DNA from: Flavobacteriaceae bacterium PS02334
GTDB taxonomy: Bacteria > Bacteroidota > Bacteroidia > Flavobacteriales > Flavobacteriaceae
Direction: 5' to 3'
Assembly (NCBI GenBank): GCA_029959295.1
Contig: JASCOH010000011.1
Location: 1-64,000 of the forward strand
DNA: 64,000 bases
Shown: one piece after another, positions 1 to 64,000 of the stretch
Layout of the letters: every line of letters begins with the position of its first letter
Position numbering within the stretch: position 1 is the stretch's first letter
Notes under the pieces: model-generated
Database searches by the model: none
Told to the model about the DNA's origin: nothing
What the model saw: the letters and a program-made list of their open reading frames with translations, nothing else
Position numbers and translations under genes: made by a program

Positions 1-124
1 TTGTCGTGCTGGCAACGTCTAGCATTGATGAAGTGGCAGGCGTTGTAGTGCCGATACCTACTTGTGCGTTGGCTGCGATTCCCATAAACAAAAGGGCTGC
101 GAGGGTGTAAAATTGTTTTTTCAT
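1..124 (-). CDS. Secreted protein with VGIGTTTP motif, N-terminal fragment
   Basis: Only the first 41 codons lie in the window; the gene continues past base 1. The start is the ATG read leftward from 124. It encodes a Sec signal peptide (MKKQFYTLAALLFMGIAANA) followed at once by QVGIGTTTPATSSMLDV. That mature N-terminus is common in large exported flavobacterial proteins, often ones with tail-fibre-like or repeat-rich bodies. The body is not visible, so no function is assigned. The next two genes (228-713 and 877-1458) are also on the minus strand and also exported, so the three may form a group. Confidence 0.75.
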   Translation of the reverse strand, partial: MKKQFYTLAALLFMGIAANAQVGIGTTTPATSSMLDVASTT

Positions 125-227
125 TTTCGTATTTGTTATTAAGGCCTGAACGACCTTTTTAAATTGATTTTTAATTTTTTTTATCTTGTATAAAAAACAG
201 ATCTGTTTTTCTTTGTGAGATTAAACT

Positions 228-728
228 TTATGGGCAATTAGCATGACCTGGATTACTTTGATAAGCAAAACCTTGTTGGATTATCTGAATAGTAGCGCCT
301 AGAAAATTGATATTTGTACCAAAGGAATGAATCCCTATTGTAGTTTGAGGATTCATATTCCCGCTTATATTAAAAACAATGCTGCCTGAGCCCACATTGA
401 GTTTTCCGCCAGGAACACTGATAGAGCCACCTCCGTTAAGCCCCCATGTTTTTGCAAGATAGGACGCACCATTTCCATCCGTATAATTAAAGGTATAGGT
501 ATAGCCACCCGCCTGACAATTGCTAAAGTTCTCAGTGCCCCAAGGCGTTGTTGCACCCGATAGTACATTGTTATGAGACCATAAAACTTTGTTAGAAGTG
601 TTGGTTAGCGTCGCAACAAGTGGCGTGATTGCTACTGGTTTTAGCACCACCATGTTGTGCGATAGTTGTGCATGGCTCATAAAACTGGCGAGTAATAAGA
701 AAAAGGTAATTTTCATTTGTGTCTTCAT
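228..728 (-). CDS. Small secreted protein of unknown function
   Basis: It encodes 166 residues. The first ATG gives MKTQMKITFF; the second Met (start near 713) leaves a tighter signal peptide and is equally plausible. The hydrophobic core ends in SHAQ, a typical flavobacterial signal-peptidase I site. The mature part is rich in Gly, Asn, Ser and Thr, with short beta-like stretches and two cysteines (one near residue 72, one next to the C-terminus). There are no transmembrane segments and no sorting domain. I do not recognise the family. It lies about 100 bases upstream of the VGIGTTTP protein and may be transcribed with it. Export is well supported; function is unknown. Confidence 0.6.
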   Translation of the reverse strand: MKTQMKITFFLLLASFMSHAQLSHNMVVLKPVAITPLVATLTNTSNKVLWSHNNVLSGATTPWGTENFSNCQAGGYTYTFNYTDGNGASYLAKTWGLNGGGSISVPGGKLNVGSGSIVFNISGNMNPQTTIGIHSFGTNINFLGATIQIIQQGFAYQSNPGHANCP

Positions 729-876
729 AATAAATTGAAATTTGATTGTTTATAAATTTGTATTAATGCTGTATTTGAATTGCGCTTTTTCTTTATTATA
801 ATCTTCTAGTGAAAATCACAAAATGAAGCATTAGTAAAAAAAAGGCAAAAGCTGAATTAGAACAAAGTATTTTGTT

Positions 877-1458
877 CTAACCTAAATTTGTGGGAGGTCG
901 GGAAAAAAGAGCATAAGCAGCAGGTGCTTGAGAGATAATAATCGTAGGATTCCAAGCAGGATTTTCAGTTTCTTGTCTTTTTTTGAAAGCAAGAACGACT
1001 GCAGTTTTATTTTGGAAAACAATACCGATTTTATTAGATTTTATAACTGTCGGAGCAGATGCTGCGCAAAAAAAGCCGAATTGCAATGTTGCTTTTTCTT
1101 TATTTTTAGATGTAGCGAGCAATGTCTTGAACTTAATTTTTGAACTGCTTATCCTCGTTTGGACTGCTGTTTTTGAAGGTTTTTTTAGAACAGTTTCTCT
1201 TTTTATATGAGCCTTTCTTGCGTTGGTATCCATATTTCTATTGATGAATACTTCCGTTTCGCCTGAAATGTAGAACGCAGGATCTATTTCTTCAAGAACA
1301 GGAGAAGTAATATTGGTTTCTGTCCCTTCGCTTATGTATATACAAGCATTGGCTGCAAGATTGCTTGGGATAGGATTATTTATCTCGCTGGCATAGCCGT
1401 TTATTACCGCCGTGAGGGCGATAAAAAAAGTAAGGCAGTTAGCGAAAAATGTTTTCAT
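877..1458 (-). CDS. Exported protein of unknown function
   Basis: I start this at the second Met, 1458 (MKTFFANCLTFF), giving 193 residues. An upstream ATG at 1491 would add eleven polar residues before the signal peptide. After the signal peptide come short motifs of the type IYISEGTE and FYISGETEVFI, then a basic Lys/Ser/Thr-rich central stretch and a hydrophobic, Pro/Ala-containing tail ending SRPPTNLG. Nothing enzymatic is recognisable. It is co-oriented with the two small secreted proteins downstream, so a shared surface role is possible but is only inference. Confidence 0.55.
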   Translation of the reverse strand: MKTFFANCLTFFIALTAVINGYASEINNPIPSNLAANACIYISEGTETNITSPVLEEIDPAFYISGETEVFINRNMDTNARKAHIKRETVLKKPSKTAVQTRISSSKIKFKTLLATSKNKEKATLQFGFFCAASAPTVIKSNKIGIVFQNKTAVVLAFKKRQETENPAWNPTIIISQAPAAYALFSRPPTNLG

Positions 1459-1534
1459 GGAATCGTGCTTATAAAAATTCTTGAGTGGCAATTACAGTGC
1501 AAGAGTAGGACGAAAATGTATGATAAAAAAACAA

Positions 1535-1567
1535 AACACTTAACGATATCTGAAATCGTTAAGTGTT
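1535..1567. terminator. Terminator-like hairpin
   Basis: A 13-bp perfect stem (arms 1535-1547 and 1555-1567, AACACTTAACGAT and its complement) encloses a 7-base loop. Reading leftward it is followed by a T-rich run, so it could stop leftward transcripts before the 877-1458 gene. It lies about 290 bases beyond the hairpin that ends the S46 peptidase gene. Confidence 0.6.
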
Positions 1568-1855
1568 ATTTCACATCCTAAAGCCCCGTTATCATTGAGG
1601 TTTTAAGATTTTTTACATTAATTTATTGAATTTTTTATTCTGCTGAAACGAAGAGGAATTTTTGAAAAAAATCAGGGTTTGCTACAGAATTTTTTAGCTC
1701 TGAAAAAGAAATCAGAATAAAAATTAAGGGATACAATCAGTAAGAATTTCAAGTGCCTGAATTTTCATAAAATGAAACATAAACGGAATTCACTTACATT
1801 TAAATAAACTTTCCTGTTGTTGGAAGAGCTTCAAAATCAAAAATAATTCCATAAA
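1568..1855. other. Non-coding stretch, nothing recognised
   Basis: With the flanking hairpins this makes a gene-free interval of about 450 bases between 1458 and 1913. It is AT-rich and holds no credible ORF, tRNA or repeat that I can see. The promoter of the 877-1458 gene would be expected near its left end. Confidence 0.4.
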
Positions 1856-1887
1856 AAAATCCGTTTTGATTGCTCAAAACGGATTTT
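1856..1887 (-). terminator. Rho-independent terminator of the S46 peptidase gene
   Basis: A 14-bp perfect stem (1856-1869 with 1874-1887, core ATCCGTTTTGA) and a TTGC loop lie 25 bases past the stop codon of the leftward gene. Reading leftward the hairpin is followed by a run of T. Confidence 0.85.
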
Positions 1888-1912
1888 CTTATTTTAAAAC
1901 TTACGACTAATA

Positions 1913-4063
1913 TTATTTCACAATCGTCATTTCGTCAACAATATGTTTTGCACTAGCATATTTATCGATGATAAACAATACATAGCGAATATCAACATTG
2001 ATAGTTCTTTGCAACTTCGGATCAAAGATTACGTCACCAGCCATCGCTTCGATATTTCCATCAAAAGCAACCCCGATTAATTCTCCTTTTCCGTTCAAAA
2101 CTGGCGAACCTGAGTTACCGCCCGTGATATCATTGTCAGTCAAGAAGTTTACCGGCATGTAGCCTGCTTTGTCAGCATACTGACCGAAATCTTTTTTCTC
2201 GTTCAATTCAGCCAATCTTTTTGGCAAGTCAAATTCTTGATCATTTGGCTTGTATTTTTTGATTGTTCCTTGAAGCGTAGTATAATTGTTGATTTTTGCA
2301 TCATTTCTTTTGTCAGCAGGCAAAGCTCTTACTTTTCCATAAGTCAGACGCAAAGTTGAATTCGCATCTGGATACTGAATTTTGTTTAATTTAGACTCTC
2401 TCAAGCCTTCCACCAAAAGACGGAAAGATTTTTGGTAATCATTATCCAATTGCGTTTGCTCAGGAGTTTTAGCTCTGTATTTTGTCAACAAAGCAGAAGA
2501 AAGAAGATATAATTTATCATTTTTCAAAGCTTCTGGCTGTGGATTTTTCAAATAAGCTTCTAATTTTTCTTTAGAAGTAAAGATACTCGTTTCAAAAGCT
2601 TCATTTACATATTTTGTAAAGTCACCGTTGTTAGTTTTTGCAAGTTCAGCTACAAAAGGAGCAATTTCATATCCTGTAGATTTTGAAGCATACAAAGCCA
2701 ATTGCGCTGCCAAAACATCTTTTTCAATAGGAACATAAATTTCTTTGTAAGTCTCTTCAATTTGAGCTTGCAATTCTGGCAAAAGTTCTGCTTTTTTAGC
2801 CTCATTTTGCTGTCCGTAATATTCAAAGCTTTTTCCTAAAGAATAAGGAAGCGCTGCAAAAGCACTCGTTCTCAACATTCCAACCAAGTAATTGTCATGA
2901 CGAGATTTCTCGTTTGTTTTTGCATAGAAATTATTTAAAGTCGCAATTACGTTGCCATATTTCGCTTTATTTTCTGCTTTATTAGCCCAAGTATTGAACT
3001 CAGCTTCTGATTTTGCTTTTGTTGCAGCAGTCTTGAATTTCGTCAAAGCGTCAATCATTCCTTGACGGTTTTTCCAGTAATTGGCAACAGATGCATATTT
3101 TGAAGCATATTGCAAATTCACTTTTTCATCTTTATTCATATGAACTTTCATTTTGTCCATACCAACTTTAGAAGACTCCACCCAAGCAGGATAAGCAAAC
3201 TTCACGTTTTGCTCGATTCCGCCAGCTGGCATCCAACGGTTTGTTCTGCCTGGATAACCCAAAATCATTGCGAAATCATTTTCTTTCACACCTTTCAAGC
3301 TTACAGTCAAGTGTTTTTTAGGCTTCATAGGAATATTATCTTCTGAAAACGCTGCAGGATTTCCATTTTTATCAGTATAAACTCTGAACATTGAGAAATC
3401 TCCTGTGTGACGAGGCCATTCCCAGTTGTCAGTGTCGCCACCAAATTTTCCGATGCTTTCTGGAGGAGTTCCCACCAAACGAACATCAGTAAAATCTTGG
3501 TAAACAAAATAGTAATATTCATTTCCTTGGAAGAAAGAACGCACAGAAACTGTATATTTTCCGCCTTCGTTATTTTCTTTTTCGATCAACGCAATTTCTT
3601 GGTTTACGGCTTTTTCTCTTTCTGCTTCGGTCATCTTATCGTTTAATTTCGACAAGATTCTTTTTGAAACGTCGTCCATTCTCACGAAGAAACGCACCGA
3701 CATATTACTCGGACGCAATTCTGATTTTTTGTCTTTTGCCCAAAATCCGTTTTTTAAATAGTTGGCTTCTGGAGTTGAAACTTCAGCGATTCCGTCATAA
3801 CCACAGTGGTGATTTGTCAAAACCAAACCTTGGTCAGAAATAATTTCAGCAGTACAGCCTCCATTAAACTGAACAATCGCGTCTTTGATGCTTGAATGGT
3901 TGATGCTGTAGATTTCTTCAGAAGTCAACTGCAGTCCCATTTTCTGCATGTCTCTATGGTTCAAGCGCTCGATAAACATCAAGAACCACATTCCTTCATC
4001 AGCCTTTACGCTCGCCGGAACAAGCATGATCGCCATGATCAAGGATAAAATAACTTTTTTCAT
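1913..4063 (-). CDS. S46 family dipeptidyl peptidase (DPP7-like)
   Basis: It encodes 716 residues, the usual S46 length. This family releases dipeptides from the N-termini of peptides in the periplasm, feeding amino-acid catabolism. A signal peptide (to about residue 21) is followed by a chymotrypsin-like double-barrel fold. Visible catalytic elements are LTNHHCGYDG (catalytic His at 85/86), the DNWEWPRHTGDFS region (expected Asp), and GGNSGSPVLN with Ser651. The residue 18 positions after the serine is Gly669. As I recall the family, Gly there marks DPP7 (hydrophobic P1), whereas DPP11 (Asp/Glu P1) has Arg; the subtype is therefore inference. It is monocistronic, with a strong terminator downstream. 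Confidence 0.93.
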   Translation of the reverse strand: MKKVILSLIMAIMLVPASVKADEGMWFLMFIERLNHRDMQKMGLQLTSEEIYSINHSSIKDAIVQFNGGCTAEIISDQGLVLTNHHCGYDGIAEVSTPEANYLKNGFWAKDKKSELRPSNMSVRFFVRMDDVSKRILSKLNDKMTEAEREKAVNQEIALIEKENNEGGKYTVSVRSFFQGNEYYYFVYQDFTDVRLVGTPPESIGKFGGDTDNWEWPRHTGDFSMFRVYTDKNGNPAAFSEDNIPMKPKKHLTVSLKGVKENDFAMILGYPGRTNRWMPAGGIEQNVKFAYPAWVESSKVGMDKMKVHMNKDEKVNLQYASKYASVANYWKNRQGMIDALTKFKTAATKAKSEAEFNTWANKAENKAKYGNVIATLNNFYAKTNEKSRHDNYLVGMLRTSAFAALPYSLGKSFEYYGQQNEAKKAELLPELQAQIEETYKEIYVPIEKDVLAAQLALYASKSTGYEIAPFVAELAKTNNGDFTKYVNEAFETSIFTSKEKLEAYLKNPQPEALKNDKLYLLSSALLTKYRAKTPEQTQLDNDYQKSFRLLVEGLRESKLNKIQYPDANSTLRLTYGKVRALPADKRNDAKINNYTTLQGTIKKYKPNDQEFDLPKRLAELNEKKDFGQYADKAGYMPVNFLTDNDITGGNSGSPVLNGKGELIGVAFDGNIEAMAGDVIFDPKLQRTINVDIRYVLFIIDKYASAKHIVDEMTIVK

Positions 4064-4397
4064 ACAAATAATTTAAAGTAGTTAATTAATACGTTTGATA
4101 AGACGGTCAAATTGCGGATAAGTTACAATAAACCTCTTTTTTTCGTATATTTTTCAATTATGCGAAGATAAATCTTTTTCAGATTTCATATTCTATATTA
4201 ATCTTAAAAGTAGCATTTCATTCAAATTTAAATTTAAAAATATCACAACACATTTTAAAAATTTAGCATAAAAAATATTTTATACAACCAAAATACGCTC
4301 AACATAGCATAAAAAATATTTTAAAAGCTCTTAAGGCCTTTAAATTGAGATTTATTATAAATAAAACAAAAAAATTAGTTTTTAAGAAATAAAAATA
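4064..4397. other. Divergent intergenic region with a 19-bp direct repeat
   Basis: This very AT-rich spacer separates the S46 peptidase (leftward) from the outer-membrane barrel (rightward) and must hold both promoters. The only notable structures are a repeated TAGCATAAAAAATATTTTA (listed separately) and the -7 box of the rightward gene. No ORF is credible. Confidence 0.5.
4264..4323. repeat. Two copies of a 19-bp direct repeat
   Basis: TAGCATAAAAAATATTTTA occurs at 4264-4282 and identically at 4305-4323, a 41-base (about four helical turns) centre-to-centre distance. The spacing on one DNA face suggests paired sites for a regulator, but low sequence complexity makes chance or slippage possible. 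Confidence 0.5.
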
Positions 4398-4405
4398 TAC
4401 TTTTG
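4398..4405 (+). promoter_or_regulatory. Flavobacterial -7 promoter box
   Basis: TACTTTTG matches TAnnTTTG and lies 23 bases upstream of the barrel-protein ATG at 4429. I see no clear TTG -33 element at the usual spacing. Confidence 0.55.
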
Positions 4406-4428
4406 CTCAAAATTTTAAAACCCATACA

Positions 4429-5010
4429 ATGAAAAAATTACTTGCAGTAGCGGCTTTGTCTTTCTTCGGAATGGCAAATGCACAGAAAAACACACTTCTT
4501 TTAGGTGGAAACATCGGATTCTCTTCTGAAAAAACCGAATTTGCTGGAGGTTTGGAATCAAAAACAAACAGTTTTGAATTTGCTCCAACAATCGGTTACC
4601 AATTCACAGATCATTGGACGCTAGGCGTAAATTCTTTAATTGGAACAGGAAAAGTGGAAACTCCAGGTGTTGCAGAGGCAAAAACCAATGAGTTTAAAAT
4701 TGGCCCTTTTGTTCGTTATGCGCAGTCTCTTGGCGGTGCTTTCGCAGTTTACGGAGATCTTGGTGCCGGCTACCAAAAATTGAAAACAGAATCAGGAAGC
4801 GTTACAACTTCTGACGCAAACGGATTTTACATCGGTTTCACTCCTGCTCTTTTTATCAATTTTAAAAACAGCTTTGGTTTGAATTTTTCTATCGGAGGCG
4901 TTGGTTACAGCTCTCTGAAAGACAGCGATGCTGACATCAAACAAAACAATTTTGATTTCAACTTTGGAAAAACGGTAAACATCGGTATTTCTAAAAACTT
5001 TAATTTATAA
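4429..5010 (+). CDS. Small outer-membrane beta-barrel protein
   Basis: It encodes 193 residues. A short signal peptide (MKKLLAVAALSFFGMANAQ) is followed by alternating hydrophobic/polar beta strands with aromatic girdle residues, as in OmpX/OmpW-size eight-strand porin-like barrels (the OMP_b-brl type). It ends in NISKNFNL, a strand-like terminus. Such proteins are usually structural or adhesive outer-membrane components; no ligand can be inferred. A matching -7 box lies just upstream and a shared terminator downstream, so it looks like a single-gene transcript. Confidence 0.85.
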   Translation: MKKLLAVAALSFFGMANAQKNTLLLGGNIGFSSEKTEFAGGLESKTNSFEFAPTIGYQFTDHWTLGVNSLIGTGKVETPGVAEAKTNEFKIGPFVRYAQSLGGAFAVYGDLGAGYQKLKTESGSVTTSDANGFYIGFTPALFINFKNSFGLNFSIGGVGYSSLKDSDADIKQNNFDFNFGKTVNIGISKNFNL

Positions 5011-5030
5011 TAAGATTTCCTTATTATATA

Positions 5031-5062
5031 AAAAAACCATCTACTTCGGCAGATGGTTTTTT
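5031..5062. terminator. Bidirectional terminator
   Basis: A 12-bp stem (AAAAAACCATCT, 5031-5042, with its complement 5051-5062) and loop ACTTCGGC serve both convergent genes. The stop codon of the leftward S41 gene lies inside the hairpin. Confidence 0.88.
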
Positions 5063-6456
5063 GTTTGGATTAATTCGAATGTTTTTTCTAAAGCATCTTC
5101 TTTGTCATTAATATAAATGTCTGGCAAAATGCTTTCAGTATCTAAAATTCCGTTTGGCCGAACCTCCAAACTAGTAGAAACTTGAAACGTAATTTTCGAA
5201 TTCGGCAATTGATACCACATAAATGGATCGGCATAAAAGGAAGAAAGATTTCCTGTTGGCTGTCCAATTATAGTTCCAAGTTGATAATCTTTGACCATTC
5301 CTGCGAACATCGAACCCGCAGAAAAAGTGTAATTGTCAGTCAGTACATAAATATACTTTTTATATTTCAATGCGCTTCGTTTTGGCTTAATCAATTTGTT
5401 ATTTACAACTGCCAATTCATTATCTTTTGTATTCCAAATCGCTTTCGTGTGTTTGTTGATTCCATATAAAAACTTCGCCCAGCGCAACACTTTCGGAATA
5501 TACATCTGGGTAAATCCTTTCTTGAATTCAGGCGTCACTTTCCAAATAGTTTTAGAAGAAATTCGAAAAGGCTTGTCTGCAAAATATTTGGCAAAATCTT
5601 CTCCATAACGACTGTCGCCACCGTCATGGTTTCGAACGTCGATAATTATGTTTTTGATTTTAAGCTTGTTTATCTTTCTAAAACTTTTTCTATAAAACTT
5701 CTTGAAATAGCTTCTTTTTTCACTGTCAAAATCTTTTATTGCAAGCAATGCTATTGAATCCTTTACAATTGAAAACGTACAGATTTCTTCTTTTTCATCC
5801 TCGTTTTCCTTTGGAAAATCTTTAGACAAAAGTCCGTTGATTTCAACAGTTCTGTTTCGATTGTTTTCATTCGACAAATCAATTTTATAAGGAGATTTCA
5901 AATCATAAGCTCTCCACAAATAATAGCTGAAAGAGGAAGTGACATATTTTTCATCCAAATAATCCAGTTCTTTTGACGAATGCAATTTCAGTTTTGCAAT
6001 AATTTCTCGAATCGGAATTCCATTGATTGCTATGATTTTTTCGTCCGGATCAATCACTTCTTTTGAATAATTTTTATTTACAAAGTAATTGCCATCACGA
6101 TTTTCAATTGAAAAAGGAAAGAACAAGCCGTCATTTTTTACATATTCATTATAAAATTTCGTCGGATAACTTCTCGTGTGAGCATCATTGATAAAAATCA
6201 AAATCTGGTCAATTTTTCTCCAAAAATCAAATTCTGAAAGTGTTTCTGGCAAATTATTTTGAACCGAATCTAAATATTTTTTCCAATCATTTTGACTTCG
6301 ATAATAATAAGGATTTGGATGCGTGTATTTAATTTTTTCAACCAAACCCACAATATCTTGTTTCATTTGAATCTTTGTCAAAGTCACTTTTTCTTGACCA
6401 AAAGCTTTCAACTGACCAATAAAAAAAAGAACAAATAATACAATCAGCCGAATCAT
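5041..6456 (-). CDS. S41 family (C-terminal processing type) serine peptidase
   Basis: It encodes 471 residues with an N-terminal signal peptide (to about residue 20), so it is periplasmic or envelope-bound. A degenerate PDZ-like segment (about 130-150, EKIIAINGIPI) precedes the tail-specific protease core. The core shows IIDVRNHDGGDSRYG (about 271-285) and the nucleophile region NYTFSAGSMFAG, where Ser379 is the likely catalytic residue, then IIGQPTGN. The family cleaves unstructured C-termini or misfolded envelope proteins; the substrate here is unknown. Its ATG overlaps the stop of the upstream DUF5694 gene (6453-6456), so the two are translationally coupled. Confidence 0.88.
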   Translation of the reverse strand: MIRLIVLFVLFFIGQLKAFGQEKVTLTKIQMKQDIVGLVEKIKYTHPNPYYYRSQNDWKKYLDSVQNNLPETLSEFDFWRKIDQILIFINDAHTRSYPTKFYNEYVKNDGLFFPFSIENRDGNYFVNKNYSKEVIDPDEKIIAINGIPIREIIAKLKLHSSKELDYLDEKYVTSSFSYYLWRAYDLKSPYKIDLSNENNRNRTVEINGLLSKDFPKENEDEKEEICTFSIVKDSIALLAIKDFDSEKRSYFKKFYRKSFRKINKLKIKNIIIDVRNHDGGDSRYGEDFAKYFADKPFRISSKTIWKVTPEFKKGFTQMYIPKVLRWAKFLYGINKHTKAIWNTKDNELAVVNNKLIKPKRSALKYKKYIYVLTDNYTFSAGSMFAGMVKDYQLGTIIGQPTGNLSSFYADPFMWYQLPNSKITFQVSTSLEVRPNGILDTESILPDIYINDKEDALEKTFELIQTKNHLPK

Positions 6457-7253
6457 TTCAGTACATTTTTAAGTTCAACAATTTCAAAATTAGAATCCAT
6501 TTTTACAAATTCTCTAAACATTGCAATATGCCCTGCGCCAAGCAAAACCATTACTTTTTCATCTTTGCTTTCCGTCAGTTTTTGCACTAAAGAATACATG
6601 TATAAATTTCTTCTGTACCATTCTGAAACCAGGTAAGCTCCGACAAAATTGTCTAATTTCCCAGCAGGATTCATTAATGAAACATACATGCTATTTGAAT
6701 GTTCCAAGGTTTTTGCTGCATTTTCATGTAGCAATATTTCTGTCAGCGTTTTTGTTTTTACCATTTGGTTAAAGTCCGTTTCAAATCCTTTAATTGCTTT
6801 TTCATTTTCTTTCAAAAGCTCAGATTGTTTGGCCTCATTCATTCCTTTTACCAAGCTGTCATAAGGAAAATCAGCATGATGATAATCAATAGCAAAGAGT
6901 TTCTTGTGATTTAATTTCTTGGCAGAACGCAAAGCAATCTGAACAATTTCATCCGCTTTGATTTTGATAAGGCTATCTGAATTTCTATTGTAAAATTTGT
7001 CTAGCGTATTTTGCTTTTCATAATTCCATTCAACAAAAATTTTGTCTGGCCCAAACTTTTTAATTTTGTCAGAAATTGTTTCCAACTCCTTTTGACTTCT
7101 GTCCGTCATCACATTAAAACTTTCAAATTTAGCAACATCCAATCCCGGATTTTCGAAATGAAACGTTCCTACTAAAAGAATCTGTTTCTTTTTTGATTGT
7201 GAAAAAACGTTGATTGAAAGAATTAGCAATACGATTAAAGTGATTTTTTTCAT
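6453..7253 (-). CDS. DUF5694 domain-containing exported protein
   Basis: It encodes 266 residues with a signal peptide (MKKITLIVLLILSINVFSQ). The family-like motif LLVGTFHFENPGLD lies right after it, followed by FVEWNYE and FAIDYHHADFPYD, and VLLGAGHIAMF near the end. This His/Glu/Asp-rich layout resembles TraB/ChaN-like folds and is what DUF5694 proteins show; the biochemical role is not established. It is first in a two-gene operon with the S41 peptidase (4-base overlap), which suggests an envelope process in common. Confidence 0.8.
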   Translation of the reverse strand: MKKITLIVLLILSINVFSQSKKKQILLVGTFHFENPGLDVAKFESFNVMTDRSQKELETISDKIKKFGPDKIFVEWNYEKQNTLDKFYNRNSDSLIKIKADEIVQIALRSAKKLNHKKLFAIDYHHADFPYDSLVKGMNEAKQSELLKENEKAIKGFETDFNQMVKTKTLTEILLHENAAKTLEHSNSMYVSLMNPAGKLDNFVGAYLVSEWYRRNLYMYSLVQKLTESKDEKVMVLLGAGHIAMFREFVKMDSNFEIVELKNVLK

Positions 7254-7446
7254 GATGATTGTTTTTTAATTTGATCCAAAAGTAATGCAGTCATCAACGC
7301 TATTTTTCTAATTTTGACGAACGCTACTTTTCAAATCACAAACACCCAAATGGGCTTCACAAATAATTTCGTCACTGAATTATTGCAGTTCATACTTAAA
7401 AAATAAGCGTTTGCATAAATTATTATAAGTTCCAAATTCATAATTG

Positions 7447-7454
7447 TACTTTTG
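7447..7454 (+). promoter_or_regulatory. Flavobacterial -7 promoter box
   Basis: TACTTTTG matches TAnnTTTG and lies 17 bases before the ATG of the histidine kinase gene at 7472. No TTG is seen at the preferred distance upstream. Confidence 0.5.
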
Positions 7455-7471
7455 AAAATATAAACTGCTTT

Positions 7472-8512
7472 ATGAAACCAAAAATTCCATTTTATTACCA
7501 CATTTTATTCTTCAGTTGCATTTACGCCATCTTCAACATTTGGGACATTGCCATCTATGGAACCGATTTCAAATCTTTCCTTGATTTAACGACGCTGTTA
7601 TTTTCCATAAGCTTATTGCTCGCATTATTTTTAACCTATCTGTTAAATTTTTATACCTTTTGCGCTTGGTTCTTGAACAGAAAAAAATTTCCCTTTTATA
7701 TTTTATCGTTACCTATAACTTTAATTTTATTCGGATTTACAAGATATTTTCTACAGGAAGTCATTGTTTATGAAATAACCGGAAACCATAATTATTTCGA
7801 ACAATCCAGACAACTCGGATACTATCTTAAAGACAATTTTTTCTTCGGATTGCCCGCAATAATCTTGAGTACAATTGCGTATTTGACTTGGCAATTTCAG
7901 CTGTTCCAAAAGCAGAATCAGCAATTGATTTTGGAGAATAAAAAAGCAGAATTCCAATTATTGAAATCACAAGTGAGTCCGCATTTTTTGTTCAATACTT
8001 TGAATTCTTTTTATGGAGATTGGATTGAAAAGGATGCCGAAACAGCTTCTGATTTATTGAAATTATCGGATTTGCTTCGCTACGTAATTACCGAAACCGA
8101 TAAAGAACAAGTTTTGCTTTCAAAGGAAATTCAATTCATAGAAAATTATATCCACTTGCAACAAAAACGCTTTGAAAACCAATTGTATTTAGATTTTTCA
8201 ACTGAAGGAAATTATACGAATGAAACTATTTTACCAACCGTTTTAATTCATTTTGTAGAGAATGTTTTCAAGCACGGGAAACTGAATGAATCCTCAAAAA
8301 AAGCTTCGATTAGTATAAAAATCGAAAAAGAGTATTTAGAAATTTCCATTTCAAATCACATTCAGCCCGGCGAAAATTATTCGTCCACCGGAATTGGCTT
8401 TGAAAATATCACGAAGCGTTTAAAATATGCTTACAATGAAAATTTCCAGCTTGAAAAAACCGAAGAAAATAATATCTTTAAGACAAAATTAAAAATGCCT
8501 CTTAAAAGATAA
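7472..8512 (+). CDS. LytS-family sensor histidine kinase
   Basis: It encodes 346 residues. Four hydrophobic segments (about 8-30, 40-62, 74-93 and 125-141) form a membrane sensor without a large periplasmic domain. A coiled linker leads to the His_kinase (PF06580-type) domain with SQVSPHFLFNTLNSF; His171 is the phosphorylation site. The C-terminal ATP-binding part shows VENVFKHGK and TGIGFENITKRL. It autophosphorylates and passes phosphate to a LytTR regulator, which is encoded 2 bases downstream (8515). The stimulus is not visible from sequence. A -7 box lies directly upstream. Confidence 0.92.
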   Translation: MKPKIPFYYHILFFSCIYAIFNIWDIAIYGTDFKSFLDLTTLLFSISLLLALFLTYLLNFYTFCAWFLNRKKFPFYILSLPITLILFGFTRYFLQEVIVYEITGNHNYFEQSRQLGYYLKDNFFFGLPAIILSTIAYLTWQFQLFQKQNQQLILENKKAEFQLLKSQVSPHFLFNTLNSFYGDWIEKDAETASDLLKLSDLLRYVITETDKEQVLLSKEIQFIENYIHLQQKRFENQLYLDFSTEGNYTNETILPTVLIHFVENVFKHGKLNESSKKASISIKIEKEYLEISISNHIQPGENYSSTGIGFENITKRLKYAYNENFQLEKTEENNIFKTKLKMPLKR

Positions 8513-8514
8513 CC

Positions 8515-9219
8515 ATGAAATTTAAATGTATCATTGTCGACGACGAACCGCCAGCAACACGAATCTTAGAAAAGTATGTAGAAAAGGTATCTTTTCTAGA
8601 AAAAGTTGGCGTTTTTAATGATTCGTTGACAGCTTTGGCATTTTTAAATTCCAATAATGTAGATGTTATTTTCTTGGATATCCAAATGCCACAATTAACC
8701 GGATTGCAGCTTTCAAAAATCATTTCAAAAGACATAAAAGTGATTTTCACAACTGCTTATCCAGATTTTGCTTTGGAAGGTTTTGAGCTGAACGCGATTG
8801 ATTATTTACTGAAACCAATTGCTTTTGAACGGTTTTATCAGGCCGTTTCAAAATTAAATTCTAGTCCGAAATCAGAAGTACAAACGAACACTCCAACAGA
8901 TTTTATTTTTATAAAAACAGATGGCAAAAATAAGTTTTCAAAGATATTTTTAACCGATATTTTATATGTAGAAAGTTTGCAGAATTATGTTTGCGTTCAC
9001 ACTTCAAGCGATCAATTTATTACGCATTCTTCCTTAAAAAATGTACTTGAATCGTTGCCTAAGAATGATTTCATACAAATTCATAAGTCCTATGTCATTT
9101 CTTTGAAGCAAATTCAGTCAACAGATAGTTTTTCGGTATTCATAAACAACAAAGAATTGCCGATTGGCGCGACTTACAAAGACACATTCTTTGCAAGGAT
9201 TGAAGAGAATAAGATATAA
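8515..9219 (+). CDS. LytR/AlgR-type response regulator (LytTR DNA-binding)
   Basis: It encodes 234 residues. The receiver domain (1-120) shows the acidic pair VDDE (Asp9/Asp10), the phospho-acceptor in VIFLDIQMPQ (Asp55), TTAYP, and DYLLKPI with the conserved Lys. The C-terminal LytTR domain (about 135-230) shows ILYVESLQNYV and IQIHKSYVISL. It is the partner of the upstream kinase, separated by 2 bases, and binds DNA as a LytTR dimer. Target genes are not evident. A terminator follows immediately. Confidence 0.93.
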   Translation: MKFKCIIVDDEPPATRILEKYVEKVSFLEKVGVFNDSLTALAFLNSNNVDVIFLDIQMPQLTGLQLSKIISKDIKVIFTTAYPDFALEGFELNAIDYLLKPIAFERFYQAVSKLNSSPKSEVQTNTPTDFIFIKTDGKNKFSKIFLTDILYVESLQNYVCVHTSSDQFITHSSLKNVLESLPKNDFIQIHKSYVISLKQIQSTDSFSVFINNKELPIGATYKDTFFARIEENKI

Positions 9220-9220
9220 A

Positions 9221-9244
9221 AAAAGCTGCCCGAAAGCAGCTTTT
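9221..9244. terminator. Bidirectional terminator
   Basis: Stem AAAAGCTGC (9221-9229) pairs with GCAGCTTTT (9236-9244) around loop CCGAAA. It sits between the convergent ends of the response regulator and obgE and carries A/T runs on both sides. Confidence 0.87.
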
Positions 9245-9248
9245 AATT

Positions 9249-10265
9249 TTATAATTGGTTTTCTTCTGAATTCAGCATTTCCCAAAGCTTGTCTTTCAAT
9301 TCGACCAAACCTTGATTGGCAATTGAAGAAATAAAGTGATACTTCAAACCTTTAAATTCGCTGTCCAATTGCGCTTTCATTTCTTTTTGCAATTCTTCGT
9401 CTAACATGTCCGACTTAGAAATCACAATGAAACGCTCTTTATCCAAAATCTCTGGATTGTAACGGCGTAATTCATCTAACAAAATTTCATATTCTTTTTT
9501 GATATCGTCAGCATCCGCAGGAATCAGGAACAATAAAACAGAATTTCTTTCAATATGTCTCAAGAAATAATGTCCTAAACCTTTTCCTTCCGCAGCACCT
9601 TCAATAATTCCTGGAATATCAGCCATTACAAAAGATTGGAAATCTCTGTAAGCCACAATTCCAAGATTTGGTTTTAATGTCGTAAACGGATAATCGGCAA
9701 TTTTTGGCTTCGCGGAAGTCAAGACAGAAAGCAAAGTTGATTTTCCAGCATTTGGGAAACCTACCAAGCCAACGTCTGCCAAAACTTTAAGTTCCAAGAT
9801 TACGTCAATTTCGTTTGCCGGCATTCCAGGTTGTGAATATCTTGGCGTTTGGTTTGTAGAACTTCTAAAGTGCCAGTTTCCTAAACCGCCTTTTCCGCCT
9901 CTTGCAACGATTCTTTTTTCGCCTTCTTCGGTGATTTCGAATAAAATTTCATTCGTTTCTTTATCACGAACCACAGTTCCCAACGGAACTTCGATATATT
10001 TGTCTTCTCCGTCAGCACCTGTGCTTCTTGCGCTTCCGCCGTCGCCACCGTGTCCGGCTTTAACGTGCTTTGCAAATTTCAAGTGGAATAAGGTCCAGAG
10101 ACCTTTGTTTCCAACTAAATAAACGTGTCCGCCACGTCCGCCATCTCCACCGTCTGGACCACCTTTTTCAATAAATTTCTCTCTATGTAAATGCGTTGAG
10201 CCTTTTCCTCCTTTTCCGGAAGAAACATAAATCTTAACGTAGTCTACAAAATTTCCTTCTGTCAT
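9249..10265 (-). CDS. obgE: GTPase ObgE/CgtA
   Basis: It encodes 338 residues. The N-terminal OBG domain is glycine-rich ([12 protein letters not shown] and similar runs, about 1-155). The G domain shows [11 protein letters not shown] (P-loop), FTTLKPNLG (switch I), DIPGIIEGA (G3) and ISKSD (G4). ObgE is an essential ribosome-associated GTPase acting in 50S maturation and stress/cell-cycle control. It lacks the C-terminal OCT extension of some homologues, usual in Bacteroidota. It follows hpt, adk and a CNNM-like gene on the same strand, but a terminator (10496-10513) separates it from them, so it probably has its own promoter. Confidence 0.97.
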
Positions 10266-10305
10266 TTTTTTAGATTTCAGATTTTAGATTTCAGATTTCA
10301 GATTA
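10266..10305. repeat. Short tandem AGATTTCAG-type repeat
   Basis: Just upstream of obgE the sequence repeats AGATTTCAGATTTT and AGATTTCAG units several times. It is a low-complexity slippage-type tract and may vary in length between strains. It lies where the obgE leader or promoter is expected. Confidence 0.5.
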
Positions 10306-10386
10306 CTAAAATTGAAGCAAAATCTTGTTTGTATTATTTGGCCATTTTTTGACGACCTGTATTTAAATGGTTTATTTCATAACCCC

Positions 10387-10452
10387 GATTGTAGCGGAAA
10401 TCAAAAAAATTTCTTCTTTAGAAATTTTTTTATTGTAGCGGAAAGCGGGAAT
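10387..10452. repeat. Paired ATTGTAGCGGAAA motif around a hairpin
   Basis: ATTGTAGCGGAAA occurs twice (near 10388 and 10432). The copies flank a 12-bp perfect hairpin (AAAAAAATTTCT, 10403-10414, with 10420-10431). The hairpin is terminator-like in both directions. From memory, similar words recur in flavobacterial intergenic regions; I cannot confirm that here. Confidence 0.45.
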
Positions 10453-10495
10453 TTCGACGGCTGAAAAAGCCTAGACCATTCGTTTCAAAAAAAAC

Positions 10496-10513
10496 TGCAG
10501 ACCGAAATCTGCA
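10496..10513 (-). terminator. Terminator of the CNNM-like gene
   Basis: Stem TGCAGA (10496-10501) pairs with TCTGCA (10508-10513). Reading leftward it is followed by a run of eight T, 8-25 bases past the stop codon of the 10521-11795 gene. Confidence 0.7.
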
Positions 10514-10520
10514 ATCTGTT

Positions 10521-11795
10521 TTATTCTTTTAAAGAACGCACCATAACCTTGTCGATTTTGACGCCATCCATATCTATCACTTCTAGTTCAAATAAATTCC
10601 AAATCAGCTTTTCGCCTTGTTTTGGAATATAGGATAATTCGGTCATAATCAAACCGCTTACCGTTGTAACTTCATAGTCATTAATCAACTCATCCAAGTC
10701 AAAATACGTCAAGAAATCGTGCAACGAATAATGTCCGTCAACCAGCCAAGTTCCGTCTTCTCTCGCTACCAATTGGAATTCTTCGTGATAAAAATCGGAA
10801 GCGTCTCCAACCAAAGCTTCCAAAATATCGTTTAACGTAATCATTCCTTGCGTGATTCCGTATTCGTCAGTAACTATGGCGTAATGCACCTTTGTTTTCT
10901 TGAAAATATCGAGCGCTTTGTAAGCAGAAGTATGTTCAATTAAATAAACCGGTTCTTTGATTATATCTCTTAAATTAAAGTTTCCTGTTTCAAATTTTGC
11001 AAAAAGATCCTTAAGCAAAACAACTCCCACAACTTCATCCAGACTTTCTTCACAAACAGGATAAACCGAGTGAATTTCGTCTAGAACTTTTTGTTTTAGA
11101 GTAGCAAAATCATCTTGCAAAGAAAGATAATCTACTGATTTTCTGTGCGTCATCAGCGAATTTACTTTTCTATCGCCAATGTGAAAAACACGTTCCACGA
11201 TGTCTTGCTCGATTTCTTGAACTTCACCGACTTCGGTTCCTTCTTTGATAATTGCTTTAATTTCTTCTTCGGTTACTTTTCCGTCAGCCGTTGGGCGAAT
11301 TCTGAAAAGTTTTAGCAATGAATCGGTAGAAATTGTCAACAACCAAATGAATGGAGCGGTAATGATTGAAACGACTTTCATTGGGTAAGCAACCGCTTTT
11401 GCAATGGCTTCCGGATAATTTAATCCGATTCTTTTTGGAAGCAATTCTCCTAAAACTAAAGAGAAAAATGTCAAGATTACAACTACAATTCCTACGGATA
11501 AATTCGCAGAATAAGGCTGTAAAGCAACATATTGATCTAAAAATAATCGAACGTCATCAGTAACTTTATCACCTGAATAAATACCCGTTAAGATTCCGAT
11601 TAATGTGATTCCGATTTGAACTGTGGATAGAAATTTGTTTGGAGAATTTGCCAAATCCAAAGCCGTTTTGGCACTAGGATTACCTTTCTTAGCGGAAGTC
11701 TCCAAACGGCTTTTTCGCGCAGAAATCAATGCAATTTCCGACATCGAAAAAACACCATTCAAAAGGATTAAAAAGAAAATTATAGCTATTTCCAA
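10521..11795 (-). CDS. CNNM/CorC-type (hemolysin C family) membrane protein
   Basis: It encodes 424 residues. The N-terminal DUF21/CNNM membrane domain (about 1-180) starts LNGVFSMSEIALISARKSRLE and has four hydrophobic segments. A CBS pair follows (about 200-330; MTHRKSVDYL and THYAIVTDEYG-like motifs, here VHYAIVTDEYGITQG). A CorC_HlyC transporter-associated domain closes the protein (about 340-420; DGTWLVDGHYSLHDF). Relatives are linked to magnesium or cobalt efflux; the older hemolysin name is misleading. It starts 15 bases after adk on the same strand, so it is probably co-transcribed with adk. Confidence 0.92.
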   Translation of the reverse strand: MEIAIIFFLILLNGVFSMSEIALISARKSRLETSAKKGNPSAKTALDLANSPNKFLSTVQIGITLIGILTGIYSGDKVTDDVRLFLDQYVALQPYSANLSVGIVVVILTFFSLVLGELLPKRIGLNYPEAIAKAVAYPMKVVSIITAPFIWLLTISTDSLLKLFRIRPTADGKVTEEEIKAIIKEGTEVGEVQEIEQDIVERVFHIGDRKVNSLMTHRKSVDYLSLQDDFATLKQKVLDEIHSVYPVCEESLDEVVGVVLLKDLFAKFETGNFNLRDIIKEPVYLIEHTSAYKALDIFKKTKVHYAIVTDEYGITQGMITLNDILEALVGDASDFYHEEFQLVAREDGTWLVDGHYSLHDFLTYFDLDELINDYEVTTVSGLIMTELSYIPKQGEKLIWNLFELEVIDMDGVKIDKVMVRSLKE

Positions 11796-11810
11796 GGTTT
11801 GTTAATTTAG

Positions 11811-12383
11811 TTAAAGGCTATCGATTACTGAACTTAATCGATGTGTAATTTCTTCAATAGAACCGATACCGTCTACTGCAAAAAATTTATCTTGCGCTTT
11901 GTAATATTCCATCAAAGGCGCGGTTTTTTCATTGTATTCTTGGTAGCGATTTCTGATTTTTTCTTCATCTTGATCGTCTGGTCTTCCCGAAGTTTTCCCT
12001 CTTTCCAACAGTCTTTTTACCAAAATTTCATCGTCAGCTTCCAAAGCAATAGTGGCTGTAATTTTATCGTTTTTACTCTCTAAAAAAGCGTCTAAAGCTT
12101 CTGCTTGAGACAACGTTCTTGGAAATCCGTCGAAAAGAAAACCTTTAGATTCTGGATTTCTATCGACTTCGCTTTGCAACATTTGAATCGTCACTTCATC
12201 TGGAACCAAGTCGCCTTTGTCCATATATGTTTTGGCTAACTTTCCTAATTCAGTCTCATTTTTAATATTAAATCTAAAAATATCTCCTGTTGAAAGGTGT
12301 GTCAAATTGTATTTTTCTTTCAAGAATTCAGCTTGTGTTCCTTTTCCAGCGCCTGGCTTTCCAAATAATACGATGTTAATCAT
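11811..12383 (-). CDS. adk: Adenylate kinase
   Basis: It encodes 190 residues. It interconverts ATP, AMP and ADP in the cytoplasm and is essential. The P-loop is GKPGAGKGTQ (about 7-16), the AMP-site motif is DGFPRTLSQAEA, and GRPDDQDEEKIRNR represents the short LID form without zinc cysteines. Length fits the short-LID adenylate kinases. It lies between hpt (109 bases upstream) and the CNNM-like gene (15 bases downstream). Confidence 0.97.
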   Translation of the reverse strand: MINIVLFGKPGAGKGTQAEFLKEKYNLTHLSTGDIFRFNIKNETELGKLAKTYMDKGDLVPDEVTIQMLQSEVDRNPESKGFLFDGFPRTLSQAEALDAFLESKNDKITATIALEADDEILVKRLLERGKTSGRPDDQDEEKIRNRYQEYNEKTAPLMEYYKAQDKFFAVDGIGSIEEITHRLSSVIDSL

Positions 12384-12491
12384 TGTTGTGTGTTTATTCG
12401 TGTAATCTTAACGTTTAATCGTTTTTTGTTTGATTGTGTAATTGTTGCATTGTCTGCAAAACAATCTTTAAATCTTTGAATTTGAAATCTT

Positions 12492-13022
12492 TTAATCTGC
12501 TAGTTGGTAAATTTCCGGAATATTTCTGCCTAAACCGTCATAATCCAAACCAAATCCAACGATGAATTTATTCGGAATTTCAATACCAATATAATCAATT
12601 TTTATGTCTTTTTTGTATGCTTCTGGCTTTAAAAATAACGTCGCTATTTTCAATTCCTTCACATTTTGTGCTTCGAACATCGCTTTCAGTTCGACCAAAG
12701 TATTTCCGGTGTCAACAATATCTTCAATGATGACAACAGTTCTTCCCGTTAAATCTTGGTTGATTCCAATGAGTTTTTTGACTTCGTGTGTAGTTGACAT
12801 GCCTTCATAAGAAGCCATTTTCACGAAGCTGACCTCGCAGTTTTTTGGATAATGTTTCATGAAATCTGAAACAACCATAAAGGCGCCGTTCAAAACGCCC
12901 ACAAACAGGGGTATCTCTTCGTCAAGGTCTTCTGCAACTTCTTGCGCCATTTTGGCAATTGCAGAATCAATTTCCTTTGCACTGATGAAAGGAACAAATT
13001 TTTTGTCGTGAAGCTGTATCAC
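12492..13022 (-). CDS. hpt: Hypoxanthine phosphoribosyltransferase
   Basis: It encodes 176 residues. It salvages hypoxanthine/guanine by transfer to PRPP. The PRPP-binding motif VVIIEDIVDTGNTL is visible around 95-108, and the purine-site region near the C-terminus includes FIVGFGLDYDGLGRN. It is followed by adk, a common order in Flavobacteria that groups nucleotide genes. A minus-strand -7 box (13048-13055) lies 26 bases upstream of the start. Confidence 0.96.
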   Translation of the reverse strand: MIQLHDKKFVPFISAKEIDSAIAKMAQEVAEDLDEEIPLFVGVLNGAFMVVSDFMKHYPKNCEVSFVKMASYEGMSTTHEVKKLIGINQDLTGRTVVIIEDIVDTGNTLVELKAMFEAQNVKELKIATLFLKPEAYKKDIKIDYIGIEIPNKFIVGFGLDYDGLGRNIPEIYQLAD

Positions 13023-13047
13023 AATATAAATGTTAAAGTATAAGTTG

Positions 13048-13055
13048 CAAATATA
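13048..13055 (-). promoter_or_regulatory. Flavobacterial -7 box for hpt
   Basis: Reading leftward the sequence is TATATTTG, a match to TAnnTTTG, 26 bases before the hpt ATG. A clear -33 TTG was not found. Confidence 0.5.
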
Positions 13056-13211
13056 GTAAATAACATTTCAGCTATTTTATAAATTAAATGAGTTTTATTA
13101 TAATTTTATTAATGTTAAATAATATTTAATATTCAGCGGTTTAAAAGGATAAAATTTTTAAAATCAGTAAATTCAAGCTACGAAAAATTAACCACCAAAA
13201 TTTTACCAGAT

Positions 13212-14486
13212 ATGAATACTCGAACTTTATCTTTACTATTAATAAGTACATTTTCACTATTTTCTTGCAACGGACAAGTCACCAAAGAAGAGAAAAAAGT
13301 GGCTTCACAACAAGGAAGCACCACCGTAAAAACTGCCGTCGGCGACTTGACGCTTCCCGCTCCCTATTCCTCAAAATCGGTTACCAAAAGAAGCGGCATG
13401 AAAGATTGGCCCGAAGGAACGACTCCAAAAGCGCCAGCGGGTTTCACCGTAACTAAATTTGCAGGGAATTTAAAAAATCCGCGTTGGACTTACATTGCGC
13501 CAAACAACGATATTTTTGTGGTGGAAAGCAACACGTTTATGAGCGCCAACAGAATCACAATTTTCAGGGATAAAGACAAAGACGGAAAATTCGAAACCAG
13601 AGAAGTTTTCAAGGAAGGATTAAACATGCCTTTCGGGATGCTGATTTTAAAAAATTATTTTTACATCGCAAATACTGACGGATTGTACCGTTTTCCTTAC
13701 AAAGAAGGTGATTTGAAACTGACGGGGAAAGGCGAGAAAATCTTAGAACTTCCTGCTGGAGGCTATAATAATCACTGGACAAGGAATCTTTTGGCAAATG
13801 CCGATGGTTCAAAAATCTATATTTCTGTAGGTTCTGGTAGTAACAATGGCGAAAACGGAATGGAAAACGAGGTCAGAAGAGCGAATATTTTAGAAATTAA
13901 TCCAGATGGAAGCGGCGAAAAAATCTACGCCAGCGGACTAAGAAATCCTGTCGGGATGGACTGGAATCCTGCAAACAATGAACTTTGGACTGCCGTTAAC
14001 GAGCGCGATGAATTGGGCGACGGATTGGTTCCTGATTACATTACAAGCGTAAAAAGAGGCGGATTTTATGGCTGGCCCTATTCTTATTTCGGACAGATTG
14101 AAGATCCCAGAATGAAAGGCCAAGGCAAAAATTTGGTTGCCAAAGCAATTGTTCCAGATGTTCCGGTGGAAGCGCACACGGCTTCTTTGGGATTGGCTTT
14201 TTATGACAAAGAGGCGTTTCCTGCGGAATATAAAAATGGTGCTTTTGTCGGACAGCATGGTTCTTGGAATCGCTCGCAATTAAGCGGTTACAAAGTACTT
14301 TTCGTCCCTTTCAAAAACGGAAAACCATCTGGAAAACCGCAAGATTTCCTAACCGGATTTATAGGCGACGAGAAAAAAGCAGAAGTTTACGGAAGACCTG
14401 TTGCTGTAACCGTGATGAATGACGGATCGCTTTTGGTGAATGACGATAGCGGAAATACGATTTGGCAAGTAACTGTTAACAAATAA
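13212..14486 (+). CDS. Sorbosone/PQQ-dependent sugar dehydrogenase-like lipoprotein
   Basis: It encodes 424 residues. The N-terminus has a lipobox-like LFSC with Cys19, so this is probably a lipoprotein. The body is a six-bladed beta-propeller of the GDH/sorbosone dehydrogenase type: GFTVTKFAGNLKNPR, RITIFRDKDKDGKF, ASGLRNPVGMDW, FVGQHGSWNRS and NDDSGNTIWQV follow the family's order. Members oxidise sugars or aldoses with PQQ in the periplasm. Whether PQQ is used here is not shown, and no PQQ synthesis genes are in the window. A nested palindromic repeat starts 2 bases after the stop. Confidence 0.86.
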   Translation: MNTRTLSLLLISTFSLFSCNGQVTKEEKKVASQQGSTTVKTAVGDLTLPAPYSSKSVTKRSGMKDWPEGTTPKAPAGFTVTKFAGNLKNPRWTYIAPNNDIFVVESNTFMSANRITIFRDKDKDGKFETREVFKEGLNMPFGMLILKNYFYIANTDGLYRFPYKEGDLKLTGKGEKILELPAGGYNNHWTRNLLANADGSKIYISVGSGSNNGENGMENEVRRANILEINPDGSGEKIYASGLRNPVGMDWNPANNELWTAVNERDELGDGLVPDYITSVKRGGFYGWPYSYFGQIEDPRMKGQGKNLVAKAIVPDVPVEAHTASLGLAFYDKEAFPAEYKNGAFVGQHGSWNRSQLSGYKVLFVPFKNGKPSGKPQDFLTGFIGDEKKAEVYGRPVAVTVMNDGSLLVNDDSGNTIWQVTVNK

Positions 14487-14487
14487 A

Positions 14488-14714
14488 TTTTAGAACACAG
14501 ATTTTCCAGATTCTTTTTTCCTAAATCAATCACTGCAAATTTAATTATTTAGAAAAAGTAATCAAATTTACTCAAACTTGTCATTCCGACGAAGGAGGAA
14601 TCTCTATCAGTAGCTAAAGATGTGGAGATTCCTCCTTCGTCGGAATGACAAAAACGTTTTTCTCTAATTACACCCAACGGATTAAAACTTATCTGTGAAA
14701 ATCTGTGTTTAAAA
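14488..14714. repeat. Nested palindromic repeat element
   Basis: Outer arms 14488-14510 and 14692-14714 are imperfect complements (left contains AACACAGATTTTC). Inner arms 14578-14604 and 14625-14651 are a perfect 27-bp inverted repeat beginning TTGTCATTCCGACGAAGG with a 20-base loop. The inner palindrome is REP-like; its transcript would fold into a very stable stem. It fills the whole gap between the sugar dehydrogenase and the TonB-dependent receptor. Confidence 0.85.
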
Positions 14715-14735
14715 TCTATACACAACAAAACTCCA

Positions 14736-16799
14736 ATGAAAAAATTTTACTTACTAATAATTCTATCCGCCTTAAAAGTTACCGCACAAACCGATTCCAT
14801 CCAAAAAACAAAAAACCTCGAAGAAGTACTAATCAGTTCTTTCCATATAAACGACAGCCTGCAAAACGCACCGGCTTCCATCGGAATTTTATCCAAAAAA
14901 GACCTTCAAGCCAACAATTCCACAGACATTTCCATAGCGATGAACCGAATTGCCGGCGTCTACATGCAATCGGCAAACATCACCACAAACCGAATTTCCA
15001 TCAGAGGAATAGGAGCCAGAACACCTTACGGAACTAATAAAATCAGAGCTTTTTACGGAAGCATTCCGCTGACTTCGGGAAATAGCGAAACCACAATTGA
15101 AGACATTGATCTAGAAAATATAAATCAAGTTGAGATTATTAAAGGCCCGCTTTCCAGCATTTACGGCGCCGGACTTGGAGGCGCGATTTTAATTTCTCCA
15201 AAAACTTCAGGGAATTCCGCTTCCATCAGCACTACTCACGGTTCTTTTGGATTAATAAAAAACACAATTTCTTATGGCTTAGGCACCAAAAACGGAAGCC
15301 TGAATTTAAGCTACCACAAACTAGAAACCGACGGCTGGCGTGAAAATGCTGCATATAAAAGAGAAGGAATTACTTTGGCTGGAGAATTATTCCGAAAGAA
15401 AAACAGCAAACTGACTTATTTCAGCAATTACACTTATTTAAAAGCCTTTATTCCGAGTTCTATCAATAAGGCCACTTTTGAAAATAACCCGCAGGCTGGC
15501 GCGCCGACTTGGGTGGCGTCAAAAGGTTTTAAAGAATACAAATCGGTTTTGGGAGGCTTGGCCTACGACTTTAAAATTTCAGACAATATTTCAAATTCCA
15601 CTTCTGTTTTCGTCAATTATAAAGACAATAATGAACCGCGGCCGTTTGATATTTTACGTCAATATACTTTTGCTTCGGGCGCGAGAACGCAGTTTTCTGG
15701 AAATTTCTCTATCGGAAAAATGAAAACGTTATGGAATGCCGGATTGGAATATTTCAGAGATGATTTTGTCGGAAGAACCATTGAAAATTTATACGAAGAA
15801 AATAACGGCAACGGAAGTTTAGAAGGAAACAAACTCACAGAAACCAATCAAGATCGAGATTTTTATAATGCTTTTGGCCAACTCAGAATTTTGCTTTCAA
15901 AGAAATTTGAGTTACAGGCCGGATTGAATTTTAATAAAACACAATTTCGATTAGAGAATATTTTTCCGAGTGAAAATGCTTCTTCGGAAAGTTATAGTTA
16001 TGACGCGATTTGGTCGCCACAAGTTTCTTTTTTATTCAAGCCTGATAATTTGCAGACAATTTACATTTCCGCAAGCCGCGGTTTTTCGCTTCCGAGCATT
16101 GAAGAAACGCTGACCCAAAACGGCACGATTAATTCCAACATCAAACCTGAAAGCGGTTACAACTTTGAAATTGGAGGGAAATTCTATTTCTTCAACCGAA
16201 ATCTTTACACCGAAATTGCTGCTTACAGCATGCAGATTAATGATTTATTGGTGGCGCAAAGAGTCGGCGACGATCAATATGTAGGCATCAATGCAGGCGA
16301 AACGCTACACCAAGGAATCGAACTTTCAGCAAATTACAATTTGATTTTAAACAAAACTTTTTCCCTAAATCCATTCGCGACAGCTTCCATCGGAAAATAT
16401 AAATTCAAGAAATTTATTGACAGAGAAAATGATTTTTCAGGAAATAAATTAACGGGAGTTCCCGCCAATAAAGCGAATGCTGGAATTTCTCTAAACACTG
16501 ATTTCGGGTTTTATTTTTCAGCAGATTATCAATTCGTAGATAAAATTCCGTTGAATGATGCAAATTCAGTTTACTCAGATGCTTACCGATTACTCAATTT
16601 AAAAACCGGCTACCGTTTCAAAATCTTTGAAAATTTCACTTCCCACATTGCTGCGGGAATCAATAATGTGACCGATGAAAATTATGCTTCGATGGTTTTG
16701 GTCAATGCAACCGGAGCGGGAACTGCGGCGCCAAGATTTTATTATCCAGGGCTTCCCATGAATTATTATGGAAACCTCTCTTTCAATTATTCGTTTTAA
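14736..16799 (+). CDS. TonB-dependent outer-membrane receptor
   Basis: It encodes 687 residues. After the signal peptide (about 17 residues) comes a plug domain: NLEEVLISS near the start, RIAGVYMQSANI, IRGIGARTPYG, and QVEIIKGPLSSIYGAG near 130-145. A 22-strand barrel follows, with the typical C-terminal region ITDEN-like NVTDENYASM and final NLSFNYSF (terminal Phe). There is no carboxypeptidase-regulatory-like extension and no SusD partner, so it resembles siderophore or metal/cobalamin receptors more than SusC. The substrate is not determinable. The next gene begins 25 bases downstream. Confidence 0.93.
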   Translation: MKKFYLLIILSALKVTAQTDSIQKTKNLEEVLISSFHINDSLQNAPASIGILSKKDLQANNSTDISIAMNRIAGVYMQSANITTNRISIRGIGARTPYGTNKIRAFYGSIPLTSGNSETTIEDIDLENINQVEIIKGPLSSIYGAGLGGAILISPKTSGNSASISTTHGSFGLIKNTISYGLGTKNGSLNLSYHKLETDGWRENAAYKREGITLAGELFRKKNSKLTYFSNYTYLKAFIPSSINKATFENNPQAGAPTWVASKGFKEYKSVLGGLAYDFKISDNISNSTSVFVNYKDNNEPRPFDILRQYTFASGARTQFSGNFSIGKMKTLWNAGLEYFRDDFVGRTIENLYEENNGNGSLEGNKLTETNQDRDFYNAFGQLRILLSKKFELQAGLNFNKTQFRLENIFPSENASSESYSYDAIWSPQVSFLFKPDNLQTIYISASRGFSLPSIEETLTQNGTINSNIKPESGYNFEIGGKFYFFNRNLYTEIAAYSMQINDLLVAQRVGDDQYVGINAGETLHQGIELSANYNLILNKTFSLNPFATASIGKYKFKKFIDRENDFSGNKLTGVPANKANAGISLNTDFGFYFSADYQFVDKIPLNDANSVYSDAYRLLNLKTGYRFKIFENFTSHIAAGINNVTDENYASMVLVNATGAGTAAPRFYYPGLPMNYYGNLSFNYSF

Positions 16800-16823
16800 T
16801 TTGTAATTTTCGTTCCGATATTT

Positions 16824-17378
16824 ATGAACGAAACTTTATATAAAAACATCCAGAACAGCACGGCACACCGTCCGAGCAGGGATTTCAATTCTAATTTTAT
16901 CATAGAAAATCCAGAACTGCTTCTTGATTTGATGGAAATTGTTTTAAATGTAAAAGACAAAAACCACTACAAAGCCTGCTGGATTTCTGAACTTATTTTT
17001 GAAAAACATATTGATTGGCTTTCACCTTATTTAGATGTTTTCTGCAATGCGCTTTCCTCCTATTCTAATGAAAGCGCGCTTCGGTCTATTTCAAAAATCT
17101 GCTTGTTTTCTGCAAATTATCATATCAAGAAATTAAAATCTAAAGAACTATTTTTAACAGAAAATCATTTAGAGCTAATGACCGAAGCTTGTTTTGACTG
17201 GCTGATTTCTGATAAAAAAGTTGCTACAAAAGCTTATGCGATGCGAGCGCTTTTTCAATTTGGAAAATTGCAAGACTGGATTTATCCTGAGCTTCAGGTG
17301 ATTTTGCCACAGCAATATCCTACAGGTTCTGCCGGATTTCAATTTGCTTCTAAAGAAATCTTGGGCAAAATAAAATAG
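16824..17378 (+). CDS. HEAT-like alpha-helical protein of unknown function
   Basis: It encodes 184 residues, all-helical by inspection, cytoplasmic (no signal peptide). Repeated helix pairs such as HYKACWISELIFEKHIDWL, ALRSISKICLFSANYH and ATKAYAMRALFQFGKL suggest HEAT/ARM-type repeats. From memory, similar flavobacterial proteins are sometimes labelled adenylosuccinate lyase; none of that enzyme's signature is visible, so that name is not supported. It follows the receptor gene by 24 bases and is probably co-transcribed. Confidence 0.75.
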   Translation: MNETLYKNIQNSTAHRPSRDFNSNFIIENPELLLDLMEIVLNVKDKNHYKACWISELIFEKHIDWLSPYLDVFCNALSSYSNESALRSISKICLFSANYHIKKLKSKELFLTENHLELMTEACFDWLISDKKVATKAYAMRALFQFGKLQDWIYPELQVILPQQYPTGSAGFQFASKEILGKIK

Positions 17379-17381
17379 TTC

Positions 17382-17527
17382 ACCGCAGATTCGCAGATTT
17401 TATTTTTTTGCCACAGATTAAAATAATTCAAAAGGATTTTTTTCTGCGCTAGTTTGGAAAATCATTCTAATCCTTTTAATCTGTGGCAAAAATTAAATCA
17501 ACCAAATAAAATCTGCGAATCTGCGGT
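17382..17527. repeat. Nested palindromic repeat element
   Basis: Outer arms 17382-17405 (ACCGCAGATTCGCAGATTTT...) and 17504-17527 are perfect complements over 24 bp. Inner arms near 17407-17424 and 17474-17491 (TTGCCACAGATTAAAA and complement) plus a short AAAGGAT/ATCCTTT pair nest inside. A further partial AATCTGCGGT copy follows near 17545. The build matches the element at 14488-14714, although its sequence differs. Confidence 0.85.
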
Positions 17528-17591
17528 TAAAAAATTAATCCACAAATCTGCGGTAAAAAACATTAAATTGTGCTTCTAAAAATTTACCACT

Positions 17592-18830
17592 TTGGAAACT
17601 TCTGAAAAAAAATCCCTGAACAATAATATTTTTCTTAAAATCGTCACCAATCTTACTTTCTGGGTATTGATTGCTATCATTTCTGGCGTGCTCCTTGGAA
17701 ATTATTATCCGGAAACGGGCATAAAAATGAAAATCGTCGGCGATTCTTTTATCCAATTGGTGAAGATTTTCATCGGCCCGATTATTTTTCTGACCATCGT
17801 TTTGGGCATCAGCGGCATGGGCGACTTGAAAAAAGTAGGACGAATCGGAATCAAAGCTTTGATTTATTTTGAAATCGTAACCACTTTCGCCCTAGCCATC
17901 GGAGTCATCGCCGCCTACATCATCCAACCCGGAAAAATCGACAAATCAGGACTTCAGATTCAAGACGCCAGCAAATTCATTTCAGGCGATGCGCCCCAAT
18001 TCAGTTGGGTGAGTTTTTTCTTGAGCAATTTCACGCTTCAGGTTTTGCTAGTCGCCATTATTACTGGAATCTTGCTGAATTATTACAGCAAAAGAGAAGC
18101 CGTTGTCGCTACTTTATACAAAGCTTCAAAAATGGTCTTCAAAGCCTTAAAATTCGTCATGTATTTAGCGCCATTGGGAGCTTTTGGAGGAATGGCTTAC
18201 ACCGTCGGAAAATTCGGTTTGCACACTTTAATTCCGCTTGGAAAACTGATGGTGACCGTTTACGTAACGATGGCCATCTTCATCTTTTTGATATTGGGAA
18301 GCATCATGCGCTATTATAAAATCAGCATCTGGAAATTCATAAAATACATGAAAGCTGAACTTTTAATCGTACTCGGAACCTCATCCTCTGAGCCTGCCCT
18401 GCCCAATTTAATGGACAAATTAGAGCGCATGGGTTGCAGCAAATCGGTTGTCGGTTTGGTCGTGCCGACTGGCTATTCGTTCAATCTTGACGGCACGGCG
18501 ATTTACCTTTCGATGGCGGTAATTTTCTTGGCGCAGCTGTATGACGTGCATCTTACTTTCGGAGAAATTTTGACCGTCATCGGTTTATTGATGATCACTT
18601 CAAAAGGCGCTGCGGGCGTTACCGGAAGCGGTTTCATCGTCTTGGCTTCCACATTGACGGCCATCCACAAAATTCCTTTGGAAGGATTGGCTTTTCTTTT
18701 AGGCGTAGATAAATTCATGAGTGAAGCACGGGCAATTACCAATTTCATTGGAAATGGAGTCGCCACAATCGTGATTTCTAAGAATGAAAACGAATTTATA
18801 GACATTGAAAACCCTATGGAGCTTGATTAA
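17592..18830 (+). CDS. Dicarboxylate/amino acid:cation symporter (DAACS family)
   Basis: It encodes 412 residues if translation starts at TTG 17592; the next in-frame Met (about residue 46) would remove transmembrane helix 1 (FWVLIAIISGVLLGNYYPE), so the TTG is preferred. Family marks are GTSSSEPALPNL (HP1 serine-rich hairpin), PTGYSFNLDGTAIY (TM7 substrate/Na site) and SKGAAGVTGSGFIVLAS (HP2). It imports C4-dicarboxylates, glutamate/aspartate or similar with Na+ or H+ in the inner membrane; the exact substrate is undetermined. It stands alone, preceded by a palindromic element and followed by a repeat-rich spacer and terminator. Confidence 0.93.
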   Translation: METSEKKSLNNNIFLKIVTNLTFWVLIAIISGVLLGNYYPETGIKMKIVGDSFIQLVKIFIGPIIFLTIVLGISGMGDLKKVGRIGIKALIYFEIVTTFALAIGVIAAYIIQPGKIDKSGLQIQDASKFISGDAPQFSWVSFFLSNFTLQVLLVAIITGILLNYYSKREAVVATLYKASKMVFKALKFVMYLAPLGAFGGMAYTVGKFGLHTLIPLGKLMVTVYVTMAIFIFLILGSIMRYYKISIWKFIKYMKAELLIVLGTSSSEPALPNLMDKLERMGCSKSVVGLVVPTGYSFNLDGTAIYLSMAVIFLAQLYDVHLTFGEILTVIGLLMITSKGAAGVTGSGFIVLASTLTAIHKIPLEGLAFLLGVDKFMSEARAITNFIGNGVATIVISKNENEFIDIENPMELD

Positions 18831-18839
18831 TGCTTTTTC

Positions 18840-19062
18840 CAGCATTTGCAAGGCTTTAAAAGAAATAATGATCGCTTCAACAAGGCTTTAAACCCCTTCA
18901 AAGGGTCTGCGTAATGCTTCAAAAGGTCATCGTAATAGTACATTGAACCATCGAAATGCAACAACTGCTTATTGAAATACTTCATGAAATCATCGCAATT
19001 CTTCTTGAAGCCATTGCAATGATTCTCTTAGACTTTTAAATGCTTCAAAACTATTTCAAGAC
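18840..19062. repeat. Degenerate short-period repeat array
   Basis: The 3' spacer repeats a loose unit of the form CTTCAAAnGGTCATCGTAATG with a period of roughly 22-33 bases and drifting sequence (CTTCAAAGGGTCTGCGTAATG, CTTCAAAAGGTCATCGTAATA, TTGAACCATCGAAATGC, TTGAAGCCATTGCAATG). No ORF explains it. Function unknown. Confidence 0.5.
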
Positions 19063-19074
19063 AATTTTATAAAC

Positions 19075-19104
19075 AAAAAACTCCGAAAAGTATCGGAGTT
19101 TTTT
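19075..19104. terminator. Bidirectional terminator
   Basis: Stem AAAAAACTCCGA (19075-19086) pairs with TCGGAGTTTTTT (19093-19104). It lies between the convergent symporter and PorP/SprF genes. Confidence 0.88.
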
Positions 19105-19108
19105 ATGC

Positions 19109-20104
19109 TTAATAATATTCTGGACAGCCTAGACATTTTACGTCCAGATCAAACTGATAGGTTATTGAAAATTCATGAACGCCTCCGGTTCTTCCTATTT
19201 TAGAAGTATTGAAATCATACGAATAACCAAACTTGAAATGGTCATAATAAAGTCCTCCGTACGGATTTACCGAAGTCAGGAAGTGGCTGTTCGGACTATT
19301 TCCCACAGGATCGGTCGCTGCAGTAACGCCTACGAAGAACTTCTTAAAAACAAGACCGGTTCCCAAATCAAGGCGGTTGTATTCAGCCTGTTTCATATAA
19401 TTTGCCGTCAACAAAAGCTTGGTTTCAAACGGAAAAATTACGGTATTCATATAATCTTTAAGCTCTAACTCTATTCCCGCATTGGCAGAAAAAAACATTT
19501 CCAGCGGAAGATTTCCCTGCTGCGTAAAAGTAATGTTGGGCTTGTTCAGATGCTTCATCGAAAGCCCGAACCAAGTGTTTTCATTATTGAAAAGAAATCC
19601 GGCAGAGAAATCAAAAAAGGTCACTTTCTCTTTTAAAAGCGTCGGATCCATGCTGACAGAACTGATCGTTCCGTTGCCGATATTGATCTGGTCTTCGAGA
19701 ATTAAATTCTGAAAGCCATACGACTTGTTTCCAAAGCCAATTTCAATAGCCGGACGAAAATACCATTCGTCGGTAAGTTCGACACGGTAGGCATAATTCA
19801 CGTTTACCTGCGTAAAGTTGTAATTCGTAAATTTCTCTCGGTGGCTCAAAACGCTCACGCCGACACCGCTGTTCATGTTTTCGACCCAAGTATTTATGAA
19901 ACCGAAATCAGTGTCGATTTTAAATTCTAAATCCGTCCACTGCGACCTGTGGATGATTCCGGCATTGGTGGTTTCCAAGAAACCTGTGAATCCTGGATTC
20001 AAGGTTTCTGGTACCATAAAATATTGCGTAAAAATGGGGTCTTGCGCTTTTGCATTCCACGAAAAGCACATCACGATCAGGAAGGAGATATATCTTAGTT
20101 TCAT
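19109..20104 (-). CDS. PorP/SprF family type IX secretion outer-membrane protein
   Basis: It encodes 331 residues with a signal peptide ending in NAKAQ. The mature protein starts DPIFTQYFMVPETLNPGFTG, the hallmark of PorP/SprF proteins, and continues as a 14-strand-like outer-membrane barrel. The C-terminus carries CLGCPEYY. In Flavobacterium, SprF-like proteins are encoded next to and needed for secretion of a specific giant adhesin bearing a type B C-terminal domain. Here the gene begins 5 bases after the stop of the 3139-residue adhesin, so it is very probably its dedicated partner. Confidence 0.93.
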   Translation of the reverse strand: MKLRYISFLIVMCFSWNAKAQDPIFTQYFMVPETLNPGFTGFLETTNAGIIHRSQWTDLEFKIDTDFGFINTWVENMNSGVGVSVLSHREKFTNYNFTQVNVNYAYRVELTDEWYFRPAIEIGFGNKSYGFQNLILEDQINIGNGTISSVSMDPTLLKEKVTFFDFSAGFLFNNENTWFGLSMKHLNKPNITFTQQGNLPLEMFFSANAGIELELKDYMNTVIFPFETKLLLTANYMKQAEYNRLDLGTGLVFKKFFVGVTAATDPVGNSPNSHFLTSVNPYGGLYYDHFKFGYSYDFNTSKIGRTGGVHEFSITYQFDLDVKCLGCPEYY

Positions 20105-20109
20105 TTGGC

Positions 20110-23100
20110 TTATTTAATTAGTGTGAAAGCTCCGTTTTCAGTAACTGTGGCGCCATAAAAAGTGGTTCCGGTTACTTTGAAATAGTAATTTCCGTTTTCG
20201 GCATCCTTGTTTTTCAGCTTGCCGTTCCAGCCTTTGAGCGATGCTCCTTTTTCATAATAAATCATTTCTCCCCAAGAATCATAAACCGACATTTCAACAT
20301 TATCCAGGCCTGAAAACAATGGCGCGAAATAATCATTGATTCCGTCATCATTTGGCGTAAATCCGGTTGGCGGAATCAAGCGATAGCCTTTGGTAATTTC
20401 AAGAGTCATTTTGTGAACAATCGTACATCCGAAAGGGTACACAATCGTCTGGGTTACCAAATAAGTTCCCGGCCTTGTATAAACATGTATCGGATTTTCT
20501 TCTGTAGAAACCGCGCCGTCGCCAAAATTCCATGTGATGCTGGTGTAATTTCCTGTTGAATTATTGGTAAACAAAATAGGATCTTCAATAGAAAAAGCTC
20601 CGTGAATCGTAAACTGCTCTGACTCGACATCAAATTCTGGAGATTCAAATTCAGGCACGACTACATTGAAAGAATAATTTGTGGTACAGCCAACGCTGTC
20701 GGTTACAAGCAACAGGATTGCTCCGTTTTGGCCGGTTTCCATGAATTGATTATTGGCACCGCTGACCGTACCGCTTGACCAATGCATCAGATAAGGCGGC
20801 ACGCCACCAGTAACCTGCGCTTCAAATTTCTGCTTCACTTCTTGAATATCGCAATCGGCAATGGTTTCCGTTTTAACGGTAACATTCAGCGCCTGCTGTC
20901 TGATGATTGAAAATTGCTTGCTTTGGCTACAGCCTTTTGCATCGGTAACAGTCACAGAATAATTTCCTGGCGGCAGATTATTTAGGTTTTGCGATATGCT
21001 TCCGTTAGACCAGGCATATCTGTAAGGTGTTGTTCCTCCTGTTACCTGAAGATTAATGCTGCCGCTATTTATCGTGTTGCAGTTGAAGGCATTCGTCACA
21101 TTTCCAGTCACAATCAAAGGCTGCGGTTCAAGAACGATAAAGCTTTTGTAAATCTGGCAATTTTGAGCATCAGTAATCAGCACGTTATAAGTTCCCGGAG
21201 ATAGATTGTTTCGAATGGAATTTGATGTCGTGCTGTCTTCCCAAACAACGGTAACTGGCGCAACGCCTCCGACAAAATTCAAATTGATGCTTCCGTTATT
21301 TGCGCCTTGGCAGGAAACATGCGTCAATACCGGATTGACAGTGAAAAGCGGTGGCTGTGTTATCACAACGCTTAATGATTTTTGGCAATTGTTTGCATCA
21401 GTAACCGTTACGCGATACGTTCCTGGAGCCAAGTTTTGGATGGTTGCATTTGTTGAAAGATTGCTCCATTGTATTTGGTAAGGACCGACTCCTCCTGTCA
21501 TGCTCACGCTGATCGAACCGTTATTAGCTCCATAGCATGAAATCTGGTGCGTGACGTTAGAAATCTGAAGTTCTGTAGGTTGCGTTAAAGTTACAGAAAG
21601 TGGCGTTGTACATCCTAGTCGATCTGTCACGGTCAAATTATAAGTACCCGCAACAAGTGCTGTCAAGTTTTGGCTTGAGCTGCTAAAAGCATTTGGTCCT
21701 GTCCAAGCGAATGTGTAATTGGCTGTACCTCCTACAACATCTATATTGATGCTTCCGGTTCTTCCTCCGAAACATAAAATATCAGTCTTGCTCAGCAAAT
21801 TCGCTTCTAGTTGCAATGGCTGCGTAATGGTGAAAGAAGCTGTTTTCGGACCGCAAGTATTGCTGTCAAAAACAGTCACTGTGTAATTCCCCGGACTTAA
21901 ATTTGACAAATCTTCGGAAGTAGAAAAAGGAGCCGTGTCTTTTGTCCAAGCATAAGTGTAAGGCGCTGTTCCGCCAGAAACACTAATTGAAATTGCTCCG
22001 TTGGCGATGCCAAAACAGCTTATGTCTTTTTCATTGTCAGTTCGAATTAAAATATCCGAAGGCTCAGAAACCACATAACTTTGCGTGAAAGGACAGCCTC
22101 CAGATTCTGTAATGGAGAGATTATAAGTTCCTGGGGCTAAGCTTGAAATGTTAGCTGCTGCCGAAGTGAATCCGCTTGGCCCCGTCCAAGAAATTTGGTA
22201 TGGATTTCCTGTCGTAAAGGGAACGCCTCCTGTAATATTCGTTTGGATAGAACCATTATTTCCTCCAAAACAAGTACTATTTACTACAGTAACATTTGGA
22301 TTAATAAACTGATTTACGGTCACCGTCAAAGTGAAAGGAGCACCGATACAGCTTCCTGAAATCGGTGTCAAAGTGTAAGTTACCGTTGCTGGCGCATTGG
22401 TGTTATTCGTCAAAATCTGGCTGATAAAAGCCTGCGGCACGGCTTGCCCGAAGCCTCCAGTCACGCTTCCAGCTGGATTTACAATTGGATTTGTCCAAGT
22501 ATATAAAGTTCCCGCTGGCACTAAATCGCCGCCTGAATTAGTTGGCGCTAGATTAAATGACGCCCCGCTACAAATCAATCGTGTTTTGGCACCGATTACA
22601 GGATTTGGTTTTACCTCAACCGTTGCTACTGCTGAAGTCAGATCAGAACAGCTGGCTGATAGAAACGAAATAACGCTGTAATAATAAAATGTTCCAGCCA
22701 CGCTTACTGGCGCTACAAAAGAACTATTTGTTGCCCCTGAAATTGGCGTGCCGCCAGTATTTGAATTCGCTGTATTTGAATACCATTGGTAAGATGGCGT
22801 TCCTGCTCCGTTAGTGTAGCTTACCGACAAAACATTTGCAGTTTGCCCTTGGCAGACACTGCTTGATGCAGGATTTGCAGTAATCACAGGTATCGGATTC
22901 ACAATAACTTTCGCCGTAGTGCTCACTGTGCTACAACCTGAACCAGTCTGGGTAATTACTACATAATAATATAGAGTCCCAATTATATTTGTCGGTGGCG
23001 TATAACTGCTGTTTGTAGCGCCAGTTATTGCTGTTCCTGAAATTGTATTATCAACTGTATTGCTATACCATTGGTAAGAATAAGTTCCGATACCGCCGCT

Positions 23101-26100
23101 AACTGTGACTCCTAAATTTACCGGAATCATTCCCTCGCATAAATTTTGAGAAGCCAAAGGTTGTGCAGTCACGACAGGATCATTCACCACGATAACTTGT
23201 GCAATATTACTGACCGCCGGGTCGCAGCCGTTTCCGGAAAGAGAAATGGTTACATAATAATAGTAATTTCCTGCTGTTGCAAAAGCCGGAGGAGTGTAGT
23301 TTGAATTGGTCGCTCCTGTAATCAAAATTCCTCCTGCAGTGGAATTGATCGTATTTGAATACCATTGGTAAGTCGCCGTTCCTGTTCCTCCTGTGTAAGA
23401 AACTGACAATGGCGCAGAAACGCTTCCGCCTACACAAAAAGTCTGCGTAGGAATCGGCTGAACCGTAATCGTAGTTTCTGGCGCGATTACAACTGTTGCA
23501 ATATCTGAAGTCAGATTGCCGCATCCACTTGCAGAAGTAAAACTAACCGTAGCAAAATAATAGAAAACTCCTGCAGTCGCTGACGGCGGACTGTAAGTAT
23601 TGCTTGTAGCTCCTGTAATTGGCGAAGCTCCGACAGTATTATTCGTGGCATTTACAAACCATTGGTAAGAAGGCATTCCTACCTCATTCACATAGCCTGC
23701 AGAAAGCAAAATCGGCGTTCCGCCCTGGCAGACCGTGCTTGAAACCGGCTGCGTCGTCATCACTGGAATTGTGTTGATTCTTACCTGCGCCGTGTTGCTG
23801 ACCGTGCTGCAGCCGGAACCAGTTTGGTTAATCACGACATAATAATACATCGTGCCTACAGTATTTGTCGGCGGCGTGTAAGTATTGTTTGTGGCTCCCG
23901 TAATTGCCGTTCCGGTAGTATTATTGTTTATTGAATTGCTGTACCATTGGTAAGAATAGGTCCCAACTCCTCCGCTTGCGGTAATTGATAAATCTGCCGG
24001 GATTGCATTTTGGCAAACGGTTTGTGTTGGCATTGGCTGAACAGTCACGACTGGATCATTTACCACAACAATCTGCGCAATATCGCTGACCGCTGGGTCG
24101 CATCCGTTTCCGGAAAGAGAAATGGTTACGTAATAATAGTAATTTCCTGCCGTAATAAAAACTGGAGGAGTATAATTTGAATTCGTCGCTCCCGTAATTA
24201 ATGTGCCTCCCGTAGTTGAATTTGTCGTATTGCTATACCATTGGTAAGTCGCCGTTCCTGTTCCCCCTATGTAAGAAACCGACAATGGCGCAGAAACGCT
24301 TCCGCCAGCACAGAAAGTCTGAGTAGGAATCGGCTGCACGGTAATCGTAGTTTCTGGCGCGATTGTAACTGTTGCAATATCAGAAGTCAGATTGCCACAT
24401 CCGCTTGCAGAAGTAAAAGCAATCGTTGCAAAATAATAGAAAACCCCCGCAGTCGCTGATGGCGGACTGTAAGTACTGCTTGTAGCTCCAGATATTGGTG
24501 AAGCTCCGACAGTATTATTCGTAGCATTTATAAACCATTGGTAAGAAGGCGTTCCTACTCCGTTTACATAAGCTACAGAGAGCAAAGTCGGCGTTCCGCC
24601 TTGGCAGACCGTGCTTGAAACCGGCTGTGTCGTCATCACTGGAATTGTATTGATTCTTACTTGCGCCGTGTTGCTGACCGTGCTGCAGCCGGAACCAGTT
24701 TGGTTAATCACGACATAATAATACATCGTGCCTACAGTATTTGTCGGTGGCGTGTAAATATTGCTTGTCGCTCCCGTGATTGCTGTTCCTGTTGTATTAT
24801 TGTTTATTGAATTGCTGTACCATTGGTAAGAATAGATCCCTACACCCCCGCTGGCGGTGACTGACAAATCTGCCGGGATTGCATTTTGACAAACGGTTTG
24901 TGTTGACAAAGGCTGTACGCTAACGATTGGATCATTCACAACGATAATTTGCGCAATATCGCTGACCGCCGGGTCGCATCCGTTTCCGGAAAGAGAAATC
25001 GTTACATAATAATAGTAATTTCCTGCTGTAGCAAAAACTGGAGGCGTGTAATTTGAATTCGTCGCTCCCGTAATTAATATTCCTCCGACAGTTGAATTTG
25101 TCGTATTACTGTACCATTGGTAAGTCGGAGTTCCTGTTCCTCCTGTGTAAGAAACCGACAATGGCGCAGAAACGCTTCCGCCAGCGCAGAAAGTCTGAGT
25201 CGGGATCGGCTGAACCGTAATCGTAGTTTCTGGAGCGATTGTAACAGTTGCAATATCAGAAGTCAAAACGGAACATCCGCCTGTTGGAAATGTAATAACT
25301 GCAAAATAATATAATGTACCTGCCAAAACTGAAGGCGGACTGAAAGTGCTATTTGTTGCTCCAAAAACAGGAGTTGCTCCAACCGTATTATTTACTGCAT
25401 TTGAATACCATTGATAAGTCGGCGTTCCAACTCCGTTTACATATCCTACAGAAAGCAAAGTCGGTGTTCCGCCTTGGCAAACTGTGCTTGAAGCTGGCTG
25501 TGTTGTCATTGTTGGCGCAACATTTACCTTAACTTCCGCAGTATTGCTTTTTGTGCTACATCCTGCTCCTGTTTGGCTAATTATGACATAATAGTACATC
25601 GTTCCTACACTATTTGTCGGAGGTGTATAAATATTGTTTGTTTCTCCAACAATTAAAGTCCCTGTCGTATTGTTATTTGCTGTATTTCTATACCATTGGT
25701 AAGAAAACGTACCGACTCCGCCCGTTACCGTAATTGATAAATCTGTTGGTGTTGCATTTTGACAAACTGTTTGTGTTGACAAAGGCTGTACGCTCACGAT
25801 AGGATCATTTACAACAACAATTTCTGCTGTATTGCTGACCGCTGGGTCGCATCCGTTTCCGGAAAGAGAAACCGTTACATAGTAATAATAATTTCCTGCA
25901 GTAATAAAAACAGGAGGCGTATAATTGGCATTTGTAGCTCCAGGAATTGCAACGCCACCCAAAGTTGAATTTGTCGTATTACTATACCATTGGTAAGTCG
26001 GAGTTCCCGTTCCGCCAGTATAAGAAGCCGTTAATGGAGCAGAAACACTTCCGCCGGCGCAGAAAGTCTGCGTAGGAATCGGCTGAACCGTAATCGTAGT

Positions 26101-29100
26101 TTCTGGCGCGATTACAACTGTTGCAATATTCGAAGTCAAATCAGCACAGTTTCCAGATAAAAATGAAATCGTAGCAAAATAATATAAAGTTCCAGCCAAA
26201 GCTGAAGGCGGACTGAAAGTGCTATTAGTTGCTCCAAAAACTGGAGTTGCTCCAACAGTACTGTTTACAGTATTAGAATACCATTGATACGTCGGCGTTC
26301 CAACTCCGTTCATATATCCTACAGAAAGCAAAGTTGGCGTTCCGCCTTGGCAGACCGTGCTTGAAGCTGGCTGTGTTGCCATTGTTGGCGCGACATTTAC
26401 CTTAACTTCCGCTGTGTTGCTTTTTGTGCTGCAGCCAATTCCTGACTGAGTGACTACGCAATAATAGTAAAGAGTTCCTACCGTATTTGTCGATGGCGTG
26501 TAACTGCTGTTTGTGGCTCCTGCAATTAAAGTTCCTGTCGTAGTATTATTTGCTGTATTTCTATACCATTGGTAAGAATAAGTACCGACTCCGCCAGTTA
26601 CCGTAATTGATAAATCTGTAGGAATTGCATTTCGGCAAAGCGTTTGCGTAGTCAGAGGCTGCGAAGTAATTACAGGATCTGCAACAACATCAACAACCGC
26701 GACATTACTGACAAGATTTCCACACCCGTTTCCGGAAATAGTAATTGTTGCGTAATAGTAATAAGTTCCTACCGTATTAAAAGCACCCGGCAGATAACTG
26801 CTTGAATTCGCTCCTGAAATCGGCGTTCCACCAGAATTATTATTTGTTGTATTTAAATACCATTGGTAAGTTACAATTCCCGTTCCGCCAGAATGCCCGA
26901 TTGTCAATGCCGCAGGAATTGCACCGCCGACACAAAGACTTTGCGATGGCGTTGGTTGCTGCGTCATTGCAGGAGTTGCGCGAACATTTACTCCAACAGC
27001 ATTGCTGACCAAGGGCGGACAATCTCCTGAAGTAAAAGTAATTCTTACATAGTAATAAATTCCTCCAACTGCAGTTGTCGGCGGATTGTAGATTGCATTC
27101 GTAGCACCAGGAATTAGTGTTCCTCCAGAATTTGAATTTACCGTATTAGAATACCATTGGTAAGTCGGTGCTCCCGATGTCGTATTTAATGTAAAAGTCA
27201 ATGGCGTTGCCGGCGTATTTTGGCAAACCGTACTTGCTGCCGGCTGGCTTGTAAAAAATGGCGAAGGATTTACTGTCACCACATAATTTACAGGCGGGCT
27301 CGTACATCCGTTAAGGGAAGTTCTGATGGCATAAGTAACTGTTCCTGCTACAGAGCCTGTTGTTGTAATTGTCTGCACAGGAATCGTATTTCCAGTACCG
27401 GAAGCCATATATCCTGAAACGCCAGCGGTTGCGGTTGTCGTCCAAGCATAAGTTACGCCAGGCAAATTTCCTGTCAAGCTTACTAAAGTCATTTGAGAAC
27501 CTGAACAGATAATTTGTGAAAGTGGCGTTGTAGTTAATGCTGGCATAGGTTTCACCCTGAAAGTTCGAGTTGCAGGCGTTGAAGAACCGCATTCATTCGT
27601 TACCACCAAAGAAACTGTATAAGTTCCCGCAGTTGCGTAAGAAATAGGTCCCGGATTAGCGCTTGTTGAAGAAGCTGGCGTTCCTCCAGGAAAACTCCAA
27701 GCATAAGTCAATGTGCTTGATGCCGGAGCACAACCTCTTATTGTCGCCGCAGGATTTACTGTTCCTGGTCCGCAAATGTCAGCGATTGTGTTAACCGTAG
27801 CTTGCGGTGGCTGTTTTACAATTACAGTTCGCACAAAGGCTTGGCTTGGTCCGCAAGAATTTGTCATACGCAGCGATACCGTGTAAGTTCCCGGCGTTGT
27901 GAAGCTAAAAGAAGGACTAGGCGAAGTTGCATTTGTTCCGTTTGTGAAAGCCCAAACACCTGGTGCGGTGCCGCAATTTCCTGCAGCATAATTTACCGTC
28001 CAAAGATAAGTCGGCGCGGCGCAAAGCCCGGCAACTGGCGTAGTATTTGTAGTAGTCACGGCAACTGGCGAACATCCTTCCACATTGTTAAAAGTAACCT
28101 GAGGCACAATTGGCTCTTCAATACAAATTTGCTTCACAAAAGTATCCTGTCCGCAAAAACCTGCAGCAATCAAAGTAACCGTGTATATTCCCGCATGGGC
28201 ATAAGTGTGCGTAATATTTTGCGCCGCTTGCAAAGGCGTAGTAATAATTGGCGTTCCGTCACCGAAATCCCAAGTAAAAATAAGCTCTTGCTGGCAGTTT
28301 TGGTTATAACCTCCCGTCGTTGTATTTTGGAACAAAACAGTCGTATCCGAACACGAAATTGCAGATGCTACAAAACTTGCAATTGGTTTTTTTAAGATCG
28401 TAATATTGGCCACCGAACCTTTTGTCTCCCCGCAATTATTGCGAATTGTCAAAACCGCTTCAAGCTGGTTCCCCGGACAGCTTGTATTTTCATAGGAATG
28501 CGGTACTGGAAAATTCAATGAAGCTCCAGGATTCGTAGGATTATAATAGGAAGAAGCCATAAGTTGCTCTTGGGTCAAAAGAACTAATGCTGTTCCGTCA
28601 CCATAATTCAATTCGTAAGTTGTTCCCGGAGAGTTTAATCCCCAGCCCGAAATGGCAAATTGAAGTGCGGCCGTCGGTGCGCAAAGATTGTGAGTCGTTC
28701 CTGGACTGGTAATTCCTCCCGACGGATTGGATACGTTTTTTACTACGTAAGTCCTTGTTGATTCACAGCCATTAGCGCCTAAAGCATTAATTACCATGAA
28801 ATAAGTTCCCAATGCGGCGTAAGTGTGTGTTGCCGGAAAGGTAGCATTTGATTGAACATTTCCATCTCCCCAATTTATAGAATAATTCGTGATACAAGGC
28901 GAAACAGAACTATTTCCAACGCGAATCGTATAGCTCGGTGCTGAAGCTGAAGCGTTTCGGCAGTTGTCAAAAGGCGTAAAAGAGTTGTCTAAATCTCTGA
29001 AATTGATATCAGGACGCTGTTTTACGGTAATTGGTTTTGTGATCGAATTTGAACCAGTGTTATCCGTTACCGTAAGGGTTACGTTGAAAGTTTGGGAAAA

Positions 29101-29529
29101 ACATCCTAATGCTACGAAAGCATGGCTTGGATTTGCTACAGTTGAAAGGGGTGATCCGTCCCCAAAATCCCAGCTATAGGTCAATGTTCCAGTTCCGGAA
29201 ACTACAGCCGTAAAATTAACTGCTGTCGCTGAACAGGTATTGCTGTTGGCATCTGAAGTAAAATTAACGGTTGGCGCTAAAAAGCTTTTTGAGCTAAAAA
29301 GAGAAGGCGCCGAACCTTCAGAATCCATTGGGATTGCTGGTGGTGTCGGCGCATTAAAGCGGGCAACTTTTTCGCTGGTTTTGACTTTCGCTTGGGGAGG
29401 CGGAAGATCATCCTTGCGTTTTGCGGGGTTATCAAATTTTGGGTCAAAACCAGAATAATTTGCGGCGGTAATGACGTTGCTAAAAAGCAATAGAAAGCCT
29501 AGGAAAACAAACTTGTAAAGTTTTTTCAT
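20110..29529 (-). CDS. Giant modular adhesin with type IX secretion type B sorting domain
   Basis: It encodes 3139 residues with a signal peptide (to about residue 22). In order: a proline-rich linker; about six PKD-like modules (YSWDFGDGSP, FTWDFGDGTP and others); 16 Ig-like modules of about 97 residues, each with YQWY or YQWF and usually a Cys pair (DNA about 22600-27270); six clear plus one weak SprB-type repeats (ISCFGxxNGSI, GTYNLTVTD); a further PKD module (ITWNFGDGAVS); and a C-terminal CTD beginning TGFTPNDDGINDYF and ending GAFTLIK. It is expected to be displayed on the cell surface or released by the type IX system, acting in adhesion or gliding; the role is inferred. The PorP/SprF gene lies 5 bases downstream. 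Confidence 0.93.
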   Translation of the reverse strand: MKKLYKFVFLGFLLLFSNVITAANYSGFDPKFDNPAKRKDDLPPPQAKVKTSEKVARFNAPTPPAIPMDSEGSAPSLFSSKSFLAPTVNFTSDANSNTCSATAVNFTAVVSGTGTLTYSWDFGDGSPLSTVANPSHAFVALGCFSQTFNVTLTVTDNTGSNSITKPITVKQRPDINFRDLDNSFTPFDNCRNASASAPSYTIRVGNSSVSPCITNYSINWGDGNVQSNATFPATHTYAALGTYFMVINALGANGCESTRTYVVKNVSNPSGGITSPGTTHNLCAPTAALQFAISGWGLNSPGTTYELNYGDGTALVLLTQEQLMASSYYNPTNPGASLNFPVPHSYENTSCPGNQLEAVLTIRNNCGETKGSVANITILKKPIASFVASAISCSDTTVLFQNTTTGGYNQNCQQELIFTWDFGDGTPIITTPLQAAQNITHTYAHAGIYTVTLIAAGFCGQDTFVKQICIEEPIVPQVTFNNVEGCSPVAVTTTNTTPVAGLCAAPTYLWTVNYAAGNCGTAPGVWAFTNGTNATSPSPSFSFTTPGTYTVSLRMTNSCGPSQAFVRTVIVKQPPQATVNTIADICGPGTVNPAATIRGCAPASSTLTYAWSFPGGTPASSTSANPGPISYATAGTYTVSLVVTNECGSSTPATRTFRVKPMPALTTTPLSQIICSGSQMTLVSLTGNLPGVTYAWTTTATAGVSGYMASGTGNTIPVQTITTTGSVAGTVTYAIRTSLNGCTSPPVNYVVTVNPSPFFTSQPAASTVCQNTPATPLTFTLNTTSGAPTYQWYSNTVNSNSGGTLIPGATNAIYNPPTTAVGGIYYYVRITFTSGDCPPLVSNAVGVNVRATPAMTQQPTPSQSLCVGGAIPAALTIGHSGGTGIVTYQWYLNTTNNNSGGTPISGANSSSYLPGAFNTVGTYYYYATITISGNGCGNLVSNVAVVDVVADPVITSQPLTTQTLCRNAIPTDLSITVTGGVGTYSYQWYRNTANNTTTGTLIAGATNSSYTPSTNTVGTLYYYCVVTQSGIGCSTKSNTAEVKVNVAPTMATQPASSTVCQGGTPTLLSVGYMNGVGTPTYQWYSNTVNSTVGATPVFGATNSTFSPPSALAGTLYYFATISFLSGNCADLTSNIATVVIAPETTITVQPIPTQTFCAGGSVSAPLTASYTGGTGTPTYQWYSNTTNSTLGGVAIPGATNANYTPPVFITAGNYYYYVTVSLSGNGCDPAVSNTAEIVVVNDPIVSVQPLSTQTVCQNATPTDLSITVTGGVGTFSYQWYRNTANNNTTGTLIVGETNNIYTPPTNSVGTMYYYVIISQTGAGCSTKSNTAEVKVNVAPTMTTQPASSTVCQGGTPTLLSVGYVNGVGTPTYQWYSNAVNNTVGATPVFGATNSTFSPPSVLAGTLYYFAVITFPTGGCSVLTSDIATVTIAPETTITVQPIPTQTFCAGGSVSAPLSVSYTGGTGTPTYQWYSNTTNSTVGGILITGATNSNYTPPVFATAGNYYYYVTISLSGNGCDPAVSDIAQIIVVNDPIVSVQPLSTQTVCQNAIPADLSVTASGGVGIYSYQWYSNSINNNTTGTAITGATSNIYTPPTNTVGTMYYYVVINQTGSGCSTVSNTAQVRINTIPVMTTQPVSSTVCQGGTPTLLSVAYVNGVGTPSYQWFINATNNTVGASPISGATSSTYSPPSATAGVFYYFATIAFTSASGCGNLTSDIATVTIAPETTITVQPIPTQTFCAGGSVSAPLSVSYIGGTGTATYQWYSNTTNSTTGGTLITGATNSNYTPPVFITAGNYYYYVTISLSGNGCDPAVSDIAQIVVVNDPVVTVQPMPTQTVCQNAIPADLSITASGGVGTYSYQWYSNSINNNTTGTAITGATNNTYTPPTNTVGTMYYYVVINQTGSGCSTVSNTAQVRINTIPVMTTQPVSSTVCQGGTPILLSAGYVNEVGMPSYQWFVNATNNTVGASPITGATSNTYSPPSATAGVFYYFATVSFTSASGCGNLTSDIATVVIAPETTITVQPIPTQTFCVGGSVSAPLSVSYTGGTGTATYQWYSNTINSTAGGILITGATNSNYTPPAFATAGNYYYYVTISLSGNGCDPAVSNIAQVIVVNDPVVTAQPLASQNLCEGMIPVNLGVTVSGGIGTYSYQWYSNTVDNTISGTAITGATNSSYTPPTNIIGTLYYYVVITQTGSGCSTVSTTAKVIVNPIPVITANPASSSVCQGQTANVLSVSYTNGAGTPSYQWYSNTANSNTGGTPISGATNSSFVAPVSVAGTFYYYSVISFLSASCSDLTSAVATVEVKPNPVIGAKTRLICSGASFNLAPTNSGGDLVPAGTLYTWTNPIVNPAGSVTGGFGQAVPQAFISQILTNNTNAPATVTYTLTPISGSCIGAPFTLTVTVNQFINPNVTVVNSTCFGGNNGSIQTNITGGVPFTTGNPYQISWTGPSGFTSAAANISSLAPGTYNLSITESGGCPFTQSYVVSEPSDILIRTDNEKDISCFGIANGAISISVSGGTAPYTYAWTKDTAPFSTSEDLSNLSPGNYTVTVFDSNTCGPKTASFTITQPLQLEANLLSKTDILCFGGRTGSINIDVVGGTANYTFAWTGPNAFSSSSQNLTALVAGTYNLTVTDRLGCTTPLSVTLTQPTELQISNVTHQISCYGANNGSISVSMTGGVGPYQIQWSNLSTNATIQNLAPGTYRVTVTDANNCQKSLSVVITQPPLFTVNPVLTHVSCQGANNGSINLNFVGGVAPVTVVWEDSTTSNSIRNNLSPGTYNVLITDAQNCQIYKSFIVLEPQPLIVTGNVTNAFNCNTINSGSINLQVTGGTTPYRYAWSNGSISQNLNNLPPGNYSVTVTDAKGCSQSKQFSIIRQQALNVTVKTETIADCDIQEVKQKFEAQVTGGVPPYLMHWSSGTVSGANNQFMETGQNGAILLLVTDSVGCTTNYSFNVVVPEFESPEFDVESEQFTIHGAFSIEDPILFTNNSTGNYTSITWNFGDGAVSTEENPIHVYTRPGTYLVTQTIVYPFGCTIVHKMTLEITKGYRLIPPTGFTPNDDGINDYFAPLFSGLDNVEMSVYDSWGEMIYYEKGASLKGWNGKLKNKDAENGNYYFKVTGTTFYGATVTENGAFTLIK
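22600..27270 (-). repeat. Tandem Ig-like repeat array with three-module super-repeat
   Basis: Sixteen coding repeats of about 291 bp each lie inside the adhesin gene. They fall in three types (A, B, C) in strict order A-B-C five times plus a final A. The codons for the Trp motif in A modules occur at 22783, 23659, 24535, 25408, 26281 and 27154, so the super-repeat is 876, 876, 873, 873 and 873 bp. Central B modules share ETTITVQPIPTQTF without change, whereas the outermost modules are diverged. Confidence 0.93.
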
Positions 29530-30083
29530 ATTTGGGGGAATTACTTTTACAAACTACAATAGCTATTGCCATTGCTGCTTTTCCAGGAGTAGAAATTATC
29601 AAGTTGCCATACCGTAGGTAATATGACAACGAGTTAGGTTATAATCTGCTTCCCCTGTTGGCGGCTAATATATTATTTAATTGAATATTCTGGCTATGAA
29701 AAATGATAAATTATTATGATTTTTTTATACAAAAAAACCTCTAAATTCAGGCCAAAACAGCCGATTTACATGGAAATAAAACCTAAAATAAATTTTTATT
29801 GAATTTTTGATTAAAATATAACAAAGAAACTCTCTGCCGAATACGAACCAGCAGAGAGTCTTTACCTCAAAATGAAGAACATTTGATTCAGTACTGCCCA
29901 AATTTGCACTGATCAAATGCCTTAACCTAACTTTTATTAAAAACCAATGCCCTGAAGAATTCTTACAGGGGAGAAAGAAATCATTCAGGTGCCGGCATTG
30001 GATCATAAAATTACCTGAGACAAACATAGACATCTCCAACGAGAAAAAAATACGTAAAAATACCTAATTTTCATTTTTTATCT
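29530..30083. other. 554-base non-coding interval with one hairpin
   Basis: This spacer lies upstream of the adhesin gene. I find no TAnnTTTG box in the first 200 bases. A perfect 9-bp hairpin (ACTCTCTGC 29829-29837 with 29851-29859) may terminate the leftward 30084-30344 gene, though its T run is weak. A 104-codon leftward frame at 29725-30039 has an amino-acid make-up unlike a real protein and is not annotated. Confidence 0.45.
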
Positions 30084-30344
30084 TTATACTTTTTCATCTG
30101 TATTTTCCGCATCATTGCCACTTGAATGCTTGAATTTAGAAACCGTTTCAACAAAATCATCTTTGCTACTGTCAGAATAAGCCTTGTCATTGATATTGTA
30201 TTTAGCAACTAATTCCTGGCTTCCGCTGTGTTGCTTATCAATTGGATAGTCTGGCGGAATCTTATTTCGTAGCACCCGTTCTTTCTCAGTCAATCGGTCA
30301 AGTTTCTTTTGATCTTCGCTATTTTGATTGTGTTTTGATTCCAT
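30084..30344 (-). CDS. Small hydrophilic protein of unknown function
   Basis: It encodes 86 residues, highly charged, with no signal peptide or membrane segment. It is Lys/Asp/Glu/Ser/Asn-rich and probably largely disordered, with one plausible helix (DQKKLDRLTEKERVLRNK). I do not recognise the family. It is divergent from the small membrane protein at 30519. Composition and the clean start support a real gene, but evidence is limited. Confidence 0.55.
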   Translation of the reverse strand: MESKHNQNSEDQKKLDRLTEKERVLRNKIPPDYPIDKQHSGSQELVAKYNINDKAYSDSSKDDFVETVSKFKHSSGNDAENTDEKV

Positions 30345-30518
30345 GATTTCTAAGTTTTATTTTCTACTAAAGATATTGGTTTCAGCCTAAAATATTTTTA
30401 CATCTTTAATCACAAACATTCTATCATTCTTAGAATCAGAAAATTAACATCCGTCAAAAATAAAACTATTTCAATTCAAAGGATTTTTTCTTAAATTAGT
30501 AATCAAAACCACAAAAAA

Positions 30519-30902
30519 ATGGACATTAATTCTCAGTTGCTTTGGCTTTTTATACTTGCCATTCCGATTGCCTGCATTGCATGGACAGTGACTCACGAAG
30601 AAGTATTTAAGGAACCGCGAGAATACTGCATAGGCCGAAGCCGATATGCCAAAAGAATATGGAAAAGAAAATTCTTCTATCTTTTTACCTGCGAATACTG
30701 TTTCAGCCATTATGTGACCGTGGCTTTTATCATTCTTACAGACTACCATTTATTGCTTGACAATTGGAAAGGATATATCATTGCCGGTTTTGCATTGGTA
30801 TTTGTGGCGAATCTTTACATGAGCCTTTTCGGATTGCTTAGACAATCAATTAAAAAGGAAAAAACAGAGATTGAGGTGTTGGAAAAAAAGGTGGAGAAGT
30901 AG
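30519..30902 (+). CDS. Small membrane protein with CEYC motif
   Basis: It encodes 127 residues. An N-terminal transmembrane helix (LLWLFILAIPIACIAWTV), a basic loop, then FTCEYCFSHYVTVAFIIL, and a third hydrophobic segment (YIIAGFALVFVANLYMSLFGLL) precede a charged coiled tail. The cysteine pair next to a membrane helix recalls DUF1360-type small membrane proteins, but similarity is only by eye. No functional neighbour: the flanking genes are unrelated and oppositely oriented. Confidence 0.65.
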   Translation: MDINSQLLWLFILAIPIACIAWTVTHEEVFKEPREYCIGRSRYAKRIWKRKFFYLFTCEYCFSHYVTVAFIILTDYHLLLDNWKGYIIAGFALVFVANLYMSLFGLLRQSIKKEKTEIEVLEKKVEK

Positions 30903-30923
30903 TTTTTTTATGTAACCGAAAAT

Positions 30924-32192
30924 CTAATTCAAATTCTTCACAATCTCAATCCATCGTTCTTGATCATAAAACGATTTGAATTCCTTTTGTGACATCAGTT
31001 TCTTATGCTTTAATTTTCCCCTATAATATTGCAATGTCAAGAAATCTAAGGCAATGCTTCTATATTGTTCTTCATTTGTGGAATTGTAAATCTTTGCAAA
31101 TAGCACTGCCGCTTCATAATTCTGCTCTTCATTCATGCCTCCCATAATTGCTGAAGCCGTATTGTAGTAATCATATGTTTTTTGAAATTCTTTCTCTTTA
31201 TAAGAAGTTTTTGCTGAATCGACAAGCTGTTTTGTCAATTTCAAATCTCTGTTCTCATTTACTTTTGCTTGTCTTGAAGAAATTTGCTGATAGTCAAAAC
31301 CATACGTTAGTGCATAAATCCTTAAAGGCAGTAACTTCAGCGATTTCCTTCTTTTATCAACTAGATTTTCTTTTAGAATTGGCCTGAAGCCATTAGCCAT
31401 TCCGTTTTGTGTCCAAATTACTTGAGTTCCATAAAGCTGTTTGTAATTAAGATTGCATTGTACGCGATCATGTAGAAAAGCATAATTTTCTAAATCTATT
31501 TCATTTGTCCTCAAATACTTCTCCATTTCTGAAAGCGCCCATTTTTGAAATCTTACATCTTGATCGGCGTGCTGCACGATCAGCCAAAAATTATTCTGTG
31601 CGTCTTTTCCAATGTCAGAAATCTTTGGCCAGCCATTCTGTTTGATAATTTTTCTTGCTTCGTTCAGATTTCTTAAATCTGACGTATTGATTTGCTGATT
31701 TAGCAATTGTATTTCTTCTGAATCAGCAGTCTGGATTCTTTTCATCCGTAATTTTTGATCCTCATAAGTCATTGAATTGATCTGTCGCCTTAATTCAGGA
31801 AGCTTTAACTTTTTTTCATATTGCTTCTCTTTTTCATTAGCTTTCAATTCCAACTGCTTCCATTTTTCAGGAAAATTATTCCTTAAAGTATCAAAATAAG
31901 AATCTATCGCTAATAAATCAGCCTCTGTAGACCCTATTTCTATGGCTTGATTAAGATAATAAAATGCTTGATCTGAATTTCCTGCCAAAGAATAGGCTCC
32001 GGCTAACTTATATGAATTCAAGGCATCAAGACTTTTAACAGAAAGCGCTTCTTCAAATTTTTCAATTGCTTTGGAATGCTCTTTTTGAAGATGGAATAAT
32101 CCGGCTTGGGCAATTAATTCTTCATACTTGTCAACTTGCGCCAAACAAATAGTATTTACAAGAAAGAAGAAAAAAAGTAAAAGCCTTTTCAT
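30924..32192 (-). CDS. TPR and DUF6624-like exported protein
   Basis: It encodes 422 residues with a signal peptide ending CLAQ. TPR-like helices follow (about 20-100: KAIEKFEEALSVKSLDALNSYKLAG, then SDQAFYYLNQAIEIG). The centre holds a DUF6624-type domain (about 140-310) with DQKLRMKR, NGWPKISDIGKDAQNNFWLI, ADQDVRFQKWAL and AFLHDRVQ. The family's function is not established; it is found in Bacteroidota envelope proteins. It is the last of three co-oriented exported proteins (33230 to 30924), perhaps one transcript, though the gaps (35 and 67 bases) leave room for separate promoters. Confidence 0.78.
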   Translation of the reverse strand: MKRLLLFFFFLVNTICLAQVDKYEELIAQAGLFHLQKEHSKAIEKFEEALSVKSLDALNSYKLAGAYSLAGNSDQAFYYLNQAIEIGSTEADLLAIDSYFDTLRNNFPEKWKQLELKANEKEKQYEKKLKLPELRRQINSMTYEDQKLRMKRIQTADSEEIQLLNQQINTSDLRNLNEARKIIKQNGWPKISDIGKDAQNNFWLIVQHADQDVRFQKWALSEMEKYLRTNEIDLENYAFLHDRVQCNLNYKQLYGTQVIWTQNGMANGFRPILKENLVDKRRKSLKLLPLRIYALTYGFDYQQISSRQAKVNENRDLKLTKQLVDSAKTSYKEKEFQKTYDYYNTASAIMGGMNEEQNYEAAVLFAKIYNSTNEEQYRSIALDFLTLQYYRGKLKHKKLMSQKEFKSFYDQERWIEIVKNLN

Positions 32193-32227
32193 TTTTGATT
32201 TTTAAGATTAGTCAAACATGACTTATA

Positions 32228-32578
32228 TTATTTTGACACACGCTTTAATCCTTTAAAATTATTTTTGACTTCCTCTAAAGTATAAATTGCAGGAATTACT
32301 TCTTTGCCATTTTGATCAATAAAACCATAAGAATCAGCTATTGACTTGACCATTGCCAAGCCTTCTTGATGCTTGCCGAACTTTTCAATCTTAGTATAAA
32401 TCGGCTGAACGACAATATTTTTATTTTTATTAATAAAACCATACGTTCCGGAAATGGTTTTGACCATTGCCCAATCTTTGTGATAATCGCCAAATTTATA
32501 GACTTTTTTATATCCTGTTTGTGCGAAGGAAAAGGAAGAAACAATTAAAAATAAGAATAGTAAAACTTTTGATTTCAT
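32228..32578 (-). CDS. WG-repeat exported protein
   Basis: It encodes 116 residues with a signal peptide (to FAQ). Two WG-type repeats are visible: DWAMVKTISGTYGFINKNK followed by PIYTKIEKF, then EGLAMVKSIADSYGFIDQ followed by PAIYTLEEV. WG repeats form beta-rich scaffolds in secreted proteins, without a known common activity. With two repeats it is short for the family. It lies between two other exported proteins on the same strand. Confidence 0.8.
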   Translation of the reverse strand: MKSKVLLFLFLIVSSFSFAQTGYKKVYKFGDYHKDWAMVKTISGTYGFINKNKNIVVQPIYTKIEKFGKHQEGLAMVKSIADSYGFIDQNGKEVIPAIYTLEEVKNNFKGLKRVSK

Positions 32579-32645
32579 AATTTATAGATTTAAGATTTTA
32601 TTGACTTAGTATTATTTCTTGAATGAATTTGTTTGCCTTGACAAT

Positions 32646-33230
32646 TTAATTGCAATTTTTATTATAAAACTCAACAATTTCTGTAAGACCTCTCCTGACC
32701 CTGAAATCTCCTTTCTTCAATTTATCAACTAGCGTACTGCAATCTGCAAAATACTCTAAAACTTTATCTTTTAAATTATTTGCCAAAGGGCTATACGGAC
32801 CAAGATCTGTCATCGTTTCCTCATTTTTTCTTTTGAGATAATAATTTTCTATAGGCGCAGAATAAGTTATCCCAATGCCCATCTGGGCTTGCATTGGATT
32901 TGAGGAAGAAGTAGTAAACAAAGTGACCTCACCGCTCGAAACGACTTCTTGTACCGCCAAATATTTTGAATCTTCTTTAGTCTGAAAAAATCTGTAGTTT
33001 ACGCTCTTGTTTTGCGGAATCACCAATTTCACGATTTCTATTTTTGAAAACTCAAATTCTTGCGGTTCGCCGTCATTTAGCTCGTCTTTATATTTAACCG
33101 AATCAGCTTTCAATTTTCCAACTCCTCGAAGGGTATCTCCTGTTTTAAATACTATGATAATCGGCCTCATCTGTGCAGAACACAAGTTGATCGCGAATAA
33201 AAAAAGCAGAAAGGATAATGTTGATTTCAT
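32646..33230 (-). CDS. Exported protein of unknown function
   Basis: It encodes 194 residues with a signal peptide ending CSAQ. The mature part starts with a beta-rich segment (IIVFKTGDTLRGVGKLK, EFSKIEIVKLVIPQN) typical of small exported Bacteroidota proteins that respond to a GDTLxG-like motif, and ends in a helical region with one Cys pair (DCSTL and NKNCN). I do not recognise a catalytic site. It is upstream of the WG-repeat gene by 67 bases on the same strand. Confidence 0.65.
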   Translation of the reverse strand: MKSTLSFLLFLFAINLCSAQMRPIIIVFKTGDTLRGVGKLKADSVKYKDELNDGEPQEFEFSKIEIVKLVIPQNKSVNYRFFQTKEDSKYLAVQEVVSSGEVTLFTTSSSNPMQAQMGIGITYSAPIENYYLKRKNEETMTDLGPYSPLANNLKDKVLEYFADCSTLVDKLKKGDFRVRRGLTEIVEFYNKNCN

Positions 33231-33473
33231 GTTCTATAGGGTAGATTATATGCCAAATATAAAAAAGTTTATCATAAAGCTTCTAGTTAATTTGATACTG
33301 TGAATATAATATCTCTTCGGGATTATTATAAAAATTATCAGATGAAGCATTTTGCTTGTTCAATGCCGTTTCAATATTTTGAGTTATCGTACAGGAAATC
33401 ACCTTTACAATAATACCAATAATTTCCTTCGTGAATTTACAGTTCTCTATAAATGCGTAAAATTGTTTCTAAT
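33231..33473. other. Spacer between exported-protein cluster and CoA-transferase gene
   Basis: About 309 bases separate 33230 and 33540, with a terminator at the right end. The remainder presumably holds the promoter of the leftward 32646-33230 gene. I see no ORF, repeat or RNA gene in it. Confidence 0.4.
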
Positions 33474-33510
33474 AAAAAAGCTCCTCTAATTCCAAAGAAA
33501 AAGAGAAGCC
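33474..33510 (-). terminator. Probable terminator of the CoA-transferase gene
   Basis: Reading leftward, GCTTCTC (33509-33503) can pair, with one G-U, with GAGGAGC (33486-33480), followed by TTTTTT. It lies 30 bases past the stop of the 33540-35057 gene. Confidence 0.55.
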
Positions 33511-33539
33511 AATCAAATAACAATTATAGCCAAAGGCGT

Positions 33540-35057
33540 TTAAGCCATGACAGGTTTTAAGGCAGGCACCTTCATGCTTCCCGTGGTATTAAATCGAGAA
33601 TGCATCGCAAAAGCTTCCTCTAAAATATGCGGGGTATGCCCTCCCCTTTCACAGGCGCGGTCAAAATAATCTTGAAGCGCTTCTTTATATTCAGGATGGA
33701 CGCAGTTTTCAATAATAACTCTAGCGCGCTCTCTTGGTGCTAGTCCGCGCAAATCTGCGAGTCCCTGTTCGGTAACCAATACATCCACATCGTGCTCGCT
33801 GTGGTCTACGTGCGACACCATCGGCAAGACATGCGAAATAGCATTGCCTTCTTTAGAAGTCGACGGCGAAACAAAAATGCTGAGATAAGCATTTCGGGCA
33901 AAATCTCCAGAACCGCCAATGCCATTCATCATCTTTGTACCTCCCAAATGTGTCGAATTCACGTTGCCATAAATATCAAATTCAATGGCAGTGTTGATGG
34001 CAATCACTCCAAGACGGCGGATAACCTCAGCCGAGTTGCTGATCTGCTGTGGACGCAATACTATCTTGTCTTTGTAATGCTGGAAATTATCCATAATGTG
34101 AGCATAGCATTCCTCAGAAACAGCTAAAGACGAAGCTGAAGCAAATTGCAGCTTGCCACTGTCCAAAAGTTCAAAGGTACTGTCTTGCAACACTTCTGAA
34201 TACATTTCGAGGTTTTCAAAATCGCCCTTTCCAAAACCAGAAAGCACTGCATTGGCTACTTTACCGATTCCTGCCTGCAGTGGCAGAAGCGATTTGGTCA
34301 GCCTGTTTTCCGTGATTTCGTTTTCAAAAAAAGCAAGCAGATGGTCGGCTATCGCCGTAGTTTTTTCATCCGGAAGCGCAATCTGTGCCGGGCTGTCAGG
34401 AATATCCGTAAAAACAATTCCGATTACCTTTTCTGGATCAATCGAGATAAAATCCTGCCCTATTCTTTCTGAAGAAGAAGTAATCTGCAAAGGCTTCCTA
34501 TTCGGATAGCTTTCTGGAATATAAATATCATGCAGTCCCTTGAAGTCAAAAGGAATAGTCGTATTGATTTCTATAATTATCTTTTCTGCCAGGTGTGCAA
34601 ATGTGGCTGAATTCCCCACAGAAGTCGTCGGAATAATGTTTCCGTTTTCATCGATGTAAGCAGCTTCGAGAACTGCAATATCTATCTTTGGCAGGTGCTT
34701 GTTTTCTAAAAGTTCTGCCGTTTCGCTGAGGTGCTGGTCAATAAAAAGGAGGCTTCCGTCATTGATTTTCTTGCGAAGCACAGGATCTACCTGAAAAGGC
34801 ATTCTTTTGTAAAGCGCATTGTTCGTCGCCAAATCCGCATCGGTAGTACCTCCAAGAGAAGCGCCAGTGATCAATGTGATTGCGATGTTTTCATATTTGG
34901 CACGTTCTGCAAAGGCTGGAAGCACGGCTTTGCTGTCTCCAGCTTTGGTAAAACCGCTGGTTCCTACTGTCATTTTATCATTGAAAAAAAGCGAAGCCTG
35001 TTGTGCAGATATGACTTTGTCTTTGTAATTTTGAAACTGTATCCTGTCTTGTAGCAT
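33540..35057 (-). CDS. Acetyl-CoA hydrolase/transferase family: probable succinate CoA-transferase
   Basis: It encodes 505 residues, the length of class I succinyl-CoA:acetate CoA-transferases. Features are the GTSGFTKAGDSK loop near the start, GIGKVANAVLSGF, MYSEVLQD (with the expected catalytic Glu), GGSGDFARNAYLS, and the C-terminal TEQGLADLRGLAPRERA. It moves CoA between succinyl-CoA and acetate (or a similar acid), linking acetate handling to the TCA cycle; the exact acyl pair is inference. A minus-strand -7 box is 79 bases upstream, and an AraC regulator is divergently encoded 146 bases away, which may control it. Confidence 0.9.
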   Translation of the reverse strand: MLQDRIQFQNYKDKVISAQQASLFFNDKMTVGTSGFTKAGDSKAVLPAFAERAKYENIAITLITGASLGGTTDADLATNNALYKRMPFQVDPVLRKKINDGSLLFIDQHLSETAELLENKHLPKIDIAVLEAAYIDENGNIIPTTSVGNSATFAHLAEKIIIEINTTIPFDFKGLHDIYIPESYPNRKPLQITSSSERIGQDFISIDPEKVIGIVFTDIPDSPAQIALPDEKTTAIADHLLAFFENEITENRLTKSLLPLQAGIGKVANAVLSGFGKGDFENLEMYSEVLQDSTFELLDSGKLQFASASSLAVSEECYAHIMDNFQHYKDKIVLRPQQISNSAEVIRRLGVIAINTAIEFDIYGNVNSTHLGGTKMMNGIGGSGDFARNAYLSIFVSPSTSKEGNAISHVLPMVSHVDHSEHDVDVLVTEQGLADLRGLAPRERARVIIENCVHPEYKEALQDYFDRACERGGHTPHILEEAFAMHSRFNTTGSMKVPALKPVMA

Positions 35058-35136
35058 ACGATTGGAGTTTTAAATAAAAAAATAATTTTCAGGGAATTAT
35101 TTGCTAATTGTGAATCTATTTTTTTGGAGGTCTATA

Positions 35137-35144
35137 CAAATTTA
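35137..35144 (-). promoter_or_regulatory. Flavobacterial -7 box for the CoA-transferase gene
   Basis: Reading leftward, TAAATTTG matches TAnnTTTG, in the divergent spacer with the AraC gene. A -33 TTG was not seen at the usual distance. Confidence 0.45.
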
Positions 35145-35203
35145 CCAAAAATAAAGGCTGTCCTATTATCCAGATAAGCCAGAATTATATCCAAAACCGC
35201 CAC

Positions 35204-36034
35204 ATGAAAAGTCCTCAAGCGTTTGAAGAAAAATATTACATCAAAGAAGTTGATGCCGATGAAAAAAGCATTTATTGCCACCACGATCTCATGGGCGAAC
35301 ACCTCATCCCGACGCACAAGCATCTAAAGGCACAATTGCTGTATACCGAAGGCGGGATCATTCATGTAACAACCGAAACCCATACTTACTTTCTGCCCGC
35401 AAGGCACTTTCTCTGGATTCCTGCCGGAGTTGCGCACAGCATCCATACTAGTTCAGAACAGGCCATCATGCGCAATTTATATTTCCCGAAGGCCAAGAAC
35501 GAGCATGGGTTTTATGATATGGAAGGTATTTATCCGGCGAACGATTTATTGCTGCAGATGATGCTTTTTACCAACCGCTGGAACGGGCATCTTAAAAAGG
35601 GCTCTAGAAATTATGCCATTGCAAATGCCATTAAAGCCATGCTTCCTGAAATCTGCACCGCGCAATTGCATCTTTCTCTTCCGTTTGCAAGAGACCAACG
35701 GCTTGAAAACATACTCTCTTATTTAGATGAAAATTTGGGTGAAACCATCTTGTTTTCTGATTTGGCCAATCGCTTTGGGTTCAGCGAAAGGTCACTATAC
35801 CGCCTTTTCGAAAAAGATCTGGGCATGTCTTTCATACAATATTTCACCATCCGAAGAATATTGAAAGCCATTGAATTGCTGTTAGAGAAAAAACTATCTG
35901 TAAACGAAGTGGCGCTGGCCGTAGGTTACAACAGTGCCCCTACTTTCAGCAATACTTTTTTTAAAATATTACGCCAACGTCCTACGGAGTATATGAATAG
36001 CTTTGGCATTTTAGAGAAATTTAAGCCTATTTAA
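35204..36034 (+). CDS. AraC-family transcriptional regulator with cupin domain
   Basis: It encodes 276 residues. The N-terminal cupin-like part (about 25-100) shows HLIPTHKHLKAQLLYTEGG and FLWIPAGVAHSIHT with conserved His residues. The C-terminal AraC HTH (about 165-265) shows FSDLANRFGFSERSLYRLFEK and VNEVALAVGYNSAPTFSNTF. The ligand is not evident. It is divergent from the succinate CoA-transferase with a 146-base spacer, the common layout for a local regulator, so control of that gene is a reasonable inference. Confidence 0.92.
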   Translation: MKSPQAFEEKYYIKEVDADEKSIYCHHDLMGEHLIPTHKHLKAQLLYTEGGIIHVTTETHTYFLPARHFLWIPAGVAHSIHTSSEQAIMRNLYFPKAKNEHGFYDMEGIYPANDLLLQMMLFTNRWNGHLKKGSRNYAIANAIKAMLPEICTAQLHLSLPFARDQRLENILSYLDENLGETILFSDLANRFGFSERSLYRLFEKDLGMSFIQYFTIRRILKAIELLLEKKLSVNEVALAVGYNSAPTFSNTFFKILRQRPTEYMNSFGILEKFKPI

Positions 36035-36177
36035 ATTTCAAACACTGCATTTCTTTAATCTATAGCCTAAAAAAGAGGCAGCCATAATCAATTACAACTG
36101 CCCGATTCTATAAACATCACAACGTGATTACTATCTGAAAAAAACCTTCAAATATTTCGATTACTAAACACTTATCG

Positions 36178-36816
36178 TTACAACACCGTAATTGCGCCCA
36201 AATATTGGCTGGTGCTTTTCAGCGCAGTTTCAGAGGCAATCATGAAAGCCCAGCACTGCACTTCGCTTCCTGTCAAATAAGCCGGCAAGACGATTGTAGC
36301 GTCACTGTCTGACCTAACCCCTGCATTTAAGAAAAATTCATAAAAGTGCCCGATCGGCTCATACACCACAACCATCAATTTGTCATTGTCGCGAGCGTTT
36401 CCTTGAGGATTGTTTATCCATTCAAGCTTCAGCTTTCCGCCTGCAATGGCAATGGCGGTCATATTTTGCGGCGCTAATAATGTTCCTCTAGAAAAAAGTG
36501 CCTTGTCATAAAGCAGGCGTGCTTCTGTATCTTCAAATTCTACGGCTTCCTTCAAATGATAGGATGTCGCCAAATTGTATCGGGATTGCGTGCCTGCAGG
36601 TGACCCAAAATAGTCAGACAAAATGCTGTTTGCCGGAGTAAGAAATCGTGTCACCGCAGCAAACTTTGCCCTTTGTGCCAGCTGTCCAAGCGTCGGTACC
36701 TTTTTTGTCTTTTTTGGCCTGCCTCGCATCACATTCTTCCCTCTAAAGCTTGCCCCAACAACAGGACCTACCAATCCTGAAAATGCTCCTAAAATGCCTT
36801 GTTCATAAGTTCCCAT
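36178..36816 (-). CDS. DUF6266 family protein
   Basis: It encodes 212 residues with no signal peptide. The N-terminus GILGAFSGLVGPVVGASFRGKNVMRGRP and the QRAKFAAVTRFL segment are the family pattern of DUF6266 proteins, which occur (often in several copies) in Bacteroidota. The rest is beta-rich. Function is unknown. It is convergent with the AraC gene and lies just left of the restriction-modification region, but no link to that system is visible. Confidence 0.8.
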   Translation of the reverse strand: MGTYEQGILGAFSGLVGPVVGASFRGKNVMRGRPKKTKKVPTLGQLAQRAKFAAVTRFLTPANSILSDYFGSPAGTQSRYNLATSYHLKEAVEFEDTEARLLYDKALFSRGTLLAPQNMTAIAIAGGKLKLEWINNPQGNARDNDKLMVVVYEPIGHFYEFFLNAGVRSDSDATIVLPAYLTGSEVQCWAFMIASETALKSTSQYLGAITVL

Positions 36817-37209
36817 AAAATCAAAATTTAAAGTTTATATTTTGTTTTGCCAAAGCCTTTTCTTGGCATTGGATAGAGCGAATGTAGCGTGCTTTTTAAA
36901 GCGTCTGACATCGTGACGTTTCTTGACAGGCCGTGAAATTATTGATGCATTTTGAAAGAAATTATTGCCAGTGAAACCAATGACCGATTATGACCGCTAT
37001 TGAACGGCTGGTCGATTTTTAACCGTACTTTGTTCGAGGTTTGTTAGAGGTTTGTTCGTCTCGATACTATCAAAGTGGGGCTTGTGTCGAACAAGGTTCG
37101 AACCAATCTAGAACCGAGTGCCTGAAAGGGGTGTATCAAAATTTGCAAGTACAAAATAAAAAAGCCCACTCTGGACAGAATAGGCTTGGGCGATGTGCGC
37201 AAAATTACG
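36817..37209. other. Non-coding junction left of the restriction-modification region
   Basis: This 393-base stretch holds no convincing gene. Repeated GAGGTTTGTT words (about 37036-37056), and a GGTTCGAACC palindrome near 37093, are present. A weak leftward hairpin with a T run (about 37166-37195) may end the HTH gene. It could be the left boundary of an inserted module, but no integrase or duplicated end was found. Confidence 0.4.
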
Positions 37210-37434
37210 CTATAGTTCGTTTCTGATTTTCATAAAATTCATAATCAGCTCATAAGGATAGTAATATTTCCTGCCGATCTTTTTATAGTTTACAATTTTT
37301 GATTTCCGCCAGCGAAACAAGGTACTGTCGCTAATCTTAAACATGATTTTCATTTGGGAATTGTCAAGAAACATGATTTCCAAATTTGGATTGGCAAGCC
37401 GGGGGCTTGATTTTGCATTGCTTAGTTTTTTCAT
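37210..37434 (-). CDS. Small helix-turn-helix DNA-binding protein
   Basis: It encodes 74 residues. The C-terminal half reads MKIMFKISDSTLFRWRKSK then a wing-like YKKIGRKYYYPYELI, the layout of excisionase/MerR-type HTH (HTH_17-like) proteins that bind with a winged helix. The N-terminus is short and basic. It is divergent from hsdR with a 300-base spacer. It might regulate the type I operon or be a relic of a mobile element; both are inference. Confidence 0.72.
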   Translation of the reverse strand: MKKLSNAKSSPRLANPNLEIMFLDNSQMKIMFKISDSTLFRWRKSKIVNYKKIGRKYYYPYELIMNFMKIRNEL

Positions 37435-37680
37435 AAAAGTGCAGGTTTAATGGAATAGATAAAATCATTTTTTTTAATAACTTTTTAAAACAAATAACAG
37501 ATAAAAACAAAATTAAATAACTTTTATTGTGTTTTATTAGCGTTAATTAAATTGTAATAATTCACCTATTGTTTGTTAATTTAAATCTTGATTTTTGGAA
37601 ATTAAAAATTTAATTGAAGTGTGGACAACCGTAATGGTATGTAGAAAATGTTTGGTAGTTTGGAAACAAAACTGTATGTG
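37435..37680. other. Long AT-rich spacer upstream of hsdR
   Basis: Very AT-rich, no ORF of note. It separates the HTH gene from hsdR, both reading outward, and must hold both promoters. The hsdR promoter lies at its right edge. Confidence 0.5.
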
Positions 37681-37712
37681 TTGAAAATAGCTCAAAGCAT
37701 TTTGTATATTTA
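37681..37712 (+). promoter_or_regulatory. Promoter of the type I restriction operon
   Basis: TTG at 37681-37683 and TATATTTA at 37705-37712 (one mismatch to TAnnTTTG) are separated by 21 bases, within the 17-21 range for flavobacterial promoters. The hsdR ATG follows 22 bases later. Confidence 0.6.
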
Positions 37713-37734
37713 CGAATATTTAAGAAAACAATAA

Positions 37735-40700
37735 ATGACCTTCAACGAAGATTCCAGAGTAAAAATACCAGCGATATTGCATTTGATGCGGTTAGGCTAT
37801 CAATATATTTCTTTATGTAATCAAAATAGGATTGAGGAGAGTAATGTTTTTTCTTCTATTTTTATTCCTAAAATTTCCTCCATCAATGGAATTTCTGAAC
37901 AGGAAACACTTCGTTTGCTTGATGAGATAAATCTTGAATTAGATTATGAAGATTTAGGCAAGAAATTTTATGAACGACTGACCGCTACTTCAGGTATAAA
38001 GTTGATTGACTTTGAAAATTTCGAAAATAATGACTTTCACATTACCACGGAACTTACATGTAAATCAGGTGACGAAGAATTTAGACCTGATATTACTGTA
38101 TTAGTCAATGGGATCCCTCTAGCATTTATTGAAGTTAAAAAACCACACAACAAAGACGGTGTAATAGCTGAACGAAATCGTATTAATGCCCGTTTTAAAA
38201 ACAAACATTTCCGACGATTTGCAAATATTACACAGTTGATGGTTTTTTCTAATAATATGGAATATGAAGATGGGATTGTTGATCCTATTTTTGGTGCATT
38301 TTATGCCACGTCATCTTATGAATCTCTTTATTTCAACTTTTTTAGAGAAGATAACGATTATCCTGTAAATCAGAGATTAATTGAAATTAATGAAGCTGAA
38401 GAAAATGCTTTACTGAAGGATAATAACCTAATGGTTATTAAGAATAGTCCAGAATATATTACCAATAAACAGCCTTATACTCCAACTCATAAAATCCTAA
38501 CTTCACTATTTGCTAAAGAACGTTTAGCTTTTATTTTACAGTTTGCTATTGCGTATGTTGAAGAGGAAAACAACGGTAAAAAAGATTTGCAAAAACACAT
38601 TATGCGTTATCCGCAATTATTTGCTACGCAAGCTATTGCTACAAAATTAGAACAAGGTCAAAACAAAGGAATTATATGGCATACCCAAGGATCAGGAAAA
38701 ACAGCTCTCGCATACTTCAATGTCAAGCATTTGACTAAATACTATGCAAAGAAACAGATTATTCCAAAGTTTTATTTTATTGTAGACCGAATAGATTTAT
38801 TGATACAAGCAACTGGTGAATTTTCTAATCGTGGGTTAAAAGTCAATTCTATTAATTCAAAACAAGATTTTACCAAAGACCTGCAAATTGTGGGAGCAAT
38901 TCATAACGACAGTGGCATTCCAGAAATCACAGTAGTTAATATTCAAAAATTTAGTGAAGACGCTACTGCTATAGAAACTGCACACTATGACATAAACGTT
39001 CAAAGAATTTTCTTTTTAGATGAAGCCCATAGAAGCTATAATCCAAAAGGTAATTATTTAGCAAATCTGGTTAATTCCGATCGTAAGGCAGTCATTATTG
39101 CTTTAACAGGAACACCTTTATTAAGAGAAGTTGCCAAAGAATATGACTCCAAAATGCTGTTTGGAAATTACTTTCATAAATACTATTACAATATGTCTAT
39201 TGCAGACGGCTACACTTTACGACTGATTCGTGAAGAGATAGAAGGTGGATTCAAGATGCAGATGAAAGATGTAATGGACCAGATTAAGGTTTTACAGGGA
39301 GATATTAAAGCTTCTGAATTGTATGCACATCCATCATTTGCAGAGCCTTTGTTAGATTATATTACTAAGGATTTAATCCAATTCAGAAGAGATCATCAAG
39401 ATACTTCATTAGGCGGAATGGTAGTTTGTGATTCGGCAGACCAGGCCAAAGAACTTTTCCGTTTATTTCAAGAGAAATATGATATTCAGGAAACTAATGC
39501 AAGCATATTAATGGCTGCAGAACCACATACAAAATATGGCAAGGAAGAACCAAACCTTACTGCTGCTTTAATTTTACACGATGAAAATGACAAAGGCATC
39601 CGTAAAGAACTTATTAATGCTTACAAAAAAGCTAAGGTTGATATATTATTTGTATATAATATGCTTCTCACAGGCTTTGATGCAAAACGCCTAAAGAAAT
39701 TGTATTTAGCTCGTGTTATTCAAGATCACAATTTATTACAGACTTTAACGCGTGTTAATCGTCCTTATAAAAAATATAAATATGGTTATGTTGTTGATTT
39801 CGCAGATATTTCAAAAGCTTTTGACCGTACTAACAGATTATATTTTGACGAGTTACAAGATCAGTTAGGTAATGAAATGGAGATGTATTCTTATCTTTTT
39901 AAGTCCCAAGAAGAAATTCAAGCAGAAATCAAGGAAATCAAAGAGACCTTATTTCATTACGATACTCAGAATAGAGAACTATTCTCACAGCAAATAGCTC
40001 AAATTACCGATAAACAAGAGCTGACACGATTACTAAAAGCTTTGAAAACAGCAAAGGAACTGAAAAATATTATTGCTGTAAACAATTATGAAGCCCTAGA
40101 CGGCATTGCTAATTTTGATGTTTGGAACCGCTTACTGATTGAAACACAAAACAGGTTAGATAATCTGAATTTTGTTGAAAGCATCGGTAATGAAGAAGCT
40201 TCGAGAAATCTGCTCAATACAGCCCTGGAAGACATCGTCTTTCAGTTTATCAAAGTTGACGAAAGCGAATTGGTCTTAGCGGATGAATTTAAAGATATCT
40301 TGCGCAAGACACGTGAATCTTTACAAACAAATTTCGATCAGTATGATCCGCAATTTGTAAGTTTGCGTGAAGAATTGGAACGCATCTTCAAAAAGAAAAA
40401 TCTGAATGAAACGACACAGGAAGACATGATTGAGAATATGCGTCTACTGCAAAAAATTTACGATAAAGCCAAAGAGCTAAACCGTAAAAATGCTTTAATT
40501 AAGGCCAAATATGAAAGCGATGAAAAATATGCTCGCATCCATAAAAGGTTGAGTGAAAAAGGAACTCTGAATGCAAAAGAAACACAACTTCATAATGCCT
40601 TAATGCAGGTAAAACAACAAGTTGATGATAAACTTGAAGGGCAAAAAGACTTGATGAATAACGAGGCATTCTTTAAAAAATACTTAATGCAGGTGGTGAT

Positions 40701-40806
40701 CAACGAATTCAGGAAAAAAGAAAATATTTCATTAGACTTTGCGACAACAGAGAACATAAATCATTTAATTGTGAATGAATATTTACAACAGTATCATTTA
40801 AGATGA
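37735..40806 (+). CDS. hsdR: Type I restriction enzyme, R subunit (HsdR)
   Basis: It encodes 1023 residues, the size of EcoR124-class HsdR. The N-terminal PD-(D/E)XK nuclease shows RPDITVLVNGIPLAFIEVKK (Asp119, Glu133, Lys135). The SF2 motor shows HTQGSGKTAL (Walker A, about 318-323), FLDEAHRSY (DEAH 429-432), ALTGTPLL (motif III) and later DILFVYNMLLTGFDA and TRVNRPYKKYKYG (motifs V and VI). A coiled C-terminal helical part follows. It translocates DNA and cuts distant from unmethylated sites as part of R2M2S. Its last 4 bases overlap the start of the following nuclease gene, so the operon is tightly packed. Confidence 0.96.
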   Translation: MTFNEDSRVKIPAILHLMRLGYQYISLCNQNRIEESNVFSSIFIPKISSINGISEQETLRLLDEINLELDYEDLGKKFYERLTATSGIKLIDFENFENNDFHITTELTCKSGDEEFRPDITVLVNGIPLAFIEVKKPHNKDGVIAERNRINARFKNKHFRRFANITQLMVFSNNMEYEDGIVDPIFGAFYATSSYESLYFNFFREDNDYPVNQRLIEINEAEENALLKDNNLMVIKNSPEYITNKQPYTPTHKILTSLFAKERLAFILQFAIAYVEEENNGKKDLQKHIMRYPQLFATQAIATKLEQGQNKGIIWHTQGSGKTALAYFNVKHLTKYYAKKQIIPKFYFIVDRIDLLIQATGEFSNRGLKVNSINSKQDFTKDLQIVGAIHNDSGIPEITVVNIQKFSEDATAIETAHYDINVQRIFFLDEAHRSYNPKGNYLANLVNSDRKAVIIALTGTPLLREVAKEYDSKMLFGNYFHKYYYNMSIADGYTLRLIREEIEGGFKMQMKDVMDQIKVLQGDIKASELYAHPSFAEPLLDYITKDLIQFRRDHQDTSLGGMVVCDSADQAKELFRLFQEKYDIQETNASILMAAEPHTKYGKEEPNLTAALILHDENDKGIRKELINAYKKAKVDILFVYNMLLTGFDAKRLKKLYLARVIQDHNLLQTLTRVNRPYKKYKYGYVVDFADISKAFDRTNRLYFDELQDQLGNEMEMYSYLFKSQEEIQAEIKEIKETLFHYDTQNRELFSQQIAQITDKQELTRLLKALKTAKELKNIIAVNNYEALDGIANFDVWNRLLIETQNRLDNLNFVESIGNEEASRNLLNTALEDIVFQFIKVDESELVLADEFKDILRKTRESLQTNFDQYDPQFVSLREELERIFKKKNLNETTQEDMIENMRLLQKIYDKAKELNRKNALIKAKYESDEKYARIHKRLSEKGTLNAKETQLHNALMQVKQQVDDKLEGQKDLMNNEAFFKKYLMQVVINEFRKKENISLDFATTENINHLIVNEYLQQYHLR

Positions 40807-41918
40807 ACAAAGTAAAAATTGAAGCTCCAAATATTTTTAAATATGCTACAAAAGAGCTCTCTCAAGATGCCTTTTTATGTTGGTTATTTTCATTTGCAGA
40901 CATAGATTACAAATATTCTGATTATAACAATTTACACAAAGTAGCTCTAAATTTACTGAACAAATTTATTGATGTAGATGGATACATCATTAAGAAAGTC
41001 ATCGTTAAGAAGCAAATTAAAAATATTGATATTTGGATAGAAATAAATTCTGAATTACTAATCGTAATCGAAGATAAAACGAATAGTGTAGCCAGCGATA
41101 ATCAACTGTCTAAATATTACAAAACAGCACGCGACTATTGCATAAAAAATAAATTTCAGCACCCAATTTGCATATATTTTAAAACAGGAAGAGAAACTCT
41201 AAAAGTTTTCAATAGTTCAAATATAGATGGGAAATGGAAATATTTTTCATTAAAAGCATTAATTGACATTTTAACTCCATTTGAAGAAAAAATTGACCAT
41301 CCTTACTTTCAGGATTTTCATAGAATAACCAAACAACGTTTTGACTTAACTAGTAATTTCGACAGACACATATTTAAAGGTGATCTTAAAAAATTAGATA
41401 ATGAGTTAATTGAAGCTTTTTATTCCAAATTAGAAGACGATAAGATATTTCATAATTGGAAATATCTTGATTCTAGAGGTGTAAGGAGATATTATGCAAA
41501 CAATTACTCCTATCAAGCAAATACTGCAAATGTCTATTTACAGCTTGATAGGATGGATCTGAAATTAAGGATCGACTTAGGCAAATTGGGAAATGAGAAA
41601 GGAAAAATTTATAAGAAGTTTCAAGAAAATTTAAAAAGAAATGACATCAAGTCAATTTATTCTGGAGTACGTTCAATCATAGAAAACCACTCAAAATTCA
41701 ATGGAACAGTTTGTAAGCCTTTTAAATTTGCTTCACATAACTTTTTAATCTTTGCAATGATTCCGCCAGAGATATGGTTTCATAATAACAGTTCGGGATC
41801 TATGGATTATGAAAGAACAAAAGAAAAGATTAAATCTATTAACAAAGATTTATTCGAAGTCACGGAACAGCATCAGCAAGAAATTTTAGACATTGTAAAT
41901 ATTGCATTTAAAAATTAA
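40803..41918 (+). CDS. PD-(D/E)XK nuclease-like protein inside the type I operon
   Basis: It encodes 371 residues. Near the start is KELSQDAFLCWLFSF, then NIDIWIEI (Asp76) and LLIVIEDKTNS (Glu90-Asp-Lys92), followed by NQLSKYYKTA; this E...D...ExK...Q order is that of PDDEXK_4-like (PF14281-type) nucleases. The remainder is a beta-rich region without another known domain. The family occurs in defence islands, but its job within type I operons is not known to me. Its ATG overlaps the hsdR stop (40803-40806), and hsdM begins 10 bases after its stop, so it is almost certainly expressed with the restriction system. Confidence 0.85.
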   Translation: MNKVKIEAPNIFKYATKELSQDAFLCWLFSFADIDYKYSDYNNLHKVALNLLNKFIDVDGYIIKKVIVKKQIKNIDIWIEINSELLIVIEDKTNSVASDNQLSKYYKTARDYCIKNKFQHPICIYFKTGRETLKVFNSSNIDGKWKYFSLKALIDILTPFEEKIDHPYFQDFHRITKQRFDLTSNFDRHIFKGDLKKLDNELIEAFYSKLEDDKIFHNWKYLDSRGVRRYYANNYSYQANTANVYLQLDRMDLKLRIDLGKLGNEKGKIYKKFQENLKRNDIKSIYSGVRSIIENHSKFNGTVCKPFKFASHNFLIFAMIPPEIWFHNNSSGSMDYERTKEKIKSINKDLFEVTEQHQQEILDIVNIAFKN

Positions 41919-41928
41919 ATAGTACAAC

Positions 41929-43545
41929 ATGACTCAGGACATAACTTTCATTACCAAAACCAAGTCGCTAATCGACAACCTTAAAAGCGTTTGCGCCAAT
42001 TACGGTCTCGGCAATGATGGAAACGAATTCAAAATTATTACCCAGGTATTTTTATATAAATTTCTGAACGACAAATTCCGTTATGAAGTAAAAAAGGAAA
42101 TGCCTCAATTAGCAGATGTCGATAATTTATCTGATGCTTTGATTAAATTGAAAGAAGACGAATACTCCTTTCTGTTAGGTGGTTTAGACCCAAATGTACC
42201 CCGATTACAGCCCTATCAACTGATTTCTTCATTATTTAAAAAACAAAATGATGGCGATTTTGCAAAACTGTTTGACGATACCTTACGCCAAATCAGTATC
42301 GAAAATGCTGACGTATTCTCAGTTAAATCATCATCAGGAGCTAAGGATAAATTGTTTGATGAACTGAGCCAGTTTATTTCTGACGCTTCTCAGCGGGATG
42401 CTTTTTGCAAAGCTTTAATCAATAAGCTTTTTGAGTTTAGTTTTGAAGAAATGTTTGAGCAGAAATATGATTTCTTTGCTACAATCTTCGAATATTTGAT
42501 CAAAGATTACAATACTGACTCTGGCGGTAAATATGCTGAATATTACACCCCTCATGCCGTTGCTAGAATTATGGCAAAAATAATGGTTCCGGGACCTGTG
42601 AAAGGGGTGAAATGTTATGATCCAAGTGCTGGATCAGGAACATTGTTAATGAGTATAGCGCACGAGATTGGTGAAGAAAACTGTACGATTTATTCAGAAG
42701 ACATTTCGCAGAAGTCAAGCAATATGTTGCGATTAAATTTGGTACTAAACAACCTTACCCATTCGATACCAAACGTAATTAAAACCAATACCATTGGAGA
42801 ACCGAATTACTTGGAGACAAAATTTGACTACATCGTGTCAAATCCGCCGTTTAAATTAGACTTTTCAGATTTTCACGCAGATTTGGGGAAAGATATTTTT
42901 AAGACAAGATTTTTTGCAGGGATTCCAAACATTCCAAAAAGCAAAAAAGAATCGATGTCAATTTATCTTTTATTTATTCAACATATTATGCACAGCTTAA
43001 GTAAGACCGGAAAAGCTGCCATTGTAGTACCTACTGGATTTATAACAGCACAATCAGGCATTGAAAAGAAAATTCGTGAACGCCTGATCACAAATGGTTG
43101 GTTACGCGGCGTGGTAAGCATGCCGAGCAATATTTTCGCAAGTACGGGAACCAATGTTTCTGTTTTATTTTTTGATAAGGAAGCCGATAGTGAGCATATC
43201 GTTTTAATGGACGCTTCAAAGCTCGGACAGACTGTAAAAGAAGGCAAGAACCAGCGAACAGTTTTAACAAGAGACGAAGAGGCTAAAATTGTAGAAACTT
43301 TCAATAACAAAGAGGCAATCGAAGATCTTTCAGTAGTGGTTACTAAAGAACAAATCATTGAAAAAAACTACAGCTTCAGCGCAGGACAATATTTTGAGGT
43401 AAAAATTGAATATGTAGAAATCACAGCAGAAGAATTTCAAAATAAGATGACTGTTTTTGAAAATAATTTGAGCGCTATGTTTGCTGAAAGCGCAGAGTTG
43501 GAAAAGAAAATACAGGATAATTTGAAAAAGTTGAGGTATGAGTAA
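41929..43545 (+). CDS. hsdM: Type I DNA methyltransferase, M subunit (HsdM)
   Basis: It encodes 538 residues. An N-terminal helical bundle (about 1-140: LKSVCANYGLGNDGNEFK) is followed by the N6-adenine methyltransferase: GGKYAEYYTPHAVARIM, CYDPSAGSGTLLM (motif I, AdoMet), and VSNPPFKLDF (motif IV catalytic NPPF). The C-terminal coiled coil (about 500-538) would contact HsdS. It protects host sites by adenine methylation and forms the core of the R2M2S complex. It overlaps hsdS by 8 bases. Confidence 0.96.
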   Translation: MTQDITFITKTKSLIDNLKSVCANYGLGNDGNEFKIITQVFLYKFLNDKFRYEVKKEMPQLADVDNLSDALIKLKEDEYSFLLGGLDPNVPRLQPYQLISSLFKKQNDGDFAKLFDDTLRQISIENADVFSVKSSSGAKDKLFDELSQFISDASQRDAFCKALINKLFEFSFEEMFEQKYDFFATIFEYLIKDYNTDSGGKYAEYYTPHAVARIMAKIMVPGPVKGVKCYDPSAGSGTLLMSIAHEIGEENCTIYSEDISQKSSNMLRLNLVLNNLTHSIPNVIKTNTIGEPNYLETKFDYIVSNPPFKLDFSDFHADLGKDIFKTRFFAGIPNIPKSKKESMSIYLLFIQHIMHSLSKTGKAAIVVPTGFITAQSGIEKKIRERLITNGWLRGVVSMPSNIFASTGTNVSVLFFDKEADSEHIVLMDASKLGQTVKEGKNQRTVLTRDEEAKIVETFNNKEAIEDLSVVVTKEQIIEKNYSFSAGQYFEVKIEYVEITAEEFQNKMTVFENNLSAMFAESAELEKKIQDNLKKLRYE

Positions 43546-44110
43546 GTTCGTAAAATTAAGAGATGTTTGTATACGCATTACAGATGGTGCTCATTACAGC
43601 CCTGCTGGCGTCAAAGAAGGATTTCCGATGTTGTCAGTCAAAGATATGAGAGATAATGGTTTTGATTATTCTGCCTGTAAATTTATTTCAAAAGTTGATT
43701 TTGACGATTTAGTTAGAAATGATTGCAAACCTTTAATTAATGACATTTTAATTGCTAAGGATGGTAGCTACTTAAAACATGTTTTTGTTACAAAAAATGA
43801 AATCGATCAGGCAATTTTATCTTCTATAGGAATTTTGAGGCCAGATCTTAATTCTATAGTTCCCGAATATTTAAAATATTATTTACAGACTAAATCGGTT
43901 AAAGATACGGTTGCAAAGAAATATGTTTCAGGAAGTGCTTTACCAAGAATTATTTTAAAAAACTTTGGAGAAATAGATATTCTAAATTCGGATATATCAA
44001 CCCAACAAAAAATAGCTTCAACTTTATCTACCATAGATGATAAAATAGAGCTTAACAATCGGATAAATTATCATTTAGCTTATCAACGATTGAGAAAACC
44101 AATAAAATAA
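43538..44110 (+). CDS. hsdS: Type I specificity subunit (HsdS), single-TRD half-size form
   Basis: It encodes 190 residues, against about 400 for usual HsdS. It has one target-recognition domain: KLRDVCIRITDGAHYSPAG, GFPMLSVKDM, ILIAKDGSYLKHVFV and GSALPRIILKNFGEIDI. One central-type helix follows (STQQKIASTLSTIDDKIELNNRIN), and then LAYQRLRKPIK and stop. The second TRD and second spacer helix are missing, and no remnant follows before the terminator 25 bases on. It is either a natural half-subunit that dimerises to read a symmetric site, or a truncation. No second hsdS cassette or recombinase is in the window. Confidence 0.9.
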   Translation: MSKFVKLRDVCIRITDGAHYSPAGVKEGFPMLSVKDMRDNGFDYSACKFISKVDFDDLVRNDCKPLINDILIAKDGSYLKHVFVTKNEIDQAILSSIGILRPDLNSIVPEYLKYYLQTKSVKDTVAKKYVSGSALPRIILKNFGEIDILNSDISTQQKIASTLSTIDDKIELNNRINYHLAYQRLRKPIK

Positions 44111-44135
44111 ACAGACTAACTTTATTTACAAACCA

Positions 44136-44168
44136 AAAAAGGCAACTGCTCATCACAGTTGCCTTTTT
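44136..44168. terminator. Bidirectional terminator
   Basis: Stem AAAAAGGCAACTG (44136-44148) pairs with CAGTTGCCTTTTT (44156-44168). It closes the hsd operon and also the convergent transporter gene. Confidence 0.9.
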
Positions 44169-44187
44169 ATTATTATTAATAGCTAAA

Positions 44188-45606
44188 TCAATGCCCAGAA
44201 ACACCCTTAGCATGTTCCACAAACTTTAATTTCTTGGCACAATACAATCCGAAGAAAAGAATGTACAGGTAACAGAATACCGGAACGATAAAAGATTTCT
44301 GCACGCCAAAGTCAGAATCAGCAAGCGCACCTTGAACCAGCGGCACTAAAGCGCCACCCAAAATCGCCATGACCAATAACGAAGAACCCTGGCTGGTATA
44401 TTTTCCAAGTCCTGCGATACCTAAAGTGTAGATATTTGAGAACATGATCGAGTTAAAGATTCCTATGCCCAAAACGCTGTACATTGCCATATAGCCTGTG
44501 CTGAACATCGTTGACAGCAACAAGATGACGTTGATCGAAGCAAAGATGGCCAAGGTTCTTGCCGGCGCAGATTTGCCCACCATAAACGCTGCAAAGTTCA
44601 ACACCAAGAAAATCAGGAAGAAACTCATTTGGTCAAAAGTCAAATCTACAATGCTATAAATCAACAAGAAAACTGCTCCCGCTGTAAGGATCATGTAAAT
44701 TGCTTTTTTACTGGCACTGATGCTGTGGTTTAAAGAAATCGCGCCTAAGAAACGCCCAATCATCGCACCGCCCCAATACATCGCCAAATAGTTCTTGCTC
44801 ACTGCTTCAGACAATCCGGTCACGCTCGGCAATTCTAAAAAGCTGATGATGAAGCTTCCCACGGCTACTTCTCCGCCAACATAGCAGAAAATGCCAAGTA
44901 CGCCCAAACGCAACTGTGGGAAAGTCAAGGCGCCCAGTCCTTTTTGTTCTGTTTCTTCCGTTTGGAACGAAGGCAGTTTTACGTTATAAATCAAAACGGC
45001 TACCAAAAGCAAGATTCCTGCAAACACAAGATATGGAATGCGCGTTGCTTCCGCAGTAATGTTGTGGTCGCCTCCTGGTCCGAAAACTAAATAACCTCCT
45101 AATATTGGGGCAATCGTAGTTCCGAAAGCATTAAAGGCCTGCGTCATGTTCAAGCGTCCTGATGCGCTGTCTTCTGTTCCTAACAAAGAAACATAAGCAT
45201 TGGCTGTAATCTGCAGGATAGTGAATCCCAAGCCTAACACGAACAAGGCTCCGAGGAATAATCCGTATACAGAAAAAGTCGCCGCCGGATAGAATAAAAT
45301 ACAGCCGATGGAAGACAAAACAATTCCGGCAAGGATGCCTTTTTTATACCCGACTTTGTTGATTGGGTCGCCTTTATAATATGAAATAGCGAAATATGCC
45401 AGCGAACCCAGGAAGTAAGCTCCGAAGAAACAGAACTGCACCAGCATCGATTCAACAAAACTTAGCGCAAATAATTTCTTCAAATAAGGAATCAGAATGT
45501 CGTTCATGCAGGTGATAAATCCCCACATAAAGAAGAGCAACGTAATGGTAATCAGCGGCACTGTATAATTAGGACGCGACTGATCAGTGATTTTAGAGTT
45601 ATTCAT
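44188..45606 (-). CDS. FucP/GluP-family sugar:H+ symporter (MFS)
   Basis: It encodes 472 residues and twelve transmembrane helices. The start LFFMWGFITCMNDILIPYLK and the TASGRLNMTQAFNAFGTTIAP-like region (here SASGRLNMTQAFNAFG) are typical of the L-fucose/glucose/galactose permease group, found in the inner membrane. From sequence the sugar cannot be named (fucose, glucose, galactose or N-acetylglucosamine are all handled by relatives). It stands alone between the restriction operon and the J-domain/KTSC gene; no kinase or isomerase is adjacent. Confidence 0.92.
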   Translation of the reverse strand: MNNSKITDQSRPNYTVPLITITLLFFMWGFITCMNDILIPYLKKLFALSFVESMLVQFCFFGAYFLGSLAYFAISYYKGDPINKVGYKKGILAGIVLSSIGCILFYPAATFSVYGLFLGALFVLGLGFTILQITANAYVSLLGTEDSASGRLNMTQAFNAFGTTIAPILGGYLVFGPGGDHNITAEATRIPYLVFAGILLLVAVLIYNVKLPSFQTEETEQKGLGALTFPQLRLGVLGIFCYVGGEVAVGSFIISFLELPSVTGLSEAVSKNYLAMYWGGAMIGRFLGAISLNHSISASKKAIYMILTAGAVFLLIYSIVDLTFDQMSFFLIFLVLNFAAFMVGKSAPARTLAIFASINVILLLSTMFSTGYMAMYSVLGIGIFNSIMFSNIYTLGIAGLGKYTSQGSSLLVMAILGGALVPLVQGALADSDFGVQKSFIVPVFCYLYILFFGLYCAKKLKFVEHAKGVSGH

Positions 45607-45950
45607 AAAAAGAATTATATTTTAAAAGCGCAAATTAAGAATTGAAAATAACTTTCTCTCTTAATTTGCGGTTCTATTTTAAAAAAAATTAGGCATCAGC
45701 GGCTTGGCGTGAGCGAACTTTGAATTTAGTGCCAAATAATTCAACTTAACTCTCCTCCCTAGCGGTCGAACTCCTTTCTGTAGAGATAATTTAATCGAAG
45801 GCAATTCTTTGCGGCAATCAAAAAATTTTCTGCTGAAAAAAGTGCTACAGTATTGCTTTATAAATAAGTAAAATAGCACAGAAAAAGGTTTTCCGAAATG
45901 GCAAAACAAATTAATACACAACTCATTATGATATTTCATTTTAATTTGCC
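45607..45950. other. Spacer between divergent transporter and J/KTSC genes
   Basis: About 379 bases lie between the two starts. It contains a -7 box for the rightward gene at its right end. An 86-codon leftward frame (45679-45939) has no family resemblance or leader features and is not annotated. No RNA gene or strong hairpin was seen. Confidence 0.4.
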
Positions 45951-45958
45951 TAATTTTG
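45951..45958 (+). promoter_or_regulatory. Flavobacterial -7 box for the J/KTSC gene
   Basis: TAATTTTG matches TAnnTTTG, 27 bases before the ATG at 45986. It lies just before or over an upstream in-frame ATG at 45956, so that ATG would not be transcribed; this fixes the start at 45986. Confidence 0.6.
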
Positions 45959-45985
45959 CACCCCGAAATAAGGATTCAAAAAATT

Positions 45986-46432
45986 ATGAAAAGAGTTATT
46001 GAGCACAGAAAGCTTCTTGGGGTTGACAAAACCGTTACTTTAAAAGAGTTGAAAACAATTTACAGAAATGTGATGAAAGATTCGCATCCTGATAAATTTG
46101 TAAATGACGACGCTGGAAAATTAGAGGCGGAAGAAAAAAGCAAATCAGTGATCGAAGCTTACCACTTTTTAGTGAGCATCAATCAAGAAACGCAAGAAAA
46201 ATACAAAGAAGAGTATACAGAGACTATTGCAAAATCTAACATTCATGACTTTTACTATGAAAAACAGATTTTGAAAGTACAGCATTTGAACGGAAATATG
46301 TACGAATATATCGGTGTTCCAAGAAATACTTACGTGAAAATGGTCAATGCTGAATCGCCAAGCCGTTTTGCAAGAAGACATATCTATGGAAGCTTCATCT
46401 ACAGAAAATCAGGAGAAGCGATAGAAGACTAA
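45986..46432 (+). CDS. J-domain plus KTSC-domain fusion protein
   Basis: It encodes 148 residues from the chosen ATG. The N-terminus is a J-like helical hairpin with the HPD motif (KDSHPDKFVND, His34-Pro35-Asp36). The C-terminus is a KTSC domain (about 88-142) with KVQHLNGNMYEYIGVP, FARRHIYGSF and YRKSGE. KTSC domains are linked to nucleic-acid-related proteins and J domains recruit Hsp70/DnaK, so it may be a specialised co-chaperone for a nucleic-acid complex (inference). It is a single-gene transcript with a -7 box upstream and a terminator 10 bases downstream. Confidence 0.85.
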   Translation: MKRVIEHRKLLGVDKTVTLKELKTIYRNVMKDSHPDKFVNDDAGKLEAEEKSKSVIEAYHFLVSINQETQEKYKEEYTETIAKSNIHDFYYEKQILKVQHLNGNMYEYIGVPRNTYVKMVNAESPSRFARRHIYGSFIYRKSGEAIED

Positions 46433-46439
46433 AAATACC

Positions 46440-46462
46440 AAAGCCCAGTAAAACTGGGCTTT
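46440..46462. terminator. Bidirectional terminator
   Basis: Stem AAAGCCCAG (46440-46448) pairs with CTGGGCTTT (46454-46462), followed by T residues. It serves the J/KTSC gene and the convergent histidine kinase gene. Confidence 0.87.
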
Positions 46463-46484
46463 TTTTATGTTCTATTGTTACTGA

Positions 46485-47870
46485 TTAGTTATTAAAAATT
46501 ACAGTCGCTACAGTTCCTTTTTCTTTATTACTTTCAATCTGTAAAGTCGCCTGAAGCAAAGCACAAAGTCTTTTCACGATTGAAAGTCCTAAGCCCGTTC
46601 CTTTTGCGGCATTTTGCTCTAGATTTTCAACTCTATAAAATTCGTCATAAATCTTCTTTAGATTTTCAGCTGAAATCCCAATTCCATTATCGATGACTGC
46701 ACAGCTTATCGTGTTTGACTCTTCGGTTAATACAATGATAATCTTGCCGTTTTGATTGGAATATTTTACGGCATTCGAAATCAGGTTTTCTAAAATTACC
46801 GAAGTCAGGTAAGCATCTGAATTAATCCAAAAATGCTTTTGGAAATCAAAACTCACGGCAATATTTTTAGCGGTAATTCTTGACGAATAGCGTTCTAAAA
46901 TTTGCAGGATAATTTCATCTATCGCAATTTTTTCAATGTTGATCGCTGCCTTTTGGTTTTCAAACCGTGCCAGCAAAAGCAGCTGATCGGCCAAATCATT
47001 CAAGCGATTTACCTCGCTGATGCAATACTTTATTTTCTCTTCATATTCGCTGCTTTCACGCGGTTTTCTGATCAAAACTTCCAGCGTTCCCTGGATGACT
47101 GCCAGTGGCGTGCGAAGCTCGTGCGAAGCATCAGACGTGAATTTTCTTTCGCGAATTACCGCATTTTCTATCCGGTCTAAAAGCTGGTTTATCGAAGAGG
47201 ACAATTCAAAAAGCTCATCTTTGTTTTGAGGAAGCTCGATTCTTTCGCTCAAATTGCTGTTGGTGATTCTGCTCGTTGTGCTGATGATATTTACGGCGGG
47301 CTTGATACTTCTTCCCGCAATAAATCGGGTAATGAAAAAGAGTGCAAAGATTATTACCGGAAAAGCGATGAATATTACCAGTTTCAGGCTGTTCAAGATG
47401 CGTGTTTGGTTTTGCACAGACATGCCCACAACGACATATCCAATAATTTTGTTTTTGTTGATAAGCGGTGCCTGAACCTGCATGATGGGAATGCCATTCA
47501 AAAAGACATTTTCATAATGAATTTTGCTATTCACGGTGTCAAAAGTCAGGTTCTGCTGTTTTAAATTGGGCGATTTTTGGTAAAAGTTGCCTTTTGAATC
47601 AAAAAATTGCACAAATATCGGATTGACTTCAAGTTCGCTATGTTCTATTTCTTCCCATTCATTGGGCTCTACCAGCCTTACATCGGCTCCTTCCTGATAT
47701 TTGACATATGCCTGATGGTGTTCTACTTCAGACTCTAATACTGCGGCGACATCTTTATTTACAGCCAAAGAAACTATAAAATAAATAATGCCGAAAACAA
47801 TCAAAATCAGCAACGCAGCACTGATAAGATTGTAAAAAGCTATTCTGTTTTTAAAAGAAAATGGAAGCAT
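46485..47870 (-). CDS. HAMP-type sensor histidine kinase
   Basis: I start this at 47870 (MLPFSFKNRIAFYN), 7 bases after the response-regulator stop; an ATG at 47903 would overlap that gene. It has two transmembrane helices around a small extracytoplasmic sensor (about 40-160), HAMP, a HisKA domain with FTSDASHELRTPLAVIQG (phospho-His), and an ATPase with the N box LISNAVKYSNQN and G box GKGTGLGLSIVKR. It is the partner of the OmpR-type regulator encoded just upstream on the same strand. The stimulus is unknown; the neighbouring envelope enzymes suggest an envelope signal. Confidence 0.92.
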   Translation of the reverse strand: MLPFSFKNRIAFYNLISAALLILIVFGIIYFIVSLAVNKDVAAVLESEVEHHQAYVKYQEGADVRLVEPNEWEEIEHSELEVNPIFVQFFDSKGNFYQKSPNLKQQNLTFDTVNSKIHYENVFLNGIPIMQVQAPLINKNKIIGYVVVGMSVQNQTRILNSLKLVIFIAFPVIIFALFFITRFIAGRSIKPAVNIISTTSRITNSNLSERIELPQNKDELFELSSSINQLLDRIENAVIRERKFTSDASHELRTPLAVIQGTLEVLIRKPRESSEYEEKIKYCISEVNRLNDLADQLLLLARFENQKAAINIEKIAIDEIILQILERYSSRITAKNIAVSFDFQKHFWINSDAYLTSVILENLISNAVKYSNQNGKIIIVLTEESNTISCAVIDNGIGISAENLKKIYDEFYRVENLEQNAAKGTGLGLSIVKRLCALLQATLQIESNKEKGTVATVIFNN

Positions 47871-47877
47871 AGTTTTG

Positions 47878-48546
47878 CTAGATTTCTTTTGCAATGTAAC
47901 CAATTCCGCGAACTGTTTTTATATAATCTTCTTCTTTTTTGAGTCCGAGTTTCTTGCGGATGGAATTTATAAAAACATCAATCACGCCCGAATCATAATC
48001 AAAATGAATGTTCCAGACTTCCTTGATAATTTGGTTTCGAGTGCAGACAATCCCTTTGTTTTTGATCAGATATTCTAAAAGAGAAAATTCCTTCTGCGTC
48101 AGCGAAACTTCTTTTTCATTGACAAAAACTTGATGCGTTTCTGTTTTTAAAAAAATCGGACCTAAAGAATAAGCTTCATTCTCAGGATTTGAAATCCGGA
48201 ACTGCACCTTAATTCGTTCTAAAAGTTCGTCAAAACTGAACGGTTTTTTGATGTAATCATTAGCTCCTGCTTTTAATCCTTCAATAGTTTCTTGAACCGT
48301 ATCTTTCGCTGTCAAAAAAATTATCGGCGTATGCTTGTTATTTTTTCTGAAAGAAGCGCAGATTTCAATACCCGAAAGCTTTGGCAACATCCAATCTAAA
48401 AGAAGCAGGTCGAAATTCTGCTTCAAGGCAAACTGCAAGGCTTTTTGTCCGTCATTGGCGACAGTCACTTTATAATTTTCTTCCTCAAGACCTTGCTTTA
48501 AGAAATTTGAAATCCCGATTTCGTCTTCTGCGATTAAAATATTCAT
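47878..48546 (-). CDS. OmpR-family response regulator
   Basis: It encodes 222 residues. The receiver shows AEDE (Glu/Asp cluster near 6-9), LLLLDWMLPKLSG with Asp51 as phospho-acceptor, and KKPFSFDEL with the conserved Lys. The C-terminal winged helix shows SLTQKEFSLLEYLI, DSGVIDVFINSIRKKLG and IKTVRGIGYIA. It pairs with the downstream kinase. It is 33 bases after the lipid-kinase gene, so all four genes from 51431 to 46485 may form one transcript. Confidence 0.94.
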   Translation of the reverse strand: MNILIAEDEIGISNFLKQGLEEENYKVTVANDGQKALQFALKQNFDLLLLDWMLPKLSGIEICASFRKNNKHTPIIFLTAKDTVQETIEGLKAGANDYIKKPFSFDELLERIKVQFRISNPENEAYSLGPIFLKTETHQVFVNEKEVSLTQKEFSLLEYLIKNKGIVCTRNQIIKEVWNIHFDYDSGVIDVFINSIRKKLGLKKEEDYIKTVRGIGYIAKEI

Positions 48547-48579
48547 AGTCCCAAATTTGATTAAATGTAAGCAAATAAT

Positions 48580-49452
48580 TTATAAAGCCAGAATTTCCAA
48601 AGCATTTGGAAGTATTGACACTGCTATCTTATTTGTTTTTAAATTGTAAAATTCGCCGTCAATTTGAATATCCGTAAAGATTTTATCCGGAAATTCTATA
48701 TTTAGATTTCGAACCAGTTGCTGTTTGCTTGTGCTAAATTCCTCTGTCTTTTTAGCCAAAACGAAATAGCCGAAAAGCAACTTTTTAAACAAATTAAGCT
48801 TTGGAACGCACAGCAAATTTAAAAATCCGTCTGAAAGTTTTGCCTTTGGCGTAAGGCTGAAGCCATATCCCATTTGGTTTGAATTTGAAATAAACAGCAA
48901 AAACGGATCAATTTCGGTAGCATTTCCATCACAAGAAACAATAGCTTTCGGCGCTTTAAATTGGGAACTTGCTTGCAGCGAAGCATTGATATATCCCGAA
49001 AGGGTTCTCTTTTTTGTTGCTTCATATTTCTTGATAATTAAAGCGTCAATTCCCAATCCGATATTGCTGAAAAAATAATGATCGTTCGCTTTGCCGACAT
49101 CAATTGTGACTGTTTTGCCCGCTTTTATAGAACGAATTGCTTCTTCCAAAATGCAAGAAATCTTCAAATTAGAAGCCAAGCCGTTTCCTGAACCGATTGG
49201 AATTATGCCCAATTTTATTTTTGTACCAACCAAACACGACGCCACTTCATTGATGGTTCCATCACCTCCACAAGCCACAATAATATCTGGATTTTTCAGA
49301 ATTGCTTCCTGTGTCAAAAGTATGGCGTGCTTTTTATATTCAGAAAATTCAACTTCAACACGATCTTCTAGAAAGAATTCTTGCAATATTTCTTTCGTAA
49401 TTTCATGTTTGCCTGTGCCCGAAATTGGGTTGATTATAAAGTGGATATACAT
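48580..49452 (-). CDS. Diacylglycerol kinase-like lipid kinase (DAGK/YegS type)
   Basis: I start this at 49452 (MYIHFIINPISGTGK), the ATG that overlaps the stop of the upstream gene as TAATG; a longer frame to 49503 adds 17 basic residues with no support. It encodes 290 residues. Motifs are NPISGTGK, VACGGDGTINEVA (ATP-binding GGDGT) and IPIGSGNGLAS. The family phosphorylates diacylglycerol or related lipids. It is translationally coupled to a phosphoglycerol-transferase-like enzyme whose reaction releases diacylglycerol, so recycling is a plausible role, still inference. Confidence 0.9.
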   Translation of the reverse strand: MYIHFIINPISGTGKHEITKEILQEFFLEDRVEVEFSEYKKHAILLTQEAILKNPDIIVACGGDGTINEVASCLVGTKIKLGIIPIGSGNGLASNLKISCILEEAIRSIKAGKTVTIDVGKANDHYFFSNIGLGIDALIIKKYEATKKRTLSGYINASLQASSQFKAPKAIVSCDGNATEIDPFLLFISNSNQMGYGFSLTPKAKLSDGFLNLLCVPKLNLFKKLLFGYFVLAKKTEEFSTSKQQLVRNLNIEFPDKIFTDIQIDGEFYNLKTNKIAVSILPNALEILAL

Positions 49453-51431
49453 TATTCTGCGAGTAATTTGTTTGTAAATAAATAATCGGCGGTTTGGTAC
49501 CAAGCAATCGCTTCTTGTAAAAAATCTTTCTGCATCGGAATCGATTTCAGCTCATTATCAGATTTGTTCCAATTGTAAAATGTTTGTTTTTTTTGATCAG
49601 AAAGAATCATGATCTGGTCTTTTTTCATGTAGGCTAGTTTTCGGTAGGTTCCGACAAAAGTTCGATCTTCAAAATCAGACTGCAGCACATTTTTACCAAA
49701 AAAATCAGATTGGTAATTCCAATGCAAAAGCGAGAAAAGCGTCGGAAACAAATCAATCTGCGAACATTGGTTTTGAATTTTCAGATTTTCGTGATTTGGC
49801 AGATTATAAATTATCGCCGGAATATGATAATTCGCTACGTCAATTTCATCTTTCCCAGCACTGCTCGCGCAATGATCGGCAACAATTACAAAAACAGTAT
49901 TCTTAAACCACGGTTTTTTCTTAGCACTTTCAATCATTTTTCCCAATGCAAAATCAGCATATTTAACCGCTCCATCGCGCCCAGTTCCTGAGGGAATATC
50001 AATTTTATTATCAGGATAAGTGTAAGGACGATGATTAGAAGTCGTCATTACGAAATTGAAAAAAGGAACTTTTTCTACATAATGTTCGTCGGCAACTTTA
50101 AGCATTTTGCTGTAAATATCTTCGTCGCAAATTCCCCATGCATTCTCAAAAGTCACTTCGCTGTCATCAATATTATGGCGCTCGGTTTTAATTTTATCGC
50201 TTAAAACACTACCTCGGCCGCGGTCATAAATCGTGAATCCGTTGCCACCGAAATAGCTGTTCATGTTATCAAAATAGCCATCGCCACCATAGAAAAAATT
50301 GCTTTTATAATTTCTGTCCGCAAAAACATTGGAGACCGTAAAAAGGTTTTGATTGTTCGGACGTTTCACAATACTTTGCCCCGGAGTTGGCGGAATACAA
50401 AGCGTCACGGCTTCCATTCCTCGAACGGTTCTTGTTCCTGTAGCATATAAATTGCTGAAGAAAATACTGTTTTGGGCCAAATCATCCATGAAAGGCGTGA
50501 TTTTTTTATCGTTTCCGAATTCCTTCATGAAACTGCCGCTCATGCTTTCCATCAAGATGAAAATTACGTTTGGTTTTGCTTCCGAAGGAACTGAATCTTG
50601 GATATTTCTTCGAATGCAAAAATTGCTTTTCTGGAATTTGGCATTGCTTTCGGAAAGCTTTTTCTTCACAATCTCACAAGCTTTATTTTCATCAATCGAA
50701 GTATAAAACGTGGTGTATTTCATCTGGTTATTTCGAAATTCGGCAAAGAAAGAATAAATTCCGGACTTTGAAATTTCGCTATTGTAGCGATTGGAAGACC
50801 ATTCTGCCTGCGTATTTTTTATGAAAGAAATGTAAAATCCCATTATAATTATTGCCGTAAAAAACAACGCCAATTTATTTTTTAATGGAGCGCCTACAAG
50901 AAACGTTTTTGCAAAAATTCCTTTTTTATAAATAACAAAAATGATTAGAAAAGTAATTGATAAAACTCCAGAAACAAGCAAAGGCAAAGGATAGGATTCT
51001 TGAATATTGCTGATTACTTCGTGCGTGTAAATCAAATAATCAACGGCTATAAAATTAAATCGAGTTCTAAATTCTTCCCAAAAAGTGATTTCTGCGAAGA
51101 AGACGAAAACCAGAATAAAAACGGTCAGCGTGAAGAAAAAATAGATTAAAGTTTTATCTAAAAGCGAACCGACAAACTTATTTGGAAACACTAAATAATA
51201 TAGAATCGCTGGAAAAACCACGAAACTGCAAACGCCAATATCGAAGAACATTCCGGTGAAAAGCGTTCGCAAAACTGCAAATACATTCCAGGAAACCTCG
51301 GCGTGTTGCCAGACCATAAAAATGATTCTTAGCAAGAGTGAGAAAAGCAAAAATCCTTTGCAGAAATTCCACAGTAAAGAAAATCGTGGAGAAAAGTGAA
51401 AAGCGAAATTCAAAGATGATTTTAATTTCAT
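49452..51431 (-). CDS. LTA synthase/sulfatase family membrane enzyme
   Basis: It encodes 659 residues. Five N-terminal transmembrane helices (to about 215) lead to an extracytoplasmic sulfatase-fold domain: NVIFILMESMSGSF (metal Glu), ATGTRTVRGMEA (the expected catalytic Thr), TSNHRPYTYPD, and VADHCASSAGKDE. It belongs to the LtaS/MdoB-like alkaline phosphatase superfamily that transfers phosphoglycerol or similar head groups. Gram-negative Bacteroidota lack lipoteichoic acid, so the acceptor is probably an envelope glycolipid or glycan. The lipid-kinase gene overlaps its stop codon. Confidence 0.9.
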   Translation of the reverse strand: MKLKSSLNFAFHFSPRFSLLWNFCKGFLLFSLLLRIIFMVWQHAEVSWNVFAVLRTLFTGMFFDIGVCSFVVFPAILYYLVFPNKFVGSLLDKTLIYFFFTLTVFILVFVFFAEITFWEEFRTRFNFIAVDYLIYTHEVISNIQESYPLPLLVSGVLSITFLIIFVIYKKGIFAKTFLVGAPLKNKLALFFTAIIIMGFYISFIKNTQAEWSSNRYNSEISKSGIYSFFAEFRNNQMKYTTFYTSIDENKACEIVKKKLSESNAKFQKSNFCIRRNIQDSVPSEAKPNVIFILMESMSGSFMKEFGNDKKITPFMDDLAQNSIFFSNLYATGTRTVRGMEAVTLCIPPTPGQSIVKRPNNQNLFTVSNVFADRNYKSNFFYGGDGYFDNMNSYFGGNGFTIYDRGRGSVLSDKIKTERHNIDDSEVTFENAWGICDEDIYSKMLKVADEHYVEKVPFFNFVMTTSNHRPYTYPDNKIDIPSGTGRDGAVKYADFALGKMIESAKKKPWFKNTVFVIVADHCASSAGKDEIDVANYHIPAIIYNLPNHENLKIQNQCSQIDLFPTLFSLLHWNYQSDFFGKNVLQSDFEDRTFVGTYRKLAYMKKDQIMILSDQKKQTFYNWNKSDNELKSIPMQKDFLQEAIAWYQTADYLFTNKLLAE

Positions 51432-51570
51432 GACGTAAATTATGTTTACAAACTAACGCCGTCTGAACTTATAAATTGAACACAACATCTTGATTTAAGC
51501 GAATCTTAAGAATACTGAAATTCAATTTTTAGCGTTTGAATGTCTATCTTTACTTAATTAAATCACCAAA

Positions 51571-52461
51571 ATGAAGACAATTTCTTTACTTTCTATAATT
51601 ACTATTTTACTTTCCTGCTCAGGCAAATCCCAAGAAATTCCGACTATTACAACAAAAATAAAACTGAAGGAAGCTTCAGCAATTGAAGTAACCAACAAGT
51701 CAGATTTGGGCTGGGTAATTGAAGACAGTGGCAACAAAAATGTAATTTATGGATTGAATTCTAAAGGAGAAATTGCACACGTAATTTTGGTAGAAAATGC
51801 CAAAAATGTCGATTGGGAAGATTTGACTTCTGATGAAAACGGCAATCTTTATATCGGTGATTTTGGAAATAATGACAACAAGAGAAAAGATTTGTGCATT
51901 TATAAAATCGAGGCTTCGAGCTTGAAAGACAATACGGCAAATGCGATTTCAAAGATTTCGTTTTATTATCCGAACCAGAAAGAATTTCCTCCGAAAAAAT
52001 CAGAATTATTCTATGATTCAGAATCTTTTTTTGAATACAAAGGCAACTTTTATATCTTCTCAAAGAACAGAAGCAAAGGTTTTGACGGAACCGTTTTAGT
52101 CTACAAAGTTCCGAACAAAGCTGGAAATCACAAGGCCGAATTTTTAGGACAATTTATCAGCTGTGCAAGCTACCAAAAATGCGCTATAACCTCAGCAGAT
52201 ATAAGTCCTGACGGAAAGGAAATCGTTTTATTAAGCGCCAATAAAGTTTGGGTTTTATCAGATTACAAAGGCGATGATTTCTTAAAAGGAAAGATGGAAA
52301 TGTTCGAATTGAACGACGTCACACAAAAAGAAGGAATCTGCTTTAAAGACAGCAAAACCCTTCTTATTGTTGACGAAAAAGATAAAAAAACAGGCGGCAA
52401 TTTATATGAAATCAAACTTTCTGATTTAAAATCCAAAGCCAATTCCAGCGGAAACCCTTAA
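51571..52461 (+). CDS. Beta-propeller-like lipoprotein
   Basis: It encodes 296 residues. A lipobox-like LLSC with Cys16 marks a probable lipoprotein. The body shows propeller-type strands: LKEASAIEVTNKSDLGWVIED, VDWEDLTSDENGNLYIGDFG, DSESFFEYKGNFYIFSKN and QKEGICFKDSKTLLIVDE, resembling SdiA-regulated or NHL-like propellers. No catalytic site is recognised. Its 3' end overlaps the convergent phosphatase/barrel gene by 36 bases (52426-52461), so the two transcripts are antisense at their ends. Confidence 0.75.
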   Translation: MKTISLLSIITILLSCSGKSQEIPTITTKIKLKEASAIEVTNKSDLGWVIEDSGNKNVIYGLNSKGEIAHVILVENAKNVDWEDLTSDENGNLYIGDFGNNDNKRKDLCIYKIEASSLKDNTANAISKISFYYPNQKEFPPKKSELFYDSESFFEYKGNFYIFSKNRSKGFDGTVLVYKVPNKAGNHKAEFLGQFISCASYQKCAITSADISPDGKEIVLLSANKVWVLSDYKGDDFLKGKMEMFELNDVTQKEGICFKDSKTLLIVDEKDKKTGGNLYEIKLSDLKSKANSSGNP

Positions 52462-55400
52462 GCCGTCTGAGGAATTGAAAAGTGATAATTTTCCGGTCAC
52501 TATATTTACTCCGTTGATCCAAATTCCACCGCCGTAAGATTGGTGCCATTTGTCAGAATTGTCATTTTCAACCCAAACACGGCCATAGTCAAATCCTCCG
52601 AAAACACCATAGCGAAGCGGCGCGAAACCGTTTCTGATCTTGCCTAAATTCCAACGCAAATCGGTGCTTTGGTAAAAAGATTGCTTTCCAGAAAAACGCT
52701 GGTTACGGAAACCACGCAGGTCAAAATCACCTCCGACAGTTGCCGATTGGTAGAATTCATATTTGTCATCAAACAAAACTTTTCCTTTTAACAATGTCGC
52801 TAAAACCCAGTCGCCATCAGTAGAAATTCTATAATTAAAACCTAAAGAGCTTTCTGCGTAAGGAAATTTTCTTTCGGTATCTTCTAGATTTATTTTATAA
52901 CCTCCCAAAAGAGAAAACGACATTCCAAGCGTCGGGTTTGATACATTGTCATAATTTTCGAACGAATATTTGGCGCTCAAATCAGCAAAATTCTTATAGT
53001 CAAAAACATCTTCGCTTACGATTACTGGCTCGCTGATGAATCTTCCGCCCGTTTTATCCACTTGAATTCTTTCGAAAGAAGCTTGCAAAACAGCCGAACC
53101 GCCTTGCTCGCCTGACCATTGCAAAGATGGCGTCGCTTTAAGCGTCCTGATTTTTACACGGTTGTAATCTAAGTCGATATCATCGTCAAAATTTTCGGTT
53201 TCATTACCTTGTCCGAAATAATTTATAGAGAAATTCGGGCTCGTATACAAGGCGTCTACTACGAAATTCCACTTGCCGATTTGGCGCGGAAAAGTTCCTT
53301 TGTAATACAATTCATAACCGCTTGTCGCAAAATAATAATTAGCGCCAACGCTGTGTCTTTGCGAATAAGGAAAACGGTTAAAGCCATTTACCGTATAATT
53401 TACGCGTGCGCCAATTTTCACGCCATCATCAGGGTTGAAGCCCAATAACGGATAACCGGCAAGCACATTATACATCGGTTTTTCATAATTGTAAGTATTG
53501 ATTTCATAAGAATTTGACAGGAAAGTTTTTGCACCTCCTTTGTTATCTACCGTATTCTCTTGTCTTGCAAAATCATAAATCCTTACTTTTTCTCCGTCAG
53601 TAATAGTATAGGTATCATTATTTTGACCGCCAAGAAGTCTTATTTTCAGCTTCTTTCTGCCTTTTCCTTTTACTTCAAAAATATCGTCGTCGTCTAGACC
53701 ATAAACCCAAAGTTCTTTTGTTTCTGGACATTTATATGTTTTTTCATGAACCAGTTCTTCGCCTTCTTTCTTAATTCTGTAGACCTCAACTTTGGTTGTA
53801 TTTCCCGATCTTGTGATTACGAAGCGGTCTTTTTTGTCAGTTCCGACGATTAAAACTGTTTTTTGAAGCACTTCATAATATTCTTGCGCATATTTTGCCA
53901 AGTGTTTTTTTCTGGCTTTCAAGTCTGATTTTATCTTTTCAATAGACTTGTCTTTGACTTCTTTCGGAAGCTTGTCAAACGCTTTATTTATTTCTTCATC
54001 GGAAAGATTATCGGTTATAAACTTCGCTTCTTTTTGCCAAACACTTTCATCAGATTTCGTAATAAAAGCCACATCTAAAGCATAAGCTTCGCGGTTAAAC
54101 CATTTTACATTATCCAATTTATCATCAAAAGAACGCATGTGTCGCAATGCCGGAATATTCATCAAAATTGACAATAAAGTTCCGTCATATTTCGAAAATG
54201 CTTGATCTCTATCACGAGGAATCGGACGGTAAACTACCTTTCCTTTTTCTTTATATTCGCCCCAGCGCCATTGATCATCATGCCTGTCCCAGTCGCCAAT
54301 TAGCATGTCAAAAAGACGGGCTCGGATGTAACTTTGCTCATCGATTTCATATTTTTCGTCTGCTTTTAAGTTCGCCAAAACATCATCCGTAGAAACAATT
54401 TTCGAAGGTTTTCCAAAGCTTTTCAAATTCTTAAATTCATCCATCGGACGTTCTTCCACCATATACAATTCATCGCCATATTCTTCATTGAACAAAGCCA
54501 AAGGATTTTGTTTTGGAATGTAAAATAATTTCGGATTTGAATGGCTGATACCTACTTTATCAGACAATTCTGAAACTATAAAAGGCGTATAAGGATGTGC
54601 GGTCGTGTAAAAATCCATGATAAAATCTTCCGCATAAGTATCTTTAAAATCTTTTTCAACACGCTGATCTTTAAAAGCTACGGACTGTAAAAATCGAGTC
54701 GCACTTTTTCTCAAGGCGCGCATAACGTACTCTTTTCCGTCTTTATCAACTAATCGAAGTGATTTTGACTGGTGTCCTCCACCCGCTTTTGTCGGCGTCA
54801 AACCACCATACAAAGTATCGATGCTGACAATTCTCGCTTTGATCGGAAGACTGTAAACATCGCGATAATGTTTCCCCCAAAGAAAGCGATAAGCACCGCC
54901 TTTGGTGGTCATTTTTGTAGTGTAAACTGAAGTGTCCTTAAACGTTCCGAACTTGCTTGCAAACTCGCGAAGATTTGGTTTTGGTCGGTCAAAAGTTGGC
55001 TGTTGCTTAAATAAAAGTGCTTCTCTTCCTTTTGAATCTGAAGCATAAAAAGATACTTTTGAAGCGCCTGTATTTTGAACTTCTAAAACAGCATAGCCAT
55101 TGCCACCATAAGAAAAATCATTTTTATTGATTGCTCTCGCCGCTTCCTGTTTTGAACCTGCGCCACTGATAATCTGCTTCACATTTTCTTTGTCGATATA
55201 TTGCAAATTATGGTCGTGGCCAGAAACTACGACAATATTATTTTTGTCTTGAATAAGCGTTTTGATCCTTTTTACGAAGGCATTGTATTTTTTATTTTGC
55301 AAATCTTGCGGACTGATTCCAGAAGTTTTTCTCAGAAGATTTATTAAAGAAGCAATTCCCGGAAGCGGAATATTCGATTCCAGCGGAAACAATTGTTTTT

Positions 55401-56154
55401 TCAAAGAAAATTGGCCTCCGTGCGTTCCATTTGACATCAACGGATGGTGAATTGCTATAATCGTAGTCTTATTTTGATCGTCATTCAGCTTATTTTCAAG
55501 CTCGTCAAAAAACTGTTCGCGCGTTTTGATATCGCAATCTTCATTAATTTTTGAGTGGTTGTCCCAATCTTCTAAATACCATTGGCTGTCAATCACAATC
55601 AAGCCGACATTTTCATTAATATTGACGTGGTCAATCCCGCAATTATTTTTTGGAAGAAAAGATTTCTTAGATTTAAAATAATCTTTTACAAATTTTTCCT
55701 GTTCTTTCAAGCCTTCAATACCGTTATACCAATCATGATTTCCTGGAATAAAAATGGTCTTTCCTTTAAAACCTTTTGTCAGTCCCATTTGGATATTCAT
55801 TTTTTCTTCCGCCAATTTTCGCTCTGGATCATTCGGAAGTGGCATTCCATAAGGATAAATATTATCGCCAAGAAAAATGGCCGTACTGCTTGAATCTGCT
55901 TTTTGCAATCTTTCTTTGAAAAGTTCTAATGTTTTTTGAGCTTTTTTTTCGTCAGCATTGCCGGCATCACCGATCAGATAGAAAGTGTGCGACAGTTTAT
56001 TTTTATTTTCAAAGTCGTTTTTTATCACAACTGGAGCCTTATTTCCGAATTGAGAATGATTTGTTGCACAAGATTGAAAAATAATTGCAGCTGCTATATA
56101 CTTAAACAGCGTTATATTTCGTTTACCTGTAGCGCTAAGCCAAAATAATTTCAT
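52426..56154 (-). CDS. Metallophosphoesterase / kinase-like / outer-membrane barrel fusion
   Basis: It encodes 1242 residues. The N-terminus has a lipobox-like FQSC (Cys29). The phosphoesterase (about 57-320) shows LIGDAGNAD (Asp63), FLGDNIYPYG (Asp97), IPGNHDWYNG, AIHHP and VVSGHDHNLQ, a PAP/calcineurin-like metal site. The middle (about 440-670) shows GGHQSKSLRLVD, YVMRALRK, MLIGDWDRHDDQWRWG and PIPRDRDQAFSKYDG, reminiscent of HipA/FAM20/CotH-type kinase catalytic loops. The C-terminal part (about 920-1242) is a 16-strand-like barrel ending in Phe (SAGIGFGF), as in the bacterial surface antigen family. It probably sits in the outer membrane. The kinase-like reading is inference from motifs. 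Confidence 0.83.
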   Translation of the reverse strand: MKLFWLSATGKRNITLFKYIAAAIIFQSCATNHSQFGNKAPVVIKNDFENKNKLSHTFYLIGDAGNADEKKAQKTLELFKERLQKADSSSTAIFLGDNIYPYGMPLPNDPERKLAEEKMNIQMGLTKGFKGKTIFIPGNHDWYNGIEGLKEQEKFVKDYFKSKKSFLPKNNCGIDHVNINENVGLIVIDSQWYLEDWDNHSKINEDCDIKTREQFFDELENKLNDDQNKTTIIAIHHPLMSNGTHGGQFSLKKQLFPLESNIPLPGIASLINLLRKTSGISPQDLQNKKYNAFVKRIKTLIQDKNNIVVVSGHDHNLQYIDKENVKQIISGAGSKQEAARAINKNDFSYGGNGYAVLEVQNTGASKVSFYASDSKGREALLFKQQPTFDRPKPNLREFASKFGTFKDTSVYTTKMTTKGGAYRFLWGKHYRDVYSLPIKARIVSIDTLYGGLTPTKAGGGHQSKSLRLVDKDGKEYVMRALRKSATRFLQSVAFKDQRVEKDFKDTYAEDFIMDFYTTAHPYTPFIVSELSDKVGISHSNPKLFYIPKQNPLALFNEEYGDELYMVEERPMDEFKNLKSFGKPSKIVSTDDVLANLKADEKYEIDEQSYIRARLFDMLIGDWDRHDDQWRWGEYKEKGKVVYRPIPRDRDQAFSKYDGTLLSILMNIPALRHMRSFDDKLDNVKWFNREAYALDVAFITKSDESVWQKEAKFITDNLSDEEINKAFDKLPKEVKDKSIEKIKSDLKARKKHLAKYAQEYYEVLQKTVLIVGTDKKDRFVITRSGNTTKVEVYRIKKEGEELVHEKTYKCPETKELWVYGLDDDDIFEVKGKGRKKLKIRLLGGQNNDTYTITDGEKVRIYDFARQENTVDNKGGAKTFLSNSYEINTYNYEKPMYNVLAGYPLLGFNPDDGVKIGARVNYTVNGFNRFPYSQRHSVGANYYFATSGYELYYKGTFPRQIGKWNFVVDALYTSPNFSINYFGQGNETENFDDDIDLDYNRVKIRTLKATPSLQWSGEQGGSAVLQASFERIQVDKTGGRFISEPVIVSEDVFDYKNFADLSAKYSFENYDNVSNPTLGMSFSLLGGYKINLEDTERKFPYAESSLGFNYRISTDGDWVLATLLKGKVLFDDKYEFYQSATVGGDFDLRGFRNQRFSGKQSFYQSTDLRWNLGKIRNGFAPLRYGVFGGFDYGRVWVENDNSDKWHQSYGGGIWINGVNIVTGKLSLFNSSDGLRVSAGIGFGF

Positions 56155-56183
56155 AATTTGGTGGTGTATTTAATTCAATTTAT

Positions 56184-57374
56184 ATGAATATTGCTCAAAA
56201 AGCCGAAAATTATGTTTTTCAGCTATTCAAAGATAGCTTATCTCCCGATTATATTTACCATAATTTTAATCATACTTTACGTGTTGTCAACAGCGTAAAA
56301 ATTTTGATTGAAAATGAAAATGTTAGCCCAGAAGACGCCGAATTATTGCTAATTGCATCTTGGTTTCACGACTCCGGCTATGTTGAAGGCGGAGAAAATC
56401 ATGAAAAAAGAGGCGCAACAATTGCAGAAGCTTTTCTTAAAGATAATAATTTTCCTGTAGAAAAAATTGAAAAAGTAAAATTGTTAATTTTAGCTACTGA
56501 AATGACCAATATTCCTGAAACTCATTTGGGAAAAATAATGCGCGATGCTGACTGTTCGCATTTTGGAGATAAAGACTATTTCAATTATTCTGACCTATTG
56601 AGAGAAGAATGGAAAGCCACTTCTGGAAAGGAATTTTCAAAGCTTGAATGGGCGGAAGAAAATTTAAGATTCTTTGTAAACGGCCACCGATTTTTTACTG
56701 ACTATGCCCAAAGAAATTGGCAACCTCAGAAAGACGCTAATATTGCCTTGATTCAAGACAAAATCAAGTCGGCAAAAAAAGGCAAGAAGGAAAAAGACAA
56801 AACTAAAGACATTCTGAATCAAAAGAAGCTTGAAAAATTTGACAGTCCAGAGCGCGGCATCGACACAATGTTTCGCGTTACCTTGAACAATCACACGAAA
56901 TTAAGCCAGATTGCCGACAGCAAAGCAAACATTCTTCTTTCTGTAAATGCAATTATCATCTCGATTGCTTTGTCTACCTTGATTCCAAAATTAGACAGCC
57001 CAACGAATGCGCACTTGATTGTTCCTACTTTTATTATGTTGATGTTCAGCGTAGTTTCGATCATTTTTGCGATTTTATCAACGCGCCCAAAAGTTTCAGG
57101 AGGCACTTTTACCAGAAAAGACATCGAGGAGAAAAAAGTAAATCTTCTTTTCTTCGGAAATTTCCACAAAATGCCTCTTGAAGAATATCAGTGGGCGGTA
57201 AACGAAATGATGAAAGACCGCGAATATCTTTACAATTCCATGATTAAAGATTTGTACTACCTCGGGTTGGTTTTAGATAGAAAATACAAATTATTGCGAA
57301 GCACTTACACGATTTTCATGATCGGAATAATCACTTCGGTAATCGCTTTTGTATTCGCTTTTAAATCGGTTTAA
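56184..57374 (+). CDS. HD phosphohydrolase-PycTM fusion (Pycsar-type effector domain)
   Basis: It encodes 396 residues. The HD domain (about 1-190) has His30 in HTLRVV, FHDSGYVEG (His62-Asp63), ENHEKRG, and MRDADCSHF (Asp121). After a charged linker comes a PycTM/DUF5706 domain (about 235-396): HTKLSQIADSKANILLSVNAI, two transmembrane helices, an amphipathic region (NEMMKDREYLYNSMIKDLYYLG) and a last transmembrane helix. PycTM effectors damage the membrane in phage defence after sensing cyclic pyrimidine nucleotides. No PycC-type cyclase is adjacent. The HD domain may degrade a nucleotide signal; this is inference. Confidence 0.87.
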   Translation: MNIAQKAENYVFQLFKDSLSPDYIYHNFNHTLRVVNSVKILIENENVSPEDAELLLIASWFHDSGYVEGGENHEKRGATIAEAFLKDNNFPVEKIEKVKLLILATEMTNIPETHLGKIMRDADCSHFGDKDYFNYSDLLREEWKATSGKEFSKLEWAEENLRFFVNGHRFFTDYAQRNWQPQKDANIALIQDKIKSAKKGKKEKDKTKDILNQKKLEKFDSPERGIDTMFRVTLNNHTKLSQIADSKANILLSVNAIIISIALSTLIPKLDSPTNAHLIVPTFIMLMFSVVSIIFAILSTRPKVSGGTFTRKDIEEKKVNLLFFGNFHKMPLEEYQWAVNEMMKDREYLYNSMIKDLYYLGLVLDRKYKLLRSTYTIFMIGIITSVIAFVFAFKSV

Positions 57375-59752
57375 TTTTTTAATTCAAGTTCTTTCAGAAG
57401 ATTTTCGTAAGTTACACTATCTTCTGAATCTTCTTTTTTCTTATACAAAATTTCAACTCGAAGCGCTTTCAAGCCTGTAACTCCCTGCAAATCTTCAACT
57501 TCAAAAGTTTCTACAGCTCCTAATTTATTTTTGTGCTGCAGCAAGCTGATATATCTTCTATATTCTGCTTCTTCCTGATATTGCGAATAGACGATTGTGA
57601 TTTTTCCTTTTTCAGTAATGCGTTCCTGCGTGCCTTTTATGTTTGATTTGTCAATTCGTTTTTTCACGACTTCATAACGCGCATTGTAAGTTCCGTCGAC
57701 GTCAAAACGCTTTTCATCCATACGGAAACGGATTGAAATCGGCGAGCTGAAAACTAAAATCAATGAAGTTACATCTAAATCATAAGCTAGATCTGGACGC
57801 ATTTGGTAATATTCATTCTCCATTTCGCACAAAGCCTGAAGCTGCCATAATCTCAAATTGCTCAAATAAACGGGACTGAAAGAACGCTGTGGCGCAATCG
57901 AAGCTCCGATATATAAATTGTGTTCCACGCCATCCGTTTTGAAACGCTCATAATAATGCGGAAAAAATGACTGCGCAGTTTCTTGTTTTTTATCTAACAG
58001 CGAAGCCATTTTTTTATTTATAAGGGAAAGCGTTTGGTCAAAATCTTTTCGGGCATTATAAACCATCCCGATTTTTGGATCTAGCGATTTGAAATATTGC
58101 TCGATTTTCTCTTTTATAATTTCATTTGAAACCTTGAAATGATCTAAAAGCGGATGGATTTCATTTAAGATATAACTTTGCACAATCGATTCAGAATCTG
58201 CTTTTAAAGATTCTGAAAGCTGTTTTTCCATTGCTTCAAGTTCAAAAATATTCTGATAAATTACTGGCAACTGAAGTTCTTTGCTTATAAATCGCAGTAA
58301 ATTCAAAATCAAATCCATTTGGGTCGTAAGGTCTTTTTCGATCGCACGATTTCTCGCCACGGAAGATCCTTTGATATCAATTTGTCCATATAGCGGATAG
58401 ACTTCCTTGAAAACAATTTCTTTAAAAGGCAGATCCCTGCTGTTTTTATCAGTCGTATGCAAAGAAGCCTCGTCACGAAATTTCCAATAAACACTTGGAT
58501 GAATCGCTGTATATTCTTTTTGGATAATCGCATCGATTTGATTTTGCATCTCCGAATAATAACGGTCAATGGTGTCTACCAAAAATGGCATGACCATATC
58601 CATTTTATTGGCATTGATGCTATTCAGCTGTTTTGGAACCGAAGAAACAAGCTCAACAATCCCCAAAATCGCGCCGTCTTTCATCAAGGGTGCAAAAATA
58701 CAGCTTTGGATGTTTTGGGCCAGCAAATGTTCAGCCAGCTCGCGTTCATGTTCGCCTCCTGAAAGCAAATATTCTTTGACATCAGAAATGATAAAATAGT
58801 TGTTTTGGCCAATCAGAGTATCAAACATGCAGCCGTCAATTGCGTCACGGCAGGCTTCCTCTTGCCCTTTGAGAAGGATAAAACTTTCAATATTTCCAAA
58901 ATCAGTTTGCGCCAATCTATCGTTGTGGAAAGCTGTAAAACCAGTTCGAAGTCCGGGAAGTTTGAATATAGACCTAAAAATTACTTCTAATTGTTCTTTG
59001 CCTAATTCGTTTCTCTCTTTATTGCTTAAAAGGTTGCTTTTTAGATTTGAAATGGCACTTTCTACCGTGTTATCATACAAAGTCATGATGCCAAAACCTT
59101 TCATGATCCAGCTTCCGGGAGGGAATTTCTCTTTCCAGAGATCTAAATTATCATAGCTGTCAATCAAAAGATTAATATCTTCTTCTGTCAGAGGAACAGA
59201 TTTTTCTGTAGGAAGGATTTCTAAAAATTCAGCATTGTAAATAATTCTGTAATGATTTATTACTCCGTTTTCATCTGGAATATCATAAAATATAGGCTTT
59301 TTTATATCGACATTCACTCCATAATAATAATTTAAAACCAACGAACAGCTCATTACATAAAATTGATGTTCGTCAAAATCTCTGATGATAATTTCAAAAT
59401 CTTCGCCGGCATCTTTCAAAATTTTCTCCAATCTTTCTGTAGTGTTGAAAATATAATTTTGAAAAGGAATTGTAACCGCTTTGATTTCATTATTGGTCAA
59501 AGCTGTCGGAAATAAATCTGACAAAAGATGTTTTATAAGAAGGTAATGTTTTTCAATCTGCTGATAAGACTCAATGCCGTTGCGAAGTTCCGGAAATGGC
59601 TCTATTGCTTTTAAAAGTCCTTTGGCATAAGCTGCCCGATAATCGACATCAGACACTGCAATTTCTTCCAAAATCTCAATCACTTTATGAAAAGAAATCT
59701 TGGCTTGAAAAGGGCTTTGATTATCGTGGATATAGTTCATATTCTCTTGCAT
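57371..59752 (-). CDS. Large GAF-domain protein of unknown function
   Basis: It encodes 793 residues, soluble, no signal peptide or transmembrane helix. A GAF-like domain lies near 290-410, with FIISDVKEYLL, FAPLMKDGAILGIVELVSS and PFLVDTIDRYY. Helical regions flank it, and the C-terminus (about 640-793) is beta-rich, with RFRMDEKRFDVDGTYNARYE. No kinase, cyclase or phosphodiesterase domain is attached, so the output is unknown. A -7 box at 59764-59771 is so close to the ATG at 59752 that the in-frame ATG at 59740 (MNYIHDNQ) may be the true start. It overlaps the convergent HD-PycTM gene by 4 bases. Confidence 0.82.
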   Translation of the reverse strand: MQENMNYIHDNQSPFQAKISFHKVIEILEEIAVSDVDYRAAYAKGLLKAIEPFPELRNGIESYQQIEKHYLLIKHLLSDLFPTALTNNEIKAVTIPFQNYIFNTTERLEKILKDAGEDFEIIIRDFDEHQFYVMSCSLVLNYYYGVNVDIKKPIFYDIPDENGVINHYRIIYNAEFLEILPTEKSVPLTEEDINLLIDSYDNLDLWKEKFPPGSWIMKGFGIMTLYDNTVESAISNLKSNLLSNKERNELGKEQLEVIFRSIFKLPGLRTGFTAFHNDRLAQTDFGNIESFILLKGQEEACRDAIDGCMFDTLIGQNNYFIISDVKEYLLSGGEHERELAEHLLAQNIQSCIFAPLMKDGAILGIVELVSSVPKQLNSINANKMDMVMPFLVDTIDRYYSEMQNQIDAIIQKEYTAIHPSVYWKFRDEASLHTTDKNSRDLPFKEIVFKEVYPLYGQIDIKGSSVARNRAIEKDLTTQMDLILNLLRFISKELQLPVIYQNIFELEAMEKQLSESLKADSESIVQSYILNEIHPLLDHFKVSNEIIKEKIEQYFKSLDPKIGMVYNARKDFDQTLSLINKKMASLLDKKQETAQSFFPHYYERFKTDGVEHNLYIGASIAPQRSFSPVYLSNLRLWQLQALCEMENEYYQMRPDLAYDLDVTSLILVFSSPISIRFRMDEKRFDVDGTYNARYEVVKKRIDKSNIKGTQERITEKGKITIVYSQYQEEAEYRRYISLLQHKNKLGAVETFEVEDLQGVTGLKALRVEILYKKKEDSEDSVTYENLLKELELKN

Positions 59753-59763
59753 TAATTTGCTTG

Positions 59764-59771
59764 CAAATTTA
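59764..59771 (-). promoter_or_regulatory. Flavobacterial -7 box for the GAF gene
   Basis: Reading leftward, TAAATTTG matches TAnnTTTG. Transcription would begin within a few bases of 59757, favouring a start at 59740 over 59752. Confidence 0.5.
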
Positions 59772-59808
59772 CAAAATAATTATATCGGAAATACAAAAAC
59801 ACAACGCA

Positions 59809-59838
59809 AAAAAGCCATCGGGCAAATGATGGCTTTTT
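59809..59838. terminator. Terminator-like hairpin in a divergent spacer
   Basis: Stem AAAAAGCCATC (59809-59819) pairs with GATGGCTTTTT (59828-59838), with A and T runs on both sides. It lies between two gene starts, so it does not end any annotated gene; it would stop leftward transcription entering from 59840-60144. Confidence 0.75.
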
Positions 59839-60084
59839 AAAAAATTAAAAAAATCTAAAAACTAAATACTATTTATTTTTTGCAGTAGATACTGCCTGAT
59901 TTCTTACTTACTCAGCTAATATAATTTTTATTTTGTTTCAAACCAAGAAAAATCGTATAAAAAAATAATTAATTTTTATTACTAATTTTTACAATAAATA
60001 AAGAACAACTTGTTAAAGCACTGAATTTACCGAAAAAAAAGTTAAATTATAGGAATGCCACAAAAAAATCTGCGGAATTAAAGC
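59839..60084. other. AT-rich spacer upstream of the efflux operon
   Basis: No ORF is credible. A small palindrome GCAGTAGATACTGC (59882-59895) could be an operator. The rest is A/T-rich without clear structure. A small RNA ending at the hairpin to the left cannot be excluded. Confidence 0.4.
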
Positions 60085-60092
60085 TAGTTTTG
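60085..60092 (+). promoter_or_regulatory. Flavobacterial -7 box for the RND efflux operon
   Basis: TAGTTTTG matches TAnnTTTG, 52 bases before the adaptor ATG at 60145. No convincing -33 TTG was found. Confidence 0.5.
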
Positions 60093-60144
60093 CGATAATG
60101 ACTTTCTGGAAAATTCCCTAAATCAATATAACAGTCAGCTTCTT

Positions 60145-61206
60145 ATGAAAATAAAATATCTTGTCTATACGCTTATCATCGTCGGAATTGGCGCCTTAAT
60201 TTTTTATAGAATTTCTGATAATAAAAAATCCGAAGAAAAAAACAGCAAAGGCCCTGGAGGAAAAATGGTTTTAAAAGTAAGCGGAATTGTTTTAAAACCA
60301 CAAGTTTTTTTAGATAATCTAGCACTTTCAGGTTCTATAGAAGCCAATGAACAAGTAGATATCAGAAGTGAAATTTCCGGAATTGTAGAAAGCATTAATT
60401 TTCAAGAAGGTACTATGGTTTCAAAAGGCCAAGTACTCTTTAAAGTCAATGACATAGAGCTTCGAGCACAATTGGCGAATGTAAAAACATCACAAGGATT
60501 GGCTTCTGAAAACGAAAGGAGAGCCAGACTTTTATTGCAAAAAGAGGCAATCAGCCAAGAAGAATATGACATTGCGAGTGCTGATTTCAAATCTTCAAAA
60601 GCACAAACGCAATTGATTCAGGCACAGATTGCAAAAACTACGGTACGCGCTCCGTTTTCAGGAAAAATCGGTTTACGCGCCATTTCAAACGGAACATACG
60701 TAACACCAACTACTCCAATTGCCAAATTAGTCAACACAAGCCAGCTTAAGATTACATTTTCAATTCCTGAAAAATATGCTTCGCAGATGAAGGTCGGAAA
60801 TGCTTTGTCTTTCACGACGGCTGGTTCTACTAAGAAATTTTCAGCTAAAATCTATGCCATCGAGCCAGAAATTGAAATTGCAACCCGAACTTTAAAAGTA
60901 AGAGCCGTTGCACAAAATCCGGAAGGGAAATTATATCCAGGGACTTTTGCCAACGTTGCCTTGCCTTTAGACAATATAAAAGATGCGCTTTTAGTTCCGA
61001 CAGAAGCTTTGATTCCGATTCAAAACGGAAAGAAAATTTTTGTTTCTGAAAATGGAAAAGCAAAAGAAATAGTTGTACAAACTGGTTCTAGAACAGAAAA
61101 AGAAATCTTGGTTTTAACCGGATTGAAAGCAGGCGATACAGTCTTAACTTCTGGCGTAATGACTTTGAAAAACGGATCACCGGTAAAAGTTACCATCAAA
61201 AAATAA
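60145..61206 (+). CDS. RND efflux periplasmic adaptor (membrane fusion protein)
   Basis: It encodes 353 residues with one N-terminal transmembrane anchor (YLVYTLIIVGIGALIFY). Lipoyl/HlyD half-motifs flank a helical hairpin: IEANEQVDIRSEISGIVES and KTTVRAPFSGKIGLRAIS. A beta-barrel (ITFSIPEKYASQMKVGN) and membrane-proximal domain (ALLVPTEALIPIQNGK) follow. It bridges the inner-membrane RND pump to an outer-membrane channel in drug, metal or lipid export; the substrate is unknown. The permease gene starts 38 bases downstream; no TolC-like gene is inside the window. Confidence 0.94.
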   Translation: MKIKYLVYTLIIVGIGALIFYRISDNKKSEEKNSKGPGGKMVLKVSGIVLKPQVFLDNLALSGSIEANEQVDIRSEISGIVESINFQEGTMVSKGQVLFKVNDIELRAQLANVKTSQGLASENERRARLLLQKEAISQEEYDIASADFKSSKAQTQLIQAQIAKTTVRAPFSGKIGLRAISNGTYVTPTTPIAKLVNTSQLKITFSIPEKYASQMKVGNALSFTTAGSTKKFSAKIYAIEPEIEIATRTLKVRAVAQNPEGKLYPGTFANVALPLDNIKDALLVPTEALIPIQNGKKIFVSENGKAKEIVVQTGSRTEKEILVLTGLKAGDTVLTSGVMTLKNGSPVKVTIKK

Positions 61207-61244
61207 AGCTTTGGATTCAAAATCCTAAATCTTAAATCCAAAAA

Positions 61245-64000
61245 ATGAGTTTATCCACATTAAGCATAAAAAGGCCGGTTCTGACCATCGTTTTGAACCT
61301 GATGCTGATTCTTTTCGGAATTATCGGCTACACTTATTTAGGTGTCCGAGAATTTCCGTCGATTGATCCTGCGCAGATTTCGGTGCGAACAAGTTACGCC
61401 GGAGCGAATTCTGACATTATCGAATCCCAAATTACCGAACCGCTTGAAAAAGCCATCAACTCCATTGACGGAATTCGAAATATTACTTCTTCGAGCAATC
61501 AAGGAAGCAGCAATATCAACATCGAATTTAACTTAGATAAAAATCTTGAAGAAGCGGCGAATGATGTTCGTGACAAAGTTTCTCAGGCTGTTCGAAGTTT
61601 ACCGCAAGATATTGACGCGCCGCCAGTTGTTTCTAAAGCCGATGCCGATTCTGAACCGATTATTACCATGACGGTTCAGAGTGACAATCGAAATGTTTTA
61701 GAACTTTCTGATTATGCAGACAACGTGATTGCACAGCGTCTGCAGACGATTCCCGGTGTCAGTAGCGTTCAGATTTGGGGACAGCGAAAATATGCGATGC
61801 GTTTGTGGATTGATCCAGTAAAATTAGCTTCGTATGGCTGTACGGTTTCAGATGTCCGTGATGCTTTGGATGCGCAAAATGTAGAATTGCCTTCGGGAAA
61901 ATTGACTGGAGACAACACCGAATTAACCGTAAAAACAATTGGAAATTTATCCACAGAAGAACAATTCAATAACATAATAATTCGTGCTGAAGGCGATAAA
62001 GTCGTTCATTTCAGCGATATCGGAAATGCTTCGTTGGAAGCAGAAAATTTAGAAACAAAAATGAGCGATTCCGGACAAGAAATGGTCGGAATGGCGATTA
62101 TACCTCAGCCGGGAACAAATTATCTGGACATTGCCGATGCTTTTTACAAAGAATATGACAAGCTAAAAGCAGATCTGCCAAAAGATTTTAAATTAAATGT
62201 AGCGATTGACAATACGGTTTTTGTTAAGAAAGCAGTTTTGGAAGTTGCCGAAACTTTATTGATTTCGATCATTTTGGTAGTCTTGATTATCTACTTGTTT
62301 TTTAGAAATTGGGCAATCGCTTTCCGTCCTTTAATTGATATTCCGGTTTCATTGATTGCGACATTTTTCATCATGTGGCTTTTCGGATTTTCGGTAAACG
62401 TATTGACACTTTTGGCAATCGTTTTGGCCACCGGTTTGGTTGTCGATGACGGAATTGTGGTCACAGAAAATATCTTCAAAAAAGTCGAAGAAGGAATGTC
62501 ACCGATTGAAGCCGCCATTAAAGGTTCAAACGAAATTTTCTTTGCCGTAATTTCTATTTCGATAACATTGGCTGCCGTTTTCTTGCCCGTAATTTTCTTA
62601 GAAGGTTTTGTCGGGCGGCTGTTTCGGGAATTCGGTGTCGTAATTGGAGCTGCAGTTTTGATTTCTGCCTTCGTTTCCCTTACGCTTACGCCAATGCTGA
62701 ATGCCTACTTGATGAAAGGCGGCGAACAGAAAAAATCTAAATTCTACAATTGGAGCGAGCCTTATTTTGTAAAATTAAATACTGGTTACGGCGAGTCTCT
62801 TGCAAAATTTATGAAGAAAAAATGGCTGAGTTTTCCAATTCTGGTTGGCTGTATTGGCTTGATTATTCTGTTTTTCAGTGTGCTTCAAAAAGAAACCGCT
62901 CCTTATGACGACAGAAGTTTTATTGGCGTAAATGTAACGGCTCCTGAAGGTGCTTCGTATGATTACATGGACCGTTTTATGACGGAATTATCTGATTTGA
63001 TCAATGATTCAATTCCAGAAAAGAAAGTAAGCTTGGTCATTACTTCGCCAGGATTTGGTTCTTCTTCTGTGAACAGCGGTCGTGCGCGAATTTCATTGGT
63101 GGAAGCTGGCGACAGAGAAAGATCTCAAAAAGAAATTGCCGCCGATTTGACAAAATGGACAAAGACAAATTCGGAAGCAAAAGTTTCTGTTTCTGAACAG
63201 CCTACGATTTCTGTAAACCGTCGTGGTGGCTTGCCTATTCAATATATTATCCAAGCGCAGAATTTTGAGAAATTACGTGAAAAAATTCCAGTTTTCATGG
63301 ATGAAGCCGCAAAAGATCCAACTTTTGCGATTACCGATGTAAACTTAAAATTCAACAAGCCTGAAATCTACGTCACTATTGATAGAGAAAAAGCGCAAAG
63401 CCTTGGTGTTTCTGTAATGGATGTTGCTCAAGCCCTGCAACTTTCTTTAAGCGGACAGCGTTTTGGCTATTATATCATGAACGGAAAACAATACCAAGTC
63501 ATGGGACAATTCGATAAAAAAGATCGAAATGCACCGATGGATTTGACGTCGATTTATGTAAGAAGCACTGACGGAACGCTGATTCAGCTTGACAACGTAG
63601 TTTCGATTGAAGAACAAAGCAGTCCGCCGCAATTGTACCATAATAACCGATATATGTCAGCCACAGTTTCTGCAGGTTTGGCGCCAGGAAAAAGTATCAG
63701 CGACGGAATTGAAGCCATGGAACGCATCAAGGAAAAAGTTTTAGACGAAACTTTCACGACTGATTTGGGCGGCGAATCTCGAGATTTTGCAGAAAGCAAT
63801 TCCAATACCGCTTTTGCTTTTGGACTGGCTCTGCTATTGATTTATCTTATTTTGGCTGCACAATTTGAAAGTTTTATCGATCCTTTTATTATTATTTTGA
63901 CGGTTCCGATGGCGGTTGCGGGTGCATTATTCTCGCTTTGGCTTTTTGGACAGACTTGGAATATCTTCAGTCAGATTGGAACAATTATGTTGATTGGTTT
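61245..64000 (+). CDS. RND efflux permease (AcrB/HAE1-like), 3' end beyond the window
   Basis: The frame is open from ATG 61245 to the window end, about 918 codons of an expected 1000-1050. It starts MSLSTLSIKRPVLTIVLNLM, the typical RND transmembrane helix 1. The periplasmic porter domain shows TSSSNQGSSNINIEF and IPGVSSVQIWG. The TM4 region shows LATGLVVDDGIVVTENIFKK, with the paired Asp of the proton relay, followed by SLTLTPMLNAYLM. A second porter half starts near 62900, and TM helices resume near 63820. It is a proton-driven trimeric exporter working with the upstream adaptor. The substrate is unassigned. Confidence 0.95.
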   Translation, partial: MSLSTLSIKRPVLTIVLNLMLILFGIIGYTYLGVREFPSIDPAQISVRTSYAGANSDIIESQITEPLEKAINSIDGIRNITSSSNQGSSNINIEFNLDKNLEEAANDVRDKVSQAVRSLPQDIDAPPVVSKADADSEPIITMTVQSDNRNVLELSDYADNVIAQRLQTIPGVSSVQIWGQRKYAMRLWIDPVKLASYGCTVSDVRDALDAQNVELPSGKLTGDNTELTVKTIGNLSTEEQFNNIIIRAEGDKVVHFSDIGNASLEAENLETKMSDSGQEMVGMAIIPQPGTNYLDIADAFYKEYDKLKADLPKDFKLNVAIDNTVFVKKAVLEVAETLLISIILVVLIIYLFFRNWAIAFRPLIDIPVSLIATFFIMWLFGFSVNVLTLLAIVLATGLVVDDGIVVTENIFKKVEEGMSPIEAAIKGSNEIFFAVISISITLAAVFLPVIFLEGFVGRLFREFGVVIGAAVLISAFVSLTLTPMLNAYLMKGGEQKKSKFYNWSEPYFVKLNTGYGESLAKFMKKKWLSFPILVGCIGLIILFFSVLQKETAPYDDRSFIGVNVTAPEGASYDYMDRFMTELSDLINDSIPEKKVSLVITSPGFGSSSVNSGRARISLVEAGDRERSQKEIAADLTKWTKTNSEAKVSVSEQPTISVNRRGGLPIQYIIQAQNFEKLREKIPVFMDEAAKDPTFAITDVNLKFNKPEIYVTIDREKAQSLGVSVMDVAQALQLSLSGQRFGYYIMNGKQYQVMGQFDKKDRNAPMDLTSIYVRSTDGTLIQLDNVVSIEEQSSPPQLYHNNRYMSATVSAGLAPGKSISDGIEAMERIKEKVLDETFTTDLGGESRDFAESNSNTAFAFGLALLLIYLILAAQFESFIDPFIIILTVPMAVAGALFSLWLFGQTWNIFSQIGTIMLIG

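Follow-up and report, generated by a model that had tools for sequence, protein, structure and literature searches.

A PDDEXK_4-family nuclease gene lodged between hsdR and hsdM of a Flavobacteriaceae type I restriction operon

Flavobacteriaceae bacterium PS02334 carries, between the hsdR and hsdM genes of a type I restriction-modification operon, an intact gene for a PDDEXK_4-family protein that is probably a self-contained accessory nuclease, serving as a parallel or backup defence and not as a subunit of HsdR. The window analysed is the first 64,000 nucleotides of contig JASCOH010000011.1 (GCA_029959295.1); its type I system has hsdR, hsdM and hsdS present with motifs intact, the hsdS being half-size (Table 1). 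The accessory reading is preferred because the nuclease family occurs mostly without hsd genes and because the same junction in related operons is empty or filled by unrelated genes. It is supported by matches to PDDEXK_4 and PDC-S26, by catalytic residues that never vary across the family alignment, by the WYL and BrxB neighbours of relatives, and by two separate type I contexts. Against it stand the closest relative in the same slot, sister HsdRs, as expected under joint inheritance and perhaps under functional dependence, the housekeeping neighbours of some relatives, and, in the window, the missing WYL neighbour and the missing promoter-pattern match in 36701-43600.

Table 1. The hsd operon and its embedded nuclease gene (window positions).
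Feature	Coordinates	Strand	Remarks
hsdR, 1023 aa	37735..40806	+	Pfam HSDR_N, SWI2_SNF2/ResIII motor, T1R_D3-like
PD...ExK nuclease motif within HsdR, residues 118-135	38086..38139	+	
PDDEXK_4-family gene (P0001), 371 aa, ATG start, intact ORF	40803..41918	+	
ATGA, nuclease start overlapping hsdR stop, 4 bp	40803..40806	+	
N-terminal family signature PNIFKYATKELSQDAF, residues 9-24	40827..40874	+	contains positions invariant in the 50-sequence alignment
Active-site core, D76 codon (41028-41030) to E90-x-K92 codons (41070-41078)	41028..41078	+	invariant, n=50
QxxxY motif, Q101-x3-Y105	41103..41117	+	invariant, n=50
Gap from nuclease stop to hsdM, 10 bp	41919..41928	+	
hsdM, 538 aa	41929..43545	+	N6_Mtase (Pfam) with NPPF
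hsdS, half-size, 190 aa, one Methylase_S domain	43538..44110	+	Pfam
Inverted repeat followed by T run, putative operon terminator	44123..44181	.	terminator judged by eye

The first-pass annotation had described a 371-residue reading frame that overlaps hsdR by 4 bp and stops 10 bp short of hsdM, and these features were confirmed; its statement that HsdR has a nuclease domain of its own agrees with the PD...ExK motif retained in HsdR. The hsdM and hsdS genes overlap by 8 bp. hsdR, the nuclease gene, hsdM and hsdS are likely carried on one transcript. The G+C content is 28.0% in the nuclease gene, 29.5% in hsdS, 32.9% in hsdR and 35.8% in hsdM. A Bacteroidota-type promoter pattern had no match within 36701-43600. 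Upstream of hsdR lies a DUF6266 gene on the minus strand (36178-36816, E 1.1e-30), followed by about 900 bp without any ORF of at least 120 aa. Short open frames with Methylase_S also occur elsewhere in the source genome (192 and 211 aa, on contigs C55 and C11), and a half-size HsdS of 185 aa is found in a related locus (L109); single-domain S subunits that assemble into homodimers are described in excerpts of PMC3874165.

The nuclease matches Pfam PF14281 (PDDEXK_4) with an E value of 2e-5 and 25.1 bits (gathering cut-off 22.3), its Myroides marinus relative also scores above that cut-off (27.6 bits), and no second Pfam domain was found in the window protein at E <= 1. Across 50 aligned members drawn from several phyla (A3), D76, E90, K92, Q101 and Y105 are invariant, as are N10, F12, Y14, A15, E18, L19, Q21, D22, A23 and Q71. 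Asp76 and Glu90-x-Lys92, singled out in the first-pass annotation together with a following Gln, are thus kept in every member, and the motif is therefore not a product of chance. The QxxxY motif is one of four RecB-like nuclease motifs in PMC2602864, and by the definitions given there three of the four can be placed in the protein: D76 corresponds to motif II, E90-x-K92 to motif III and Q101/Y105 to QxxxY. Judged from sequence, the protein belongs to the PDDEXK_4 superfamily with a RecB-like motif set, and it would be expected to have nuclease activity with DNA as its target. Models of the PADLOC candidate PDC-S26 match all 50 A3 members (PDLC04977, E <= 0.001), but the match of the window protein is weak and partial (E 1.1e-8; residues 56-160, model positions 87-182 of 400). 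The preprint that founded these candidates is reportedly Payne et al. 2024. Among PDB sequences, no relative of the A3 profile was found at E <= 1.

The nuclease family is widespread yet sparse. Genomes with a match to the protein or its alignments number 2 of 100 relatives, 6 of 395 from the phylum and 5 of 397 from the family, the source genome being included in each count. The genome_contigs scan with alignment A1, which requires YA[TP][SK]EL[ST]QD and misses members lacking that motif, returned 201 relatives, the best 80 of which were retrieved; a scan of genome_contigs with the window protein alone gave 37 pattern matches and no relatives. By tblastn, one plasmid record and no phage record matched the nuclease, and the viral_contigs scan gave 10 pattern matches with no relative among them. 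A phage or plasmid origin was rejected on these last three results.

Genes of type I systems are absent from 87 of the 91 retrieved neighbourhoods of nuclease relatives, a set that comprises 88 distinct records (L010/L086, L011/L031 and L014/L092 are duplicate pairs) and 15 neighbourhoods shorter than 12 kb, and in which very distant hsd genes may escape profiles built from the window's own hsd lineage. The four neighbourhoods with hsd genes are L015, which matches by construction as a member of those profiles, L063, where the hsd gene adjoins the nuclease on the opposite strand, L083, with a single weak HsdR-like match (E 5e-6), and L141. The nuclease is truly embedded in a type I operon in two of the 91 (raw count): L015, from Myroides marinus, has the order hsdR-nuclease-hsdM-hsdS, and L141, from the same family, has hsdM-hsdS-X-nuclease-hsdR, with the nuclease gene overlapping hsdR by 8 bp. 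The HsdR and HsdM of L141 differ in domain content from those of the window (T1RH-like_C and HsdM_N). Gene X (L141:10386-11012) encodes 208 aa with weak matches to uncharacterised PHROGs (E 1.7e-10 at best). The first-pass annotation had made its reading depend on where homologues sit, and the answer is divided, the wide family lying mostly outside type I operons and the closest relative occupying the identical slot.

A WYL-type regulator is a recurrent neighbour, found within 6 kb of the nuclease in 22 of 90 loci (the 91 less L142, whose nuclease was missed by the single-sequence search) and immediately beside it in the same orientation in nine of the 90; the window has none. The direct neighbours scanned numbered 71, after exclusion of six loci (four duplicates or near-duplicates, L015 and L141) and then of two of the 73 listed neighbours. 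Pfam WYL was present in nine of the 71, and defence-type neighbours included BrxB (one), DrmC-like (three), IetA-like (two) and a type III restriction enzyme (one). Aconitase (two) and an alanine-tRNA-synthetase domain protein (one) are housekeeping neighbours, so that a defence context is common in the family and not general.

Relatives of HsdM at E <= 1e-150 occur in 30 of 398 genomes from the genus and 13 of 395 from the phylum, with the source genome in both. Leaving the window aside, they supplied 40 loci in 39 genomes (L095-L134) for a survey of the hsdR-hsdM junction. The junction was readable in 39 (hsdR was not found in one locus): 25 were empty (gap <= 32 bp), 13 held cargo, and one had 174 bp without a matching ORF. 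By Pfam, the cargo was Bro-N in seven loci, RhuM-type in six and GIY-YIG in two, with two loci counted twice; the six RhuM-type cargoes include two RhuM-Fic genes and one fragment beside a Bro-N gene. None of the 39 readable junctions found through HsdM held this nuclease, the Myroides locus having been found through its nuclease and not through HsdM. Where HsdM most resembles that of the window (14 loci, 75-85% identity), hsdR and hsdM are separated by -4 to 6 bp with nothing inserted. On the hsdM-hsdS side, which was readable in only some of the 40 loci (the contig of L110, for example, ends there), RhuM or YhcG/DUF1016 genes occur in five of the 40 (L104, L113, L122, L133 and L134). Both junctions of this hsd lineage are cargo slots, the one between hsdR and hsdM being variable, and the nuclease is neither a conserved part of the type I operon nor a fixed component of the enzyme.

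The closest relative of the nuclease, among the best 80 of 201, is the Myroides marinus protein, which occupies the same slot, is intact and keeps its motifs. Identity between window and Myroides is 43% for the nuclease vs 80% for HsdR and 83% for HsdM. When 54 members of the family are placed in a tree, the two nucleases pair with an SH-aLRT of 100 and the L141 protein falls outside. The two HsdRs are sisters in a 17-row tree (97/95), and FastTree supports the pair at 0.978 with 39 rows and at 0.986 with HsdM joined on. The two HsdMs do not pair in their tree, and forcing them together costs 14.1 log-likelihood units (AU p 0.136), so that their pairing is not rejected. The simplest account of these trees would be a single gain together with an hsdR lineage, followed by faster evolution of the nuclease. 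The window and Myroides may instead have acquired the same nuclease subfamily separately, as the disparity in identity, the unpaired HsdMs and the insert borders would suggest; the borders differ, and the Myroides nuclease gene opens with 16 bases that also begin hsdM (ATGACACAAGATATAA, a raw observation). The HsdR tree speaks against separate gains and favours joint inheritance. Because the L141 nuclease is distant from this pair, embedding in type I operons arose at least twice. The link between the nuclease and type I systems is real but loose. The Myroides locus also carries a second, canonical PDDEXK_4 gene upstream of hsdR (L015:1202-2392, E 7.4e-32), and its HsdS (L015:8954-10840) is 628 aa long, with about 180 residues past the second specificity domain that match no Pfam family.

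As an accessory gene, the nuclease would have lodged in the cargo slot between hsdR and hsdM, where the hsdR overlap and the close spacing to hsdM would supply an operon transcript and translational coupling; on these two features we propose that it is produced along with the type I enzyme. Relying on an active site of its own, the nuclease would then work in parallel with that enzyme as an additional or backup defence nuclease, its C-terminal domain perhaps serving in sensing or targeting, and HsdR would not need it as a subunit. Both the role in phage defence and the functional independence from HsdR are thus predictions. The proposal in the first-pass annotation that this is a second effector of the system stands in so far as an intact PDDEXK_4 gene lies in the operon and Myroides has the same layout, and is not supported for obligate partnership; the action on modified, nicked or stalled DNA and the anti-escape role suggested there are hypotheses.

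A PrrC-like guard, in which the type I enzyme holds the nuclease inactive until a phage anti-restriction protein blocks the enzyme and so frees the nuclease to damage phage or host DNA, is unlikely, though it has a precedent: PrrC, encoded within the EcoprrI type IC operon, becomes active upon inhibition of the enzyme by T4 Stp (partial texts of PMC12707154 and PMC3874165). The layout common to the window and Myroides, with sister HsdRs, would suit a guard, and the nuclease has diverged relative to HsdR and HsdM as a fast-evolving effector might. In 87 of 91 cases, however, the neighbourhood of the relative lacks type I genes that could silence it, and the PrrC-like ABC-ATPase domain is absent, PDDEXK_4 being the sole Pfam match at E <= 1. 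The window protein does not have the combination of anticodon nuclease and ATPase domain that marks PrrC-like proteins.

It is quite unlikely that the nuclease is an obligate second effector, joining HsdR in a fixed ratio and processing HsdR-made ends or stalled complexes. The 4-bp overlap with hsdR, the 10-bp spacing to hsdM, the same gene order beside a sister HsdR in Myroides and the 8-bp overlap of nuclease and hsdR in L141 would all fit such a partner, but tight spacing argues for co-expression and only weakly for a fixed ratio. HsdR keeps a nuclease motif of its own, and the HsdMs of the window and Myroides are unpaired in their tree (a pairing that the AU test does not reject). The fixed ratio with HsdR, which the first-pass annotation took to be required, is weakened by the absence of any insert from the 14 loci with the closest HsdM and by the 87 of 91 relatives without hsd genes.

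Similarly unlikely is a version in which, in the sublineage of the window and Myroides, R-nuclease-M-S is inherited as a unit and the nuclease is a true fourth component. It would then co-evolve with HsdR and take over HsdR-made ends or blocked complexes, or alternatively fire upon HsdR inhibition. This version is retained because placement outside type I operons holds for the wide family and fails for the closest relative. Least probable is a passenger without a current role, a mobile gene tolerated where insertion is harmless: the junction accepts unrelated genes, the closest relatives are empty there and the gene is lower in G+C than hsdR and hsdM, but hsdS is similarly low, the ORF is intact with every family-invariant catalytic residue present, and a Myroides copy that is intact and keeps its motifs at 43% identity indicates selection, which argues against a dead passenger.

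Defence genes embedded in type I operons have been published before, and the window nuclease is a further instance, which adds a PDDEXK_4 nuclease to the effector genes known within such operons. A literature search that took in few subscription papers and had preprints outside its scope yielded no recognised description of a PDDEXK_4 gene at an hsdR-hsdM junction. One hsd lineage here shows a junction vacant in many genomes and holding unrelated genes in others, and such slots are places to seek uncharacterised defence genes. Should the nuclease prove to depend on HsdR, the type I enzyme here would combine two nuclease components.

The candidate defence genes of PADLOC (PDCs) are reported to come from guilt-by-embedding (PMC12988326, in part), and the nuclease is a gene of that kind, a non-core gene between core defence genes with relatives elsewhere. 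The DarTG2 module of the EPEC RRDM island, as described in part of PMC12255303, is likewise a non-hsd defence module inside a type I operon, at an hsdS-hsdR site called a potential recombination hotspot there, but it comprises a toxin and an antitoxin, lies between hsdS and hsdR and is accompanied by the RptR repressor, whereas the window has a single gene between hsdR and hsdM. PrrC in EcoprrI and the rlo genes inserted in Campylobacter hsd loci (PMC2610378, in part) are also extra effector genes within hsd loci; RloC, like PrrC, is a tRNA anticodon nuclease that has an ATPase domain, which sets both apart from the PDDEXK_4 protein of the window. The YhcG/DUF1016 genes of L113 and L122 encode PDDEXK proteins inside operons of the same hsd lineage, but belong to another family and sit at the hsdM-hsdS junction. 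Standalone PD-(D/E)XK effectors beside or inside BREX and BREX-related operons have been proposed as backup effectors, according to excerpts of PMC12839542; one nuclease relative (L011) similarly adjoins BrxB, the host operon there being BREX and that of the window type I restriction-modification. In L011 the nuclease gene (L011:9049-9615) directly precedes the BrxB gene, and the large ORF after BrxB resembles BrxC by eye.
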